A stretch of 64,000 nucleotides of DNA, taken from NCBI RefSeq assembly GCF_003591175.1, contig NZ_QYYG01000001.1:620001-684000 (forward strand), in the 5' to 3' direction. Origin of the DNA: Serratia inhibens (GTDB lineage: Bacteria > Pseudomonadota > Gammaproteobacteria > Enterobacterales > Enterobacteriaceae). Of this stretch, positions 1 to 64,000 are shown piece by piece. Position numbers and translations under genes: made by a program. The notes under the pieces are model-generated. The model searched no databases, was not told the DNA's origin, and saw only the letters and a list, made by a program, of their open reading frames with translations. The number at the start of each line of letters is the position of its first letter. Positions within the stretch are counted from its first letter, which is position 1.

Positions 1-471
1 CTGCAACTGGCGCTGGGCGGATTCATTGTTGGTTTGCTGTCGCTGCTGTTTCCTGAAGTGTGGGGTAATGGCTACAGCGTAGTGCAGTCTCTGCTCAGCG
101 CACCGCCTGGCGTATTGCTGGTCGGCGCCATTTTGATCTGCAAGCTGCTGGCTGTGCTTGCCAGCAGTGGTTCCGGCGCGCCCGGCGGCGTGTTCACCCC
201 CACGCTGTTTGTCGGGGCTGCGCTGGGTTCGCTGGTTGGGCAGTTGTGCGCCACCTGGCCCGAACTGGGCGCTGCCGTGCCGCTGTTGATGGCCTTGACC
301 GGCATGGCGACCCTGTTGGCCGCCACCACTCACGCGCCAATCATGGCCGCGCTGATGGTGTTTGAGATGACCGGCGAGTACACCCTATTGCCCGGTATTC
401 TGCTGGCCTGCGTGATCGCCACCACCCTGTCGCGCGGCTTGCGTTCGGTGTCGGTCTATCACAATGCCTAG
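1..471 (+). CDS. clcB: ClC-type voltage-gated chloride channel/transporter ClcB, C-terminal part
   Basis: The frame is open from base 1, so the start lies outside the window; about 156 C-terminal residues are visible. They are strongly hydrophobic and contain [11 protein letters not shown], the GxFxP ion-pathway motif of ClC proteins. ClC proteins are inner-membrane dimers moving chloride, often coupled to protons; E. coli ClcB is linked to extreme acid resistance (family knowledge). Its stop overlaps the end of the convergent bioD2 by 4 bp. The clcB/bioD2/mlc order is that of E. coli, which supports ClcB over its paralogue ClcA. Confidence 0.88.
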
Positions 472-1139
472 CGGTTCAGCAGTGGTGAAATATCGAGATA
501 GTGCGCCAGTTCGCGCTGCTCGGCGCGCGGCAGATAAGGAATTTCCCCCAACAACGGCGCAGGAATGCGTTGGCGCAAGGCTTCGATAGTTTCTGCGTAA
601 TGCGCCAGCCCCGGATTAATCCGGTTCGCCACCCATCCCAACAAAGGTAAACCGTCATTAATGATCGACTGTGCGGTCAATAAGGCATGGCTGACGCAGC
701 CCAGTTTGATTCCCACCACCAACACCACCGGCAATTGCTCCTGGACCACCCACTCGGCATAGGGCCGCAGATCGTTCATCAGCACGCGCCAGCCACCGCT
801 GCCCTCCACAACCACGGTATCGGCTCTGGCGGACAGACTCTGCAACCCGCTGCTCATCACGCCGTAGTTGATATCCTCGGTGGCATGAGCGTGAAACACC
901 TCATCCAGACAGGTGATGGGATTAATTTCCTCGTACGACAGCGGCAGAGTCGAAGATGCCTGTAAAACCAAAGCGTCTTTATTGCGAATGCCTTCGCTGG
1001 TTTCCTGACACCGCGCCGCTATCGGCTTATAGCCGGCGACCGAACGGCCCTGCGCGGCCAGCGCCTGCAGCAAGGCGCGGGAAACCACGGTTTTACCGAC
1101 GTCGGTATCCGTGCCTGTTACAAATAAACGCTTTAACAT
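468..1139 (-). CDS. bioD2: ATP-dependent dethiobiotin synthetase BioD2 (YnfK)
   Basis: 223 aa. The N-terminal [18 protein letters not shown] is the P-loop of the BioD family, and [12 protein letters not shown] is the second conserved loop. The enzyme closes the ureido ring of dethiobiotin from 7,8-diaminopelargonate, CO2 and ATP. It lies apart from any bioABFCD operon and next to mlc, the position of E. coli ynfK, so it is the second BioD paralogue. Its physiological role in E. coli is unsettled. The gene follows mlc on the same strand after a 146-bp gap that holds a perfect palindrome. Confidence 0.9.
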
Positions 1140-1256
1140 GTTTTAATTGCCCCGAAATGCTCCATTAACCCAAATATCGCCACGATAAGGCGAAGGAGAC
1201 GAACGGGAAAATTTTAGGGGATGCTGAGCGAACGGGGCTTGAGGTAGCGCAATCTT

Positions 1257-1273
1257 TTATCGTTAAACGATAA
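1257..1273. promoter_or_regulatory. Perfect 17-bp palindrome between mlc and bioD2
   Basis: TTATCGTTAAACGATAA: 8-bp arms around a central A. It begins 13 bp past the mlc stop codon and about 118 bp upstream of the bioD2 start. It has no T-tract and is too AT-rich for an intrinsic terminator, so a dimeric repressor operator is more likely. I cannot assign the protein; it does not match the BirA bio operator pattern I know. Confidence 0.35.
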
Positions 1274-1285
1274 GTATTACTGATA

Positions 1286-2503
1286 TTACCCTTGCAGCAG
1301 TTGTACCAGCAACGAGCCGTTGTACAAGGCTTCCTTCACCAGCGCGGCGCCGGGCATGGTGCCCTTGTTGAAGAACTGGGTGGATTCCACCTGCACATGG
1401 TCGCTGTAGGCCGGCAGCGATTGCTGACGAATGCAAGAAACGATGGCCGGATGCAGAATTTCCGCCGCGCGGTTCAGCGGTGAACCGACCAGGATTTTGT
1501 CAGGATTGAACAAGTTGACCATGATCGCCAGAATACGCCCCACGCTGTGGCCCACGCCCAGAATGATATCTTTGGCCAGTTGATCGCCCGCCAGCGCCGC
1601 ATCGCACAGGGATTCTGCCGTCAGCGGCGCACCGTGCAGGCTGGAGCTCATGGAGGTTGCGAGACGCTGTTGGGCGATCTCCAGGATATTTTCAATACTG
1701 GCGACGGTCTCCAGACAACCGTGGTTACCGCAGTAACAGCGTTTGCCGTAAGGATCGACCTGCGTATGACCAATCTCCACCACGCTGTGGCTGCCGCCGT
1801 GCAGCACTCGCCCGCCGGTGATCACGCCTGCGCCGACGCTGTGGTCGATCACCACCTGAATCACGTTCTGGCTGCCGCGCGAGGCGCCATACAGCGCTTC
1901 GGCCATGGTCCAGGCGCTGATATCGTGCTGCAGGTAGACCGGTAACCCGGTGCGCGTTTCCAGCGCGGGGCCCAGCGGCATGTCCACGACATCGTAAAAC
2001 GGCATACGGTGCACCACGCCGGAAACCACATCAATCGTGCCCGGCAGCGTAATGGCGATCGCCGTCAGACGCTCAAGTTTGCTTTGATGACGAATAAAGA
2101 ACTGGTCGACTTCACCGAGAATGCGTTTCAGCAGCGGTTCAGGGTGTTCGGCATCCAGCGGCAGAAGCTCTTCTACCACCAGTTTGCTGCTGATATCGCG
2201 CAGCGCCAACGTAATGGTGCCACGGCTGATGCGGGCGGAAAGGTAATGCCAGGCTTCGGTGTCCAGCACCAGCCCTATCGCCGGTCGCCCGCGACTACCG
2301 ACTTCCTGATATTCGTTTTCTTTAACCAGATGCGCTTCCAGCAACTCGCGTACGATTTTGGTGATGCTGGCGGGGGCGAGTTGCGCGCGTTTAGACAGTT
2401 CGATGCGCGAAATTGGGCCCAGTTCATCGATTAGCCGATAAACTGCCCCTGCATTTGTTTGTTTGATTTGATCGATATGCCCAGGCTGTCCAACAGCAAT
2501 CAC
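1286..2503 (-). CDS. mlc: Transcriptional regulator Mlc (ROK family)
   Basis: 405 aa, near-collinear with E. coli Mlc (DgsA). An N-terminal winged helix-turn-helix (about residues 20-75, SRIELSKRAQLAPASITK) is followed by a ROK domain with the zinc-binding signature CYCGNHGCLET. Mlc represses ptsG, ptsHI, manXYZ and malT and is released when unphosphorylated EIICB-Glc sequesters it at the membrane (E. coli knowledge). It lies in the conserved bioD2-mlc-ynfL order. The GTG at 2492 is an alternative start, but the chosen start matches the length of the E. coli protein. Confidence 0.93.
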   Translation of the reverse strand: MIAVGQPGHIDQIKQTNAGAVYRLIDELGPISRIELSKRAQLAPASITKIVRELLEAHLVKENEYQEVGSRGRPAIGLVLDTEAWHYLSARISRGTITLALRDISSKLVVEELLPLDAEHPEPLLKRILGEVDQFFIRHQSKLERLTAIAITLPGTIDVVSGVVHRMPFYDVVDMPLGPALETRTGLPVYLQHDISAWTMAEALYGASRGSQNVIQVVIDHSVGAGVITGGRVLHGGSHSVVEIGHTQVDPYGKRCYCGNHGCLETVASIENILEIAQQRLATSMSSSLHGAPLTAESLCDAALAGDQLAKDIILGVGHSVGRILAIMVNLFNPDKILVGSPLNRAAEILHPAIVSCIRQQSLPAYSDHVQVESTQFFNKGTMPGAALVKEALYNGSLLVQLLQG

Positions 2504-2661
2504 AAACCTGCTCCTACTATTTTTCGCGCTTCTAAATAAAGACTAGAGGCTATGGTGGGGCTTTTGTAATACAGCGTCAACTATTTGATTCGTTATGTGA
2601 TTTGCAGCACAAATTCCCCCTGCTTTCGCCGCATATTGCGTTTTATTTGCGCAGCGTTCCG

Positions 2662-3552
2662 TCACGGCAGCAGCAGTGTCATCAGCGATTTGGCTGCCGC
2701 GGTCAGAGTTCTTTGGCGGTGATGCACCAGCCAGACTTCGGTCACCGCCTCCGGCTCCGCCAGCGGCAGGTATTTCACCCCATCGACTTTCACCCGGCCA
2801 AAAGACGCCGGCAGAATAGAGATGCCCAGCCCGGAAGACACCAGACCGATGATGGTCATCGCTTCGCCGACTTCCTGGGTGATATAAGGCGTGATCCCCG
2901 CTTTGGCCAACAGCGACAAAATTTCGTCATACAATGCCGTCCCCACCTCTCGCGAGAAAAACACAAAGGGTTCTGCCGCCAGATGCTGGAAACGCAGCGT
3001 GCCGGGCGCAATATGGGTTAACGGATGCCCTTCCGGCACCACCGCGACCAATGGCTCGCATAGCAACAGTTGATGCTTCAGCACGTCCGGCAAGCGCGTA
3101 TTGCGCATCACACCCAGATCCAGCTCGCCGTTAAGCAGCGGCTCGATCTGTTGCTTGGTGTTCACTTCGCGCATTTTTATATGCACCTGCGGGTGCTGTT
3201 GGCGGTAAGCCCGCAAACTGCGCGACACCACACTGATAAAGGGTGCCGAAGAGGTGAAACCAATGGTCAACTCGCCCAGTTCGCCACGCTCCAGTCGTGC
3301 GGCCTTCTCCGCCGCACGGCCGACCTGATCGAGCACCTGATAAGCCTCTTTCAGGAACATTTCCCCCGCCTGCGTCAGGCTGACATTGCGGTTGTTACGT
3401 GCCAACAAACGCGCACCGACCATTTCCTCCAGCGCCTGGATTTGCTGGCTGAGCGGCGGTTGCGAAATGCGCAAACGTTCCGCCGCCCGACCGAAATGCA
3501 ATTCTTCCGCCACAGCGACAAAATAGCGCAGGTGTCTCAGCTCTATATTCAT
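2662..3552 (-). CDS. ynfL: LysR-family regulator YnfL
   Basis: 296 aa. The N-terminal MNIELRHLRYFVAVAEEL and the HTH segment RISQPPLSQQIQALEE are almost those of E. coli YnfL; a LysR substrate-binding domain follows (about residues 90-290, with GLVSSGLGISILP). It is divergent from the MFS gene ynfM across a 119-bp gap, the usual layout for a LysR protein and its target, so control of ynfM is likely (inference). The effector is unknown. The start is conserved with the E. coli protein. Confidence 0.88.
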   Translation of the reverse strand: MNIELRHLRYFVAVAEELHFGRAAERLRISQPPLSQQIQALEEMVGARLLARNNRNVSLTQAGEMFLKEAYQVLDQVGRAAEKAARLERGELGELTIGFTSSAPFISVVSRSLRAYRQQHPQVHIKMREVNTKQQIEPLLNGELDLGVMRNTRLPDVLKHQLLLCEPLVAVVPEGHPLTHIAPGTLRFQHLAAEPFVFFSREVGTALYDEILSLLAKAGITPYITQEVGEAMTIIGLVSSGLGISILPASFGRVKVDGVKYLPLAEPEAVTEVWLVHHRQRTLTAAAKSLMTLLLP

Positions 3553-3671
3553 ACTTTAAACGTCTTAATTTGAATTATTAATATATTAGACAAAAAACTG
3601 GGCTCTCCCTATCATTTTGTTACCCCATGATGTACCTGTTTAAATCGCCCGAAGTTCGGTAAGGAAAGACT

Positions 3672-4967
3672 GTGACAACCCCTGTGCGTTCTACGGCGAA
3701 CATGCCGTCGACGCTGGCCGCCAACGACGATGCGGCTGCTGCGCCAAAAGCCAAACGCTCCACCCTGAATAAACTCCCCTACATCGAACGCGGAACGCCG
3801 CAGTTTATGCGCGTTACCCTGGCGCTGTTTTCCGCCGGGTTGGCCACCTTCGCCCTGCTGTATTGCGTGCAGCCGATCCTGCCGGTTCTGTCGCAGGACT
3901 TTGGCATCTCGCCAGCGGAAAGCAGCCTGTCGCTTTCGGCCTCTACCGGCCTGCTGGCGGTCGGCCTGATGTTTACCGGCCCGCTGTCCGATGCCATCGG
4001 CCGTAAATCGGTGATGGTGGTGGCGTTGTTGCTGGCGGCAATATGCACCCTGATTTGCGCCTTTATGACCAGTTGGCACGGTATCTTGCTGATGCGTGCG
4101 CTGATTGGGCTGTCGCTGAGCGGCGTGGCGGCCGTTGGCATGACTTATTTAAGCGAAGAGATCCACCCCAGTTTTGTCGCCTTTTCGATGGGGCTTTACA
4201 TCAGCGGCAACTCGATCGGCGGTATGAGCGGCCGCCTGGTGACCGGGGTGCTGACCGATTTCTTCTCCTGGCGCGCGTCGTTGGCGGTTATCGGGCTGTT
4301 CGCACTGGCCGCCGCCTGCATGTTCTGGCGCATTTTGCCCGCCTCTACGCATTTCCGCGCCTGTTCGCTGCGCCCGCGGACCTTGCTGATTAACTTCAGG
4401 CTGCATTGGCACGACAAGGGCCTGCCGCTGCTGTTTGCCGAAGGCTTTCTGCTGATGGGCAGTTTTGTCACCATGTTCAACTACATCGGCTACCGCCTGC
4501 TGTCCGATCCTTATCACCTCAGCCAGGCGATTGTCGGCCTGTTGTCGGTGGTGTATCTGACCGGCTCTTACAGCTCGCCGAAGGCTGGCGCGATGACCTC
4601 TCGTTTCGGTCGTGGCCCGGTTCTGCTGGCTTCAATCGTGATTATGCTGATCGGGATCCTGATTACCGCATTGGCGCCGGTAGCGATTATTTTTATCGGC
4701 ATGATGCTGTTTACCGCAGGTTTCTTTGCCGCCCACTCGGTTGCCAGCAGTTGGATTGGCCGACGCGCAAGACGCGCCAAAGGCCAGGCGTCTTCTCTTT
4801 ACCTGTTCTGCTATTACGTCGGCTCCAGCGTCGCCGGTACGCTCGGCGGCGTGTTCTGGCACAGCTTCGGGTGGAGCGGCGTAGTAGCATTTATCAGCGT
4901 GATGCTGCTGCTGGCGCTGCTGGTAGTGCATTATCTGAAGAAACTGCCGGAAGCGGCGCGCGTCTGA
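3672..4967 (+). CDS. ynfM: Major facilitator superfamily transporter YnfM
   Basis: 431 aa, twelve predicted membrane segments, close to E. coli YnfM throughout (for example GTPQFMRVTLALFSAGLATF and GPLSDAIGRK, the MFS loop 2-3 motif). The YnfM family is grouped with arabinose/multidrug exporters; the substrate here is not evident. The start is GTG at 3672, preceded by AAGGAAAG. The N-terminal ~30 residues are polar and Ala-rich and differ from E. coli. It is divergent from ynfL, its probable regulator. Confidence 0.88.
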   Translation: MTTPVRSTANMPSTLAANDDAAAAPKAKRSTLNKLPYIERGTPQFMRVTLALFSAGLATFALLYCVQPILPVLSQDFGISPAESSLSLSASTGLLAVGLMFTGPLSDAIGRKSVMVVALLLAAICTLICAFMTSWHGILLMRALIGLSLSGVAAVGMTYLSEEIHPSFVAFSMGLYISGNSIGGMSGRLVTGVLTDFFSWRASLAVIGLFALAAACMFWRILPASTHFRACSLRPRTLLINFRLHWHDKGLPLLFAEGFLLMGSFVTMFNYIGYRLLSDPYHLSQAIVGLLSVVYLTGSYSSPKAGAMTSRFGRGPVLLASIVIMLIGILITALAPVAIIFIGMMLFTAGFFAAHSVASSWIGRRARRAKGQASSLYLFCYYVGSSVAGTLGGVFWHSFGWSGVVAFISVMLLLALLVVHYLKKLPEAARV

Positions 4968-5093
4968 CCCCTTCTCCTTGCCGCCTGCTTGTACGCTGAA
5001 ACAGGCGGCCACCTTAATCCCCCTGCCAGGCTGGACCACTGGGAGCCTGGTACTATCACTGTGGCTGAGGTTGCCCTTTCGTTTGCTGTTCTC

Positions 5094-5116
5094 TTAATGT
5101 ATGTTGTAACTAAAAT
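5094..5116 (+). other. Replication fork arrest site (TerB-like)
   Basis: The core GTATGTTGTAACTAAA (5099-5114) is identical to the core of E. coli TerA/TerB, and the flanks are similar. It ends 12 bp before the tus start, the position of TerB in E. coli, where bound Tus also represses its own transcription. By analogy the G at 5099 (pairing with the flipped C6) marks the non-permissive face, so forks moving toward higher coordinates should be arrested. Confidence 0.93.
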
Positions 5117-5128
5117 ACGAGGTGAATG

Positions 5129-6067
5129 ATGGATAAATACGGTCTAATCGGCAGGATGAATGCGTGTTTCACCGAGTTGGAGCAGGCTCTGGCCGCGCTC
5201 CACCAGCAGATCCTGCCGCTGCGGCTGCTGGCGGCGCGGGTATTCAGCCTGCCGGAAATCGAGAAAGGCAAAGAGCACGCGGCGGTGGAACAGATAGCCG
5301 TCGAGCAGTATGTCGGCCAGGCGGCGCGCGACCTCGCGCTGGAACATTATCAGCGGCTGTTTATCCATCACAATAAACACAACGTCAGCAGCAAGGCGGC
5401 GGTACGCTTGCCCGGCGTGATCTGTCTGGCGGTGGAACTGCCGCAATATCGGGCATTGCAGGCGCAGATCGCCCTGATTAATCGGCTGAAGGCCGAACTG
5501 GAACAGATTATCACCGTCGATTCAGGCCTGGCGCCGGAGCAGCGGTTTGATTTCGTCCACACTCATCTGCATGGCCTGATCACCCTCAGCGCCTATCGCG
5601 CCATCACCGCCCTGAGTAACCCGGATTCGGTCCGCTTCGGCTGGGCCAACAAACACATTATCAAAAACGTGAAACGCGACGATATTTTGGCGCAGTTGGA
5701 AAAAAGCCTGAAGGCCGGGCGCGCGGTGCCGCCGCATAACCGCGAGCAGTGGGCCGAACTGGTCAGCCGCGAGATCGATGACGTCAGCCGCCTGCCGCAA
5801 CAGGCGGTGTTGAAAATCAAACGCCCGGTGAAGGTACAGCCGATCGCCCGAGTGTGGTATCAGGAGCAGCAAAAGCAGGTGCAACACCCCTGCCCGCTGC
5901 CGCTGATCGCCCTGTGCCAGGTAGAAAGCGGCGCACAGGTACCGAAGATTGGCGAACTGCTCAATTACGACGCCGCGGCGGTCAAACACAAGTACAAACC
6001 GGATGCCAAACCGCTGCGGTTACTGGTTAAACGGCTGCATCTGTATACCGACGCGCCTACCGGCTGA
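5129..6067 (+). CDS. tus: DNA replication terminus site-binding protein Tus
   Basis: 312 aa against 309 in E. coli. Diagnostic stretches include SSKAAVRLPGV, RFGWANKHIIKN and LKIKRPVKVQPIARVWY, the interdomain beta-strands that grip Ter DNA. Tus binds Ter monomerically and blocks the DnaB helicase in one direction. Two adjacent ATGs (5126, 5129) follow GAGG at 5119; the second has the better 6-nt spacing and gives a protein aligned with E. coli Tus. The Ter site immediately upstream implies autorepression. The 3' end overlaps the convergent VOC gene by 11 bp. In E. coli rstAB precedes tus; here ynfM does. Confidence 0.95.
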   Translation: MDKYGLIGRMNACFTELEQALAALHQQILPLRLLAARVFSLPEIEKGKEHAAVEQIAVEQYVGQAARDLALEHYQRLFIHHNKHNVSSKAAVRLPGVICLAVELPQYRALQAQIALINRLKAELEQIITVDSGLAPEQRFDFVHTHLHGLITLSAYRAITALSNPDSVRFGWANKHIIKNVKRDDILAQLEKSLKAGRAVPPHNREQWAELVSREIDDVSRLPQQAVLKIKRPVKVQPIARVWYQEQQKQVQHPCPLPLIALCQVESGAQVPKIGELLNYDAAAVKHKYKPDAKPLRLLVKRLHLYTDAPTG

Positions 6068-6425
6068 GCGCGTAGCCCCGCAGGCGGTGGCCGTCCGGAT
6101 CGGTGGCGACGAAGGCATAACCGAAATCGAGCGACACCGGTTGCTGGATAATTTCTACCCCCAGCTCACGCCAGTGCTGACAAAGCGCGTCTACTTGCTG
6201 CGGTTGCTCGCACAGAAAACCAATCTCACCGCCGCCACCGGCAGCCGTTGCGGCCGGTTCTACGGTATGCTTCGACCACATCGCCAGTTTGAAGCCGTTG
6301 TTCAGTACAAACAGCGCGAAGGTGGGTGAAAACTCCACCGGCTCCCGCCCCAGTAACCGGCGATAGAAAACGACGCTTTTTTCCGGGCTATCGACGTAAA
6401 GCAGAGTCATGTTTGGGGTTGTCAT
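6057..6425 (-). CDS. VOC (glyoxalase/bleomycin-resistance) family protein
   Basis: 122 aa, the size of a single VOC module with two beta-alpha-beta-beta-beta repeats: an N-terminal half opening MTLLYVDSPEKSVVFYRRLL and a C-terminal half ending GYAFVATDPDGHRLRGYAL. VOC proteins are metal-dependent lyases, isomerases or dioxygenases, or bind small ligands; the substrate cannot be read from sequence. A Gly/Ala-rich linker (AATAAGGGGE) lies near residue 65. The gene is convergent with tus and overlaps it by 11 bp. It is downstream of, and co-oriented with, the YafY-type regulator after a 93-bp gap. Confidence 0.8.
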   Translation of the reverse strand: MTTPNMTLLYVDSPEKSVVFYRRLLGREPVEFSPTFALFVLNNGFKLAMWSKHTVEPAATAAGGGGEIGFLCEQPQQVDALCQHWRELGVEIIQQPVSLDFGYAFVATDPDGHRLRGYALSR

Positions 6426-6518
6426 CAGACTGTCCTCATGGCTGGAGGGAACCGGCGGCTCCCGATAGCGATAAATTAGCCCGCCCTGCTGACAGTTTTT
6501 GGCAGTAGTGAATATGGT

Positions 6519-7208
6519 TTATTGGGGAGTAATACCTTGGGTTTTATACCACTCTTTCATCAACATGCGGCGGCCACGCGGGTAGCGCTGCGCCAGCGGC
6601 GTAGCCAAACGAATGCGATCAAGCCGAAAATGGCGAAACTCCTGGCGCAGCTCGCACCAGGCGACCAACATGCGCACCTGTTCAAAATAGCCGAGCGCAA
6701 ATGGCCACAGGGTGCGTTCGCTGACGCTGCCGTCGCGATCGCAGTAATCCACGGCCAGCTTGCGCTCCTGGCGAATGACATCACGGATCAACACCACCGT
6801 TTCGTCCGCTACCTGCACCGCGTCTATCGGGCCAATCAACAGGGTGTTGGCCTCCAGTTCATCGCGCAGCATCGCGGGCAAGACATCGGCAATTTTCGCC
6901 AGCGCATTATTCGACGCCGCAGCCAGTTGAGTGTCGCCACGCCGCGCCACCCAGCGCATTCCCAACACCAGCGCTTCGATTTCCTGCGGCGAGAACATCA
7001 GCGGCGGCAGCATAAAACCAGGCCGCAATACATAGCCTACCCCCACTTCGCCGACGATCTCCGCCCCCTGCTGCTGCAACGTGGCGATATCGCGATACAG
7101 CGTGCGCATGCTGATGTTCATTTCCTGCGCCAGCGCATGGCCGGCGACCGGATAACGATGGCGCCGCAGGATCTGCATCAGATCCAGTAAACGCTCGGTG
7201 CGTGACAT
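6519..7208 (-). CDS. YafY-type transcriptional regulator (DeoR-like HTH plus WYL domain)
   Basis: 229 aa. An N-terminal winged HTH (residues 1-60, MSRTERLLDLMQIL and MSMRTLYRDIATLQQQG) is followed by a WYL-type C-terminal domain (from about residue 135). Such proteins are usually local regulators sensing a small ligand or nucleic acid. The VOC gene follows on the same strand, a pairing common for this family, so it may be the target (inference). The fumC terminator lies within about 12 bp of the start codon, so the promoter must overlap it or transcription must arrive from fumC. Confidence 0.8.
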   Translation of the reverse strand: MSRTERLLDLMQILRRHRYPVAGHALAQEMNISMRTLYRDIATLQQQGAEIVGEVGVGYVLRPGFMLPPLMFSPQEIEALVLGMRWVARRGDTQLAAASNNALAKIADVLPAMLRDELEANTLLIGPIDAVQVADETVVLIRDVIRQERKLAVDYCDRDGSVSERTLWPFALGYFEQVRMLVAWCELRQEFRHFRLDRIRLATPLAQRYPRGRRMLMKEWYKTQGITPQ

Positions 7209-7220
7209 ACTTTTTTCTCC

Positions 7221-7252
7221 AAAAAAAAAGGGCTTACCGCAAGTAAGCCCTT
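7221..7252 (-). terminator. Intrinsic terminator of fumC
   Basis: Read on the minus strand: stem GGGCTTAC / GTAAGCCC (7243-7250 with 7230-7237), 5-nt loop, then a run of nine T. It lies 18 bp past the fumC stop and immediately before the YafY-type regulator start. Confidence 0.9.
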
Positions 7253-7270
7253 AACCCCGCATTCAATCAA

Positions 7271-8668
7271 TTACTTCTTCATGCTGCCGACCATCTCTTC
7301 CGGACGCACCCATTGGTCGAATTGCTCTTCGGTCAGGTAACCCAGCTTCAGCGCCGCGGCTTTTAGCGTCAGCCCCTCTTTATGCGCTTTCTTGGCGATT
7401 TCCGCCGCTTTGTCATAGCCAATATGGGTATTCAACGCGGTCACCAGCATCAAAGATTCATTCAGCAACTGGGTAATGCGATCGCGGTTGGGTTCGATGC
7501 CCACCGCGCAGTGCTCATTAAAGCCCTGCATGCCATCGGCCAGCAGCCGGATAGACTGCAGATAGTTGTGGATCACCATCGGACGAAACACGTTCAGCTC
7601 AAAGTTGCCGGAGGCGCCGCCGATATTCACCGCCACGTCATTGCCCATCACCTGCGCGCACAGCATGGTCATCGCCTCGCACTGGGTCGGGTTGACCTTG
7701 CCCGGCATGATGGAGCTGCCCGGTTCGTTTTCCGGAATGGAAATCTCGCCAATGCCGCAGCGCGGGCCGGAGGACAACCAGCGCACATCGTTGGCAATTT
7801 TCATTAATGAAGCCGCCAGCCCTTTCAGCGCGCCGTGGCCGTGCACCAGCGCATCACAGGTTGCCAAGGCTTCAAATTTGTTGGGCGCGGTAACGAACGG
7901 CTGCCGGGTCAGGTCGGCCAGCGCCCTGGCGACGCGCACCGCATATTCAGGATGGGTGTTCAGCCCGGTGCCCACCGCCGTGCCGCCCAACGCCAACTCG
8001 CAAATGTGCGGAATACTGGCTTCAATGTGCTGCAAATTGTGCTGCAGCATCGCCGCCCAACCGGAAATTTCCTGGCCGAGCGTCAGCGGCGTGGCGTCCT
8101 GCAGATGGGTGCGACCGATTTTGACGATATCGCGGAAGGCCTCCGCTTTGTCGCTCAGCGTTTTGTGCAGCACTTTCAGTTCAGGGATCAGATGTTCGCG
8201 CACCGCTATCACCGCCGCCACGTGCATCGCGGTCGGGAACACGTCGTTGGAGCTCTGGCTCTTGTTAACGTCATCGTTTGGGTGTACCCGCCGCTCTTCG
8301 CCGCGTACCCCGCCCAACAGCTCGCTGGCGCGATTGGCCAGCACTTCGTTCATGTTCATGTTGGTTTGGGTGCCGGAACCGGTTTGCCAGATCGACAGCG
8401 GGAACTCGTCCGGGTGCTTGTCCGCCAGCACCTCATCGGCGGCGTTGATAATGGCGTCAGCGCGTTCCGCAGGCAGCAGCCCCAGATCCCGGTTTACCCC
8501 GGCGGCGGCGCGTTTGGTCAGCGCCAGTGCATGAATCAATGCGGTCGGCATCTTTTCGGAGGAAATGCGAAAATGCGCCAGGGAACGCTGAGTTTGCGCG
8601 CCCCATAGCCGATCGGCCGGCACTTCGATGGGCCCCATGGAGTCTTTTTCAATTCGAACGGCTGCCAT
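7271..8668 (-). CDS. fumC: Class II fumarate hydratase FumC
   Basis: 465 aa. Signature [16 protein letters not shown] of the fumarase/aspartase superfamily, with the catalytic Ser in the GSS loop; [14 protein letters not shown] and [14 protein letters not shown] are further active-site segments. It is the iron-independent fumarase of the TCA cycle, induced by SoxRS in E. coli. The ATG at 8668 is preferred over the GTG one codon upstream because GGAG lies 6 nt before it. The tus-fumC-manA order is that of E. coli, without an adjacent fumA. Confidence 0.97.
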
Positions 8669-8939
8669 CACTGTCTCCTTAGTACAATTCCTAAAAATGT
8701 ACGATTACGCCAACGCGCTCAGGCCCGTCGGCACGCCCCTACAGTATAGTGATATAATAACTATTCGCATTAAGAGAGTTGCCCCACAGCATTTTTCTAC
8801 ATTGCCTTTTTTAGCGTATGGCTATTATTTTCTCCCCGTTGATCTCGGTGCTCCGCCTGCTCTTCATTAATGTGCCAATACAATAAAAACGTCATCAGAC
8901 GCTTGGCGCAGCTATTTCCGCTACTCTGTTGCGAGTGAG

Positions 8940-9239
8940 TTAATGTCGATGCTGATTGTAGGCATTAATCCTTTCATCCTGCAGATGATTGATTTCATCA
9001 TAAGCATCCTGCCGTTCATTGTGGCGATAAACCCCGACGCCAACCGCAGTGGCGGCTGCCGCAACGGGGTGAATTACCGTCGGTGCCACAGAGACCACAA
9101 CCGGCGCCGGAGCAACGACCACCGGCCGCGGCACCACAACCACCGGACGACGAACACCATAACCATAGGCATGGGTAACAACGACAGCCGCATGGGCACC
9201 GGAAGTGCACATAATCAAAACCAGTAATAATTTTTTCAT
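8940..9239 (-). CDS. Small secreted Val/Pro-rich protein of unknown function
   Basis: 99 aa from the ATG at 9239, giving a clear signal peptide (MKKLLLVLIMCTSGAHA, cleavage after AHA). The mature part is a low-complexity Val/Pro tract (RRPVVVVPRPVVVAPAPVV), then a Gly/Ala/Val-rich stretch (AAAATAVGVGVY) and a charged His/Asn-rich tail ending YNQHRH. An upstream in-frame ATG would add 11 polar residues and spoil the signal peptide. Periplasmic or cell-surface location is inferred. It stands alone between fumC and manA. I do not recognise a named family. Confidence 0.65.
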   Translation of the reverse strand: MKKLLLVLIMCTSGAHAAVVVTHAYGYGVRRPVVVVPRPVVVAPAPVVVSVAPTVIHPVAAAATAVGVGVYRHNERQDAYDEINHLQDERINAYNQHRH

Positions 9240-9787
9240 CAGCGCCTCAGCTTTAAAATAGCGATATTCCAAGAGTTCATTTAATTGCGTTCACTGTATA
9301 GCGATGCGGTTCTTCGATTTAAACCCTTTGTGTGGTTGCCAATAAAAAACACCATAATGATGATATAAATATTCAGCGAGTAATAATTTACTTCAGCATT
9401 TACACATTGAAATAGAGCGAGATGAAATAACGCCAAAATGACATTTTTGATTTTCTATTAATAACCTGAGTAAAACCTGCCGATGCAACATGCCATTCAT
9501 AATCCCTTTTTGCCGTTTTTTTACTCAACCGCAACCTCGTCGGAACTCCAGAGGCATTTGTGACGCTTATTGCTATCACGTTATACTTTGCGAATGCCGA
9601 ACAACAGCGTGCCGCAGAGATTATTTCCCCCTGCCGGGCACAGGTGCCCTATTGTTTGATCGCGCACCTGATTTGGCGCCGTCGGATAAGCGTATGATGG
9701 GCGCACAGGGTCTGCTTGTTTTAGCCGTATAAATCAGTCAGCTACTCCCCGCCACCGTGGCGGCGAACGCAAAGGATGTTTATCAAG
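9240..9787. other. 548-bp AT-rich intergenic region upstream of manA
   Basis: It holds the upstream region of the divergent small secreted gene (start 9239) and of manA (start 9788). The first ~250 bp are AT-rich. An open frame at 9490-9732 has no family resemblance or good ribosome site. A short GC palindrome (about 9750-9763, GCCACCGTGGC) lies just before the manA start. No RNA gene or repeat was recognised. Confidence 0.5.
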
Positions 9788-10966
9788 ATGCAAAAAATGA
9801 CCAACGCAGTGCAAAACTACGCATGGGGCAGTCACGACGCCTTAACCCGGCTGTATGACATCGCCAACCCGCAGGGGAAACCGATGGCGGAGCTGTGGAT
9901 GGGCGCTCACCCGAAGAGCAGCTCCAGCGTGGCGGATGCCAACGGCAATTTGCGCTCACTGCGCGACGTCATTGATGAAGACCAACCCAAACAGCTGGGC
10001 GTCGACGTTGCCCGCCGCTTTGGCGAACTGCCGTTCCTGTTTAAAGTACTGTGCGCCGATCAGCCGCTGTCGATCCAGGTGCACCCAAGCAAGTCCGCCG
10101 CCGTTGCAGGTTTTGCCAAAGAAAACGCCGCCGGCGTTCCGCTGGATGCGGCCGAGCGCAATTATAAAGACCCTAACCACAAACCGGAGCTGGTGTTTGC
10201 GCTGACGCCTTTCCTGGCGATGAACGGCTTCCGCGAGCTGTCCGACATTGTTTCTCTGCTGCAGCCGATTGCCGGCGCGCATCATGATATCGCCGCCTTC
10301 CTGCAACAGCCGGACGTTGCGCACCTGTCAACGCTGTTTGCCAGCCTGCTGGCGATGAGCGGCGACCAGAAATCACTGGCGCTCGGGGTGCTGAAAGCCG
10401 CACTGAACAACCAACAAGGCGAACCCTGGGATACTTTGCGCTTTATCGCCGGCTTCTACCCGGACGACAGCGGCCTGTTCTCGCCGCTGCTGCTGAATGT
10501 GGTGCAACTCAAGCCGGGCGAAGCGATGTTCCTGTACGCCGAAACACCGCATGCGTACCTCAAAGGTGTGGCGCTGGAAGTCATGGCCAACTCGGACAAC
10601 GTGCTGCGCGCCGGTCTGACGCCCAAGTTTATCGATATTCCTGAATTGCTGGCCAACCTGCAGTTCCGTCCTCAACCGGTTTCCGGCCTGTTGACCCAGC
10701 CGGAAAAACGCGGCGATGAGCTGTTCTTCCCGATCCCGGTAGAGGATTTTGCCTTCTCGCTGCACGATCTCTCCGCCGCACCGCAAACGCTGGCTCAAAA
10801 CAGCGCAGCCATCGTGTTCTGCGTTGACGGCGAAGCGGTACTGGAAAAACAGGGCCTACAACTGGCGCTGAAGCCGGGCGAGTCCTGCTTTATCGGTGCT
10901 TTCGAGTCCCCGGTCAGCGTTAGCGGTTCAGGCCGAATCGCGCGCGTTTATAATCTGTTGTCGTAG
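9788..10966 (+). CDS. manA: Mannose-6-phosphate isomerase ManA
   Basis: 392 aa. N-terminus MQKMTNAVQNYAWGS matches E. coli ManA; type I phosphomannose isomerase motifs are LSIQVHPSK (zinc ligands) and YKDPNHKPELVFAL. The enzyme interconverts mannose-6-P and fructose-6-P. The ATG at 9788 was chosen because it aligns with the E. coli start; an ATG four codons upstream (9776) is also possible, with AAAGGA before it. A strong terminator follows. Confidence 0.95.
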   Translation: MQKMTNAVQNYAWGSHDALTRLYDIANPQGKPMAELWMGAHPKSSSSVADANGNLRSLRDVIDEDQPKQLGVDVARRFGELPFLFKVLCADQPLSIQVHPSKSAAVAGFAKENAAGVPLDAAERNYKDPNHKPELVFALTPFLAMNGFRELSDIVSLLQPIAGAHHDIAAFLQQPDVAHLSTLFASLLAMSGDQKSLALGVLKAALNNQQGEPWDTLRFIAGFYPDDSGLFSPLLLNVVQLKPGEAMFLYAETPHAYLKGVALEVMANSDNVLRAGLTPKFIDIPELLANLQFRPQPVSGLLTQPEKRGDELFFPIPVEDFAFSLHDLSAAPQTLAQNSAAIVFCVDGEAVLEKQGLQLALKPGESCFIGAFESPVSVSGSGRIARVYNLLS

Positions 10967-11023
10967 TCACTCGGTAAATTTCAGCAAATTAGTTGCTAAA
11001 AAGAGTGGGTTACCTTCACAATT

Positions 11024-11046
11024 AAACGCCTGCGGGCGTTTTTTTG
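11024..11046 (+). terminator. Intrinsic terminator of manA
   Basis: Stem AACGCC / GGCGTT with a 4-nt loop, followed by a T-run continuing to 11046. It lies about 58 bp past the manA stop and 64 bp before ydgA. Confidence 0.88.
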
Positions 11047-11109
11047 TTGGCCCAAATTTGCCCATCCATCTGTTTGCAACAGATGGCTTAATAAAGGATG
11101 AACAGAACT

Positions 11110-12633
11110 ATGAAAAAATCGTTAGTCGCTGTCAGCGTCATTGTGGTTCTTGGCGCGGCATGGACCGGGGCTTCCTGGTACACCGGCAAACTGATCGAAC
11201 AACGGATGGGTGAAGTGGTTGACAACGCCAACAGCCAACTGAAAGCCTACCTGCCGAAAGCCGGTGTCAAACTGGGTTATGAAAATTACCAGCGCGGCAT
11301 TTTCAGCAGCAAAATCCGTTACGTGCTGCGCGCCGACGGCAGCGTCACCACCGACGATGCCGCACTGAAGCCCGGCGACGAAGTGGCGTTCCTGGAAACC
11401 ATCGATCACGGCCCTTTCCCGTTCGCCCAGCTGAAAAAATTCAATCTGTTGCCAAGCATGGCTTCGGTGCATACCGAGCTGGAAAACACCCCGGCAACCA
11501 AAGGCCTGTTTGACATTACCAAAGGCAAGTCGCTGTTCACCGCCGACTCGCGCATTTCATACAGCGGCGACACCTCGTCTGCCATCGACGTGATCCCGCT
11601 GGAATACGCCAAAGACAAATCGGCGCTGAAGTTCAGCGGCGCAACCATCAATGCCGATGTCTCGCGCGATATGAAAGCCTTCACCCTGGACGCCAGCAGC
11701 GACAGCGCCGTGATCAGCGGCCCGAATCAATTCGGCCAAACCGAACAGGTTACCTTGCAGGGCGCTACGCTGAAGAGCCAGACCCATGCCGGCCAGTTCG
11801 ATCTCAGCCTCGGCAATCAGAACATGGCGGTGAAGCAGGTCAAGATTGCCGTTGACGGCAAAGATACCCTGACGCTGGACGGCTTTAACCTGGCGAGCAA
11901 ATTCGGCGAGAAAGACAATAATCTGAACGGCCAGATCGATTACACCATGGATGCGCTGAAGATCCAGAACAGCGACTTCGGCTCCGGCAAGCTGTCGCTG
12001 AAAATCGACAAACTGGACGCCAAGTCGCTGAAAGAGTTTGCCGACCGTTACAACCAGCAAGCGCTGGCGATGCTGCAACAGGGCCAACCCGTCGATCCGG
12101 TCGCTTACCAGCAGCAAACCACCGATATCTTGCTGCAAAACCTGCCGCTGTTGCTGAAAGGCAACCCGAACATCAGCATCGCACCGCTGAGCTGGAAAAA
12201 CAGCAAGGGTGAAAGTACCTTTACCCTGAATCTGGACCTGACCGATCCGGCGCAGGCCGGCTCCCCGGCACAATCTCCGGACCAGTTGATTGCTCGTTCG
12301 GTGAAAAAACTGGACGCCAGCCTGAGCATTCCGGTCGCAATGGCTACCGAAACCACCTCACAGACGGCGCTGCTGCAAGGCTATAGCGCGGAAGAAGCGC
12401 AAAAACTGGCGCAGCAACAGGTTCAGGGGCTGGCGGCGATGGGCCAGATGTTCAAACTGACCACCCTGAAAGACGACGTGATTGGCAGCAGCTTCCATTA
12501 CGCCGACAACCAGGTTGAACTGAACGGCAACAAAATGACGCTGCAAGAGTTCATCGGCATGTTCGGCCTGTTGGCCGCACCGGCAGAGGAAGGCGCACCG
12601 GCTCAGGACGCCGCTCCGGCACCGGCGCAGTAA
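11110..12633 (+). CDS. ydgA: DUF945 family protein YdgA
   Basis: 507 aa from the ATG at 11110; an ATG at 11098 has no spaced ribosome site, whereas AAAGGA at 11093-11098 serves the second. N-terminal signal/anchor segment (MKKSLVAVSVIVVLGAAWTG) and a long beta-rich, Asp/Lys/Gln-rich periplasmic portion. The beginning aligns well with E. coli YdgA, an inner-membrane-associated protein that dimerises; its function is not established. The C-terminal ~20 residues are an Ala/Pro tail (DAAPAPAQ). It follows manA, as in E. coli. Confidence 0.9.
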   Translation: MKKSLVAVSVIVVLGAAWTGASWYTGKLIEQRMGEVVDNANSQLKAYLPKAGVKLGYENYQRGIFSSKIRYVLRADGSVTTDDAALKPGDEVAFLETIDHGPFPFAQLKKFNLLPSMASVHTELENTPATKGLFDITKGKSLFTADSRISYSGDTSSAIDVIPLEYAKDKSALKFSGATINADVSRDMKAFTLDASSDSAVISGPNQFGQTEQVTLQGATLKSQTHAGQFDLSLGNQNMAVKQVKIAVDGKDTLTLDGFNLASKFGEKDNNLNGQIDYTMDALKIQNSDFGSGKLSLKIDKLDAKSLKEFADRYNQQALAMLQQGQPVDPVAYQQQTTDILLQNLPLLLKGNPNISIAPLSWKNSKGESTFTLNLDLTDPAQAGSPAQSPDQLIARSVKKLDASLSIPVAMATETTSQTALLQGYSAEEAQKLAQQQVQGLAAMGQMFKLTTLKDDVIGSSFHYADNQVELNGNKMTLQEFIGMFGLLAAPAEEGAPAQDAAPAPAQ

Positions 12634-12651
12634 GCAATAAATCGTTGTTCC

Positions 12652-12682
12652 CCGGGGCTCCTGTACGGAGCCCCGGTTTTAT
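12652..12682. terminator. GC-rich terminator between ydgA and the serine hydrolase
   Basis: Perfect 10-bp stem CCGGGGCTCC / GGAGCCCCGG (12652-12661 with 12667-12676), 5-nt loop, then TTTTATT on the plus strand. It lies 18 bp past the ydgA stop and also just beyond the 3' end of the convergent hydrolase gene, so it may serve both. Confidence 0.85.
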
Positions 12683-13836
12683 TCCCCAATCCCATACACC
12701 GCATCGCGGATCTGCTGCGGATACAGCCCGCACATCCCTTCGAACGCCGTGTTGGTCAACGCCACCACGCTTAGCGCCGCCTGCGGATCGTAGAACCAGC
12801 TGTGGCCATACACACCGCCCCATTGCAGGGTACCGTTATGCTGCGGCGTGGCCGCCAGTTGCGCGTCTGCCAGTACCGCGCCGCCAAAACCAAACCCCCA
12901 GCCCGGCCCCTGAACCTCGGCTTCAGCCCCAACGTGCGGCTGGCGCATCAGCGCCACGGTCGCCGGCTGCAAAATGCCCTCACCGCCAGTGCGTAGCGTC
13001 TCCACCAGTCGCAGTACATCGTCGGCGTCACCGACCATTCCGGCACCGGCGGACGGGTACGCCTGGCGATCAAAAGCGCGCGAAGGGGCGAATTCGACGT
13101 CAAAACCAAAACCTTCCGGCAGCGTCAACAGCAGGCCGTCGTGCATCGGCTCCGGGCGTGCGGCGTTGTTGTAATAGGCCGTCGCCAGATTGTCGGGATC
13201 GGCGGCGTAAAAACCGGTGTTGCCCAGCCCCAACGGCTGCGCCACCCATCGGTTGAACAACTGCGGCAAAGGTTCGTCTGCCGCCTGCTCCAGCACCGCA
13301 CCCAGCACGTCGATCGCCAGTGAATAATTAAATGCGCTGCCGGGTTCGGCCAACAGCTCCGCCTGCGCCAGCAACTGCAAATTCTGCTCCAGCGTCAGTG
13401 ACGACAGCTCAAGGCCATCTTTAACGCCCAACCGCTGATAGGGGCCCTCTGCGGGCTGATTCATACGGTAATCCAGCCCTGCGGTGTGGCTCAGCAGATG
13501 ACGGATTTTAATCTCCGGGCGGCGACCGTCGGCCAATGCCGGGGTGAACCACGGCAGCCAGCGACTTACCGCATCGTCCAGGCTCAGTTTTTGTTGTTCG
13601 ATCATGCGCATCGCCGCCAGCGTGATATAAGGCTTGGACACCGACGACAGGCGGAACTGCGTTTCACGCCGCATTGGCCGCTGCAATTCACGGTCGGCAT
13701 AACCGGCAGCCCCGGCATAAACCAGTTCACCCCGTTGCGCCACCAGCACCACGCTGCCCACCAGGCGCCCTTCGTCGATCGCCCTTTGGCTGACCGCCTG
13801 CACTCTTTCTGCTAATGACTGATTCGCTGTCGACAT
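12679..13836 (-). CDS. Serine hydrolase of the beta-lactamase/EstB family
   Basis: 385 aa with no evident signal peptide, so probably cytoplasmic. Catalytic SxxK is S65-V-S-K68 in FRLSSVSKPY; a Tyr in FNYSLAID fits the YxN/YxL general base; the C-terminal KTG of true class C enzymes is replaced by GGVYGHSWFYDP, as in EstB-type esterases. It may hydrolyse esters or act as a D-amino-acyl hydrolase rather than confer resistance (inference). A LysR gene is divergent across 102 bp and probably controls it. Confidence 0.82.
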   Translation of the reverse strand: MSTANQSLAERVQAVSQRAIDEGRLVGSVVLVAQRGELVYAGAAGYADRELQRPMRRETQFRLSSVSKPYITLAAMRMIEQQKLSLDDAVSRWLPWFTPALADGRRPEIKIRHLLSHTAGLDYRMNQPAEGPYQRLGVKDGLELSSLTLEQNLQLLAQAELLAEPGSAFNYSLAIDVLGAVLEQAADEPLPQLFNRWVAQPLGLGNTGFYAADPDNLATAYYNNAARPEPMHDGLLLTLPEGFGFDVEFAPSRAFDRQAYPSAGAGMVGDADDVLRLVETLRTGGEGILQPATVALMRQPHVGAEAEVQGPGWGFGFGGAVLADAQLAATPQHNGTLQWGGVYGHSWFYDPQAALSVVALTNTAFEGMCGLYPQQIRDAVYGIGE

Positions 13837-13938
13837 GTTTTGTTGTTCTCTTTGAAGGAATAGAATCAGTCTATCCCGTCTATTATAAAATTAAATACCG
13901 GGTTACTTAACGAATCATTAAGCAGGGGTTAGCAATCG

Positions 13939-14868
13939 ATGAGTTCACTGTTACAGCTGCTGCCGTTCTTCGAAGCCGTCGCCCGGCTGGGTAGCTTTAC
14001 CCAGGCGGCCAACCAGTTGGGTGTTACGCCACCGGCGGTGTCGCAAAACATTCAGGCACTGGAAACGCGGCTGGGCGTCAGGCTGTTCAATCGCACCAGT
14101 CGTTCGGTACGGCTGAGTGACGAAGGGAAGATTTTTTACCGGCGGGTGGCGCCGGCCATGAGCCAAATCGACGTGGCGGCGGACGATCTCCGCACCCTGC
14201 GCGGGCAACCTTCCGGCCTGCTGCGCATTACCTTGCCGCAACTGGCCGCGTCCCTGTTGGTGATGCCTTATCTGGCGGAGTTTCAGGCACGTTATCCCGA
14301 AGTACAGCTTGAGCTGTTTACCGACGACCATTTTTCCGATCTGGTGCTCGGCAGCTTCGATGCCGGCATCCGTATGCGTGCGATGTTGCAGAAAGACATG
14401 ATTGCGGTGCCGATCGATAACGGCCAGCGACGGGTGGTGATCGCCTCTCCCGGCTATCTCGCGCAGCACGGCGTACCGCTAACGCCGGCGGCACTGAGCG
14501 AGCATAATTGCCTGCGCTACCGTTTCCCCGGCAGCGGCAAATTTGAGTCCTGGTATTTCAGGCAGGATGGCGGGCACCTGACGCTGGAGGTCGGCGGTAG
14601 CCTGATTTTCAATGAGGATCGGCTGATAAAAGACGCCGCGCTGGCGGGGCTGGGCATTACCCAGCGTTTTCGCGGTACGGTGCAGCGCGAACTGGAAAGC
14701 GGGCAACTGGTGGAAGTATTGGCGGATTACGCCGGCGATTCGCCCGGTTTTTTCATCTATTTCCCTGCCAGCCGTCATATGCCGCTCAAGCTGCGGGTAT
14801 TTATTGATTTTATGCGCGAGAAGCAGGCGTTGCAGGATATGCCCCAGAGCGCCATTACGGCGCCCTGA
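13939..14868 (+). CDS. LysR-family regulator, divergent from the EstB-like hydrolase
   Basis: 309 aa. Canonical LysR HTH (PFFEAVARLGSFTQAANQLGV, then TPPAVSQNIQALETRLG) and a substrate-binding domain of the CrgA/DmlR type (LDAGIR-like SFDAGIRMRAMLQ, LAGLGITQRF). Divergent orientation from the serine hydrolase suggests local control. It ends 9 bp before the convergent ampC stop. The ligand is unknown. Confidence 0.82.
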   Translation: MSSLLQLLPFFEAVARLGSFTQAANQLGVTPPAVSQNIQALETRLGVRLFNRTSRSVRLSDEGKIFYRRVAPAMSQIDVAADDLRTLRGQPSGLLRITLPQLAASLLVMPYLAEFQARYPEVQLELFTDDHFSDLVLGSFDAGIRMRAMLQKDMIAVPIDNGQRRVVIASPGYLAQHGVPLTPAALSEHNCLRYRFPGSGKFESWYFRQDGGHLTLEVGGSLIFNEDRLIKDAALAGLGITQRFRGTVQRELESGQLVEVLADYAGDSPGFFIYFPASRHMPLKLRVFIDFMREKQALQDMPQSAITAP

Positions 14869-14877
14869 GGCTGCGAC

Positions 14878-16014
14878 CTAGTGTTTTTCCAATGCCTGCA
14901 CGATGTGGTAAGTGGCCGCCACCCGATCGTCATTCGGGAACCATTTGTTGGCCAGCATCACCACGGCAATCTTTTGCTTGGGCAAAAACACCGCGTAGGT
15001 AGAGAAGCCGCCGGTCGAGCCGGTTTTATTGAACCAGGCCGCACCCTGTTCCCGTTGCGGCGGAGTGATGGCAGTGGCCGGCGTGCCGTTCATGATCATC
15101 CCGGCATTGTTGCCCTCCGTCAGGCGCGCCGGCTCCACCGGATAAGGATAGCTTTCCCACATCAGATCCTGGGTGAATACCCCCGCACGGTAATAGCCGG
15201 TATGGGTTTCGTCCAGCGCCTTGCGCCATTTGTCCCCCACCTTCGCGACCTGCATATTGGCCTCGAGGTAGCGGATAAGATCCTGCGCATTGGATTTCAC
15301 GCCGTAGGATTCGGCATCCAGCGGCCCCGGAGTGACCCGCACCGGCTGGTCTTTTTTGTTGTAGCCCTGGGCGTAATTCGCCATTTGGCCGGTCGGCACG
15401 TTAATGTAGCTGTGCGTCAGCCCCAGCGCCGGGAACAAGCGTTGCTCCATCGCCTGAGCAAAGGGCTGGTTCAGGCTTTTGGCCGTGATCATCCCCAGCA
15501 TGCCGATACCCAGATTGGAATAAACGCGGGTGCTGCCTGCCGGTTGCGATGGCTGCCATTGCTTGTAATAGGCCATCAACTGCGCATCGTTGGTCACCTC
15601 GTCCGGCACAAACAGCGGCAGCCCGGAGGTGTGAGTCGCCAGATTCAGCAGGCTGACATGGTCAAACGCGCTGCCGCGCAGCTCCGGCAAGTAACGACTG
15701 GCCGGTTCGGCGAACGACAGTTTGCCCTCATCGTTGGCATAGGCCGCCAGCGTGGCGGTGAAGGTTTTGCTCAGTGAGCCGATTTCAAACAGCGTCTGGT
15801 TGGTGATGGGTTTGCCGGTCTGTTTGGACGCCACGCCATAATGATAAAACTGCTGTTTCCCTTCCACCGATACCGCGATCGCCATGCCCGGCACGCCGTA
15901 TTTCTGCATCAGCGGTTGAATGATGGCATCGATGTCGGTTTTATCTGCGGCATGGCCTGCCGGTATCGCCAGAGCGGTCAGCAACGCCACCGCCAGCTTA
16001 TGGGTTCTCTTCAT
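14878..16014 (-). CDS. ampC: Class C beta-lactamase AmpC
   Basis: 378 aa. Signal peptide [22 protein letters not shown], then the mature enzyme with SLSK (nucleophile Ser), YSN in RVYSNLGIG and KTG in [10 protein letters not shown], the three class C motifs. It hydrolyses penicillins and cephalosporins in the periplasm. An upstream in-frame start would add 57 residues and bury the signal peptide, so 16014 is preferred. The divergent ampR implies induction by cell-wall muropeptides. The leader is long and contains an ERIC element. The protein resembles Serratia marcescens AmpC but has many substitutions relative to the sequence I recall. Confidence 0.95.
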
Positions 16015-16091
16015 GATAACAAGCTCATTTTGTTGAAGGGCTGCCGCCAATAGATTTTTTGTCAGTCGGCGTAACCCTATCCTTGAGTGAT

Positions 16092-16150
16092 TATACCCGG
16101 TGAATTTCACGTTGCAGCCAACAACGCTGCGGCCTGAAAGGTACGGGCAT
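16092..16150. repeat. Short ERIC element (internal deletion) in the ampC leader
   Basis: Begins TATACCC and ends ACGGGCAT, matching ERIC termini (ATACCC...ACGGGTAT) with one change. It retains the outer arms with TTTCA/TGAAA and GTTGCAG/CTGCGGC but lacks the central ERIC segment, leaving about 59 bp. It lies 78-136 bp upstream of the ampC start, inside the predicted transcript. Confidence 0.7.
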
Positions 16151-16196
16151 CGATTATTCCTTGGCTCGTCGCAGGATAACCGCAACGAGTGCGCAA

Positions 16197-16225
16197 AATA
16201 TCGGTGTTTATCCCCCGTCTGACAA
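16197..16225 (-). promoter_or_regulatory. Predicted ampC promoter
   Basis: On the minus strand: -35 TTGTCA (16220-16225), 17-bp spacer, -10 GATATT (16197-16202). Transcription would begin near 16190, giving a leader of about 175 nt that includes the ERIC. AmpR is expected to bind in the ~45 bp between this promoter and the ampR start. Confidence 0.5.
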
Positions 16226-16270
16226 GCGATAATAAATTCCCCCAGCCAAAAGAAAAACTTATAGGTTGTT

Positions 16271-17146
16271 ATGCGTAACCGACTGCCGCTGAACGCACTG
16301 CGTGCTTTTGAATCCTCCGCCCGTCACCTTAACTTTACCCGCGCCGGGCTGGAACTGAGCGTGACCCAGGCCGCCGTCAGCCAGCAGGTGCGAATGCTGG
16401 AAGAACAGCTGGGCATTGTGCTGTTCAAGCGCCTGCCGCGCGGTCTGGATCTTACCGAAGAAGGCCAGGCGCTGCTGCCGGTGTTGACCGAATCCTTTGA
16501 CCGTATCGAGTCGATACTGCAGCAGTTTGAAGGAGGCCATTTTCATGAGGTACTGACTATTGCGGTGGTCGGTACCTTTGCGGTCGGCTGGCTGATGCCG
16601 CGGCTGGCGTCGTTCAGGGAGGCCCACCCGTTTATCGATCTGCGCATCTTGACCAACAACAACCTGGTTAATCTGTCGGCGGACGGCATGGATTTCGCCA
16701 TTCGCTTCGGCGAGGGTCTGTGGCCCGCGACCTGCAATATCAAGCTGTTTGACGCCCCGTTGACGGTATTGTGCCCGCCGTCGGTCGCCGTGCGGCTGCG
16801 TTCACCGGAAGATCTTAAAAACGAGCTGCTGATGCGCAGTTACCGCAAGGATGAATGGGAACATTGGTTTGCCGCCGCGCAGATCGCCCCCTGGCGCATT
16901 AACGGCCCGGTGTTCGATGCGTCGAGATTGATGGTCGAGGGGGCGATAAACTGCGGCGGTGTGGCGCTGGCTCCCGCCAGTATGTTCGCCCGGGAGTTGC
17001 AGGGCGGGCTGTTGGTGCGCCCCTTTGCCGCCGAAGCGAACCTGGGCGGCTATTGGCTGACCCGGCTGAAATCCCGCGCAATGACCCCGGCGATGAAAGC
17101 CTTCGAAGGTTGGCTGCAACAGCAGGCCCGGCAAGAACAGGCTTAG
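16271..17146 (+). CDS. ampR: LysR-family regulator AmpR
   Basis: 291 aa. N-terminal [20 protein letters not shown] and [17 protein letters not shown] are characteristic of AmpR, as are [25 protein letters not shown] and [17 protein letters not shown]. AmpR represses ampC when bound to UDP-MurNAc-pentapeptide and activates it with anhydro-muropeptides. It is divergent from ampC across 256 bp, longer than the AmpR-ampC gap I know in Enterobacter and Citrobacter. Its stop overlaps the convergent malI stop by 4 bp. Confidence 0.9.
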
Positions 17147-18174
17147 GCAGAACCGCGCTTGATCAGTCGCGGCGGCAGAATGACGTTTTGCGTCGGCAGC
17201 CCGGCGTCGCCAATCCGCTGCAACAAGCGTGAAGCCGCGCTGCGCCCAACCTCCAATGCCGAACTGGACACCAGAGTCAGCGGCGGTTCGGTCAGTTCGG
17301 CTTCGGGCACGTCGCCAAAGCCAATCAGCGCCACCTGTTGGCCATAATAGGTGTCCACGCCTTCCGAACCTATGCTGCGCCCGCTGCGCACAATGCCGAA
17401 ATAAGCGCCCAACGCCACCGACGCCTTGTGACACACCAGCGCGCTGATGTTCGGGTATTGGCGCAGCAGGTTTTCCGCCGCCTCCGCCGCTGCCCGCTGA
17501 TGGCCATCGCATTCGACAATCCATTCGGCGCGGAAAGGCAGGCCATACTGCACCAGCGTGGCGCAAAATCCCCCCAACCGTTCCGCACGGGTCAGTGAGC
17601 TGCTCTGGCCGCCCAGATAAGCAATTTGGCTGTGGCCGCGTTTGATCAGGAATTCCGTGGCCATCTTGGCCGCCTGCATATTGTCCGGGCGCACCACGTC
17701 GACCCCTTCCAGCCCGTTCGAACGCGCGGCGCACACCAGGGGAACGCCTTGCTCAGCGGCCCTTTCCTTCAGGCCCGCCGCCGAACGCATACCGCCCGCC
17801 AGCACCATACCGTCGACGCCGTGCTCCAGCAGGGTGTCAAAACAGCGCATCAGCCCTTTGCCGTCGCGGCCGCTCTGGGTGAGGAACAGCACTTTGCCGT
17901 GCGCCTCCAGCACCTCACTCAGGCCCGCTGTCATTTCGGCATAAAAAGGGTCGCAGATATCGCGCAGGATCAGCCCTATCACGCCTGATTCACCGCCACG
18001 TAACGTCGCCGCCTGGCGGTTGCGCACATAACCCAGCCGTTCGATCGCCTGATTGACCCGCGCCACGGTAGTGGCCGAAATACGGCCCTTGCCGCTCAGC
18101 ACCAGTGAAACGGTAGTGACGGAGACGCCGGCCTGCTGCGCGACATCGGTGATGGTGATCTTTTTGATGGTCAT
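17143..18174 (-). CDS. malI: LacI-family repressor MalI
   Basis: 343 aa (342 in E. coli). HTH KKITITDVAQQAGVSVTTVS at the extreme N-terminus, then a periplasmic-binding-protein fold with VIGLILRDICDPFYAEMTAGL and LGGQSSSLTRAERLGGFCATL, nearly the E. coli MalI sequence. MalI represses malXY and itself. The ATG at 18174 was chosen because it puts the HTH at the start; an upstream frame would add 26 atypical residues. Two palindromic operators lie between it and malX. Confidence 0.93.
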   Translation of the reverse strand: MTIKKITITDVAQQAGVSVTTVSLVLSGKGRISATTVARVNQAIERLGYVRNRQAATLRGGESGVIGLILRDICDPFYAEMTAGLSEVLEAHGKVLFLTQSGRDGKGLMRCFDTLLEHGVDGMVLAGGMRSAAGLKERAAEQGVPLVCAARSNGLEGVDVVRPDNMQAAKMATEFLIKRGHSQIAYLGGQSSSLTRAERLGGFCATLVQYGLPFRAEWIVECDGHQRAAAEAAENLLRQYPNISALVCHKASVALGAYFGIVRSGRSIGSEGVDTYYGQQVALIGFGDVPEAELTEPPLTLVSSSALEVGRSAASRLLQRIGDAGLPTQNVILPPRLIKRGSA

Positions 18175-18274
18175 AACCCCTGCAAGCCCGATCCTGGGCA
18201 TATTGTGCAAACGCTGCAGCCTGAAAGCCATAGGGCCTGTCTCTGAAGCCATGGTATACCGAACCTCTTTGTTC

Positions 18275-18290
18275 GGTAAAACGTTTTACT
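18275..18290. promoter_or_regulatory. MalI operator, malI-proximal
   Basis: GGTAAAACGTTTTACT contains the perfect palindrome GTAAAACGTTTTAC and matches the MalI site pattern (GATAAAACGTTTTATC). It is 101 bp upstream of malI and probably mediates autorepression. Confidence 0.85.
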
Positions 18291-18352
18291 GGCGGAACCA
18301 TTGTCACCGCAAAGCACCGGCCATAATTGTGATTAGCGGCGCATTTTTGCTA

Positions 18353-18368
18353 GGTAAAACGTTTTATC
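18353..18368. promoter_or_regulatory. MalI operator, malX-proximal
   Basis: GGTAAAACGTTTTATC, one base from the E. coli MalI consensus. It lies 63 bp before the malX start and 78 bp (centre to centre) from the first operator. Confidence 0.85.
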
Positions 18369-18430
18369 TTATTTTTACCTAACAGGGGTACCCATCACTT
18401 TTGCACGTTTTTCGCCAGGAGCCGCCGGTC

Positions 18431-20050
18431 ATGCCAGCATCTAAAAAACAAAAAATAACGCTCTGGGAGTTTTTCCAGAGCCTGGGCAAGACATTCATGC
18501 TGCCCGTCGCCTTGCTGTCTTTTTGCGGCATCATGCTGGGGATCGGCAGTTCGCTGAGCAGCCGCGATGTCATCACTCTGCTGCCTTTTATCGGCCACCC
18601 CGCCTTCCAGTTGCTGTTCACCTGGATGAACAAGATGGGCTCTTTTGCCTTTAGCTTCTTGCCGGTGATGTTCGCCATCGCCATTCCGCTGGGTATGGCG
18701 CGTGAAAACAAAGGCGTCGCCGCGTTCTCCGGCTTTGTCGGTTTTGCCGTGCTCAACCTGGCCACCAATTTTTATCTGACCACTACCGGCATTCTGCCCA
18801 CCACCGACCCGCTGGTGTTAAAAGCCAATAACATCCAGAACATCCTCGGTATCCAGTCAATCGACACCGGCATTTTGGGCGCGGTGATCGTCGGCATTAT
18901 CGTTTATCTGCTGCATGAGCGTTTCAATACCATCCGCCTGCCGGATGCGCTGGCGTTCTTCGGCGGCACCCGCTTTGTGCCGATCGTCACCACCCTGGTG
19001 CTGGGCCTGTGCGGGCTGATTATTCCGTTGATTTGGCCCTGGTTCGCCGCCGGCATCAACGGCCTCGGTTGGGTGATCAACGGCGCGGGCGCTTTTGGTC
19101 CGATGATTTTCGGCACCGGCGAACGCCTGCTGTTACCCTTCGGTTTGCACCATATTCTGGTGGCGTTGATCCGCTTTACCGAAGCGGGCGGCACGCTGGA
19201 CGTTTGCGGCCACAGCGTCAGCGGCGCTCTGACCATTTTCCAGGCGCAACTCTCCTGCCCAACCACCACCGGCTTTGCCGAAAGCGCTACCCGCTTCCTG
19301 TCGCAGGGCAAAATGCCGGCATTCCTCGGCGGCCTGCCGGGTGCGGCGTTGGCGATGTATCACTGCGCAAAGCCAGAAAACAGACATAAAATCAAAGGTC
19401 TGCTGATCTCCGGTGTGGTGGCCTGCGTGGTCGGCGGCACCACCGAGCCGATCGAGTTTCTGTTCCTGTTCGTAGCGCCTTTCTTGTACTTCATCCACGC
19501 CATTCTTACCGGGCTGGGCTTCACCGTGATGGCGCTGCTGGGCGTGACCATCGGGAACACCGACGGCAATATCATCGATTTCGTGGTGTTCGGCATCCTG
19601 CACGGCACCGCCACCAAGTGGTATCTGGTGCCGATGGTCGCCGCCATCTGGTTTGCCGCCTACTACGCCATTTTCCGCATCTCCATCCAGCGCTTTAACA
19701 TCAAAACGCCGGGCCGCGAGAGCGATACCGCTACCAGCCAAAGTGCGCCGGTGGGCGTGGTCGGTAAATCCGGTTATAACGTGCCGGCCATTTTGGCGGC
19801 GCTGGGCGGCAGCGAGAATATCGTTTCGCTGGATAACTGCATCACCCGCCTGCGCCTGTCGGTCAGCGACATCAGCAAGGTGGATGACGCGGCGCTGAAA
19901 GCCAACCGCGCCATTGGCGTGGTGCACCTCAATGACCATAATCTGCAAGTGGTGATCGGTCCGCAGGTACAATCGGTGAAAGATGAATTAGACTCACTGA
20001 TAGCGGCGGCGCTTCCTGCTGCCGCTCTGCAGGGAGCGTCACATGTTTGA
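18431..20050 (+). CDS. malX: PTS maltose/glucose-type EIICB component MalX
   Basis: 539 aa. N-terminal EIIC membrane domain (about residues 10-420; FGTGERLLLPFGLHHILVAL and GGTTEPIEFLFLFVAPFLY are glucose-family EIIC motifs) and a C-terminal EIIB domain whose phosphorylated Cys lies in SLDNCITRLRLSV. E. coli MalX can take up glucose and maltose; its natural substrate is uncertain. The ATG at 18431 is preceded by AGGAG and aligns with E. coli. It overlaps malY by 8 bp, so the two are translationally coupled. Confidence 0.95.
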   Translation: MPASKKQKITLWEFFQSLGKTFMLPVALLSFCGIMLGIGSSLSSRDVITLLPFIGHPAFQLLFTWMNKMGSFAFSFLPVMFAIAIPLGMARENKGVAAFSGFVGFAVLNLATNFYLTTTGILPTTDPLVLKANNIQNILGIQSIDTGILGAVIVGIIVYLLHERFNTIRLPDALAFFGGTRFVPIVTTLVLGLCGLIIPLIWPWFAAGINGLGWVINGAGAFGPMIFGTGERLLLPFGLHHILVALIRFTEAGGTLDVCGHSVSGALTIFQAQLSCPTTTGFAESATRFLSQGKMPAFLGGLPGAALAMYHCAKPENRHKIKGLLISGVVACVVGGTTEPIEFLFLFVAPFLYFIHAILTGLGFTVMALLGVTIGNTDGNIIDFVVFGILHGTATKWYLVPMVAAIWFAAYYAIFRISIQRFNIKTPGRESDTATSQSAPVGVVGKSGYNVPAILAALGGSENIVSLDNCITRLRLSVSDISKVDDAALKANRAIGVVHLNDHNLQVVIGPQVQSVKDELDSLIAAALPAAALQGASHV

Positions 20051-21224
20051 TTTTTCTACTCCGGTCGATCGGCACGGCACCTGGTGCACGCAGTGGGATT
20101 ACATTGCCGACCGCTTTGGCAGCGATGACCTGCTGCCGTTCACCATCTCCGATATGGATTTCGCTACCGCCCCCTGCATTATCGAGGCGCTGCAACAGCG
20201 CTTGCAGCACGGCGTGCTGGGCTACAGCCGCTGGCAGCATGAGGATTTTCTCGGCGCGGTGCGCCACTGGTATCAACAACGCTTCAACACGCCGATCGAC
20301 ACCGGGATGACGGTTTACGGTCCTTCGGTGATCTACATGGCAGCACAGATGATCCGCCTGTGGTCAGCGCCGGGGGAATTCGTGGTCACTCACACGCCGG
20401 CCTATGACGCCTTTTATAAGGTGATCCTCGGTAATCAGCGCCAGCTGTTGGCCTGCCCGTTGCACAAGGACGGCAACCAATGGCGGTGCGATATGGCGCA
20501 CCTGGAAGCGCTGCTGGCGCGGCCGCAAACCAGGATCCTGTTGTTGTGCAGCCCGCACAACCCGACCGGCAAGGTGTGGAGCGTTGCAGAGTTGCAGCAG
20601 ATGGCCGAGCTGTGCGAACGCCATGACGTGCGGGTGATCAGCGATGAGATCCATATGGACATGGTTTGGGGCGAGAGCCGCCACACGCCATGGAGCCAGG
20701 TGGCGACCACGCCCTGGGCCCTGCTGACCTCCGGCTCCAAAACCTTCAATATTCCGGCGCTGACCGGCGCCTACGGGTTTATCAGCGACGATGCCGCTCG
20801 CGACGCCTACACCCAACTGCTGAAAAGCCGTGACGGGCTGTCTTCACCGGCGGTGTTGGCGGTGGTGGCGCACATTGCCGCCTATCGCCACGGTGAACCC
20901 TGGCTGGATGCGCTGCGCGATTATCTGCAAGACAACCTGACCTACGTCGCCGAACGGCTGAACCAGGCGTTCCCGGCGCTCGACTGGCAGCCGCCGCAGG
21001 CCACCTATCTGGCCTGGATCGATCTGCGCCCGCTGGGCATTGATGACAGCCAACTGCAACAGGTGCTGATCGACCGCGAGAAGGTCGCGATTATGCCGGG
21101 TTTCACTTACGGCGAAGAGGGCCGCGGCTTCCTGCGGCTGAACGTCGGTTGCCCGCGCAGCAAGGTGGAGGCCGGCATGGATAAACTGATTAGCGGGCTG
21201 AGGTTTGTTCTGGGCGAGGTTTAG
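20043..21224 (+). CDS. malY: PLP-dependent cystathionine beta-lyase / maltose regulon modulator MalY
   Basis: 393 aa. Fold-type I aminotransferase with the Schiff-base lysine K233 in SGSKTFNIPAL, the same number I recall for E. coli MalY, and LCSPHNPTGKVW. It has beta C-S lyase activity and in E. coli also binds and inhibits the activator MalT. It overlaps malX and is the last gene of the MalI-controlled operon. Unlike malX it has few alternative starts; MFDFSTPVDRHGTWC is the family N-terminus. Confidence 0.95.
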   Translation: MFDFSTPVDRHGTWCTQWDYIADRFGSDDLLPFTISDMDFATAPCIIEALQQRLQHGVLGYSRWQHEDFLGAVRHWYQQRFNTPIDTGMTVYGPSVIYMAAQMIRLWSAPGEFVVTHTPAYDAFYKVILGNQRQLLACPLHKDGNQWRCDMAHLEALLARPQTRILLLCSPHNPTGKVWSVAELQQMAELCERHDVRVISDEIHMDMVWGESRHTPWSQVATTPWALLTSGSKTFNIPALTGAYGFISDDAARDAYTQLLKSRDGLSSPAVLAVVAHIAAYRHGEPWLDALRDYLQDNLTYVAERLNQAFPALDWQPPQATYLAWIDLRPLGIDDSQLQQVLIDREKVAIMPGFTYGEEGRGFLRLNVGCPRSKVEAGMDKLISGLRFVLGEV

Positions 21225-21569
21225 TCGACCGGGCCGGTTCGGCCTGCCGCCGAGGGTTGACCAGGCCGTCAGCGGTTCCCCTGAAAAGGGCGCGGCAGGC
21301 TGCGCCCGCTATCGCTATCTCTGGCGGCTCGCAATCAGCGCCGGTTTCGGCCCACATTAACTGCAAATGAAAACACTCCCGGCTCACATTAAGTGACAAT
21401 GAGCTCGCATTTATCTTGCCCGACTCGCAACCCATCGTTCCGAACTAACAATAACTGCCAATAGAGGGAGTAAGTCTTCAATGCCTCCCCTTGAAACCAT
21501 CCACTCAGGCACAATACTTCTGAATGCTGTACGAATTTCTGTGCTGCACAACATAAACAGGAGAATCCC
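21225..21569. other. 345-bp intergenic region between malY and the Tc toxin gene
   Basis: GC-rich near malY, then AT-richer toward the toxin gene. It holds an imperfect 23-bp direct repeat (listed separately) and, at 21559-21566, the ribosome site AGGAGAAT of the toxin gene. No conserved gene was found; no strong terminator after malY was seen. Confidence 0.5.
21348..21402. repeat. Two imperfect 23-bp direct repeats, possible IS21-family end remnant
   Basis: 21348-21370 starts CGGCCCACATTAACTG and 21380-21402 starts CGGCTCACATTAAGTG; the copies are 32 bp apart and differ at about four positions. IS21-family elements carry several such internal repeats near their ends, with ACATTAAGTGACAATG-like sequence. 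No transposase is present, so this would be a remnant. Confidence 0.35.
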
Positions 21570-24452
21570 ATGAACACAACGCTGTTCAGTAAAACCCCGA
21601 CGGTTACGGTCCTCGACAACCGTGGCCTGACCGTGCGCGACACCGCATACCATCGTCATCCCAATATGCCGGACGTCACCAATGAGCGCATCACTCGCCA
21701 CCAGTACGATGCCCGCGGATTTCTTACACAGAGCTCCGACCCACGCTTGCATGACGCAGGGCTGGCGAACCTCACATACCTGACTGACCAGGCCGGAAGC
21801 ATTCTGCGTACCGTCAGCGTCGATGCCGGAACAACCGTAACCCTGTATGACGCAGCCGGACGGCCGTTCATGGCGGTCAACAATATCCGTACCGCTGACG
21901 ACGGTACGGAGAACAGAAGTCAGGCCGTGACCCGCGGTTGGCAGTATGAGGAGGCTTCGCTGCCGGGGCGTCTGCTGAGTATCACGGAGCAGGCTACTGA
22001 TGAGGCGGCCCGCATCACGGAGCGCTTTGTCTATGCCGGTAACACTGACAAGGAGAAAGTGCTGAACCTGGCGGGCCAGTGCGTCAGCCACTACGACACA
22101 GCCGGTCTGGTGCAGACCGACAGTCTGGCGCTGACCGGGGTGCCGCTCTCCGTCACCCGTCGTCTGCTGAAGGATTTGGATAGCCCGGATACGGTGGCCG
22201 ACTGGCAGGGCGCGGGGGCTTCCGCGTGGGATAAACTGCTCGCCGATGAGGGATATCACACCCTGACCACGGCGGATGCCACCGGTGCGGTGCTGACCAC
22301 CAAGGATGCAAAAGGTAACCAGCAGCGCATGGCCTATGACGTGGCGGGTCTGCTGTCAGGCAACTGGCTGACGGTGAAGGACGGGACGGAGCAGATTATC
22401 GTTAAGTCCCTGACGTACTCCGCCGCCGGGCAGAAACTGCGCGAGGAGCACGGCAACGGCGTGGTGACTACCTATACCTACGAGCCGCAGACGCAGCGCC
22501 TGACCGGGATGAAAACAGAACGCCCGGCAGGTCATGCCTCCGGGGCAAAAGTACTGCAGGACCTGCGCTATGAGTATGACCCGGTGGGTAATGTGCTGAA
22601 GGTCAGCAACGATGCGGAAGAGACCCGCTTCTGGCGTAACCAGAAAGTGGTGCCGGAGAGCACGTACGCCTACGACAGCCTGTACCAGCTGGTGAGCGCC
22701 ACCGGCCGCGAAATGGCCAACGCAGGTCAACAGAGCAGCAGCTTACCGCCCGCCACTGTCCCCTTTCCCACTGACAGTTCTGCATACACTCGTTATACCC
22801 GGACTTACACTTACGATGCTGCTGGCAACCTTACGCAAATCAGCCACAATGCCCCGGCCACAAGTAACAGCTACACCACGAAAATCACGGTAAGCGACCG
22901 CAGCAACCGGGGTGTGCCGAGCAAACTGACGGAAACTCCGTCAGACGTGGAGGGCCTGTTCACGGCAGGCGGGCAGCAGACGCAGTTGCTGCCGGGACAG
23001 TATCTGACCTGGACGCCGCGTAATGAGCTGCGGATGGTGACGCCGGTGGTGCGTGATAGAAGTGCGGACGACAGCGAAAGCTACCGCTATGATGGTGGAA
23101 ACCAGCGCATCCTCAAGGTCAGCGCGCAGAAAACCGGCAACAGTATGCAGACGCAGCAAGTGGTGTACCTGCCAGGGCTGGAGCTGCGCAGCACAACATC
23201 CGGCGATACGGAAAAGGAAAGCCTGCAGGTTATCACGGTGGGTGAGTCAGGCCGGGCGCAGGTGCGGGTGCTGCACTGGGAGAACGATGTGCCGGAGGGC
23301 ATCGACAACAATCAGTTGCGCTGGAGCTATGACAACCTGACCGGCAGCAGCGGACTGGAGCTGGACGGCGACGGGAACATCATCAGCATGGAGGAATACT
23401 ATCCGTATGGCGGCACGGCGATGTGGGTAGCACGCAGCGCAGTGGAGGCTGATTATAAGACCCTGCGCTACTCTGGCAAGGAACGGGATACGACGGGGCT
23501 GTACTACTATGGTTACCGCTACTATCAGCCATGGGCAGGTAGGTGGCTGAGCGCGGATCCGGCAGGTACGGTGGATGGGTTAAATCTATTTAGAATGGTG
23601 GAAAACAATCCAATAATAAATGTTGATGACTCAGGCTTATTCAGCTTAAACATCCTGAAGAAATTATTCCGAGTAAAGAGAGCAAACGATAGTTACCGAG
23701 GAATGAAGAAAGGTAGTTTATGGAACGGACTAATAAATAGTGAGAAAAATATAAAAAAACAAAGCAACATCAACCTTGAGGCGCTCAGAAAACCAAATTA
23801 CCCCTTAACGAAAGATGCTCATGATTTTATAGAAAGAATGAAGGAGTTAAACTATAATGTCATTCACTTCTCTGGCGCTGATCTTTCTGTACCTGATGGC
23901 GTTCTTTATTCGAAGAAAGAGCTTTATAAAAGAAACATGAAGTTTAGTCAGAGAAACACAACAAAATCAGATATAGAAAAGCTAGGCACTGATGATTTTG
24001 TATTTTTTTCGTTAGGTGTGGGTGATTATTCAGGCAAAGAAATAAGTAGATTTGGAAGATACAAATATCAAACCTCTTTGCCAGAGGCCAGGAAAGACAA
24101 ATATTTCCCACACGCCCATTTGGCTATCAATGATACATTGAATTTTAACGAAAGACAAACAAGCGAGGGACGCCTGACAGCAATATTTAAGATGGCTGAT
24201 GTCAACAGATTGCGTGAAGAGGTCATCGCGGAGAAAGCAGTTGAGACGATATATCATATTGATGACTTTCCGGAAGGGCTGGCCTTAAAAATTGTTAATT
24301 CTACAAAAGAACTTTCATTAAGTTCTCAAAAAAATGTTTATGGTAGCCGAACAGAAGCAGACTTCGATCAGATAATTTCACTATTTCTTAGACCGCAGAT
24401 TTTGGTACCTAAGAAATTCTCGACGAAGAGAATGACTAAATTTCATTCATAA
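21570..24452 (+). CDS. Insecticidal toxin complex C subunit (TccC/SepC type), Rhs core plus variable toxin domain
   Basis: 960 aa. The N-terminal FSKTPTVTVLDNRGLTVRD and the Rhs/YD-repeat core (about residues 1-690) match TccC/SepC proteins, which with TcB form a hollow cocoon enclosing the toxin. R650, D663 and D686 sit exactly where I recall the YenC2 self-cleavage residues (RYYQPWAGRW; DPAGTVDGLNLF; VDDSGL). The C-terminal 270 residues are the hypervariable toxin domain, encoded by clearly AT-richer DNA from about base 23578. I do not recognise the domain; VFFSLGVGDYSG and SRFGRYKYQ hint weakly at an ADP-ribosyltransferase-like fold. No TcA or TcB gene is in the window, so it is an orphan. 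Start supported by AGGAGAATCCC. Confidence 0.9.
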   Translation: MNTTLFSKTPTVTVLDNRGLTVRDTAYHRHPNMPDVTNERITRHQYDARGFLTQSSDPRLHDAGLANLTYLTDQAGSILRTVSVDAGTTVTLYDAAGRPFMAVNNIRTADDGTENRSQAVTRGWQYEEASLPGRLLSITEQATDEAARITERFVYAGNTDKEKVLNLAGQCVSHYDTAGLVQTDSLALTGVPLSVTRRLLKDLDSPDTVADWQGAGASAWDKLLADEGYHTLTTADATGAVLTTKDAKGNQQRMAYDVAGLLSGNWLTVKDGTEQIIVKSLTYSAAGQKLREEHGNGVVTTYTYEPQTQRLTGMKTERPAGHASGAKVLQDLRYEYDPVGNVLKVSNDAEETRFWRNQKVVPESTYAYDSLYQLVSATGREMANAGQQSSSLPPATVPFPTDSSAYTRYTRTYTYDAAGNLTQISHNAPATSNSYTTKITVSDRSNRGVPSKLTETPSDVEGLFTAGGQQTQLLPGQYLTWTPRNELRMVTPVVRDRSADDSESYRYDGGNQRILKVSAQKTGNSMQTQQVVYLPGLELRSTTSGDTEKESLQVITVGESGRAQVRVLHWENDVPEGIDNNQLRWSYDNLTGSSGLELDGDGNIISMEEYYPYGGTAMWVARSAVEADYKTLRYSGKERDTTGLYYYGYRYYQPWAGRWLSADPAGTVDGLNLFRMVENNPIINVDDSGLFSLNILKKLFRVKRANDSYRGMKKGSLWNGLINSEKNIKKQSNINLEALRKPNYPLTKDAHDFIERMKELNYNVIHFSGADLSVPDGVLYSKKELYKRNMKFSQRNTTKSDIEKLGTDDFVFFSLGVGDYSGKEISRFGRYKYQTSLPEARKDKYFPHAHLAINDTLNFNERQTSEGRLTAIFKMADVNRLREEVIAEKAVETIYHIDDFPEGLALKIVNSTKELSLSSQKNVYGSRTEADFDQIISLFLRPQILVPKKFSTKRMTKFHS

Positions 24453-24470
24453 ACAGTAAGCATCCTGTGA

Positions 24471-24495
24471 TCTCACGTTGCACAACAACGTGAGA
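24471..24495 (+). terminator. Hairpin after the Tc toxin gene
   Basis: Perfect 10-bp stem TCTCACGTTG / CAACGTGAGA with loop CACAA, 18 bp past the stop; only a weak T-rich tail (TATTCTGTTTTC). The rest of the 303-bp gap to 24755 has no recognised gene; a second palindrome GGGCGAACATGTTCGCCC (24733-24750) lies just before the stop codon of the next, convergent gene. Confidence 0.65.
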
Positions 24496-24755
24496 TATTC
24501 TGTTTTCAAGACGGTGAGACAGTTTTTCTGCCTCATTCCCGGTTGACTCCCTGTTGCAACTGCAACAGCGGCTCGATCGTCTGCCACCAAAAAAACCGAA
24601 CGCGCCACACAGATTATCGCCGCTGCTCATCTGTAGGGTATTTCAGTCACCTTCAGATGATCATCCGGGTATTTTGGAGGCAGGAAAATCCATAGATTGC
24701 GAGCCATTACAGCTATCAATGCGGTTCATTCAGGGCGAACATGTTCGCCCCCTGC

Positions 24756-25121
24756 TCATTTCACCTGCGGGATATCGTCGAGGCGGTAATAGACGCTCAA
24801 CCCGCGCTCATTGGCCAGCAATACGTCGTTATCCGCTCCCGTCGATGCACCTTCAATGCGATAAATAGCCTGGCATTGGGCAATCAGCCGATGGGCCACC
24901 GGATAGAGAAACGCCTCGCTGACCGCATCCCCCAATTGGGTTGAACCGGCCGCCGCCGCCAGCGGCAGCGCCAGCCATTCGCCAATCACCGGCACATGCC
25001 CGCGCCGATATACCTCGAGCGCCGCCTGCTCCAAATGATGCAGGTTAGCGGCAATGCGCTGCGGATCGCCATCGGTGCCGCTGCGGTATGGGCCGGCTAT
25101 CAGAATCAATTGAGCATTCAT
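24756..25121 (-). CDS. DUF4406-like protein (nucleoside 2-deoxyribosyltransferase-like fold)
   Basis: 121 aa. LILIAGPYRSG at the N-terminus is the nucleotide-binding loop of the deoxyribosyltransferase-like fold, and HVPVIGEWLALPL and GADNDVLLANERGLSVYY fit the family. The proteins probably bind or hydrolyse nucleotide glycosidic bonds, but the substrate is unknown. It overlaps the upstream NUDIX gene by 4 bp (ATGA), so the two are co-translated, hinting at a shared nucleotide-cleanup role (inference). Confidence 0.65.
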   Translation of the reverse strand: MNAQLILIAGPYRSGTDGDPQRIAANLHHLEQAALEVYRRGHVPVIGEWLALPLAAAAGSTQLGDAVSEAFLYPVAHRLIAQCQAIYRIEGASTGADNDVLLANERGLSVYYRLDDIPQVK

Positions 25122-25714
25122 TGGTTATTCTCCAGGGTACGGTTAAGCGCCACAAACTGCAGCAGCATAATGGTTTTGGCATCTACGATGATTCCTTGCC
25201 GGATGGCGTGCAGAGCGTCCGCCAACGACATCTCGATCACCTCGAGGTCTTCGCCTTCCGCCACCACCCCGCCGCCCTCGCTCACCCGGTTGCCGGCAGT
25301 GTATTCCCCGACAAAGAAATGCAGTTTTTCGGTCACTGAACCGGGGCTCATATAGGCCTCGAACACCTTTTGCACGTTTTGCACCCGATAGCCGGTCTCT
25401 TCCTCCGCTTCTGCGCGAATGCGCTCCTCCGGCGAGGCATTGTCCAGCAAGCCGGCGGCGGCCTCTATCAGCATGCCGTCGTGGCCGTTGACGAACACCG
25501 GAAAACGGAACTGGCGCGTCAGCACCACCTTTTGCGCCTGCCGGTTAAACAGCAAAATGGTCGCGCCGTCACCGCGATCGTAGGTTTCGCGGCTTTGCCG
25601 TTGCCATACGCCATCACGGCGTAAAAAATCGAAGGTGGTTTTTTTCAGCAGATACCAGTCATCGGACAGCACCCGGGTTTCAAGGATACGAACCCGATCT
25701 TTAGTCGCAATCAT
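25118..25714 (-). CDS. nudK: NUDIX hydrolase, GDP-mannose pyrophosphatase NudK type
   Basis: 198 aa from the ATG at 25714, which has GGAG 9 nt upstream; an earlier ATG at 25729 has no site. NUDIX box around GLLDNASPEERIRAEAEEETGY; ETYDRGDGATILLFN and FEAYMSPGSVTEKLHFFV are strongly NudK-like. E. coli NudK hydrolyses GDP-mannose, and relatives act on ADP-ribose. It forms a two-gene unit with the DUF4406-like gene. Confidence 0.8.
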   Translation of the reverse strand: MIATKDRVRILETRVLSDDWYLLKKTTFDFLRRDGVWQRQSRETYDRGDGATILLFNRQAQKVVLTRQFRFPVFVNGHDGMLIEAAAGLLDNASPEERIRAEAEEETGYRVQNVQKVFEAYMSPGSVTEKLHFFVGEYTAGNRVSEGGGVVAEGEDLEVIEMSLADALHAIRQGIIVDAKTIMLLQFVALNRTLENNQ

Positions 25715-25814
25715 AGTGGCCAACTCCATAACTCAGGAAAGGAACTGGATACTATCGTGCAGTTTCGTGTATGATCAAGATATTTCGTGCAATGCAAATT
25801 TAACGGGAAATCGG

Positions 25815-26570
25815 ATGCTCACCAGTCAGCGCAAAAAAATCATTCTGGAAAAACTGGCACAGGACGGACAGGTGCTGGCCAAACAGCTTAGCGAAATGTT
25901 CGGGCTGTCCGAAGACACCCTCCGCCGCGATCTGCGTGAGCTGGACAGCGAAGGGCTGCTGCAAAGGGTCCACGGCGGCGCGCTGCCGGTATCCCCCGCC
26001 ATCGGCACCTTTGCCGAAAGAAACGGGCAGGAATCCGCCGCCAAGCGCGCGATAGCCAAAGCCGCAGCGGCGATGATCATTCCAGGGCAAGTGGTGATCA
26101 TCGATGGCGGCACCACCTCCGCCGAGCTGGTGAAACAACTGCCGCCCACGCTGGAGGCGACTATCGTCACTCACAGCCCCAGCGTGGCGGTCGGGTTGGT
26201 TGAACACCCCAAAGTGGAGGTGATCCTGATCGGCGGGCGGTTGTATAAACACTCGATCGTCAGCGTGGGTGCCGCCGCGGTGGAAGCCATGTCGCACATC
26301 CGCGCCGATATTTACTTTATGGGCGTGACGGGCGTGCACCCGACCGCCGGGCTGAGCACCGGCGACCTCGAAGAGGCCTACATCAAACGCGCGCTGGCGG
26401 CACGGGCGGCGGAAACCGTGGTGTTGGCCTCCGCCGCCAAGCTGAACGCCGCCTCCCAGTATGCGATTGGCGACATCACGCTGGCGCAGAGCATTATTGT
26501 CGAACGCGCGACCGACGCCGCGCTGATTGCCCCGCTGGAACAGGCCGGGGTCACGGTGATAAAAGCCTGA
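25815..26570 (+). CDS. DeoR-family transcriptional regulator
   Basis: 251 aa. N-terminal HTH (residues 1-57: RKKIILEKLAQDGQVLAKQLS, then DTLRRDLRELDSEGLLQRVHGGAL) and a DeoR sugar-phosphate-sensing domain (VVIIDGGTTSAELVKQL, GVTGVHPTAGLSTGDLEEA). The start at 25815 places the HTH at the N-terminus; longer frames are non-homologous. It lies in front of, and on the same strand as, the PTS-PFK-aldolase operon, 576 bp away, and is its probable repressor, sensing a phosphorylated intermediate (inference). It is divergent from nudK. Confidence 0.85.
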   Translation: MLTSQRKKIILEKLAQDGQVLAKQLSEMFGLSEDTLRRDLRELDSEGLLQRVHGGALPVSPAIGTFAERNGQESAAKRAIAKAAAAMIIPGQVVIIDGGTTSAELVKQLPPTLEATIVTHSPSVAVGLVEHPKVEVILIGGRLYKHSIVSVGAAAVEAMSHIRADIYFMGVTGVHPTAGLSTGDLEEAYIKRALAARAAETVVLASAAKLNAASQYAIGDITLAQSIIVERATDAALIAPLEQAGVTVIKA

Positions 26571-27146
26571 GCAGCGCGGCCAAATAAATCGCTTAATAAA
26601 TACGCGGTTATTAAATGGCTGCGTTTAATACCGCGACACCCCAAGCTTGGGACGGGTGGGGAACATGCAGGTTAGCCGACCGTTGAGCGTCCATATAAGC
26701 GCGATACGAGCCTCCATGGACGGACTCACGGCGTGTCGGCGCTCTGCATGCTCCTCACCTGTAGCACTATTAGTGTTAGCGCGCAGCTATTTAATCCTGA
26801 CCGCGTATTGAGGGATATTAATTTTACATATTCGTCTCACTGCCACAAAAAATGCGAGAGTAATCACATTTCATTAAACTGATCCCGGCCCAATCCGCTA
26901 TTTTCCCGCCTTATAAAAAATTCCACAGTAATCAACCGGCAACATATTGATTATCAATAAATAGTCGCCCTTTCTCTTTTTCTCATCAAAAACAAAAACG
27001 AGATAAACCTCACAGAAAAACCGCCATCGATAGCGTTGTCAATGTGTTCCAAGGAAATATTTGTGATTGTTTTGTGATATCGCCTGCAAATTTTACCGAT
27101 GCCAAAAATAACAATGGCTGCAACGGAACGGGCTGGGAGCAGGCAT
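26571..27146. other. 576-bp intergenic region between the DeoR gene and the PTS operon
   Basis: The left part holds a ~110-bp imperfect inverted-repeat element (26652-26762). The rest is AT-rich and must carry the operon promoter; no clean -35/-10 pair stood out. No gene was recognised. Confidence 0.5.
26652..26762. repeat. Long imperfect inverted-repeat element, unknown family
   Basis: The outer arms GGTGGGGAACATGCAG (from 26655) and its counterpart CTGCATGCTCCTCACC (to 26759) pair with two mismatches, continuing inward with GCCGAC/GTCGGC. Inner arms GTCCAT/ATGGAC pair around the centre. The result is a ~105-bp hairpin with no coding potential. It may be a MITE-like repeat. Confidence 0.6.
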
Positions 27147-28127
27147 ATGAAGATCGGTGTAGTAATAAGCGGTGGCGATGTCAGCGGCATCAACAACTTT
27201 ATTTTCCAGGTCGCCAGGCTGGCGCAGGCAGATATCGTTCTGTTTAACGGTGGAATTCCGGGATTACTGGCTAATCAATATCATTCCATCGCCAGGCGCG
27301 AGCTGGTCGATTTCTCTATTTCATCGATGCCGATTATCTCTTCAGGTCGTACGGCAAAGAAACTGGTCGCCAGCGAATATGAAACTATCGGCAAGCAACT
27401 TAAAGCGCTGCACATTGACGTGCTTATTATGGCCGGCGGCGACGGCTCGCTGCAGTTTTTAAATACGCTCAGTGAGTTTGGCGTTAACTGTTTTGGCGTT
27501 GGCATGACCATCGACAATGACGTTTTCGGCAGCTGTTACAGCATTGGTTTTTCTACCGCCTGCGAACAGGTGATAAAAGAGGTCTCCAAACTGAGAAATA
27601 CCGGGCGCGCCCTGCCGGGCCGCGTATTTATGATTGAGCTGCTGGGGGGTTACTGCGGGGAACTGACGCTGCAATCGGCGATAAAATCCAATGCGGACTT
27701 TGCCTTGATCCCAGAATGCCAACATCCCTTGAACGCATTGGCGGAAAAAATAACCCACCGGCTGGAGCGGCAAAACAGCGTTATCATTTTATGTTCGGAA
27801 GGATACACCAAAGAGTACTCGCCAGGTTTCCAGGGGGCGATCGACACCATGATTAAACAGCTGGAACCCAAGATTGGCGTGCGTATTCGCAAAACCATCG
27901 TGGGGTACGGCCTGCGCAATGGCGATCCCACTTGCGAAGAGATCTATCAGGGAACACTGATGGCCAGCGAAGTCGTGCGCTGTATTAATTCCGGAATGAA
28001 AAACAAGGCAATCATTATTAATGCCGGCAACCAACCTATTCCGATTGATTTAATCAGCATGCAAAAACGTTTGGTCGACACCGAAGGACACCATTACAAA
28101 CTCGCCAGGCAGTTAAATATAATCTGA
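27147..28127 (+). CDS. 6-phosphofructokinase-family sugar-phosphate kinase
   Basis: 326 aa. MKIGVVISGGDVSGINNFIF is the PfkA start; GGDGS (97-101) and TIDND (121-125, D123 equivalent to catalytic D127 of E. coli PfkA) are conserved, as is an Arg (R159) equivalent to R162. The residue after GGD is Gly, as in ATP-dependent enzymes, and the residue before TIDND is Met rather than the Lys of PPi-dependent ones. LLGGYCGELTL replaces MGRYCGDLTL, losing one Arg. It probably makes a ketose bisphosphate from the PTS product. The start at 27147 follows GGGAGCAGGC. First gene of the operon. Confidence 0.85.
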   Translation: MKIGVVISGGDVSGINNFIFQVARLAQADIVLFNGGIPGLLANQYHSIARRELVDFSISSMPIISSGRTAKKLVASEYETIGKQLKALHIDVLIMAGGDGSLQFLNTLSEFGVNCFGVGMTIDNDVFGSCYSIGFSTACEQVIKEVSKLRNTGRALPGRVFMIELLGGYCGELTLQSAIKSNADFALIPECQHPLNALAEKITHRLERQNSVIILCSEGYTKEYSPGFQGAIDTMIKQLEPKIGVRIRKTIVGYGLRNGDPTCEEIYQGTLMASEVVRCINSGMKNKAIIINAGNQPIPIDLISMQKRLVDTEGHHYKLARQLNII

Positions 28128-28137
28128 GGAGATGTCC

Positions 28138-28452
28138 ATGCTTAAAATATTGTGTGTTTGTGGCTGCGGCCTCGGCTCCAGCTTTGCCATCGAAATGAGC
28201 GCAAAGGCGGTGCTGAAAAAACTGGAGATTGAAGCCGATATTGATCACACCACGATCTCTGAGGCCAGCGCCTTTAAATCAGATATTATTCTTACCCAAA
28301 AAACCTTCGCCGATATTTTAAATGCCGATGCCAGCGAAGAAGAAAAAAAACGGGTCATTGTTCTCCACCGGCTCACCGATAAAGTGGAAATAGAGCAAAA
28401 GATTGTGGCCTTTTTGAAAGAGCGCGACATGAAGGACCCCCATCATGAGTAG
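28138..28452 (+). CDS. PTS EIIB component (lactose/ascorbate-like fold)
   Basis: 104 aa. LKILCVCGCGLGSSFAIEMS holds the phosphorylated Cys in the P-loop-like motif CGCGLGSS of UlaB/GatB-type IIB proteins. The ATG at 28138 has GGAG 6 nt upstream; the ATG at 28132 directly abuts GGAG and is unlikely. It overlaps the IIC gene by 8 bp. It passes phosphate from IIA to the incoming sugar. Confidence 0.88.
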   Translation: MLKILCVCGCGLGSSFAIEMSAKAVLKKLEIEADIDHTTISEASAFKSDIILTQKTFADILNADASEEEKKRVIVLHRLTDKVEIEQKIVAFLKERDMKDPHHE

Positions 28453-29812
28453 TCTGATCGATTTTATCGTCAAAGATCTGCTGGGCCAGGCGTCGATCCT
28501 GATTGCCTTTATCGCCATGCTGGGGTTGTTGCTGCAGAAAAAATCCACCGGCAAGGTCGCCGAAGGCACGTTCAAAACGCTGTTGGGCTTTCTGATCATG
28601 ATGGCCGGCATCAACATCATCGTCGGTGCCCTGACCTACCTGAACAGTATCTTCACCCACGGCTTCGGCATGACCGGTTATATCACCGACGTCGCCGCCA
28701 TTGCCGGCCTGGCCAACCGCGAGCTGGGTTCGGAAGTGGCGATGACCCTGCTGGTGATTTTCGCCGTGAATATCATCATCGCCCGCATCACTCCGTTCAA
28801 ATACATTTTCCTGACCGGACAGGCGTTGTTGTGGATGGCCACCATCGGTGCGGTGATCGGCTATAAAGCCGGGTTGACCGGGATGCCGCTGATTTTGACC
28901 GGCGGGATCTTTGGCGGCGTGATGGCGGTGTTGATGCCGGCGCTGGCGCAGCCGGTAGTGCGCAAAATCACCGGCTCGGACGAGGTGGCGCTGGGGCACT
29001 TCTGCACCATCGGTTATCTGGTGCAGGCGGCGGTCGCCAAGGTGGTCGGCAAAGGCTCGCGTTCCACCGAGGATCTGGAGCTGCCCGACAACTTCAAGTT
29101 TCTGCAAGACACCTATCTGTCGATGGCGGTGGTGATGATCCCGATGTACCTGATCCCTGCGCTGGCGGCCGGGCCACAGTTCATCGCCCAATACGCCGGC
29201 GGGATGAACTACCTGATGTACTCCTTTATGCAGGCCATTCAGTTCGTCGCCGGCGTGTTTATCCTCTACAGCGGCGTGCGTCTGTTGCTGAATGAGCTGG
29301 TGCCGGCGTTTCGCGGCATTGCCATGCGCATCGTGCCGGATGCCCGCCCGGCGCTGGATTGCCCGGTGTTGTTCCCCTATGCGCCCAATGCGGTGATTGT
29401 CGGCTTCCTGGCCACGACCCTGGGTTCGATCATCGGCATGATCGTTTTCCCGATGTTCGGTCTGGCGATGATCCTGCCCGGCCTGCTCACCAACTTCTTC
29501 GCCGGCGGCACCGCGGGCATTTTCGGTAACGCCCTTGGCGGGCGGCGCGGCGCGATGATCGGGGGCGTGGTTCACGGTCTGTTCATCACCTTCCTGCCGG
29601 CCATTCTGGTGCCGATGCTGGAAAGTTACGGTTTTGTCGGCGTGACCTTCAGCGATTCCGACGTCATCAGCAGCGGTCTGGTGATGGGGCATGCCTTCCA
29701 GGGCAACTGGCTGTTCATCGCCCTGTTCATTGTCTTCGTCACGCTGATTGCGTGGTTCGTTAACGGTAAGTCAACCAAACACCATGAGGGAAAAGTCCAT
29801 GAAACTCTATAA
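28445..29812 (+). CDS. PTS EIIC transporter, UlaA (ascorbate/SgaT) family
   Basis: 455 aa, about eleven membrane segments. IKDLLGQASIL-like N-terminus (DFIVKDLLGQASILIAFI), FILTGQA-like IFLTGQALLWM and FFAGGTAGIFGNALGGRRGA are UlaA-family features. It moves and, with IIB, phosphorylates the substrate. The family member in E. coli takes L-ascorbate, but none of the ula catabolic enzymes is present here; a PFK and an aldolase are, so a different substrate is likely. Overlaps the IIB and aldolase genes. Confidence 0.88.
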   Translation: MSSLIDFIVKDLLGQASILIAFIAMLGLLLQKKSTGKVAEGTFKTLLGFLIMMAGINIIVGALTYLNSIFTHGFGMTGYITDVAAIAGLANRELGSEVAMTLLVIFAVNIIIARITPFKYIFLTGQALLWMATIGAVIGYKAGLTGMPLILTGGIFGGVMAVLMPALAQPVVRKITGSDEVALGHFCTIGYLVQAAVAKVVGKGSRSTEDLELPDNFKFLQDTYLSMAVVMIPMYLIPALAAGPQFIAQYAGGMNYLMYSFMQAIQFVAGVFILYSGVRLLLNELVPAFRGIAMRIVPDARPALDCPVLFPYAPNAVIVGFLATTLGSIIGMIVFPMFGLAMILPGLLTNFFAGGTAGIFGNALGGRRGAMIGGVVHGLFITFLPAILVPMLESYGFVGVTFSDSDVISSGLVMGHAFQGNWLFIALFIVFVTLIAWFVNGKSTKHHEGKVHETL

Positions 29813-30641
29813 TTTCAACGAGCTGTTGTCCGTTGCCAAGGCCCGCGACTTCAAGGCGATAGGCTCATTCAATCTTCATTGCCTGGAGATGCTGCCGGCC
29901 TTTTTCAGGGCGGCCAAGGCCACCCACAGCCCGCTGATGATCCAGATTTCCACCGGTACCGCCGAATATCTGGGCTACCGGCTGCTGGTTGATTCGGTGC
30001 GCTCGCTGGCGGCAAGCGAAGATGTGCCCACCTGTCTGCATCTGGATCACTGCTCGGACATCGCCGCCATCGAGACGGCGATTGATGCCGGTTTCAGTTC
30101 GGTGATGTATGACGGTTCGCACCTTGATATGGACGAGAATATCGCCAATACCCGCAAGGTGATCGACATTGCCCGCCAGCGTAACGTCTCGGTGGAGGCT
30201 GAACTGGGCGCCATCGGCGGTTCGGAGGACGGCAAGGCGGTTGCGGAAGAGGACATCTGTTTTACTACCGTAGAAGACGCCAAGCGCTTTGTAGACGAAA
30301 CCGGGGTCGATATGCTGGCCGTGTCGGTCGGCACCGTCCACGGGCTGTACACCGGTAAGGCGCATATCCAGCACCAGCGCCTGGCGGAAATCACCGAGGC
30401 CACCCATACCCCGCTGGTATTGCACGGCGGCACCGGGGTCAGCGATGAAGACATGCGGCGCGCGGTGGCCGGCGGCATTGAAAAGGTCAACGTGGGCACC
30501 GAGATGAACGTGCAATGGGTTGGGCGCTGCAAGCAGACATTTGAAAAAGGCAAAGTGAACGACAGCGTGCGGAAATTCCTGATCCCGGCCAATAATGCCG
30601 TCACCGAAGTATTAACGGAAAAGATCGGTCTGTTTAAATAA
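29799..30641 (+). CDS. Class II ketose-bisphosphate aldolase (GatY/KbaY/FbaA-like)
   Basis: 280 aa. Zinc ligands and catalytic residues fit the class II aldolase fold: HLDHCSD (catalytic Asp and zinc His), AELGAIGGSEDG, VSVGTVHGLYTGK (second His), VLHGGTGVSDE (third His). Most like tagatose-bisphosphate aldolase GatY. It would split a ketose bisphosphate to dihydroxyacetone-P and an aldehyde phosphate. The ATG at 29799 follows GAGGGAAAAG and overlaps the IIC gene by 14 bp. Confidence 0.88.
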   Translation: MKLYNFNELLSVAKARDFKAIGSFNLHCLEMLPAFFRAAKATHSPLMIQISTGTAEYLGYRLLVDSVRSLAASEDVPTCLHLDHCSDIAAIETAIDAGFSSVMYDGSHLDMDENIANTRKVIDIARQRNVSVEAELGAIGGSEDGKAVAEEDICFTTVEDAKRFVDETGVDMLAVSVGTVHGLYTGKAHIQHQRLAEITEATHTPLVLHGGTGVSDEDMRRAVAGGIEKVNVGTEMNVQWVGRCKQTFEKGKVNDSVRKFLIPANNAVTEVLTEKIGLFK

Positions 30642-30663
30642 CGGTTGTCATTAGTTCTTAATA

Positions 30664-30767
30664 TATACCCTGTGCATTTCAAGTCGCGGTTAAGCGGTTA
30701 ACTATTAGTCCCGGATCCTCAGTTATTGCAGGGTGCTGCATGCTGCGGCGTGAAAGGCGCAGGTATA
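30664..30767. repeat. Degenerate ERIC-like element inside the PTS operon
   Basis: Begins TATACCC and GCATTTCAAGTCGCGG and ends with GCTGCGGCGTGAAAGG...AGGTATA, matching the outer arms of ERIC; the core (the TTACATAAGTAAG segment) is absent. It lies between the aldolase and the small unknown gene. Confidence 0.55.
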
Positions 30768-30780
30768 GACTGGAGAATAT

Positions 30781-31050
30781 ATGTTTAATTTTATGAAACG
30801 TCAGCGGGAAAAAGAAACTTTGCCCGCCACGAATTACGATGATGAAGCCAATGAAATTGCAGCCGAAATTAACACACTGGAACGGCAGTTGGCAGCAACG
30901 CCGGCGGACGGCGAAATCCATAAGGCATTAATGCTGGCCTATAATCGGGCAGTAAAGATTTATGCCAAAAGCCGGCACCATCGCCAACATATCGATACCG
31001 TTTTTATCAAGATGGACGAGCTGCGCAATATTATCAGGAAAAATCTCTGA
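30781..31050 (+). CDS. Small charged protein of unknown function in the PTS operon
   Basis: 89 aa, mostly helical and rich in Glu, Lys and Arg; MKRQREKETLPATNYDDEAN, then AEINTLERQLAATPADGEIHKAL. Neither a signal peptide nor a membrane segment is seen. GGAG 6 nt before the ATG supports translation. Its position between aldolase and IIA, on the same strand and 9 bp before the IIA gene, suggests co-expression. No family recognised; it may be a regulatory or scaffolding subunit (weak inference). Confidence 0.7.
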   Translation: MFNFMKRQREKETLPATNYDDEANEIAAEINTLERQLAATPADGEIHKALMLAYNRAVKIYAKSRHHRQHIDTVFIKMDELRNIIRKNL

Positions 31051-31059
31051 GGGATCATG

Positions 31060-31497
31060 ATGACAATTAAACAACTGCTGATTGAGGCCGGCGCCATACA
31101 GGTCGGCATCAAGGAAACGGACTGGCAAAAGGTCATTACGCTGGCGGCGCAGCCCTTGGTGGATAACGGCTATATTCACGCCTCTTATTATCAGGCGGTG
31201 ATCAGCAATACGCTGGCCCACGGCGCTTATTACGTGTTTGACGAAGGCATCGCCATCCCCCACGCACGGCCGGAGTGCGGGGTCATTAAAAACTGCTTCA
31301 GCATGGTGTTGCTGGAGGAGCCCATCGCCTTTCGCGACAGCGAAAAGGCCGATATCGTCATTCTGTTCGGCGCCACCGACAGTAACCGGCATATTGAAGA
31401 AGGCATTCGCGCCATTGTCGATTTGCTGGACAATAAAGAGCGGCTCGACAAGCTCCGCGCGGCGAAAATATGGCAAGAGGTGGTGGACATATTATGA
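31060..31497 (+). CDS. PTS EIIA component (fructose/mannitol/UlaC type)
   Basis: 145 aa. The phosphorylated His is in GIAIPHARPECGV, the IIA-Ntr/UlaC-type signature; SMVLLEEPIAFRDSEKADIVILFG follows. A second ATG lies one codon upstream (31057); either may start. Last PTS subunit of the operon; overlaps the next kinase gene by 4 bp (ATGA). It takes phosphate from HPr. Confidence 0.88.
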   Translation: MTIKQLLIEAGAIQVGIKETDWQKVITLAAQPLVDNGYIHASYYQAVISNTLAHGAYYVFDEGIAIPHARPECGVIKNCFSMVLLEEPIAFRDSEKADIVILFGATDSNRHIEEGIRAIVDLLDNKERLDKLRAAKIWQEVVDIL

Positions 31498-32072
31498 CTC
31501 TGGCAAGCGGAAAAACCGTCATTCTGGTCAATGGCGTTCCTGCCTCCGGCAAAAGCACCGTCGCGCAGGCTTTGGCGCAGCATTTCGGCCTGCCTTATCT
31601 GGCCATCGACGGTATCAAGGAGCCTTTTATGTCGCGGCTGGACAACGTGGATCGGGGGCTGAACCGGCGGCTTGGCTGCGCCGCTTATGAAGCCATTTGG
31701 TCAATCGTGGCGCAGGCCCCCGACTGCTGCACTTACGTTATCGACGCCTGGTTCGGCTTTCAGCCCAGAGAGCAGTTGCGCCATTACCTGCGCGAAGCCG
31801 GGGTGACGCAACCTCTGGAAGTGTGGAACCAGATTTCCGGCGAGCTGGCGGCAGAGCGCTATGCTTCGCGCATCGGGCAACGGCCCAAAGGCCACCCCGG
31901 TACAGAATATTTGCCTGAATTGCGGGCGCTGGCCGAACGCGCCGCCCCGATGGCCATCGGCCCGGTGATCCGGGTTGAGCAAGCTCAGCCGCTGGAGATC
32001 GGCCGGATTGTCGACTCGCTGGCGGAGTACGGCATCGGTGGCGATAACGTCGGCAAGCGGATGGCGGGTTGA
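31494..32072 (+). CDS. P-loop kinase-like protein of the PTS operon
   Basis: 192 aa. Walker A GVPASGKSTVAQAL at the N-terminus and a Rossmann-like core, like small gluconate/shikimate-type kinases or zeta-toxin-like kinases. The substrate is unknown. Its start overlaps the EIIA stop by 4 bp, so it is translationally coupled and likely part of the same pathway. It ends the cluster. Confidence 0.75.
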   Translation: MTLASGKTVILVNGVPASGKSTVAQALAQHFGLPYLAIDGIKEPFMSRLDNVDRGLNRRLGCAAYEAIWSIVAQAPDCCTYVIDAWFGFQPREQLRHYLREAGVTQPLEVWNQISGELAAERYASRIGQRPKGHPGTEYLPELRALAERAAPMAIGPVIRVEQAQPLEIGRIVDSLAEYGIGGDNVGKRMAG

Positions 32073-32153
32073 TGTTTTCCGCGACTGCAAGCCAGGGCAA
32101 GCGCGGGAACTTCTCCCGCCATTGCACAAAAATGCGACGCCCTTCGCAATTAA

Positions 32154-32169
32154 TGTGATTTAAATCACT
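32154..32169. promoter_or_regulatory. CRP-like site upstream of add
   Basis: TGTGATTTAAATCACT: TGTGA-N6-TCAC with near-perfect dyad symmetry, 87 bp before add. FNR could also read the core, but it lacks TTGAT/ATCAA ends. Confidence 0.55.
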
Positions 32170-32255
32170 TTTTTATGCAACCTAATGGTAATTTTCATTC
32201 TTTTGTTTTTATACTGATATGCACTTTACCTACAACAAAATAACGAGTGCATATC

Positions 32256-33254
32256 ATGATTGACTCCCGCCTACCGCTTACCGACATTCACCGTCATCTC
32301 GACGGCAACATCCGTGCGCAAACCATTCTCGATCTGGGCCGTCAGTTCAATCTGGCCCTGCCCGCTGACGAGCTGGAAGCGTTGCGCCCGCACGTGCAAA
32401 TCACCCATGCCGAACCGGATCTGATCAGCTTTCTGCAAAAGCTGGACTGGGGCGTGGCGGTGCTGGGCGACCTGGATGCCTGCCGCCGGGTTGCCTACGA
32501 AAACGTAGAGGACGCGGCCAATGCCGGCCTGCACTATGCCGAGCTGCGCTTCTCGCCGTATTACATGGCGATGAAACACCAACTGCCGGTGGCTGGCGTA
32601 GTCGAAGCGGTGATCGACGGCATTCGTTCCGGCGTTCGCGATCGGGGCATCGATGTCCGCCTGATCGGCATCATGAGCCGTACCTTTGGCGAAGCAGCCT
32701 GTTTGCAAGAACTGGAGGGCCTGTTGGCGCACCGCGACGGCATTACCGCGCTGGATCTGGCCGGTGACGAGCTGGGCTTCCCGGGTAGCCTGTTTCTCAG
32801 CCACTTCAACCGTGCCCGCGACGCCGGCTTGCGCATTACCGTGCACGCGGGCGAAGCCGCAGGCCCGGAAAGCATCTGGCAGGCGATCCGCGAGCTGGGT
32901 GCCGAGCGTATCGGCCACGGGGTGAAAGCGATTGAGGATCCGGCGCTGATGGACTTCCTGGCTGAACACGGCATCGGCATCGAATCCTGCCTGACCTCCA
33001 ATATTCAGACCAGCACCGTCTCTTCTCTGGCCCAGCATCCGCTGGCGAAATTCCTGCGCCACGGCGTGCTGGCCTCGATCAACACCGATGACCCGGCGGT
33101 TCAGGGCATCGAGATCGAACACGAATACCGGGTAGCGGCACCACAGGCCGGGCTGACGCCGGCTGAAATCCGCACCGCACAGGAAAACGGCCTGAAAATG
33201 GCGTTCCTCAGCGAGCAGGAAAAGCAGGCTTTGCGCGATAAAGTGCGAGGCTGA
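32256..33254 (+). CDS. add: Adenosine deaminase Add
   Basis: 332 aa. Zinc-binding TDIHRHLDG, catalytic [15 protein letters not shown] and the conserved [10 protein letters not shown] are diagnostic, and the alignment with E. coli Add is continuous from [20 protein letters not shown]. It deaminates adenosine to inosine and 2'-deoxyadenosine to deoxyinosine. The ATG at 32256 aligns with the E. coli start; three upstream residues are excluded. It carries its own terminator and a CRP-like upstream site. Confidence 0.97.
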
Positions 33255-33261
33255 TGAAGCA

Positions 33262-33287
33262 AGGGGCGCGTATAACGCGCCCCGGTT
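33262..33287 (+). terminator. Terminator of add
   Basis: Stem GGGGCGCG / CGCGCCCC (33263-33270 with 33276-33283), 5-nt loop, then GGTTTATTT. It overlaps the 3' end of the convergent yfeH-like gene. Confidence 0.8.
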
Positions 33288-34282
33288 TATTTCAACGCCA
33301 ACGCCTCTCGCTGTTTGGCGGTTTTGCGCGCATAGCGCTGCGCCAGTACGGCGCACACCATCAGTTGCACCTGATGGAAAATCATCAGCGGCAGCACCAT
33401 GGCCCCCACCGCTGCGGCCGGAAACAGCACGTTGGCCATCGGAATGCCGTTCGCCAGGCTCTTTTTCGAGCCGCAGAACACAATGGTGATCTCATCGGCG
33501 GTATCGAACCCCAGCCAGCGCGCAGTGTAAGTGTTAATAATCAGCACCACCGTCAGCAGCACCAGCGACATCACCAGAATGGTCAGCAACGACCAGCCAT
33601 CAATCCGGTGCCAGATGCCTTCCACCACCGCCGCACTGAACGCGGTATACACCACCAGCAATATCGATGAACGGTCAGTGATGTTGATCAGTTTACGGTG
33701 GCGATCGACCCATTTACCGATCAACGGCCGCGCCAGGTGCCCCACCACAAACGGCACCATCAGTTGCAGGATTATCGAACCAATGGCGTGCAGCACGTCG
33801 GTGTTTCCACCCTGGGTATGCATCAAGGCCCCCACCAGCAGCGGCGACAGGAAAACGCCGAGGATACTGGACGCCGAAGCGCTGCAAATCGCCGCGGCCA
33901 CGTTACCGCCCGCCGCAGAAGTAAAGGCGATAGCCGACTGAACCGTCGCCGGCAGCGCGCACAGATAAAGGAAGCCCAGATAAACCGTCGGCGTCATCAG
34001 CCCCGGCACCATCCAATTCATCGTCAGCCCCAATAGCGGGAACAGCGCGAAAGTACTGAGAAACACCACCAGATGCAGTTTCCAGTGGCTCATGCCGGCG
34101 ATAATCGCCTCGCGCGACAGCTTGGCGCCATGCATAAAGAACAGCAGCGCAATGGCAGCGGTTGTCAGGCGTTCGAAGAAAGTTTTCCATACCCCTTCGC
34201 AGGGGAAGATCGAGGCGACGATCACCACCAAAATCAGGACCAATAAAAACTTATCAATACGCAGACGCTGTAACCAGGACAT
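33287..34282 (-). CDS. yfeH: Bile acid:sodium symporter family transporter (YfeH-like)
   Basis: 331 aa from the ATG at 34282, with GAGGG about 10 nt upstream; an upstream frame adds 18 unrelated residues. Nine to ten membrane segments; the family (BASS/SBF) exports or imports organic anions with sodium. FCGSKKSLANGIPMANVLFP is the conserved segment of the YfeH branch. Substrate unknown. Convergent with add. Confidence 0.82.
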   Translation of the reverse strand: MSWLQRLRIDKFLLVLILVVIVASIFPCEGVWKTFFERLTTAAIALLFFMHGAKLSREAIIAGMSHWKLHLVVFLSTFALFPLLGLTMNWMVPGLMTPTVYLGFLYLCALPATVQSAIAFTSAAGGNVAAAICSASASSILGVFLSPLLVGALMHTQGGNTDVLHAIGSIILQLMVPFVVGHLARPLIGKWVDRHRKLINITDRSSILLVVYTAFSAAVVEGIWHRIDGWSLLTILVMSLVLLTVVLIINTYTARWLGFDTADEITIVFCGSKKSLANGIPMANVLFPAAAVGAMVLPLMIFHQVQLMVCAVLAQRYARKTAKQREALALK

Positions 34283-34357
34283 GAATAGGGATCCCTCGAA
34301 GAGTAAAACGGGTTCGACCCGCGAACCCGGAACCATAAATGGCGGAAGCTACTGCGT

Positions 34358-35398
34358 TCAGACTACCGGCAGCGCCTTTTGCTGTTTCGCAGACTCAATG
34401 CCCAGCTCGATCATTTCCATCACTTTGATGGCGTCGTCGGCCGGCACCGGGTTTTCGCCCTCGCCGTTAATCGCATCGCGGATTGCCGCGTAATAAGCCG
34501 GGTAGTTGCCGGGAATGCTCAGCAACGGCGTCTCCGCCAGCATGCCATTACGTGACAATGTCACTACACCGTCGCGCATATCGTAGCCCCAGTCGGCCTG
34601 CGGCAGGCGCTCACCGGCTTTAAGACGGTCTTCCTGCGGATCCAGCCCGAACTTGATAAAGCTGCCCTGGGTGCCATGCACGATATAACGCGCGGTTTCC
34701 GCCGCTGCCAGCACCGTGCCGTGCAGCACTACCCGGCGGTTGCCGTAGTTCAACACCGCGTGGAAATAATCCACCGATTGCGAGCCAGGGCGCAGTTCGC
34801 CCAGATCGACAAACAGCATTTGCGGCTTGCCGAACAGTTGCAGCGCCTGATCGATCAGATGCGGCCCCAAATCGTACCAGATGCCGGTGCCGGCACCGGC
34901 CTGTTCGCGCCAGCGCTGACGCACTTCCGGCCGGAAGCGATCGAAATGCGATTCAAAGTAAACCACTTCGCCGAGCGCGCCTTCTTTCAGCAGCGTCTTT
35001 AGCGTGAGGAAATCGCTGTCCCAGCGGCGGTTGTGGAACACCGACAACAGTTTGCCGCTCTGTTCCGCCTGCTGTTTCAATTCTTGCGCTTGCGACAATG
35101 TCACGGTAAAGGGTTTGTCTACCACCACGTGCTTGCCGGCGGCCATCGCCTGCTGCGCCAGCGGAAAGTGGGTATCGTTGGGGGTGGGAATGACGATCAG
35201 ATCGATAGAGGGGTCGTTGAACAGCGCCTGCGGATCGCTCACTACGGTCATCGCAGGCCAGTCGGCGTGCACTTTGCCTGCATCGCTGCTCGACACGGCG
35301 GCCAGTTCTACACCCGGGGTGCCGACAATCAGCGGCGCATGAAAGGTTTTGCTGGCATAGCCGTAACCGACCAGCCCAACCCGAATTTTTTCTGCCAT
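34358..35398 (-). CDS. ydgJ: Gfo/Idh/MocA-family oxidoreductase YdgJ
   Basis: 346 aa. N-terminal Rossmann motif VGLVGYGYASKTFHAPL and the GKHVVVDKPFTVT catalytic EKP/DKP loop of the GFO/IDH/MocA family; close to E. coli YdgJ, next to add in E. coli as here. Reduces or oxidises an unknown sugar-like substrate with NAD(P). The ATG at 35398 follows AGAGGAAATACC. The C-terminus ends in a helical QQKALPVV. Confidence 0.88.
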   Translation of the reverse strand: MAEKIRVGLVGYGYASKTFHAPLIVGTPGVELAAVSSSDAGKVHADWPAMTVVSDPQALFNDPSIDLIVIPTPNDTHFPLAQQAMAAGKHVVVDKPFTVTLSQAQELKQQAEQSGKLLSVFHNRRWDSDFLTLKTLLKEGALGEVVYFESHFDRFRPEVRQRWREQAGAGTGIWYDLGPHLIDQALQLFGKPQMLFVDLGELRPGSQSVDYFHAVLNYGNRRVVLHGTVLAAAETARYIVHGTQGSFIKFGLDPQEDRLKAGERLPQADWGYDMRDGVVTLSRNGMLAETPLLSIPGNYPAYYAAIRDAINGEGENPVPADDAIKVMEMIELGIESAKQQKALPVV

Positions 35399-35600
35399 GG
35401 TATTTCCTCTTGCTGGCTCGCTATAGACCCATCCGATTTGACACCATGATGCAGGTGGGAACAAGAAGTAAATGTTATGTTAACGGTAGCGACGCGCAAT
35501 AATCCCACTCTTCAATCAACGTGACCGAGACGCTTCATTACCGTCGGGGACAGAGGGTATCGGTGGGCACTTAACATCATTGGACTAGCCGACCCTTTTA

Positions 35601-35645
35601 CGCGGTAACCGGGTTCCCTTTCCCTCTGGCAGCCCGGTTACCGCG
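35601..35645. terminator. Long hairpin downstream of araC
   Basis: Perfect 13-bp inverted repeat CGCGGTAACCGGG / CCCGGTTACCGCG with a 19-nt loop, 22 bp beyond the araC stop. It is not followed by a T-run on the araC strand, so rho-independent termination is uncertain. Confidence 0.55.
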
Positions 35646-35667
35646 CATGTCCTCAACGCTACTACAG

Positions 35668-36585
35668 TTAGCCGGTAACAGCCGCGTAAGGCGATTGGCG
35701 CTCGCTTTTCGCCGGGTAGTTAATCTCCAGGCTGCGGCGGCGGAAATCGCTTGGGCTGACCCCCACCCGTTTGCGGAATACGCGAGAAAAATAGAGTTGA
35801 TCGTCGTAACCCACCACCCGGCCGATAGTGGCGATCGACTCCTGCGTAGTCTGCAACAGCAGCTTGGCGCGGATCACCCGCTGATCCTCGCGCCAGCGCA
35901 GGATATTGATGCCCACCTGCTCACGGAACAGGTGGGCCAGCCGCGACGGCGACAGGCAGACATGGCGCGCCACCTCGTCAATGCGCAACTCGCCCGCCAG
36001 GTTGCCGGTGATGAACTGGCAGGCTTCGATGACGCGCGGATCCATGATTTTCTGCGGGCTGAGCGGATCTTCTTCCATCGCGCGCAGCAACAGGCGTTCC
36101 AGCAGGTTCATGCCCAGCTCTTCCGCAAAACGGCGGCCGGAACGCTGGGTCTGTTCGATATTGGCGAACAACCGATCGAATTCCAGCAACAGGTTATTGT
36201 TTGGCAGCGTCAGGCGCCCCACCTCGTGGGTTTTGCTGTGCCATTCCAACCAATCGGCCCAGTAGGCGCGCGGGCGGAAATAGACCCAGCGGTGATACCA
36301 GCAGTCGCTGTCCGGTGAACGGCCATAGTAATGGGATGCCTTGGGAGGAAACAGCAGCAGGTCGCCGGGATTGCAGTATAAGGTGTCCTCGCCGTCAAAC
36401 ACCTTGCCCTGGCCCTTGATGGTCAGGTTGAGAATATAGCCCTTCATGCCGCCGGGGCGGTCGATAAAGAAATCCAGCGGGCCGTCCGCCATGATCGGCG
36501 TCAGCCCGGCCACCAGATAGGCATTGAAGGTGTAACCCGGTAACAGCGGGTTCGGTTGCGGTTCCTGTGCCATGCGATGATACAT
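35668..36585 (-). CDS. araC: L-arabinose operon regulator AraC
   Basis: 305 aa. N-terminal arabinose-binding cupin ([38 protein letters not shown]) and C-terminal double-HTH ([30 protein letters not shown]), close to E. coli AraC. It activates ara genes with arabinose and represses them without. The start at 36585 is supported by GGAGGACCG; an ATG four codons in (36573) aligns with E. coli but has no spaced site. It is separated from araH by an ERIC element. Confidence 0.93.
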
Positions 36586-36637
36586 CGGTCCTCCCGGAAC
36601 GGTTTCAGCAACGAACTTATAGCTTAGATAACAATCC

Positions 36638-36816
36638 TATACCCTATGGCTTTCAAGTTGGCCGCTCTAGCGCATCCATGCGCTCGCGGCATTCGTACAT
36701 CCCTGTACAGCACTGCTAGGCGCCCAGCTCACTCATCCCCAGGCGCTTACTTAAGTAAGTAACTGGGGTGAGTTAGTGCAGGCAACAACGCTGCAGCTTG
36801 AAAGACGACGGGTATA
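36638..36816. repeat. ERIC element with an internal insertion
   Basis: Ends TATACCC ... GGGTATA with the central ERIC signature (CCCCAGGCGCTTACTTAAGT then AACTGGGGTGAG) and arms AAGTTG/CAGCTT. About 50-60 bp are inserted in the left half (around 36664-36722), giving 179 bp against the usual ~127. It lies between araC and araH. Confidence 0.9.
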
Positions 36817-36886
36817 ACCAAGTGTATCGGCCCGGCAGATTACTGCCTGAGCCGATGGCAGAACTGTGAGCAGGGTTAGCGATTTT

Positions 36887-37870
36887 CTACGCCGTGCGTT
36901 TGGCCTGCTGTTTGTAGCGGTCGAAAATTACCGCCGCCAACAGGATCACGCCGCGCACCACATATTGCGAGAACGGCGAAATATTCAGCAAATTCATTGC
37001 GTTCTCTACCGTCCCGAGGATCAGGATGCCGGCGATAACGTAGGAAATCTTGCCGATACCGCCCTTCAGCGACACCCCGCCCAGTACGCAGGCCGAGATC
37101 ACGATCAGCTCATAGCCGATCGAGGTCATCGGCTGGCCGCTGGTCATGCGCGAAGCCAGAATGATGCCGGCGGCGGCCGAAACCAGCCCGGACAGCACAA
37201 AGATGATGATTTTAGTGCGCACCACCGGCACCCCGGCCAGGCGCGCCGCCTCTTCGTTGCCGCCGATCGCCAGCGTATTGCGGCCAAAGGTGGTTTTGTT
37301 GAGCAGGAAACCGAACAGGATCAGGCAGGCGACGGTGATCCAGATCGGTGCAGGCAGCCCCAGCCAGTTGGCGTAGCCCAGGGTGAAGAAGCGTTCGTCT
37401 TCAATGCCCACCGCTTTGCCGTCGGAAATGATGTAGGCCAGGCCGCGCAAGATCTGCATGGTGGCCAACGTGGTGATCAGGGCGTTGATTTTCAGCCGTG
37501 CGATGACGAAGCCGTTAATCAACCCCGACGCCACGCCCAACAGCAGGCCGGCGCCTACGCCGATCCACAGGCTTTCGGTCAGGTTGATCACCACCGCAGT
37601 GGTGACCCCGGCGCAAGCGATGACCGAGGCGACGGACAGATCGAAGTCGCCGGAGGCCAGGCAAAACAGCATGCCGCAGGCCACCATGCCGGACATGGAT
37701 ATCGCCAACCCCAGCCCTTTCATGTTGATGAAAGAGCCGAAGTTAGGCACAAACACTACGCAGGCGATAAACAGCACCGCGAACACCACCAGCATGCCGT
37801 AGCTGTCCCAGATACGCGTCAGCCCCCGGCCGCTGCGGTTTTTCACAGAATGGGTCGTTATGGTCGACAT
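36887..37870 (-). CDS. araH: L-arabinose ABC transporter permease AraH
   Basis: 327 aa, about ten membrane segments, near-identical to E. coli AraH across GLAISMSGMVACGMLFCLAS and FGRNTLAIGGNEEAARLAGV. Inner-membrane permease of the high-affinity arabinose importer with AraG (ATPase) and AraF (binding protein). The ATG at 37870 has GAAGGAGAAAGAG upstream. Third gene of the araFGH operon. Confidence 0.96.
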   Translation of the reverse strand: MSTITTHSVKNRSGRGLTRIWDSYGMLVVFAVLFIACVVFVPNFGSFINMKGLGLAISMSGMVACGMLFCLASGDFDLSVASVIACAGVTTAVVINLTESLWIGVGAGLLLGVASGLINGFVIARLKINALITTLATMQILRGLAYIISDGKAVGIEDERFFTLGYANWLGLPAPIWITVACLILFGFLLNKTTFGRNTLAIGGNEEAARLAGVPVVRTKIIIFVLSGLVSAAAGIILASRMTSGQPMTSIGYELIVISACVLGGVSLKGGIGKISYVIAGILILGTVENAMNLLNISPFSQYVVRGVILLAAVIFDRYKQQAKRTA

Positions 37871-37887
37871 CTCTTTCTCCTTCACAA

Positions 37888-39423
37888 TCAGGCCACCGCC
37901 GCAGCGGCATCAGGGGCAATATCGGGGGTGCGCAGCATCGCCAGGCTGAGGGCTTTTTCCTCGTTGGCATCGTCGTGCTGTAACTCGCCGGAAATGGCGC
38001 CTTCGCGCATCACGATGATGCGGTCCGCCAGCCCCAGCACTTCGGGCAAATCGCTGGAAGCGAACAGCACCGCGATGCCCTGCTGCGCCAGTTGGTAAAT
38101 CACATGGTAAATTTCATGCTTGGCGCCGACGTCGATACCGCGCGTCGGTTCATCCAGCAGGATCACTTTCATTTCTTCCGACAGCCAGCGGCCCAGAATC
38201 GCCTTCTGCTGGTTACCGCCGGATAAATTCATAATCAGCTGACCGGCACTTGGGGTTTTGATATTCAGCGCACGGATGTGATGGTCGGCATTGCTGACCT
38301 CCCAGCCGTTATTGATCAGGCAGCCTGCGCGGATGCTTTTACGCCGTGCGCTGATGTTGATGTTGTCTCGCACCGAATGCACAGGAATGATGCCGTCCGC
38401 CTTGCGGTCCTCCGGGCACAGCATGATGCCGGCGCGGATAGCGTCTATCGGCGAACGGATATCCAGCCGCTGGCCATCCAGCGTCAGTTGCCCGCTACTG
38501 ACCCGCGTGGCGCCGAAAATGCCCTTCATCAGTTCGCTGCGCCCGGCACCCACCAGGCCGAACAGCCCGACAATTTCCCCGGCACGCACGCTCAGATCGA
38601 TAGGGGTTTTGACGCCAGGCGCCTGCAACCCCTGTAGCGTCAACCTCACCGGCCCCAGTTCACGCGGCTGATAACCGTAGACGTCGGCGATATCGCGGCC
38701 CACCATCGCCTGCACCAGTTGCGCGTTGTTGACCTGGCTCATGTCGTCAAAAGTGCGCACATAGCGGCCGTCTTTGAATACCGTAATGGCATCGCTGAGG
38801 GCAAAGATCTCCTCCATACGGTGCGAAACGTAGAGGATCACCCGCCCTTCGGCGCGCAGTTCGCGGATCACCCGGAACAATTGCTCAATCTCTCTGGCGG
38901 ACAGCGAACTGGTGGGTTCGTCAAATGCGATCACCTTGGCGTTGCGCGCCAACGCCTTGGCGATTTCCACCATCTGCCACTGGCCGATCGACAGGTATTT
39001 CAGCGGCGTATCCGGGTCGATATCCAACCCGAGATGCTCCAGCTGCAAGCGGGATTCGTAACGCAACAGCTTGCGATCCACCAGCCCGAGTTTGGTCGGC
39101 AACTGGCCGAGATAAATGTTCTCCGCCACCGTCATTTCCGGCACCAGATGCAGCTCCTGGTAGATAATCGCCACCCCGGCGTTCAAGGCATCTGTGGTGT
39201 TGGTGAACTGTACCGGCTGGCCTTTCAACTGAATTTCGCCCTGGGTCGGCGCGTAGTTGCCGCTGAGGATTTTCAGCAGCGTGGATTTCCCGGCGCCGTT
39301 TTCCCCCATCAACGCGTGGATCTGCCCGGCCTGGCAGCTGAAACTGATATCATCCAGCGCCTTCACGCCCGGGAAGGTTTTACCGATGCCTTTAAACGTC
39401 AGATACGGCAATGCGGCGGTCAT
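37888..39423 (-). CDS. araG: L-arabinose ABC transporter ATP-binding protein AraG
   Basis: 511 aa with two nucleotide-binding domains. The first holds Walker [13 protein letters not shown] and LSIGQ; the second has the degenerate Walker A-like [12 protein letters not shown], signature LSGGNQQK and Walker [19 protein letters not shown]. Drives arabinose import. ATG preceded by GGAGGATCGCATT. araF precedes it by 61 bp, araH follows after 17 bp. Confidence 0.96.
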
Positions 39424-39484
39424 AATGCGATCCTCCTGCGGTCAAAAATGCCGCCCGGCGTTAACGCTGCGGGCGGCTCGGTGA

Positions 39485-40468
39485 TTACATCAGGCCTTTT
39501 TTCTGCAGTTCGGTTTTAAAGTTGTCGCGGGTGATCAGCACCACGTCGGTCACTTCGGTAAATTTCTGCGGCTCCACGCCCTTCTCTACCCAGTCATGCA
39601 GCATCTGAATGCTTTTGTAGCCGTGAATGTCCGGGCTTGGCAGCAGCGAGCCGTAGAAACCGGTAGCCTGCGCCTTGGACAGTTCGCTGACCGCGTCCAC
39701 ACCGTTGATGCCGATGCCGATCACGTTCGGCGCCTTGAAACCCTGGCCTTCGGTTGCGCGCACGCCGCCCAGCACGGTGTTGTCGTTCATGCCGACAATC
39801 AGCCAGTTTTTCACTTCAGGATGTTGCACCAGCATCGAGTTGGCGGCATCGAACGCACCCGGGATATCGTTGGACTTGGTCGGCACCGAGTAGATTTGTT
39901 TTTCCGGGAAGCCGGCCGCTTTCAACGCGGCAATCGAACCGCCGGTGCGGCGACGGGCGGTATCCAGCTCATCGGCGGTGATCGCCATCACGGCGGTGTC
40001 CGCCGGTTTCCAGCCGCGTTTGTTCATCTCTTTCCACAGTTCCTGGCCCTGGCGCTCACCGATTTTGGTAGCCGCCATCATCACCAGCGGCACGCTGTCC
40101 ATAGGTTTGCCTTTGGCGGTGACGAACTGATCGTCCACGGCGATCACTTTCAGGTTGTAACTGCGCGCCTTGGCGACGATCGCCGAGCCAAGTTTCGGAT
40201 CCGGCGTGCAGATGACAAAACCCTTGGCTCCGCTGGCCGCCAGACTGTCGATGGCGTTAAGGGTTTTTTCCCCGTCCGGCACGGCAATTTTGATCACTTC
40301 AAAACCGAGATCCTTACCGGCCTTGTCGGCAAATTTCCATTCGGTCTGGAACCAGGGTTCCTCTGGCTGCTTGACCAAAAAGCCCAGCTTCATGGTCTCG
40401 GCGACAGCCGAATGTGACATAACGGCCGCCAGACCCAGTACCGCCAGCGCCTTAGTGAATTTATGCAT
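39485..40468 (-). CDS. araF: L-arabinose-binding periplasmic protein AraF
   Basis: 327 aa. Signal peptide MHKFTKALAVLGLAAVMSHS with cleavage after AVA, then a periplasmic sugar-binding fold (MKLGFLVKQPEEPWFQTEWK). Delivers arabinose to AraGH. An upstream frame adds 38 residues and would bury the signal peptide. First gene of the leftward operon; divergent from araB. Confidence 0.96.
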   Translation of the reverse strand: MHKFTKALAVLGLAAVMSHSAVAETMKLGFLVKQPEEPWFQTEWKFADKAGKDLGFEVIKIAVPDGEKTLNAIDSLAASGAKGFVICTPDPKLGSAIVAKARSYNLKVIAVDDQFVTAKGKPMDSVPLVMMAATKIGERQGQELWKEMNKRGWKPADTAVMAITADELDTARRRTGGSIAALKAAGFPEKQIYSVPTKSNDIPGAFDAANSMLVQHPEVKNWLIVGMNDNTVLGGVRATEGQGFKAPNVIGIGINGVDAVSELSKAQATGFYGSLLPSPDIHGYKSIQMLHDWVEKGVEPQKFTEVTDVVLITRDNFKTELQKKGLM

Positions 40469-40830
40469 GATGCTCTCCGCAGTGTTGTTCTCTTCGGCGA
40501 ATAAATTCGCTCGCCGTGAAAACGTTATCATTAGGGTGCCTGTTGTCGGTGCGCCGCTTGTTTGCGCGGCATCTCCCAACACCAGCTGTAAGACGGATTA
40601 AGTTTTAGCGGGTATTTGTTGCCAAAATGTAGAGCGCTATCACATCCGTGGAATACAGCAGATATGTGCATATATTTAGCGAATTCCGCCAAGCGTTAAC
40701 TTATGACAACCGTCACAAAATCACTGTGCGAAGCAGAAAAGTGCATACTTCCAGCTAATGGCTCCTCACCTGCCCACCGCTCAGGCTCCTATGGTTGTCA
40801 CAGCGTATTAACACATCAGGAGTCAACATC
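40469..40830. promoter_or_regulatory. araF-araB divergent control region
   Basis: 362 bp serving both operons. It holds a CRP-like site (40702-40717) and AT-rich promoter tracts. AraC half-site-like TAGC-N-TCC sequences occur near 40677-40690 and 40755-40795 but I cannot place araI/araO with confidence. No other gene is present. Confidence 0.6.
40702..40717. promoter_or_regulatory. CRP-like site in the araF-araB region
   Basis: TATGACAACCGTCACA, i.e. TGTGA-N6-TCATA on the minus strand; one mismatch from the core consensus. It sits 114 bp upstream of araB. Confidence 0.5.
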
Positions 40831-42516
40831 ATGACGGCAGGCGCTATTGCCCTGGGATTGGACTTCGGCAGCGATTCGGTGCGGGTATTGGCGGTTGACT
40901 GCCATAACGGCCAGGAGCTGGATACCGAAGTGGTTTACTACCCTCGCTGGCAGCGCGGCGAATTCTGCAACGCTGCAGAGAACCGATTTCGCCACCACCC
41001 ACTCGACTATATAGAAGCCATGGAACAGGCGATCGTCAGCCTGGTGCAGCGTATGTCCCCGCAGCAACGGCTGCAGGTGATCGGCATCGGGGTCGATTCT
41101 ACCGGTTCCACGCCTGCGCCGATTGACGCGCAAGGCAAGGTGCTGGCGCTGCGGCCGGAGTTTGCCGACAACCCGAACGCCATGTTTGTGCTGTGGAAAG
41201 ATCACACCGCCATCGAGGAAGCCGACGCCATCAACCGGCTTTGCCGCAGCGGCGATTTCCCCGACTATTCGCGCTATATCGGCGGCGTCTATTCATCCGA
41301 ATGGTTCTGGGCCAAGATTTTGCACGTTTCGCGTCAGGACGCCGGGGTGCGCCAGGCCGCCGCCTCTTGGGTGGAACTGTGCGACTGGGTGCCTGCGCTG
41401 CTGTCGGGCACCACCGCCCCGCAACGTTTGAAACGCGGGCGCTGCAGCGTCGGGCATAAAACGCTGTGGCACCCCGACTGGGGCGGCCTGCCGCCGAAAG
41501 CGTTCTTCGCCGCGCTCGATCCGCTGCTGGTCGAAGACCTGCCCTGGCCTTTGTTTGAAGACTCTCACACCGCCGATTTGCCGGTCGGCACGCTCACCGC
41601 CGAGTGGGCGGCACGCCTCGGGCTGCCTGAGAGCGTGGTGTTGTCCGGCGGCGCATTCGACTGCCATATGGGCGCGGTGGGCGCCGGGGCCCAGCCCTAT
41701 ACCCTGGTGAAGGTGATTGGCACCTCCACCTGCGACATCCTGATCGCCGATCGCCAGCGGGTCGACGGGCGCGCCATCGAAGGCATCTGCGGCCAGGTCG
41801 ACGGCAGCGTGGTGCCGGAACTGATAGGCCTGGAGGCCGGACAATCGGCCTTTGGCGATATGTATGCCTGGTTCAGCCGTTTGCTGAGTTGGCCGTTGCA
41901 TGAGGCGGCGAAAAACCACCCCGAACTGCAACCGCAGTTGAAACAGATTGAAGCCGGTCTGCTGGCCGCGCTGACCGAATCCTGGGCCGACAATCCGTCG
42001 CTGGATCACCTGCCGGTGGTGCTGGACTGGTTTAACGGCCGCCGTACTCCCTACGCCAACCAGCGTCTGAAAGGCGTGATTACCGATCTGAACCTCGGCA
42101 CCGATGCGCCGACGCTGTTTGGCGGATTTATTGCCGCCACCGCCTTTGGCGCCCGCGCCATCATGGAGTGCTTCGAACAGCAGGATATCCCGGTCGACAA
42201 CGTACTGGCGATGGGCGGTATCGCGCGTAAATCACCGACGATCATGCAGGCCTGCGCCGATGTGATGAACCGCCCGCTGCAAATTGTCGCCTCCGATCAA
42301 TGCTGCGCGCTGGGTGCGGCGATCTTCGCCGCCGTGGCCGCCGGCCGTTTCAGCAGCGTACCCGAGGCGCAGCGCCAAATGGCCTGCGGCATCGAACGCA
42401 CGCTGCAGCCGGATCCGCAACGTGTCGCACGCTATCAACAGCTTTATCAACGTTATCAGCAATGGTGCCTGGCCGCCGAGCCGCGTTACGCCGCTGGCGC
42501 AGATTCGCCATGCTGA
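40831..42516 (+). CDS. araB: L-ribulokinase AraB
   Basis: 561 aa (566 in E. coli). FGGY kinase with the family start [33 protein letters not shown]-type substrate loop ([14 protein letters not shown]), [13 protein letters not shown] and [20 protein letters not shown]. Phosphorylates L-ribulose to L-ribulose-5-P. The ATG at 40831 is preceded by CAGGAG; a TTG-led extension of 12 residues is not homologous. First gene of araBA. Confidence 0.97.
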
Positions 42517-42552
42517 ATTTCGATACCCGACACTAACCCCCAGGAGTCTCTG

Positions 42553-44058
42553 ATGGATGCATTTAAGCAGCATGAAGTCTGGTTCGCCATCGGCAGCCAG
42601 CACCTGTACGGCCCGCAAACCCTGCAACAGGTCAAGGCGCACGCCGAACAGGTGGTGGAAAGTCTCAACCGCGAGGCAGGATTGCCGGTAAAACTGGTGC
42701 TGAAACCGCTGGTCACCACACCGGATGAAATTACCGCCCTGTGCCGCGACGCCAACTATCGCCAGGAGTGCATCGGTATCCTGACCTGGCTGCACACCTT
42801 CTCGCCGGCCAAAATGTGGATCGCCGGGCTGTCTATCCTCAACAAACCGCTGCTGCAATTCCATACCCAGTTCAATGCCCAGGTGCCCTGGGACAGCATG
42901 GATATGGACTTTATGAACCTGAACCAGACCGCCCACGGCGGCCGCGAGTTCGGCTTTATCGGCGCCCGCATGCGCCAACAGCACAGCGTGGTTGCCGGCC
43001 ACTGGCAGGATCCTGAAGCGCACCGCCGCATTGCCCAGTGGATGCGCGCCGCCGCCGCCAAACAGGCGAGCCGGCAACTGAAAGTGGCGCGTTTTGGCGA
43101 CAACATGCGTGAAGTGGCGGTGACCGAGGGTGATAAGGTCGGCGCGCAGATCCAGTTCGGCTACTCGGTCAATGCCTATGGCATCGGCGATTTGGTCAGC
43201 GTGATCAATGAGGTCAGCCGCGGCGATGTGGACAGCCTGATTGAAGAGTACGAAGCCAGCTATGTGCTGAGCGACGCGGCGCAAATCAACGGTGAAAAGC
43301 GCGAGAACCTGATCGACGCGGCACGCATCGAGCTGGGGATGAAACGTTTTCTGGAACAGGGCAATTTCCAGGCCTTTACCACCAACTTTGAAGACCTGCA
43401 CGGCATGAAGCAGTTGCCGGGGCTGGCGGTGCAACGCCTGATGCAACAGGGTTACGGCTTTGGCGGCGAAGGAGACTGGAAGACCGCCGCGCTGCTGCGC
43501 ATCCTGAAAGTGATGGCCGATGGGCTGAACGGCGGCACCTCGTTTATGGAGGATTACACTTATCACTTCCAGCCGGGCAACGATCTGGTGGTCGGTTCGC
43601 ACATGCTGGAGGTCTGCCCGTCGATCGCCAAAGAAAGCAAACCGTTGCTGGACATTCAGCCGCTCGGCATCGGCGGCAAGGCGGATCCGGCGCGACTGAT
43701 TTTCTCCACCCCCGCCGGCCCGGCGGTTAACGCCAGCCTGATCGACATGGGTGACCGTTTCCGCCTGCTGGTCAATCAGGTGGATACCGTGGAACAGCCG
43801 CACCCGCTGCCCAAGTTGCCGGTAGCGCGCGCCATCTGGCGGGCTCAGCCGACGTTGGCCACCGCCGCAGAAGCCTGGATCCTGGCCGGCGGCGCGCACC
43901 ACACCGTGTTCTCCCAGGCGCTGGACGCAGACCAACTGCGGCTGTACGCCGAGATGCACAACATCGAGTTTTTGTTGATCGATAACGCCACCGCACTGCC
44001 GGCGTTCAAAAATGAGATCCGCTGGAACGAAGCTTACTATCAGTTAAACCGCCGTTAA
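42553..44058 (+). CDS. araA: L-arabinose isomerase AraA
   Basis: 501 aa. [28 protein letters not shown] and MLEVCPSIA mark AraA; the manganese ligands (two Glu and two His, in e.g. FGGEGDW and GGAHHTVFS) are present. Converts L-arabinose to L-ribulose. 36 bp after araB with CAGGAGTCTCTG before the ATG. In E. coli araD follows; here a hairpin and ydgK follow instead. Confidence 0.97.
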
Positions 44059-44063
44059 TCTGT

Positions 44064-44091
44064 CGGCAGCCGGGGGCAAAACCGGCTGCCG
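44064..44091 (+). terminator. Hairpin after araA
   Basis: Perfect 10-bp stem CGGCAGCCGG / CCGGCTGCCG with an 8-nt loop, 5 bp past the araA stop. No T-run follows, so termination is likely but not proven. It shows that the transcript is closed right after araA, without araD. Confidence 0.6.
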
Positions 44092-44206
44092 GTAGCCAAA
44101 CGTGCTGCCCTCGCCCCCAGATCCCGACCATCCGCTTGATATTGATGACTAACCCCCTATTACCCGCTAAGCTATGCGGCTTCATGTCTTACCCAGGAAG
44201 CCGTTT

Positions 44207-44647
44207 ATGTCTCAAGCTGAATACACCCGTATTGGCGGTTGGTTGCTGGCCCCGATGGCCTATATGATTGTCACCCTGCTTAGCGCCAGCCTGATGATGC
44301 TCCTGTATGGCATGGCGATTTTCATGCCGGAATCGCGTGAATACCTGCTGACCAACGCCCAGGCATTTACCCTGCAATGGTATTTGTCCGTCCTGACCAC
44401 GCTGGCGATGTGGTGCTTTACCCTGTGGCTGCTGTGGCTGTTTTGCCAGCGCTCGCAGCGTTTCCCCAAACTGTTCCTGGTGTGGTTGTTGATCACCGTG
44501 CTGTTGGCGATAAAAGCCTTCGCCTTTGCGCCGGTACCGGACGAGTTGGCGGTGCGCAGTCTGGGTTGGCCACTGCTGATGGCGGCGCTGCTGGTACCCT
44601 ATATGAAGCGTTCCCAGCGGGTAAAAGGCACCTTTACCGAGCGCTGA
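44207..44647 (+). CDS. ydgK: DUF2569 inner-membrane protein YdgK
   Basis: 146 aa, four membrane segments. The start (YTRIGGWLLAPMAYMIV) and the segment LLITVLLAIKAFAFAPVPDE align with E. coli YdgK, which also lies just before rsxA. Function unknown. The ATG at 44207 follows AGGAAGCCGTTT; a longer frame from 44174 is unlikely. E. coli has cnu (ydgT) before ydgK; it is not seen here. Confidence 0.85.
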   Translation: MSQAEYTRIGGWLLAPMAYMIVTLLSASLMMLLYGMAIFMPESREYLLTNAQAFTLQWYLSVLTTLAMWCFTLWLLWLFCQRSQRFPKLFLVWLLITVLLAIKAFAFAPVPDELAVRSLGWPLLMAALLVPYMKRSQRVKGTFTER

Positions 44648-44744
44648 ATAGCGTTGTGGCACGTTTTATACGGATAATTGTGTAAATTTTCGCCAAAAAA
44701 GGGCGGAAAGAGCAATAACCCTGCTATACATATGTTGTCGTTAC

Positions 44745-44781
44745 GCCGCCAATTCCCGATAATAGGCGGCTTTTATTTTTT
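44745..44781 (+). terminator. Terminator-like hairpin in front of rsxA
   Basis: Stem GCCGCC / GGCGGC (44745-44750 with 44765-44770), 14-nt loop, then TTTTATTTTTTT to 44782. It lies only 11 bp before the rsxA start, inside what must be its leader if a promoter lies upstream, so it can be either the ydgK terminator or an attenuator. Confidence 0.7.
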
Positions 44782-44792
44782 TAGGCATCGCA

Positions 44793-45374
44793 ATGACCGA
44801 ATACCTGCTCCTGTTTGTCGGCACCGTCCTGGTGAATAACTTCGTTTTGGTGAAGTTTCTTGGCCTGTGCCCGTTCCTTGGCGTATCCAAGAAGCTGGAA
44901 AGCGCCATCGGCATGGGAATGGCCACCACCTTTGTCATGACGCTGGCCTCCGTCAGTTCCTGGGTGATCAACACCTTTATCCTGGTTCCTCTGGATCTGG
45001 TGTATTTGCGCACGCTGTCATTTATTCTGGTGATCGCCGTTGTGGTGCAATTTACCGAGATGGTGGTGCGCAAGACCAGCCCTGCGTTGTATCGCCTGCT
45101 GGGCATCTTCCTGCCGCTGATCACCACCAACTGCGCCGTGCTTGGCGTAGCCTTGCTTAACGTCAATCTCGGCTACAACTTCCTGCAATCGGCCGTGTAC
45201 GGCTTTAGCGCCGCGGCCGGTTTCTCGCTGGTGATGGTGTTGTTCGCCGCCATTCGTGAACGGCTGGCGGTCGCCGACGTCCCTGCGCCATTCCGCGGTT
45301 CTTCTATCGCGCTGATCACCGCCGGGCTGATGTCGCTGGCCTTTATGGGCTTTACCGGGCTGGTGAAATTCTAA
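44793..45374 (+). CDS. rsxA: Electron transport complex subunit RsxA
   Basis: 193 aa, six membrane segments, matching RnfA/RsxA ([40 protein letters not shown]). Integral subunit of the Rsx/Rnf ferredoxin-type complex that in E. coli keeps SoxR reduced. A TAGGCATCGCA stretch precedes the ATG. Ends overlapping rsxB by 1 bp (TAATG). Confidence 0.96.
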
Positions 45375-45946
45375 TGACGGCGTTATGGATTGCTATTGCT
45401 GCGCTTAGCGCCCTCGGCCTGTTGTTCGGCCTGGTGCTGGGTTTTGCCGCCCGCCGCTTTGAAGTGGAAGAAGATCCGGTGGCCGAACAGGTCGACGAGA
45501 TCCTGCCGCAGAGCCAATGCGGCCAGTGCGGCTACCCCGGCTGTCGCCCTTATGCCGAAGCCGTCGCCAACGGCGAGATGATCAACAAATGCGCGCCGGG
45601 CGGCGAGCAGGTGATGCTGAAACTGGCAGAGCTGCTTAACGTCGAGCCGCAACCGTTGGGCAGCGAAGCCGCCGCCGAACCGGTGCGCCAGGTGGCCTAC
45701 ATTGATGAAGCCAACTGCATCGGTTGTACCAAGTGCATTCAGGCCTGCCCGGTGGATGCCATCGTCGGCGCCACTCGCGCCATGCACACCGTAATTACCG
45801 ATCTCTGTACCGGCTGTGACCTGTGCGTTGCGCCGTGCCCTACCGATTGTATTGAAATGAAGCCGGTCGCCACCACCACTGCCAACTGGAAGTGGGATAT
45901 GAAGACGATCCCGGTGCAAGTGATCCACGTGGAGCAACATGCTTAA
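45374..45946 (+). CDS. rsxB: Electron transport complex subunit RsxB (iron-sulfur)
   Basis: 190 aa. An N-terminal membrane anchor, then [15 protein letters not shown] for one cluster and two [4Fe-4S] sets: [12 protein letters not shown] and [12 protein letters not shown]. RnfB/RsxB accepts electrons from ferredoxin-like donors. Start and stop overlap rsxA (1 bp) and rsxC (8 bp): tight coupling. Confidence 0.96.
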
Positions 45947-48212
45947 TCTGTTCGCCGCCTTCAAAAAAGACCGGATTTGGGATTTCGATGGCGGGATCCA
46001 TCCACCGGAAATGAAGACTCAGTCCAGCGGAACGCCACTGCGCACAGCTCCGTTGGCCGAGCGCTTTATTATTCCCCTGCAACAACATCTTGGGCCGGAA
46101 GGCGAGCTGTGCGTCAACGTCGGCGACCGGGTGTTGAAGGGCCAACCGTTGACCCTTGGCCGAGGCCGTACGGTGCCGGTACATGCGCCGACTTCCGGCA
46201 TCGTCAGTGCCATCAAACCGCATATCACCGCCCACCCTTCCGGGTTGGCTGAGCTGTGCGTGATAATCCAGGCGGACGGCGAAGACCGCTGGTGCGAACG
46301 CGAGCCGGTGGCGGATTACCGTCAATTGGCGGCGCAGGATCTATTGCAACGCATTCATCAGGCCGGCATCGCCGGGCTGGGTGGCGCCGGTTTCCCGACC
46401 GCCAGCAAGCTGCAGGGCGGCATGAGCGGCGTGGAAACGCTGATCCTCAACGCCGCCGAATGCGAGCCTTATATCACCGCCGACGACCGTCTGATGCGCG
46501 AACACGCCGACCAGATTATCGAAGGCACGCAGATTTTGCGTCACCTGCTGCAACCCAAGGTCACGCTGATCGGCATCGAAGACAACAAGCCGGAAGCGAT
46601 CGACGCACTGAAGCTGGCGTTGCGCGATCAACCGGGCATCGCCCTGCGGGTGATCCCGACCAAATACCCTTCCGGCGGTGCCAAGCAGCTCACCAAGATC
46701 CTGCTCGGCAAGGAAGTGCCACACGGCAAGCACTCTTCCGCCATCGGCGTGTTGATGCAAAACGTCGGCACCGCTTTCGCCATTAAACGCGCCATTGTCG
46801 ACGGCGAACCGCTGATCGAACGCGTGGTGACCCTGACCGGCGATGCGCTTAGCCAGCCGGGCAATCTGTGGGCGCGCATCGGCACGCCGGTGCAGCATCT
46901 GTTGAATTTTGCCGGCTTCCAGCCGCAGGCGCAGCAAATGGTGGTGATGGGCGGCCCGCTGATGGGCTTTACCCTGCCCGCCCTTAACGTACCGATCGTT
47001 AAAATCAGCAACTGCATTCTGGCCCCGTCGGTCAGCGAAATGGCACCGCAGGAGCCGGAACAGTCCTGTATCCGCTGCGGTCTGTGTGTCGACGCCTGCC
47101 CGGCAGGCCTGCTGCCGCAACAGCTTTACTGGTTCAGCCGCGGCGAAGAACACGAAAAAGCCCGCAATCATAATCTGTTCGATTGCATTGAATGTGGCGC
47201 CTGCGCCTTTGTCTGTCCAAGCAATATCCCGTTGGTGCAGTACTACCGCCAGGAAAAGGCCGAGATCAAAGCCATCGATCAGGAAGCCGCGCGTACCGCC
47301 GAAGCCAAGGCGCGTTATGAAGCCAAGCTGGCGCGACTGGAACGCGAAAAACTGGCGCGTGAAGAGCGCCACAAAAAAGCCGCGGTCAAGCTGACCGATG
47401 ACGATCAGGATGCCGTCCAGGCCGCTCTGGCGCGCGTACGCAGTAAAAATGCCACGCCTGCGACCGGCACGGTGAGCGGTGATGCCCCAGACAACAGCGA
47501 GATGATTGCTGCCCGCGAAGCCCGCAAGGCACAGGCACGCGAACGTCGCGCTCAGTTGGAGACGACAACCGCTCCAGATGCGGCAACGGTCGCTGAAGGT
47601 GAAGACCTGCGTAAAGCGGCGGTTGCCGCTGCGTTGGCGCGGGTAAAAGCCAAAAAAGCCGCACAGCAAGAGGTTGAAACGCCTGTCGACACCGCGCCGG
47701 CCGAACCGGCAACCGCGGTGACGGAAGAAGATCCACGCAAGGCGGCGGTCGCGGCGGCCATTGCCCGCGCCAAAGCCAAAAAGGCGGCGCAGCAAGCCGG
47801 TGTCGAAACGCCTGTCGAAGCCACGCCGGCCGAACCGGCAACCGCGGTGACGGAAGAAGATCCGCGCAAGGCGGCGGTCGCGGCGGCCATTGCCCGCGCC
47901 AAAGCCAAAAAGGCGGCGCAGCAAGCCGGTGTCGAAACGCCTGTCGAAGCCACGCCGGCTGAACCGGCAACCGCGGTGACGGAAGAAGATCCGCGCAAGG
48001 CGGCGGTCGCGGCGGCCATCGCCCGCGTCAAAGCCAAAAAGGCGGCGCAGCAAGCCGGTGTCGAAACGCCTGTCGAAGCCACGCCGGCCGAACCGGCAAC
48101 GGCGGTGACGGAAGAAGATCCGCGCAAGGCGGCGGTCGCGGCGGCCATCGCCCGCGTCAAAGCCAAAAAGGCGGCGCAGAGTCTGGCTACAGCCGAGGCG
48201 GAAAAAGAGTAA
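45939..48212 (+). CDS. rsxC: Electron transport complex subunit RsxC
   Basis: 757 aa. N-terminal NADH/FMN-binding region ([32 protein letters not shown]), two [4Fe-4S] motifs ([24 protein letters not shown]), then an Ala/Lys-rich tail. The last ~205 residues are five copies of a ~43-residue repeat, partly identical at DNA level. RsxC is the NADH-facing subunit. The gene is followed by a Rob-like regulator in the opposite strand rather than by rsxD. Confidence 0.95.
47601..48180 (+). repeat. 129-bp tandem repeats encoding the RsxC tail
   Basis: Copies begin near 47601, 47727, 47856, 47985 and 48114 (spacing 126, 129, 129, 129). Each encodes [20 protein letters not shown] followed by a Pro/Thr/Glu linker. 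Copies 2-5 are almost identical, so unequal recombination could change the number. Confidence 0.92.
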
Positions 48213-48221
48213 CGGAAGAAA

Positions 48222-48244
48222 GCGCCTTGCAGAACGCAAGGCGC
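48222..48244 (+). terminator. Hairpin after rsxC
   Basis: Perfect 9-bp stem GCGCCTTGC / GCAAGGCGC with loop AGAAC, 10 bp past the rsxC stop. Only GTTAGG follows, so the T-run is weak; partial termination is possible before the inverted gene. Confidence 0.6.
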
Positions 48245-48245
48245 G

Positions 48246-48307
48246 TTAGGCTGTGTCCCTTGATGGAACTGCGAATGCACCACGGATCATTAAGGGACGC
48301 AGCCTAA
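48246..48307. repeat. 62-bp inverted-repeat element at the rsxC/regulator junction
   Basis: Arms TTAGGCTGTGTCCCTT and AAGGGACGCAGCCTAA (16 bp, one mismatch) flank a 30-bp centre. It ends across the stop codon of the inverted Rob-like gene, i.e. exactly at the boundary where the operon is interrupted. Confidence 0.7.
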
Positions 48308-49197
48308 TCAATAGAAATCAGATAGGTATAATCGACGTCGATCTGACGCATCTTCAAGTCCTGATTCCATTCCTTGGTTTGAATAATTTCCATTTCTACG
48401 CTGCCCAGCACCTCATGACGCAGCCCCGGCATTACGTGGGTCACCAGATAAGAGAAGAACTGCAAGCACTCTTTCGCCGTGCCCAGATGGTTGATCGAAA
48501 TATACTCGCGGCCGGGAATATGAATATTGTCGATCTGATGCCCCGAAAGAATATCCTTTTTGTTCTCCGCTTCCACCGCCATAACGTGAGTGGATGAGCA
48601 CTGCTTGTCATCACGGTTACGGGCGGAGTGGATGCTGTATACCCGGCGGCAGTCCACATTCAGCCCGCGAAAGAAATCGGTAAAAATCTCGTCCTTCATC
48701 GCCATGCAAGAAGCATGTTCGATTTCCGTTTCAACGGCAAAATCCAGCTGGCGCGAGAAACCAACCAGTTGCATATCCGGCAGCGTTACACGTTTCACCT
48801 CCGGATAGTAATCGGCCGCGAAACTGGCGTCGAAACTGAAGCGCGGCATCAGGCTCTTTACATCCCATTTGTCCATCGAACGATAACGATTGGGCGTGGT
48901 GTCGAAACGCTGTTTGAACATGCGCGTAAAGGTCTGCTGGGAATCAAAGCCCAACTCGTCTGAGATGTCGATGATCGAGCGGTGGGTAATACGTAACGCG
49001 ACTGCGGCACGCGTCAGGATGCGTGAACGGATATAGGTGGCGAGCTGAATCCCGGTGATACGCTTGAATTTGCGCTGCAGGTGCCATTTGGAGTAGCCGG
49101 AAATGCGCGCGACTTCGTCCAGATTTGGCCGTTTCTCCAGATGTATCTCAACCCACTCAATTAATTCTTCAATAAAAAATACATCTTCATTAGTCAT
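48304..49197 (-). CDS. Rob/SoxS-like AraC-family regulator with GyrI-like domain, inserted in the rsx operon
   Basis: 297 aa. The N-terminal AraC DNA-binding domain has GYSKWHLQRKFKRITG and FDSQQTFTRMFKQRF, as in E. coli Rob, MarA and SoxS; a C-terminal ~170-residue domain of GyrI-like/Rob type follows, for effector binding. Rob controls multidrug efflux, superoxide and solvent-tolerance genes. The gene is encoded against the rsx genes, between rsxC and rsxD, with its own upstream region of 379 bp. It could link redox status to efflux or, less likely, regulate rsxDGE (inference). AT content is slightly higher than rsx. Confidence 0.88.
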   Translation of the reverse strand: MTNEDVFFIEELIEWVEIHLEKRPNLDEVARISGYSKWHLQRKFKRITGIQLATYIRSRILTRAAVALRITHRSIIDISDELGFDSQQTFTRMFKQRFDTTPNRYRSMDKWDVKSLMPRFSFDASFAADYYPEVKRVTLPDMQLVGFSRQLDFAVETEIEHASCMAMKDEIFTDFFRGLNVDCRRVYSIHSARNRDDKQCSSTHVMAVEAENKKDILSGHQIDNIHIPGREYISINHLGTAKECLQFFSYLVTHVMPGLRHEVLGSVEMEIIQTKEWNQDLKMRQIDVDYTYLISID

Positions 49198-49576
49198 TAT
49201 TATGCATTCACTAACTCAATATTACTCGGGATAATAACCTACATGGATTATGTAAAAGTTGTTATTTTGTGCGAAAAAACGTACCAAAAATAACATACAA
49301 ATCCTGTGGTTGTGACCTGACTCCGGTCCGCGATGCCAACAGTTTGGCTACTGCATGTTCAAGCTAGCGCAATTTTACCGCAGAAAAAAATCCGATCGCG
49401 CCACAGGGTGATTAAACCGCAGCGCAGCCCGTGCTAAAAGCCTAATACCCCTACAATTAAGACGTATTACCCTTTCAGTGATTGAGGTAGAATGCAGCGC
49501 TGTTATTTTCCCTGTGCCTCCGCTGTGAGGCGCGTAGAACCTGCCGATGCACGGCAAAGATAGGTGTAGTGATTCT
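49198..49576. promoter_or_regulatory. 379-bp region between the Rob-like gene and rsxD
   Basis: AT-rich. It must hold the Rob-like gene promoter and, because rsxD is cut off from rsxA, a new rsxDGE-nth promoter. Candidate: -35 TATTAC (49465-49470), 17-bp spacer, -10 TAGAAT (49488-49493). No gene recognised. Confidence 0.5.
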
Positions 49577-50662
49577 ATGAAGTTCAGGCCGGTACAACAA
49601 ACAGCCGCCAAAGGCTTGCACATCGCCAGTTCCCCTTTCACCCATAACCAGCAAAGCACCAGTCGCATCATGCTGTGGGTGATGCTGGCTTGCATTCCGG
49701 GTATGGCGGCGCAGGTGTGGTTTTTCGGCTACGGCAACCTGATCCAAACCGCGCTGGCGATGATCGTCGCCCTGCTGGCGGAAGGCGCTATCCTCGCCCT
49801 GCGCAAATTGCCGGTACGCGCCCGGCTGGCAGACAACTCGGCGCTGCTGACCGCGCTGCTGCTCGGTATCAGCCTGCCGCCGCTGGCCCCCTGGTGGATG
49901 ATTGTTATCGGTACCTTCTTTGCCATCGTTATCGCCAAACAGCTTTACGGCGGCCTGGGGCAAAACCCCTTCAATCCGGCCATGGTCGGTTACGTGGTGC
50001 TGCTGATCGCCTTCCCGGTGCAGATGACCAGTTGGCTGCCGCCGGATGAACTGCGCGCCAGCGCCCTGTCGTTCCAGGACACCCTGCTGGCTATTTTCAG
50101 CGGCCATACCGCGCAGGGCGCCACTATTCATGAGCTGCAAATGGGCATTGACGGCATCAGCCAGGCTACCCCTTTGGACGGTTTCAAAACCGGCCTGCGC
50201 AGCGGTCATAGCGTCGAGCAGATGCTGCAACAACCGCTGTTCGGCGGCACGCTTGCCGGCATCGGTTGGCAGTGGATCAACCTCGGCTTCCTGGCGGGCG
50301 GTCTGTTTATGCTGGCGCGCCGCCTGATTCACTGGCAGATCCCGTTCAGCATGCTGGCGACCATCGCCTTCTGCTCCGGCCTGGCCTGGTGGTTTGATCC
50401 TGCGCATCAGGCTTCGCCGCTGATCCACCTGTTTTCCGGTGCCAGCATGCTGGGCGCGTTCTTTATCGCCACCGACCCGGTCAGCGCCTCCACCACCCCG
50501 AAAGGCCGCCTGATTTACGGCGCTCTGATTGGCGTGCTGGTGTGGCTGATCCGCGTTTATGGCGGCTACCCGGACGGCGTGGCCTTCGCCGTGTTGCTGG
50601 CCAATATTACCGTGCCGCTGATCGACCACTACACGCAACCACGCGTTTACGGTCATCGCTAA
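49577..50662 (+). CDS. rsxD: Electron transport complex subunit RsxD
   Basis: 361 aa, about nine membrane segments. Aligns with E. coli RsxD ([39 protein letters not shown]). The FMN attachment motif [10 protein letters not shown] has Ser where E. coli has Thr, both capable of the ApbE-mediated phosphoester link. The ATG at 49577 lacks a strong ribosome site. It is now the first gene of the downstream half-operon. Confidence 0.95.
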
Positions 50663-50671
50663 GGAGCCATG

Positions 50672-51301
50672 ATGCTGAATTCAATGAGAAAGCATGGCAC
50701 CACGCTTGCGGTATTCGCCGCAGTGACGACCGGTTTGACCGCCGTGGTGCACAGTCTGACGCAGAAAACCATCGCTCATCAGGCAGAACTGCAGCAAAAA
50801 GCGCTGCTCGATCAAGTGGTGCCGCCGGAAAACTACGATAACAACATGCAGACCGAATGCTTCCTGGTCAGCGATCCGGCGTTGGGCAACGGCACCCCGC
50901 ACCGCCTGTATCTGGCGCGCAAGAACGGCCAGCCAACGGCCGCGGCACTGGAAACCACCGCACCTGATGGTTATTCCGGCGCCATTCAGCTGCTGGTCGG
51001 CGCCGATTTCAGCGGTACCGTGCTCGGCACCCGGGTGATCGAACACCACGAAACACCGGGGCTGGGAGACAAGATTGAACTGCGCATTTCGAACTGGATT
51101 TCGTTCTTCAGCGGCAAGAAAATTGCAGGCGCGGACGACAAACGTTGGGCGGTGAAGAAAGACGGCGGCATGTTCGATCAATTCACCGGCGCCACCATCA
51201 CGCCGCGTGCGGTAGTCAACGCCGTTCGTCGCACGGCATTGTATATGGAAACGCTGCCGCCTAAACTCGATACGTTACCTGCCTGTGGAGCCAGCGAATG
51301 A
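50672..51301 (+). CDS. rsxG: Electron transport complex subunit RsxG
   Basis: 209 aa. One N-terminal membrane segment and a periplasmic FMN domain with the covalent attachment Thr in [29 protein letters not shown]-like [26 protein letters not shown] precedes; starts at 50669 and 50672 are both possible. Overlaps rsxE by 4 bp. Confidence 0.95.
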
Positions 51302-51996
51302 GTGAAGCAAAAGAGTTGATTGTCCAGGGGCTGTGGAAGAACAACTCCGCCCTGGTGCAATTATTGGGGATGTGCCCGCTGCTGGCCGTCACCTCTACCA
51401 TTACCAACGCCCTGGGGCTGGGGCTGGCGACCACGCTGGTGCTGACGCTGACCAACGGCTCCATTTCTGCGGTGCGCCGCTGGGTGCCGAGCGAAGTGCG
51501 TATTCCTATTTACGTCATGATCATCGCGGCGGCGGTGAGCATTGTACAGATGCTGATCAACGCCTACGCCTTTGGCCTTTACCAGTCGCTGGGGATCTTT
51601 ATTCCATTGATCGTCACCAACTGCATCGTGGTCGGCCGCGCCGAAGCGGTGGCGGCTAGAAAACCGATCGGCCTGTCGGTGCTGGACGGCATGGCTATCG
51701 GCCTGGGCGCCACCGGCGTAATGGTGACCCTGGGAGCGATGCGCGAACTGCTCGGCAACGGTACCCTGTTCGACGGCGCAGATATGCTGCTGGGAAGCTG
51801 GGCCAAGGTACTGCGCATTGAAGTGGTTCATTTCGACAGCCCGTTCCTGTTGGCCATGCTGCCGCCAGGTGCCTTTATTGGCCTGGGCCTGTTGTTGGCG
51901 GTGAAATACCTGATTGACGAACGGATGAAGGCGCGCACCGCCAAGGCGTTAGTGGCCGAGCCGGCGCAGGAACCAGGACAAGCAGAGAAAGCGTAA
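51298..51996 (+). CDS. rsxE: Electron transport complex subunit RsxE
   Basis: 232 aa, six membrane segments. RnfE/RsxE motifs [18 protein letters not shown] and [16 protein letters not shown]. Together with RsxA forms the membrane core. Overlaps nth by 1 bp (TAATG). Confidence 0.95.
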
Positions 51997-52631
51997 TGAA
52001 TAAACACAAACGCCTGGAAATTCTGACCCGGCTGCGCGACAACAACCCGCAGCCCACCACCGAGCTGGTGTACACCACGCCGTTCGAGCTGTTGATTTCA
52101 GTGCTGCTTTCCGCGCAGGCTACCGACGTCAGCGTCAACAAGGCCACCGCCAAGCTTTATCCGGTGGCCAATACCCCGGCAGCGTTGCTGGCGTTGGGCG
52201 TCGACGGCGTCAAAAGTTACATCAAGACCATAGGCCTGTTTAACAGCAAGGCCGAAAACGTCATCAAGACCTGCCGCATGCTGCTTGAGCTGCACGGCGG
52301 CGAAGTGCCGGAAGACCGCGCCGCGCTGGAGGCTTTGCCAGGCGTAGGCCGCAAAACCGCCAACGTGGTGCTCAACACCGCCTTTGGCTGGCCGACCATT
52401 GCGGTAGATACCCATATCTTTCGCGTCTGTAATCGCACGAACTTCGCGCCGGGCAAAAACGTTGATCAGGTCGAAGAGAAGTTGCTGAAGGTGGTGCCAG
52501 GCGAGTTCAAGGTCGATTGCCACCACTGGTTTATCCTGCACGGGCGCTATACCTGTATTGCACGCAAACCCCGCTGTGGCTCCTGCATCATTGAAGATTT
52601 ATGCGAGTTTGATTGCAAAACCGAGGTGTAA
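51996..52631 (+). CDS. nth: Endonuclease III Nth
   Basis: 211 aa. Helix-hairpin-helix with the catalytic Lys (EALPGVGRKTANVVLNTAFG) and catalytic Asp (TIAVDTHIFRV); C-terminal [4Fe-4S] ligands in CIARKPRCGSCIIEDLC. Bifunctional DNA glycosylase/AP lyase for oxidised pyrimidines. Last gene of the rsx unit; in E. coli dtpA follows, here an AT-rich insertion does. Confidence 0.96.
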   Translation: MNKHKRLEILTRLRDNNPQPTTELVYTTPFELLISVLLSAQATDVSVNKATAKLYPVANTPAALLALGVDGVKSYIKTIGLFNSKAENVIKTCRMLLELHGGEVPEDRAALEALPGVGRKTANVVLNTAFGWPTIAVDTHIFRVCNRTNFAPGKNVDQVEEKLLKVVPGEFKVDCHHWFILHGRYTCIARKPRCGSCIIEDLCEFDCKTEV

Positions 52632-52872
52632 AGTACAACTAAAAACTCGTATGCGCATCCTTCCATCGTGAAGTTATGGCTTTATGTAAACTCTCACAGT
52701 CAGACTGCTTGCAGAGCCAGGAGGATCGGGCAATCTCTGGTTGTCGCCGCGGCAACGGCTCAGCGCCGGTTTCATCCTGTCTGAATAGTCAGTGATAGCG
52801 CCCTACAACGCGGCGACACAGTGAATGATTTGGTTTGAACCTGTCAGTTTTCCATGACGAGGTATTTCCTGC

Positions 52873-54480
52873 TTATTGATCTTCAATAACCGGGACGTAA
52901 GAAAAATAATCAAAATCTGCATACGCGTTTTCCCCCGTAAAGTCCTGGCAACAAATACCGACAAATGCTCCAGTAAACCGCTCATGGCCTTTTTCTTTGA
53001 AGTATTCATCAGACAACTTGCTGTATTCAACATACCCCGCCACGCGATGCCACTCTTTCTCGTCATAGGAATAAAAGAAGAAGGCAGCGTCATGACTCAC
53101 CTCAACTTTTAGATGAACCGGACTATCATTGTCCAGTTCAATCCCCTTTTCCGTCGGCTGACTGAATCTGTTCAGGTCATTAATCATCAGGTTAAGGGTG
53201 CGTTTCCCCTCACTGTCAGCCGTCAAAAACAAATAAATATAGTTAGTGGTATCGTAAATACAGACCAGTCCTGCCATTTGCTGGAAAGAAGTCGGTGTGA
53301 AATCAACGCATGTTTGTGCCCTGAAAACGAAGTCCGTTTGTCTTCTGGCCACCAAACTCTGGCAGTGGTGGGAACTGAGAGACTCTTTGCCATGCAACCG
53401 CAGCCACCCTTTTTTGGCTTTCAAGCTACAAATTTCCTCAGGAAGCGGAATGCGCAGGCTTTGAAAGTGCAGCGGCAAAGTGGACGAGTCAAAATCATCC
53501 CGTTCCGGCTCATCAGGCCAGGGCTTTTCCGGTAACCGGCAGTGGACGACAAGATCCGCAGTGGTTTTCTCATTGGACAGTCTTAACCAACCGTCGTGGC
53601 TCCAGTAGACTTTTTGGATGGCAGTTTCCCTGCCCATTGGGCTTCTGCCGCGTGAAGGCAAAGGCCGGCCACAGAGGTGAACCATAAAACACTCGCCCAG
53701 CTCGGTTTCAACCAGATCGGCATGGCCGGTACGCTGCAATGGGAGCCGGCAATCATAACGGGAAGTCATCATCTGCCCACAGGGATCGGTTTCGTACGGC
53801 CCCAGTAAATGGCGCGAACGCGCCATAGTCACGCCATGATTGTAGAAGGTCCCCCCTTCTGCCGTTAAGAGATAGAACCAGCCGTTCCGCTCATAAATGT
53901 GTGGCCCTTCCGTCGTGCCCAGATCGCTGCCGTTATAAATCTTTTGACACTTACCGATGAATTTTCTGCTTTCCTCATCGTATTGCTGAATAATGATGCC
54001 ATTCCACTGTGGGAAGCCCGGCTTCCCACCATCCCGGTAACTCATCTCCATACTCACCAGCCATTTGGTACCGTCGCTTTTATGAAACAGCGACGGATCA
54101 ATTCCCCGGCTGTTGAGATAGGTTGGCTCAGACCATTCCCCCTCAATGTCCGACGTTGTCACTATAAAATTGTTAACATCCCAAAACCTGCCCGTCAGGT
54201 TTTTTACATCGGTGTAAACCAGGTAAAATTGCCCCTTATCGATACTCAGGCAAGGCGCGTAAATCCCGCCAGAGTCCGGGTTACCTTTCATATCCAACTG
54301 GCTCACTCTGTTAAGGGGGTATGAGATTAATTTCCAGTTTTTTAAATCAAAAGATTTATAGAGACAGATACCAGGAAACCATTCGAATGTTGAAGTAACG
54401 ATATAATAGGCATGATTAGCATAGATAATAGAAGGATCCGGGTTAAATCCTGGCAAAACAGGGTTATTAATGGTTGTCAT
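52873..54480 (-). CDS. Glycoside hydrolase family 43 beta-xylosidase
   Basis: 535 aa. GH43 five-bladed propeller with catalytic base D15 (NPDPSI), pKa modulator D128 (GIDPSLF) and general acid E191 (TTEGPHIY), then the C-terminal beta-sandwich of the subfamily including XynB-type enzymes. Intracellular hydrolysis of xylooligosaccharides (no signal peptide). ATGA overlap with the transporter gene. Lower GC than the flanking rsx genes, suggesting transfer. Confidence 0.9.
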   Translation of the reverse strand: MTTINNPVLPGFNPDPSIIYANHAYYIVTSTFEWFPGICLYKSFDLKNWKLISYPLNRVSQLDMKGNPDSGGIYAPCLSIDKGQFYLVYTDVKNLTGRFWDVNNFIVTTSDIEGEWSEPTYLNSRGIDPSLFHKSDGTKWLVSMEMSYRDGGKPGFPQWNGIIIQQYDEESRKFIGKCQKIYNGSDLGTTEGPHIYERNGWFYLLTAEGGTFYNHGVTMARSRHLLGPYETDPCGQMMTSRYDCRLPLQRTGHADLVETELGECFMVHLCGRPLPSRGRSPMGRETAIQKVYWSHDGWLRLSNEKTTADLVVHCRLPEKPWPDEPERDDFDSSTLPLHFQSLRIPLPEEICSLKAKKGWLRLHGKESLSSHHCQSLVARRQTDFVFRAQTCVDFTPTSFQQMAGLVCIYDTTNYIYLFLTADSEGKRTLNLMINDLNRFSQPTEKGIELDNDSPVHLKVEVSHDAAFFFYSYDEKEWHRVAGYVEYSKLSDEYFKEKGHERFTGAFVGICCQDFTGENAYADFDYFSYVPVIEDQ

Positions 54481-55853
54481 CTCAACTCTCCCTTAACTTC
54501 TGAAACAACGTCGGTAGAGGCATTTTTTGGCAAATACGCATCACCACCCTTCTTGTGATCAAGATTATATTTCCTGAGGATCAGAATAAGACTCAAGATT
54601 AACAGTGCCGGGATAATCGTGAAAATAAGACGAATACAGAGAGTGGCGGTATCCGCTTGGGTAGCCGAGTTGCCTATATAGCCACCGACCGTCAGTAACC
54701 ACCCCATTAATGCGCCACCTATTGCAATGCCGACCTTGATGGCAAAAATGTTCGTTGAAAAAACCAGCCCGCTGAATGACTTCCCGGCTTTACCTTCAAT
54801 ATGGTCAATAATATCGCTGAGGAGACTCCATTGTAACGGCGTTGCAGTAGAGTTTATAAAGTGGACACATCCGATAATCACACAGATAACAATGACATAT
54901 TGCGCTGGAACGAAAAACAAACCGATCATGATGGCGGCTTGCACCGTCATTGCCATTTTATAAGCAAATAACCGGTCTAGTTTTGAATACAAAGACGTGG
55001 TAAACATTGACCCAAAAAATTTGGCACCAAGAATGATGGTTAGAATAATGCTGACAAGATCAGGCCGATGCAAATAATAAGTAACGAAATACATCGCGCC
55101 ACCGGTTTTTAAAATACCTGCCGTCAGGTTAACTACATTGAGTAAAAATAACTTCCTCCAGTTTCTATCGGATGAAAGATGGCGGAGCTCTTTGAAAACA
55201 GTGCTGAATTTCTGTGATTTATCCACAGGGCGAGCATACTTTTCATTGGTCAAAGCGAAACAAAGATAAAACATAACGGTGCTGATCACTCCCATCAACA
55301 CCATAGCGTAAAAGTAGCCGTGTTGCAGATTGCCGCCCCCCAGGGTTTTAGTCAACGGCAGGGCAACAACCGATACTATGATCCCGCCCAGCGCCGCGAA
55401 GGCAAAGCGGTACGATTGCATGGAAACGCGTTCGTCCGGGTTTTGGGAGAGATTATTAATCATGGCGCAATAAGGGACGTTTACCAACGTATAAAGCAGT
55501 GATAATGCAGTATAAGAAACATAGGCATAGATCAGCTTGCCCGTTTCACCGAATTCCGGGGTGAAAAAAGTGAGAGAGCCAAGAATACCGAAGGGTAATG
55601 AGAACCAAAGTAAGTAGGGTCTGAACTGTCCGTGCTTTGTTGAGGTGTGATCGGCTAAAAAGCCGATGTAGACATCGAAAAAGGCATCCAGGATACGTAC
55701 GACAAGAAACATGATTCCCATATGAAAGGCGCTGAGGCCATAAATATCCGTATAAAAATACGCCATGAACAACATGATGGTTTGCCAGATGATGTTCGAT
55801 GCGCCATCGCCCAATCCATAGCCTATTTTCTCTTTAACCGTGAGTTTAGACAT
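54477..55853 (-). CDS. GPH-family xyloside/glycoside cation symporter
   Basis: 458 aa, twelve membrane segments. GPH hallmark YGLGDGASNIIWQTIMLFMA and IGFLADHTSTKHGQFRPYLL. Likely imports xylosides for the adjacent GH43 enzyme, as in XynT/YagG-type operons. It is the first gene of this operon, with a 245-bp gap to the AraC regulator on the same strand. Confidence 0.88.
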   Translation of the reverse strand: MSKLTVKEKIGYGLGDGASNIIWQTIMLFMAYFYTDIYGLSAFHMGIMFLVVRILDAFFDVYIGFLADHTSTKHGQFRPYLLWFSLPFGILGSLTFFTPEFGETGKLIYAYVSYTALSLLYTLVNVPYCAMINNLSQNPDERVSMQSYRFAFAALGGIIVSVVALPLTKTLGGGNLQHGYFYAMVLMGVISTVMFYLCFALTNEKYARPVDKSQKFSTVFKELRHLSSDRNWRKLFLLNVVNLTAGILKTGGAMYFVTYYLHRPDLVSIILTIILGAKFFGSMFTTSLYSKLDRLFAYKMAMTVQAAIMIGLFFVPAQYVIVICVIIGCVHFINSTATPLQWSLLSDIIDHIEGKAGKSFSGLVFSTNIFAIKVGIAIGGALMGWLLTVGGYIGNSATQADTATLCIRLIFTIIPALLILSLILILRKYNLDHKKGGDAYLPKNASTDVVSEVKGELR

Positions 55854-56098
55854 GTTGATACCTTTTGAGTTTTTATAGAGTCAGACAGCACTGACGTCCT
55901 GGCATCAAAAATAATCTTTATCTTGGGAGACGGCTGTAACGGAAAATGGATTTTATATAATTTTTTTGCGCTTGCAGAGTAACGGAGATCACCATTTTGC
56001 AAAGAGATGATTGCCTGAATTCCGTTGACATAGGTTTGAACGGCCGTTTCACCCTATGGAAACGACGACCAGGTTATATAACCTGTTCTAATGGATGC

Positions 56099-57001
56099 TT
56101 AGGGTTTTTCCTGGCGTACAAGGCTATCGTGCTTGGTAGAGAGTTGCTTCGTGGAGCGGCTGTTAATTCTGAATGTTTTAGGCGTCACCCCCATTAGCGA
56201 TCTGAATTTGAAACAATAGTAGGCGCTGTCGGTAAATTCGCACTGATAAGCAATATCAGTAATGCTTAACTCTGTATTTCTCAGGAGTTCAGTGGATTGG
56301 GCAATTTTTTTCCCGATCAGATACTCTTTAAAACTGACTTGCATGATTCTTTTGAACGTTCTGGAGAAATGGCTTGTCGAGAGAGAGCAATGCGCAGCGG
56401 CTTCATTCAATGTCATATTGAAGGTTGTGTTTTTTTCAACATGTACGACCAAATCAATTATCTTGTCAAAGATGTTATTTTTTTCATCACTGACGGTGAC
56501 TTGCTCAGCATGTTGAGCATGGGTAAACACCGTATTGAGCAGGAGTATTAACAACGGATTCGCTTCACACAGGGTGTAGGGGAGATCATGCATATCGGTG
56601 AACCATCTGAAGAGAAAGTGCATTCGCTCGGCATCACACTCGTTCAGTTGCAATACAAACCCGGCGTGCGGAGGCGTCACGGGGAACTGATATTTTAAAC
56701 GATTCAACACGGTATTATTGTATTGCAGCAAGAACCGCTCATGATTATCGGTGAATGCCAACTCCATATCATGGAGTATCATCGGCCCCACAAAGACTAA
56801 GGTATTGTCTCTCAGTTTGAATTTCTCGCTGCCGATAGAGTAAAAACCCTCGGCGCGGCGGAACCACATAACCTCATATTCCAAATGTACGTGGGGCCTG
56901 ATGTATACCCCTTTCTCAGGCACAGTCTCCCGTGCGCGCAACATGTAATCTGTGCCCAGCGTCGTTTCGATTTTTTCGAAAAAGTGATCTACGTTCCACA
57001 T
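56099..57001 (-). CDS. AraC-family regulator of the xyloside operon
   Basis: 300 aa. N-terminal cupin-like domain (YIRPHVHLEYEVMWF) and C-terminal two-HTH AraC domain (AAAHCSLSTSHFSRTFKRIM, IAYQCEFTDSAYYCFKFRSL). The start at 57001 (MWNVDHFFEK) is preferred; a longer frame adds basic residues. Located beside, and co-oriented with, the xyloside genes. Probable activator responding to xylosides (inference). AT-rich like them. Confidence 0.85.
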   Translation of the reverse strand: MWNVDHFFEKIETTLGTDYMLRARETVPEKGVYIRPHVHLEYEVMWFRRAEGFYSIGSEKFKLRDNTLVFVGPMILHDMELAFTDNHERFLLQYNNTVLNRLKYQFPVTPPHAGFVLQLNECDAERMHFLFRWFTDMHDLPYTLCEANPLLILLLNTVFTHAQHAEQVTVSDEKNNIFDKIIDLVVHVEKNTTFNMTLNEAAAHCSLSTSHFSRTFKRIMQVSFKEYLIGKKIAQSTELLRNTELSITDIAYQCEFTDSAYYCFKFRSLMGVTPKTFRINSRSTKQLSTKHDSLVRQEKP

Positions 57002-57747
57002 AATACGCAAATTTCTTATAAAAAGACGTCGATAACGCCATTTGTTACGCCTTTTAAAGCTAAAAATCAATGCCGTGCTTTACTGCGTTTGAAGATCTTC
57101 CCTTTGCCGCACGGCCTGACGCCGGGCAGGTCATTACGCTAATAGGCTCACTATGTAACTCCCCCTTCTCAAGGGTTCAAAACTCGCCTGTCTTACGTAT
57201 TCTTATCCTGAAGTTTCCTGGTGAACACTCCATTATTTTTGAGCCTGGCACAGAAACAAGCACTGTCCATGAAATCAGTTTGCTCTGCTTACCCACCTTG
57301 AACAGCGCTCTTTAACGCTGCGGCATGTTAGGGATATCACATTTTGCACGCACCACCCTGCATCCACCACATCCTCCTGCTACAACCCTATTTTTTATCA
57401 GAAATGTGATATCAATCAGCAGTAACCTTGGTGAATTCGTGGATTTCAGCGAAAAACTCATCTCGATGTTATTTTCAAGCAAAAATTTAGTCGAAAATTG
57501 CGTGATCAATCACGCTTTCACGATCACATCCCCGTCACAACCGTCAGCACCGCTTCCTTGAATTTCTATAATTTTACAAAACCACGATTACTCACAACAA
57601 TAAATCGGCCTGAACACATCAGGCATTGATATCAACCACTGAAATACAAAACAGCAGAAGATATCACTAATTAAATTCCGTATAGCTTTTAATCAAAACA
57701 AAAGTTCGCCAAAACAAATCAAGGCAAAAGTTCGTGCTGCGTAATAT

Positions 57748-57800
57748 TTGTAACATGGTTGTTTCACGACACGAACGTTATATGTAACAGAATATGACAA
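57748..57800. promoter_or_regulatory. Candidate OmpR sites upstream of dtpA
   Basis: Two 20-bp blocks each opening with T(T/A)TGTAACA: TTTGTAACATGGTTGTTTCA at 57748 and TATGTAACAGAATATGACAA at 57781. OmpR activates tppB (dtpA) in Salmonella and E. coli. The GTAACA cores are the recognition elements; other half-sites are degenerate. Confidence 0.35.
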
Positions 57801-57870
57801 ACGGCTTGCCTCGTTGACAAAGATAGTGAACATTAACCGCCGTCATCCCCATCCTATAACAACGCAGAAG

Positions 57871-57919
57871 GATGCAGTCCTGCATCACCTTTTGTAATTT
57901 CCCGTCTCTCCGAGACGGG
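57871..57919 (+). promoter_or_regulatory. Two tandem hairpins in the dtpA leader
   Basis: First: GATGCA / TGCATC (57871-57886, 4-nt loop) followed by ACCTTTTG. Second: CCCGTCTC / GAGACGGG (57901-57919, 3-nt loop) ending 14 bp before the AGAGG ribosome site. They may affect translation or transcript stability. Confidence 0.6.
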
Positions 57920-57942
57920 GCAGTGAAAAATCAGAGGTACCA

Positions 57943-59463
57943 GTGTCAACTGCAAACAACAACAGCAAACACCCTGAAAGCGTCAGTCTTAACGCCTTCA
58001 AGCAGCCCAAGGCGTTCTACCTGATCTTCTCGATCGAACTGTGGGAACGTTTCGGTTATTACGGCCTGCAAGGCATCATGGCGGTTTATCTGGTCAAAAT
58101 GCTTGGCCTGAGCGAAGCCGACTCAATTACCCTGTTCTCGTCCTTCAGCGCCCTGGTGTATGGCTTCGTTGCCATCGGCGGCTGGCTGGGGGATAAAGTG
58201 CTGGGCTCCAAGCGCGTGATCGTGCTGGGCGCGCTGGTACTGGCCGTCGGTTATGCCATGGTGGCCTACTCCGGTCATGAAATCTTCTGGGTCTACCTGG
58301 GCATGGCGACCATCGCCGTGGGCAGCGGCCTGTTCAAGGCGAACCCGTCCTCCCTGCTGTCGACCTGCTATGAGAAAGACGATCCGCGTTTGGACGGTGC
58401 ATTTACCATGTACTATATGTCCGTCAATATCGGTTCTTTCCTGTCGATGCTGGCGACCCCATGGCTGGCGGCGAAATATGGCTGGAGCGTTGCGTTCTCA
58501 CTGAGCGTGGTGGGCATGCTGATCACCCTGGTCAACTTTATGGTGTGCCAGAAATGGGTGAAACAACACGGCTCCAAACCGGACTTTAAACCGCTGCAGG
58601 TCAAGAAGCTGCTGATGGTGCTGGTTGGCGTCGTGGCGCTGGTCGCTCTGTCAAGCTGGCTGCTGCACAACCAGATCATTGCCCGCTGGGCGCTGGCGAT
58701 TATCTCCCTGGGTATTGTGGTCGTGTTCGCCAAGGAAGCCTTTACGCTGCACGGTGCGGCACGCCGCAAGATGATCGTCGCCTTTCTGCTGATGCTGGAA
58801 GCGGTGGTGTTCTTCGTGCTGTATGCCCAGATGCCGACCTCGCTGAACTTCTTCGCCATCCATAACGTCGAGCACAATATCCTCGGTCTGGCGTTTGAAC
58901 CTGAACAGTATCAGGCGCTGAACCCGTTCTGGATCATGCTGGCCAGCCCGATTCTGGCGGCGCTGTATAACAAGATGGGCGACCGTCTGCCAATGCCGCA
59001 CAAGTTCGCCTTCGGCATGATCCTGTGCTCCGGTGCCTTCCTGGTATTGCCGTGGGGCGCCAGCTTCGCCAATGAACAGGGTATCGTTTCGGTTAACTGG
59101 TTGATCCTGAGCTATGCGCTGCAAAGCATCGGTGAACTGATGATCTCCGGCCTGGGTCTGGCCATGGTGGCGCAACTGGTGCCGCAACGCCTGATGGGCT
59201 TTATCATGGGGTCCTGGTTCCTGACCACCGCCGCCGCCGCGCTGATTGCCGGCAAGGTCGCCGGGTTGACCGCCGTACCAAGTGACATCAACGATGCGCA
59301 CGCTTCACTGGCCATCTACAGCCATGTGTTTATGCAAATCGGTATCGCCACCGCCGTCATAGCCATTCTGATGATGCTGACTGCGCCGAAGCTGTACCGC
59401 ATGACGCTGGACACTGCAGAAGATACCCATAAGAAAGCGCAGGCCGCCGCAGCGGTTAACTGA
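57943..59463 (+). CDS. dtpA: Dipeptide/tripeptide permease DtpA
   Basis: 506 aa, fourteen predicted membrane segments. POT family motif [13 protein letters not shown] (ExxERFxYY) and [17 protein letters not shown]. Proton-coupled uptake of di- and tripeptides. The start is GTG at 57943 with AGAGG 5 nt upstream. Next to nth in E. coli, here 5.3 kb away across the xyloside insertion. Confidence 0.95.
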
Positions 59464-59481
59464 TAACGGTTTCGGACAGAC

Positions 59482-59518
59482 AAAAAACGGGGCGTCTCAA
59501 CAACGCCCCGTTTTTTAT
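59482..59518. terminator. Bidirectional terminator between dtpA and the S9 peptidase
   Basis: Stem AAAAAACGGGGCG / CGCCCCGTTTTTT with a 9-nt loop; A- and T-runs on both sides let it work in both directions. 18 bp past dtpA and about 17 bp from the stop of the convergent peptidase gene. Confidence 0.92.
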
Positions 59519-59534
59519 TTCAGCCTCTCTTTTC

Positions 59535-61688
59535 TCAACCCGGCGACTTGCCGCTCAGGGTAGCCCACATAAATTCGCTGACCAGCGCGCTGTGGAACGC
59601 AGCCTGTTTCTTATCCGCGGCGGCGCTATGCCCGCCCTCGGTATTCTCATAGAAATAAGCCTGCTGATACCCCATTTGCTGCATGCGCGCCGCCATTTTG
59701 CGAGCGTGCGACGGATTGACCCGATCGTCGCTGGTGGCGGTGTAAAACAGCACCGGCGGGTAAGGCACATCCGCTTTGATATTGTGATAAGGCGAGAAGG
59801 TTTTGATGTACGCCCACTCCTCCGCTTTGGCCGGATCGCCATATTCGGCAATCCAGGAGGCACCGGCGGAAAGCTGGGTATAACGCTGCATGTCCAGCAA
59901 CGGCACCTCACAAACGATGCAGCCGAACAGCTGCGGGTACAGCGTCAGCATGTTACCCACCAGCAGCCCGCCGTTACTGCCGCCACGCGCGCCCAAGTGC
60001 TGTGACGACGTCACTTTTCGCGCAATCAGATCCTGCGCCACGGCGGCAAAATCCTCATAAGCGCGATGGCGGTTCTGCTTAAGCGCCGCCTGGTGCCAGG
60101 CCGGCCCATATTCCCCGCCGCCGCGAATATTCGCCACCACATACACCCCGCCGCGCTCCAGCCAGGCCGGTGCCTTGCTGCCCATGTAACCCGGCAGCAG
60201 CGACACTTCAAAACCGCCATAACCGTACAACAGCGTTGGGTTACTGCCGTCCAGTTTGGTGCCTTTGGCCAAAATCTGGAAATACGGTACGCGGGTGCCG
60301 TCGCGGGAAGCGGCAAAATGCTGGCTGACCTGATAACCGCCTGCGTCAAAGTCCTGCGGCCCCTGCTTGAGCAGCTCAGCTTCGCCGCCGTCGAGATCCC
60401 CCAGGTACAGCGAAGTCGGCTGCAGGAACCCGCCAATCGTCAGGAAATAGTCGTTGGTTTCATCGTCAATCCCCCCGGCGGAGATCGTACTGATGGCACC
60501 CGGCTTGCCGAGCGGCCTACGCTGCCAGCTTTTGCCCTGCGGCGTCAGCACTTCCAGCCGGTTCACCACGTTATCCATGATGCTCAGGATCAGATGATCA
60601 CGCGTACCGCTATAACCGCTCAGCGCCGCCTGCGCGGTCGGCGTGAATAACACCGTCAGTTCGCGTTTGCCCGCCAGATAGTCATCGAAATGGGCCGCCA
60701 GCAGCGAACCGGAAGGATAGCGCGCGCCGCCCACGACCCAGTCGCTGCTCGGTTTGATCAATAGCCATTCTCGATGCGTGCTGAACTCGGCATCGGCGGG
60801 AATATCAATTTTGATTTGCCGATCTTCTGCGGTCAGCACAAAGGTTTCGCGGCGGTAGAAATCCAGGCTGCGGCCCACGTAGTTGCGCTCAAACCCCGGC
60901 GTGTGATCGTGATAGGCAAACACTGCCATATCCTGCGGTTGCGCCTCATACAGCGTCTGAGCGGCGCTCAGCGGCGTGCCGCGCCGCCAACGTTTGGCGA
61001 TGCGCGCGTAACCGGATTGGGTCATCGAACCTGCGCCAAAGTCGGTAGCGACGAACAACGTATCCTTATCAATCCACGATGCCTGGCTTTTCGCCACCGG
61101 TAACGCAAAGCCGTTGTTCACGAACGCTTTGCTGACCAGATCGAACTCGCGTATTTCGGTGGCGTCGCCGCCGTCCGGCGACAATTCCACCAGGCAATAA
61201 CGATACTCCGGCGGTAACGGCTCGGAACCGTGGAACACCCAGTCTTTGCCTTCCGCCTTGCCGAGCGCATCAATATCCAGCACTGTTTCCCAGGCCGGTT
61301 TGGCCTTGCGGTATTCCTGCAGCGTGGTACGACGCCATAACCCGCGCGGGTTGGTTTGATCCTGCCAGAAGTTGTAGTAGTAATCGCCGCGCTTGGCGAC
61401 CCACGGAATTTGGCTGTCCTTGTTCAGGATGTCCAGCACCTGTTTTTCCAGCTGTTGGAAGCCTTCGCCCTGGGCGAAGCTCGCAGTGGTACGCTGATTT
61501 TCCTGCTTCACCCAGGCCTGAGCGGCCTTGCCCTGCAGCTCTTCCAGCCACAGGAATTCATCGGTGGCACTGGTGCCCTCCGCCGCCATCGCCAGGCGGA
61601 TACTGTTCGGTAATGAAGTCATTGCGAATACGGCTCCTGCAGTTTGTGCGCTGAGTTTAATAAACTGGCGTCGATTGCTAATCGGCAA
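59535..61688 (-). CDS. Prolyl oligopeptidase (S9A) family serine peptidase, Tat-like export signal
   Basis: 717 aa. Triad Ser571 in GGSNGG, Asp654/655 in TSDDRVNPSHA and His687 in EGGHSAA; the N-terminal two-thirds form the S9 beta-propeller. The N-terminus SNRRQFIKLSAQTAGAVFAM carries a twin-arginine-like RRxFIK motif before the hydrophobic segment and AMA|AE cleavage, so periplasmic export is likely. TTG start with AAGGAGAACCTGATT. E. coli oligopeptidase B lacks such a signal. Cleaves after Pro or other residues in short peptides. Confidence 0.88.
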   Translation of the reverse strand: MPISNRRQFIKLSAQTAGAVFAMTSLPNSIRLAMAAEGTSATDEFLWLEELQGKAAQAWVKQENQRTTASFAQGEGFQQLEKQVLDILNKDSQIPWVAKRGDYYYNFWQDQTNPRGLWRRTTLQEYRKAKPAWETVLDIDALGKAEGKDWVFHGSEPLPPEYRYCLVELSPDGGDATEIREFDLVSKAFVNNGFALPVAKSQASWIDKDTLFVATDFGAGSMTQSGYARIAKRWRRGTPLSAAQTLYEAQPQDMAVFAYHDHTPGFERNYVGRSLDFYRRETFVLTAEDRQIKIDIPADAEFSTHREWLLIKPSSDWVVGGARYPSGSLLAAHFDDYLAGKRELTVLFTPTAQAALSGYSGTRDHLILSIMDNVVNRLEVLTPQGKSWQRRPLGKPGAISTISAGGIDDETNDYFLTIGGFLQPTSLYLGDLDGGEAELLKQGPQDFDAGGYQVSQHFAASRDGTRVPYFQILAKGTKLDGSNPTLLYGYGGFEVSLLPGYMGSKAPAWLERGGVYVVANIRGGGEYGPAWHQAALKQNRHRAYEDFAAVAQDLIARKVTSSQHLGARGGSNGGLLVGNMLTLYPQLFGCIVCEVPLLDMQRYTQLSAGASWIAEYGDPAKAEEWAYIKTFSPYHNIKADVPYPPVLFYTATSDDRVNPSHARKMAARMQQMGYQQAYFYENTEGGHSAAADKKQAAFHSALVSEFMWATLSGKSPG

Positions 61689-61781
61689 AATCAGGTTCTC
61701 CTTCCTGGATAAATAAGACTCATTTTCAACAAGGTAGATCGTTGACGAGGCAGAGTCAAAGCCTGCTCCCGTGCCGTTGAG

Positions 61782-62345
61782 TCAAAATTTAGGATAGTGG
61801 ATCAGATCGTGAATACGCACCCTCTCCTGGCTGGCGTTGCGGTAAGCATGTGGCCGATCGGCCTGAAAGCGCATAGCCTCGCCTTCGGCCAGGCTGTGCC
61901 ACTGTCCGTCAATCGCCAGTTCCAGTTGGCCGCTGATGACAATCACATGTTCGATGACGCCCGGCTCATGCGCCGAAGATTCGCTGAGCGCCCCCGGCGC
62001 CAGATCGATGACGAACATGTCAAAACCCAATTGCCGGTCAAACGGAAACAGCGGCACCACCCGCATATCGGCGTTGTACTGATTGAATACCGGCGCATCG
62101 CCGTAACGGTGCAGCGTGGCCTGCTCTTGCAGCGGCGAGATCTCCAAAAAAGCGGAAAACGCCACGTTGAAGCCGGTGGCGATTTTCCACAGCGTAGCCA
62201 CCGTTGGGCTGGACTCGCCGCGTTCTATCTGCCCCAGCATCGCCTTGCTGACGCCGGTATTCTCGGCAGCCTGAGCCAGGCTCCAGCCGCGCTGCGCGCG
62301 CAGCGATTTCAATGTTTGCGCCAAATGGCCGGACAGTTCCTGCAT
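61782..62345 (-). CDS. sutR: XRE-family regulator with cupin domain, SutR/YdcN
   Basis: 187 aa. HTH near residues 8-62 (LAQTLKSLRAQRGWSLAQAA, KAMLGQIERGESSPTVATLW) and a C-terminal cupin (HVIVISGQLELAIDGQWHSL). The divergent benE mirrors E. coli ydcN-ydcO. SutR affects sulfur-utilisation genes in E. coli. The start at 62345 puts the HTH at the N-terminus. Two operators lie in the 112-bp divergent gap. Confidence 0.88.
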   Translation of the reverse strand: MQELSGHLAQTLKSLRAQRGWSLAQAAENTGVSKAMLGQIERGESSPTVATLWKIATGFNVAFSAFLEISPLQEQATLHRYGDAPVFNQYNADMRVVPLFPFDRQLGFDMFVIDLAPGALSESSAHEPGVIEHVIVISGQLELAIDGQWHSLAEGEAMRFQADRPHAYRNASQERVRIHDLIHYPKF

Positions 62346-62383
62346 GATTTCCCCTTCTGAATTCCGGCTGATTATAGCCACTT

Positions 62384-62437
62384 GTGCGCTATAACGCACG
62401 GTGCTATGCTCACTTCTCGCTGTGCGCTATAACGCAC
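62384..62437. promoter_or_regulatory. Twin SutR operators between sutR and benE
   Basis: Two identical 16-mers GTGCGCTATAACGCAC at 62384-62399 and 62422-62437, each nearly palindromic, 38 bp apart. A benE promoter TTGTGC-N17-TATGCT (62382-62410) and a minus-strand -10 CTATAAT (62371-62377) overlap or flank the first copy, fitting repression of both genes. Confidence 0.8.
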
Positions 62438-62457
62438 AATTACAGCCGGAGTCTGCC

Positions 62458-63642
62458 ATGCGCCCTGCCATCTCTTTGCGTCATTTGACCCTGCCCGCCG
62501 TTATGGCCGGGTTTGTCGCGGTATTGGTGGGCTACACCAGTTCCGCCGCCATTATCTTTCAGGCCGCAGCGGCGGCCGGCGCCACGCCATTGCAGATCGG
62601 CGGCTGGCTGAGCATGCTTGGCCTGGGGATGGGCGTGACCTCGCTTGGGCTTTCTCTGTACTACCGTACGCCGATCCTGACCGCCTGGTCGACTCCCGGC
62701 GCGGCACTGCTGGTCACCAGCCTGCCCGGCACGCCGATCAACGAAGCGATTGGCGTGTTTATCTTCGCCTCCGGGTTGATCCTGCTGTGCGGCGTCACCG
62801 GGCTGTTCGCCCGACTGATGGACTATATTCCGCAGGCCATCTCGGCGGCGATGCTGGCGGGGATCCTGCTGCGCTTCGGCCTGGACGCTTTTGCCTCTCT
62901 GCAGGTAAATTTTGTGCTCAGCGCCGGGATGGGGCTGGCGTATCTGGTGAGCCGCCGCTATCTGGCGCGTTATGCCATTGTGCTGACGTTGCTGGTGGGG
63001 CTGGCCATTGCGGCGTTGCAGGGCACCATTCATCTTTCTCAGCAACCGCTGACTTTCGCCGGGCCGGAATTTATTGCACCGCATTTCACCTGGTCGACGC
63101 TGCTTGGCATTGGCGTGCCGTTCTTTGTGGTGACCATGGCGTCACAAAACGCCCCCGGCATCGCTACGCTGAAGGCCGCAGGCTATAGCGTCCCTACTTC
63201 GCCCCTGATCGGCTGGACGGCGCTGACCGCACTGCTGCTCGCACCGTTCGGCGGGTTCTCCGTTTGCATCGCCGCCATTACCGCCGCCATTTGCATGGGA
63301 CCGGACGTGCATCCCGATCCGCAGCGCCGCTATATGGGCGCCGTGGCCGCCGGGGTGTTTTATCTGCTCGCCGGGCTGTTTGGCGGCGCTATCGGCATGT
63401 TGTTCAGCGCATTGCCGCCGGCGCTGATCCACACCATTGCCGGGCTGGCGCTGCTTGGCACTATCGCCGGCAGTTTGCAACGCGCGCTGCAAGATGAAAA
63501 ACAGCGCGATGCCGCGCTGATCGCCTTCCTGATCACTGCCTCCGGCGTGACGTTACTCGGCGTCGGTTCTGCATTTTGGGGAATTATCGGCGGAGCGCTC
63601 GCGCATCTCATTTTGTCGCTGCCGCAACGCGCGGGACGTTAA
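62458..63642 (+). CDS. benE: Benzoate/aromatic transporter family protein BenE (YdcO)
   Basis: 394 aa, about twelve membrane segments. N-terminus SLRHLTLPAVMAGFVAVLVG and FVVTMASQNAPGIATLKAAG match the BenE family (nucleobase/benzoate transporter fold). Substrate in enterics unknown. The ATG at 62458 is preceded by GGAGTCTGCC. Its stop overlaps the convergent DUF2000 stop by 4 bp. Confidence 0.88.
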   Translation: MRPAISLRHLTLPAVMAGFVAVLVGYTSSAAIIFQAAAAAGATPLQIGGWLSMLGLGMGVTSLGLSLYYRTPILTAWSTPGAALLVTSLPGTPINEAIGVFIFASGLILLCGVTGLFARLMDYIPQAISAAMLAGILLRFGLDAFASLQVNFVLSAGMGLAYLVSRRYLARYAIVLTLLVGLAIAALQGTIHLSQQPLTFAGPEFIAPHFTWSTLLGIGVPFFVVTMASQNAPGIATLKAAGYSVPTSPLIGWTALTALLLAPFGGFSVCIAAITAAICMGPDVHPDPQRRYMGAVAAGVFYLLAGLFGGAIGMLFSALPPALIHTIAGLALLGTIAGSLQRALQDEKQRDAALIAFLITASGVTLLGVGSAFWGIIGGALAHLILSLPQRAGR

Positions 63643-64000
63643 GCCAACAGGTTGAGTTTGGCGGTCAACTTGCGCACGGTTTTCTTTTCACCGACCAGCG
63701 CGATGCCCAACAAACGCCATTCGTCGCTTGGTCGGTTGGCTACACTGGCGCGAAACGCGGCGTAATCGGTCGTTTGCTGGCCATCCGCCGGGAACAGGAT
63801 CCGATCCACCTCCGCGGCCCGTGGCTGTTTCAACAACGCGCCCAACTGCTCCTCACTGGCGGCCAGCACGCTAATGCCTATCGGGATCAGCCCCGGCCAA
63901 CACTGCCCATGGCTGTCCGCCAACACCTCGCCAACCAGCCTCGGGTGGCGTTGCCCCAAGGTTAGCGCCAGTACCGCCGCCGCATTAGCGATATTGCCCA
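63639..64000 (-). CDS. DUF2000-like protein, C-terminal part
   Basis: The minus-strand frame stays open to the window edge, so the start is outside; about 120 C-terminal residues are visible. GNIANAAAVLALTLGQRHPR and PGLIPIGISVLAASEEQL resemble DUF2000 proteins (a peptidyl-tRNA hydrolase II-like fold). Role unknown. A TTG at 63959 is not the start because the homologous region continues upstream. Confidence 0.7.
   Translation of the reverse strand, partial: GNIANAAAVLALTLGQRHPRLVGEVLADSHGQCWPGLIPIGISVLAASEEQLGALLKQPRAAEVDRILFPADGQQTTDYAAFRASVANRPSDEWRLLGIALVGEKKTVRKLTAKLNLLA

Follow-up and report, generated by a model that had tools for sequence, protein, structure and literature searches.

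The window, meaning the whole 64,000-nucleotide stretch of Serratia inhibens DNA analysed here, carries an operon (27147-32072) of seven co-oriented, partly overlapping genes. In order, these encode a PfkA-family kinase, the IIB and UlaA-type IIC subunits of a PTS, a class II aldolase, an 89-aa protein (X89), a IIA subunit and a P-loop kinase (Table 1). The first-pass annotation had listed this gene set, and every gene is confirmed at its position and strand; it had also called the genes a coupled operon with overlaps of 8, 14 and 4 bp. The computation supports a single operon, and the overlaps match exactly, stop codons counted: IIB/IIC at 28445-28452, IIC/aldolase at 29799-29812 and IIA/P-loop kinase at 31494-31497. 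Orthologue alignment places the kinase start at 27147 and not at 27099. The Pfam cut-offs for DeoR, PFK, PTS_IIB, EIIC-GAT, F_bP_aldolase and PTS_EIIA_2 are clearly passed. There is no isomerase, epimerase or dehydrogenase among the operon genes, and an Rfam search gave no match. The sole match in E. coli to the DNA from the PFK to the aldolase gene is a segment of 78 bases, found in 126 of 5426 genomes; the 20 matches listed all bear the annotation ascorbate IIC.

Table 1. Genes and candidate regulatory sites of the locus (positions in the window)
Feature	Position	Strand	Description
DeoR-family regulator	25815..26570	+	Pfam HTH_DeoR/DeoRC; neighbour gene
CRP-like site 1	26853..26868	.	TGCGAGAGTAATCACA; centre 286 bp before kinase start; 9/10 consensus bases in window
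CRP-like site 2	26999..27014	.	CGAGATAAACCTCACA; centre -140; 8/10 in window
CRP-like site 3	27073..27088	.	TGTGATATCGCCTGCA; centre -66; 7/10 in window
PfkA-family kinase	27147..28127	+	326 aa; PF00365 E 1.7e-58
PTS IIB	28132..28452	+	PF02302; 28% identical to UlaB
PTS IIC, UlaA type	28445..29812	+	PF03611 E 5.9e-121; 29% identical to UlaA
Class II ketose-bisphosphate aldolase	29799..30641	+	PF01116 E 6.9e-90
X89, 89-aa protein	30781..31050	+	Relative of small TPR-like proteins; C-terminal motif shared with TPR-like proteins of related clusters
PTS IIA	31057..31497	+	PF00359 E 3.6e-27; 37% identical to UlaC
P-loop small-molecule kinase	31494..32072	+	P-loop NMP/sugar kinase fold; Walker A and lid found

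The DeoR neighbour and the CRP-like sites

The DeoR-family gene had been taken for the regulator of the operon, but it is a resident Serratia gene that is adjacent to the system and not a constant part of it. Across 30 Serratia genomes DeoR occurs in 24 and the operon kinase in 11; one genome has the kinase without a DeoR match, and 14 of the 24 DeoR-bearing genomes have no kinase, for which reason a role for DeoR as the operon regulator is rejected. A full-length close DeoR is found in only 6 of 80 loci, all from Serratia (L049 holds a 33-residue piece and L100 one homologue, 27% identical). The DeoR gene therefore probably lies outside the system.

Three CRP-like sites precede the kinase gene. 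Site 1 matches 8 or more of the 10 consensus bases at the same place in 80 of 81 sequences, and site 2 in 78 of 81; site 3 has at least 7 of 10 in all 81, and at least 8 in 62. Sites 2 and 3 are spaced by 74 bp in 78 of the 81 sequences (mean of 0.05 in 20 shuffles), a spacing also found in 3 more loci from two other families. Counting every site with 8 or more of the 10 consensus bases gives 234 in the 81 sequences; 30 shuffles average 11.9, and a coding control has 12. No site of this quality lies before the first gene in the two PFK-less clusters tested (L196, L197). A simple promoter scan gave no sigma-70 consensus match on the operon strand, and no inverted repeats were found in the leader. 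The conservation of the three candidate sites suggests that cAMP-CRP controls the operon.

Conservation of the operon and exchange of its aldolase

The search for the same gene order elsewhere, proposed with the first-pass annotation, was made in 80 named loci found through the operon kinase. The complete order is intact in 65. In 11 others the aldolase alone is exchanged, a class I LacD/YihT-like enzyme standing in for the class II enzyme, so that the operon is intact with either aldolase in 76; the remaining 4 loci are broken or cut. None of the 80 holds both aldolases together. PFK, IIB, IIC, X89, IIA and the P-loop kinase are all present in 77 loci in constant order, and the six are full length in 76 of these (the exception, L109, has a split IIC). 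By strong matches, PFK and X89 occupy an identical set of 37 out of 295 family genomes. The gene order is conserved far beyond chance; the loci are related, and these counts are therefore not independent events. Carriers include species of Serratia, Klebsiella, Raoultella, Pantoea, Buttiauxella, Pectobacterium and Vibrio, among others. Because the neighbours are so varied (27 kinds upstream, 32 kinds downstream), the operon appears to travel as a unit.

The class II aldolase retains the HxDH, VHG and LHGG motifs, and the Zn-ligand histidine motifs are seen in the alignment. It reaches 301.8 bits in Pfam, and TIGR00167 (263.6 bits vs a cut-off of 215.6) is the only NCBIfam model whose cut-off it exceeds. 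With 36% identity to KbaY and 34% to GatY, it falls below the NCBIfam cut-offs for a GatY/KbaY assignment (259 vs 383, NF009374; 235 vs 444, TIGR01858). The class I replacement comes closest to subfamily PRK12858, without reaching its cut-off, and is 24% identical to YihT; Pfam classes a relative in L189 as DeoC/LacD. The exchange is confined to one branch of the kinase tree with support of 100/100 (the tree, in which E. coli PfkA sits on a very long branch and two long Vibrio branches are joined, was used mainly for the FBA/ALD1 split). Replacement of a class II enzyme by an unrelated class I enzyme indicates a common cleavage step, which strengthens the aldol cleavage proposed earlier.

Transporter pocket, kinases and PFK-less relatives

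PTS import, also part of the original proposal, is supported by all three subunits. The Cys of UlaB aligns with a Cys that is invariant in the operon IIBs, and the operon IIAs have two invariant His, both also present in UlaC; SgcA is 39% identical to the IIA over fewer aligned residues. The IIC scores 404.7 bits against EIIC-GAT (PF03611, cut-off 24.2) and 822 bits against NF009551, 'PTS sugar transporter subunit IIC' (PRK12997.1-3, cut-off 657), a model without matches in 14 control genomes. The observation that a UlaA-type IIC occurs here without ascorbate enzymes holds, the seven genes belonging to other families than UlaG/D/E/F. The ascorbate contacts of UlaA are T86, Y87, H135, I136, Q139, H194, Q195, D314, I358, F362 and M410 (PMC6048161). 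By this list, H194, D314 and F362 are kept in all 78 operon IICs compared (77 loci plus the window; 3 loci with a split or cut IIC were left out), and the other 8 of 11 contacts are changed identically in all 78. The ula-type IIC from L100, used as a control, keeps 11 of 11. Ascorbate is rejected as the substrate by these changes, and the operon, for all its resemblance to the vitamin C system, is probably a different one. A pocket that is invariant among 78 IICs, unlike that of UlaA, fits one conserved non-ascorbate substrate, and suggests that the carriers share one sugar.

The operon kinase is only 27% identical to E. coli PfkA and 29% to the PfkA of its own genome; that genome encodes a housekeeping PFK (374 bits) and two further class II aldolases. 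It has the PFK domain, GGDGS, TIDND and the phosphate-binding arginines, and misses the NCBIfam cut-offs for 6-phosphofructokinase (160 vs 371 bits, TIGR02482; 200 vs 253, NF002872). Kept PfkA-equivalent positions are Asp127 and Asp129, which we take to be catalytic, Arg162, Arg243 and Arg252, presumably phosphate-binding, and Arg72 and Glu222; changed ones are Met169, Arg171 and His249. The phosphoryl donor is uncertain, since a Met occupies position 124 and Phe73, Arg77 and Arg82 of PfkA are not retained.

The P-loop protein, already called a kinase from its sequence, is confirmed in its fold. It matches several P-loop families weakly, CPT alone just passing (24.2 bits, cut-off 22), and its active-site residues are conserved across 40 members; among the nearest known systems, PDB 2rhm (Chloroflexus aurantiacus) bears only the name 'putative kinase' and is given no function. 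As a guess, it phosphorylates an unphosphorylated sugar or aldehyde. X89, which the first-pass annotation called unknown, matches no Pfam model at E up to 0.01 and no NCBIfam model at E up to 0.001, and scattered weak Pfam matches are all that is seen otherwise. It is present in L191. Our guess is that it serves as an adaptor for an operon enzyme. Six relatives examined (L189, L190, L194-L197) have no PFK in the cluster. They retain IIB, IIA and a IIC of the same family, along with an aldolase, a P-loop kinase and a small protein of the TPR-like type; the single full-length PFK gene in their genomes scores as a housekeeping enzyme.

Candidate pathway, alternatives and known systems

The gene set, its conservation, the retained catalytic residues, the altered pocket, the CRP-like sites and the exchange of one aldolase type for another come from sequence; the substrate class, phosphate positions, order of steps and CRP control are what we infer from them. 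We consider it fairly likely that the locus is an operon under catabolite control and dedicated to one sugar, with PTS import and phosphorylation, a C1 kinase step, aldol cleavage and a CRP switch. The sugar is most likely a ketose other than fructose. It would be taken up by the IIA-IIB-IIC relay and phosphorylated, probably on the far primary hydroxyl, to a ketose phosphate, and a kinase, here with the PfkA-family enzyme as best candidate, would add a second phosphate at C1. The aldolase would then cleave the bisphosphate to dihydroxyacetone phosphate and a phosphorylated aldehyde, feeding glycolysis, and cAMP-CRP would activate the operon via the three sites. In relatives without the PFK, the P-loop kinase or the housekeeping PfkA would have to take the C1 step.

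Two kinases and a PTS leave one phosphorylation unaccounted for, and the PFK may not supply the second phosphate, because the PFK-less clusters keep the aldolase and the P-loop kinase. The second phosphorylation assigned to the PFK by the first-pass annotation thus holds as to family and retained residues and is doubtful as the defining step. It is possible, if doubtful, that the P-loop enzyme is the constant kinase of the pathway and the PFK a later recruit in one lineage. The ketose phosphate would then be cleaved to dihydroxyacetone phosphate and an unphosphorylated aldehyde, the latter a substrate for the P-loop kinase, or the P-loop kinase would make the bisphosphate first. The six PFK-less clusters, the single housekeeping-type PFK of their genomes and the conserved P-loop active site favour this scheme. 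However, the PFK stands first in the operon and shares its 37 family genomes with X89, and the P-loop kinases of L194-L197 share just 18-22% identity with that of the window, so that their role may differ. That the operon handles ordinary fructose via fructose 6-phosphate and its bisphosphate, as a CRP-driven spare upper glycolysis, is very improbable: CRP-like sites without a constant dedicated regulator and the retained phosphate-binding arginines agree with it, but the genome already has its housekeeping PFK and two other class II aldolases, and one would not expect a kinase at 27% identity, its sugar-side His altered, to share the substrate of that enzyme.

Very unlikely, too, is a D-tagatose system working through PTS-made tagatose 6-phosphate, a kinase and tagatose-bisphosphate aldolase. 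Tagatose-bisphosphate aldolases are among the enzymes that both aldolase types resemble, at scores under the equivalog cut-offs, and the absent isomerase fits a ketose imported directly, but four carrier species, the type strains of Raoultella terrigena, R. planticola and R. ornithinolytica and Cedecea sulfonylureivorans, are recorded as D-tagatose negative in PMC11096500 and PMC12671600 (Dryocola boscaweniae was left out, the PMC12671600 table giving 'na' and its text saying that the trait is absent). The operon loci of these species are L058, L083, L082 and L063, respectively. The sequenced Raoultella strains are presumably those that were tested. Since these were acid-production strip tests, a silent operon is possible. 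Within the tagatose- or galactitol-like logic proposed earlier, the PTS-kinase-aldolase scheme is kept as the likely one, and D-tagatose itself is disfavoured by these negatives. Heptuloses and hamamelose are further sugars considered; an open-access literature search on sedoheptulose use gave nothing relevant. D-psicose, served in K. pneumoniae by a separate permease/ribokinase/epimerase locus (PMC6020474), is still a candidate as well. An ascorbate or ascorbate-like system, finally, is extremely unlikely: the IIC and IIA are 29% and 37% identical to E. coli Ula proteins and one model that the IIC passes is named by NCBI 'PTS ascorbate transporter subunit IIC', but the pocket is changed throughout, in contrast to L100, and lactonase, decarboxylase and epimerase genes are absent from the operon.

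Beyond the single-sugar operon preferred here, we tentatively envisage an undescribed family of PTS modules, with a UlaA-type transporter whose single, conserved specificity is not for ascorbate, a P-loop kinase, a TPR-like adaptor and a class I or II aldolase, to which some lineages add a private PfkA paralogue. Such modules might degrade a natural sugar without a known bacterial pathway (e.g., a heptulose, or a branched or rare ketohexose), the P-loop enzyme being a new sugar or aldehyde kinase. The names 'ascorbate' transport and 'phosphofructokinase', suggested by sequence, probably mislead. Finding the sugar would assign seven genes at once, give roles to two proteins and probably bring to light a new sugar or aldehyde kinase. 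With a core that stays constant, an aldolase that can be exchanged and a PFK that can be absent, the system is also a clear case of a pathway rebuilt from unrelated enzymes.

The gene combination had been noted as unfamiliar, and literature searches, limited to open-access papers, found no description of it; NF009551, which the IIC passes, names no substrate. The E. coli ula operon (ulaABCDEF/ulaG) is similar in its ascorbate/galactitol-superfamily PTS (the IIB 28% identical, besides the IIC and IIA values above), whereas the operon here has neither the ascorbate pocket nor UlaG/D/E/F and adds a kinase, an aldolase, a P-loop protein and X89. In the galactitol/tagatose 6-phosphate route, PTS import is followed by cleavage of a ketose bisphosphate. 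The gatYZABCD/kbaYZ systems share this import and a GatY/KbaY-type class II aldolase (34-36% identical), but the present operon has no dehydrogenase and no GatZ/KbaZ partner, and has its own PfkA-type kinase and a UlaA-type IIC. The replacement aldolase recalls the class I LacD and sulfoquinovose yih enzymes; unlike the yih pathway, the operon has no sulfo-sugar enzymes, its kinase is of another family and uptake is by PTS. PTS-kinase-aldolase catabolism is known as a kind, and the operon described here is a new form of it.

Gene set and distribution of the operon

The operon consists of seven genes (table below), and the overlaps of 8, 14 and 4 bp claimed in the first-pass annotation are borne out by their coordinates. 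The DeoR gene lies 576 bases upstream of the first of them. The encoded proteins exceed the Pfam cut-offs for PFK, PTS_IIB, EIIC-GAT, F_bP_aldolase and PTS_EIIA_2. The 89-aa protein, X89, gave no Pfam match in the family search of the window proteins, and the P-loop protein weakly matches several P-loop families, CPT alone passing its cut-off, narrowly (24.2 vs. 22 bits). The IIC reaches 822 bits against NCBIfam NF009551 (cut-off 657), a substrate-free model, and also passes two broader NCBIfam IIC models, one of which is named ascorbate by NCBI. Just upstream of the operon region, a 960-aa protein (21570-24452) with a distinct C-terminal end is Rhs/YD-repeat-like, a name taken from its sequence pattern.

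Features of the operon region in the window
Feature	Position	Strand
DeoR gene	25815-26570	
PFK-family kinase	27147-28127	+
PTS IIB	28132-28452	+
PTS IIC	28445-29812	+
Class II aldolase	29799-30641	+
X89, 89-aa protein	30781-31050	+
PTS IIA	31057-31497	+
P-loop protein	31494-32072	+

A named-genome search with an alignment of 11 kinases matched 129 stretches, 92 of them encoding a relative. The best 80 of these 92 form the locus set, whose carriers include Serratia, Klebsiella, Raoultella, Buttiauxella, Cedecea, Pantoea, Enterobacter, Pectobacterium and Vibrio. The seven-gene order PFK-IIB-IIC-aldolase-X89-IIA-P-loop is intact in 65 of the 80 loci. In 11 the class II aldolase is missing and a class I aldolase lies 3' of the P-loop gene, the rest being unchanged; none of the 80 loci has both classes. 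The remaining four are incomplete: IIC is split in L109 and L116, L110 has frame breaks in the PFK and aldolase genes, and a contig end cuts the operon in L115. Gene order is identical across all 80, and the neighboring genes are of 27 kinds upstream and 32 downstream. The same 37 of the 295 family genomes encode the kinase (E below 1e-80) and X89 (E below 1e-30), a count that excludes 11 further, weak X89 matches (E 2e-5 to 1e-3) located within ~1500-codon frames. In a class-wide draw of 369 genomes, X89 occurs in one, the window's own.

The Sodalis praecaptivus kinase (H22, NZ_CP006570.1 196403-197335) is located on a 449,897-base plasmid record, and X89 is also present on contig G033:C2. 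In the kinase tree, the Enterobacter ludwigii and Enterobacter cancerogenus kinases group within Pantoea and that of Klebsiella sp. BIGb0407 within Erwinia (the set of loci L100, L080 and L122), placements that are signs of either inter-genus transfer or mislabelled records.

The DeoR gene and candidate CRP sites

The first-pass annotation placed the operon behind a DeoR regulator, a link that finds no support. Among 30 genus genomes, DeoR occurs in 24 and the kinase in 11 (both in 10, DeoR alone in 14, the kinase alone in one), and a full-length close DeoR is found in 6 of the 80 loci, in Serratia in every case. By these counts, the presence of DeoR is independent of the operon. In a Serratia quinivorans locus with an intact operon (L049, 8515-8613), the DeoR match is limited to a 33-residue piece, a finding that fits with DeoR being dispensable for the operon.

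Upstream of the kinase, CRP-like sites with at least 8 of 10 CRP consensus bases were counted in 81 sequences (the 80 loci and the window). They number 234, against a mean of 11.9 in shuffles and 12 in coding sequence. The window's candidate sites 1 to 3, at -286, -140 and -66, score 9, 8 and 7 of 10. Sites 2 and 3 are spaced by exactly 74 bp, about seven helical turns, in 78 of the 81 sequences, and this spacing recurs in three loci from two other families. At candidate sites 1 and 3, departures from the consensus are themselves conserved. The first half of site 1 (window 26853-26868 and equivalents) is often TGCG rather than TGTG, a form that resembles Sxy-dependent CRP-S sites.

Enzymes, transporter and substrate

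The operon kinase shares 27% identity with E. coli PfkA; the usual residue numbering and roles are applied here. Across eight aligned operon kinases, Arg72, Asp103, Gly104, Thr125, Asp127, Asp129, Arg162, Glu222, Arg243 and Arg252 are unchanged, while Phe73, Arg77 and Arg82 are altered, as are Gly124 (to Met), Met169 (to Leu), Arg171 (to Gly or Ala) and His249 (to Tyr or Phe). By this pattern, the kinase retains the catalytic base and the far-phosphate clamp but has other sugar-side and nucleotide-side contacts, as would be expected if it is active on a sugar phosphate that is related to, yet distinct from, that of PfkA. Its score against the NCBIfam 6-phosphofructokinase equivalog is far below the cut-off (160 vs. 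371 bits); the window's genome also encodes a normal PFK (374 bits).

The class I aldolase is closest to NCBIfam PRK12858, "tagatose 1,6-diphosphate aldolase", under its cut-off (148 vs. 184), and shares 24% identity with YihT, the aldolase of the sulfoquinovose pathway. The exchange maps to a single branch of the kinase tree (support 100/100). Because unrelated enzymes substitute for each other in the same operon, both should carry out the same type of reaction, an aldol cleavage that splits a ketose phosphate or bisphosphate into DHAP and an aldehyde. Although one event only, this exchange is the best support for the operon chemistry. Two further class II aldolases are encoded elsewhere in the window's genome. 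Directly 3' of the class I aldolase, a HAD phosphatase gene is found in three loci (L113 5881-6561, L120 5726-6478, L122 14045-14725), the L120 protein having a weak likeness, under cut-off, to 6-phosphogluconate phosphatase.

Eleven residues of UlaA, the IIC of the E. coli ascorbate PTS, contact ascorbate according to PMC6048161. The operon IICs of more than 400 residues number 78, from the window and 77 loci, with L109, L115 and L116 excluded. Of the eleven contacts, these IICs retain only His194, Asp314 and Phe362, and each of the other eight has the same replacement residue in all 78. The control, a ula-type IIC located in L100, retains 11 of 11. Eight contacts changed identically throughout indicate a pocket under strong constraint, apparently for something other than ascorbate. 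IIB retains the Cys that aligns with that of UlaB, and IIA has two invariant histidines, both also in UlaC. Near the full operon of L193, in one genome of family f10, lies a second IIC-IIB-IIA set (11910-13924; IIC 46% identical).

The operon includes no isomerase, epimerase or dehydrogenase gene; therefore, the substrate should be a ketose on import, unless general enzymes process it. Raoultella species and Cedecea sulfonylureivorans carry the operon, and the Raoultella type strains tested on D-tagatose are presumably the sequenced ones. In acid-production tests, three such strains and Cedecea sulfonylureivorans are D-tagatose negative according to PMC11096500 and PMC12671600. With four carrier species negative, D-tagatose is disfavored as the substrate.

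Relatives without PFK and the constant core

The IIC model, run against 394 order genomes, gave 25 matches above cut-off, and nine of their neighborhoods were examined (L189-L197). Three have the full PFK layout (L191, with X89 present, L192 and L193). PFK is absent from the clusters of L189 and L190, which encode IIC (69% identity), P-loop protein (55-57%), class I aldolase (62-63%), IIB, IIA and a small protein of 101-103 aa with a weak TPR match; next to them lies a divergent regulator that contains a Sugar-bind domain. It is also absent from L194-L197, of another family, where a ~700-aa PRD and IIA-domain protein is followed by IIB, IIC (~60%), a ~135-aa small protein with weak TPR matches, class II aldolase (45-47%) and a P-loop kinase of a different type (~205 aa). 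The domain search covered L189 and L195 as examples. X89 can be aligned to these TPR-like proteins via a C-terminal motif. At just 18-22% identity to the P-loop protein of the window, those of L194-L197 may plausibly share its function. Three PFK-less clusters were scanned for CRP-like sites: two scoring 8 lie upstream of the first gene in L189, and none before that of L196 or L197.

PFK genes were counted in 11 genomes. The six with PFK-less clusters have a single full-length gene each, with a housekeeping score, besides weak partial matches in two (G882, G1046). Genomes G808 and G954 also have one full-length gene each, G808 with a weak partial match, and G764, G839 and G860 have two each.

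Because the six PFK-less clusters retain the other components, the constant core is the PTS, aldolase, P-loop kinase and small TPR-like protein; PFK was either added to this core or lost. The gene set of the proposed PTS-PFK-aldolase cluster is confirmed and its import-phosphorylation-cleavage logic is likely; the DeoR link finds no support, and where PFK belongs is uncertain. The operon is a conserved, new variation on PTS-kinase-aldolase catabolism that merits experiment.
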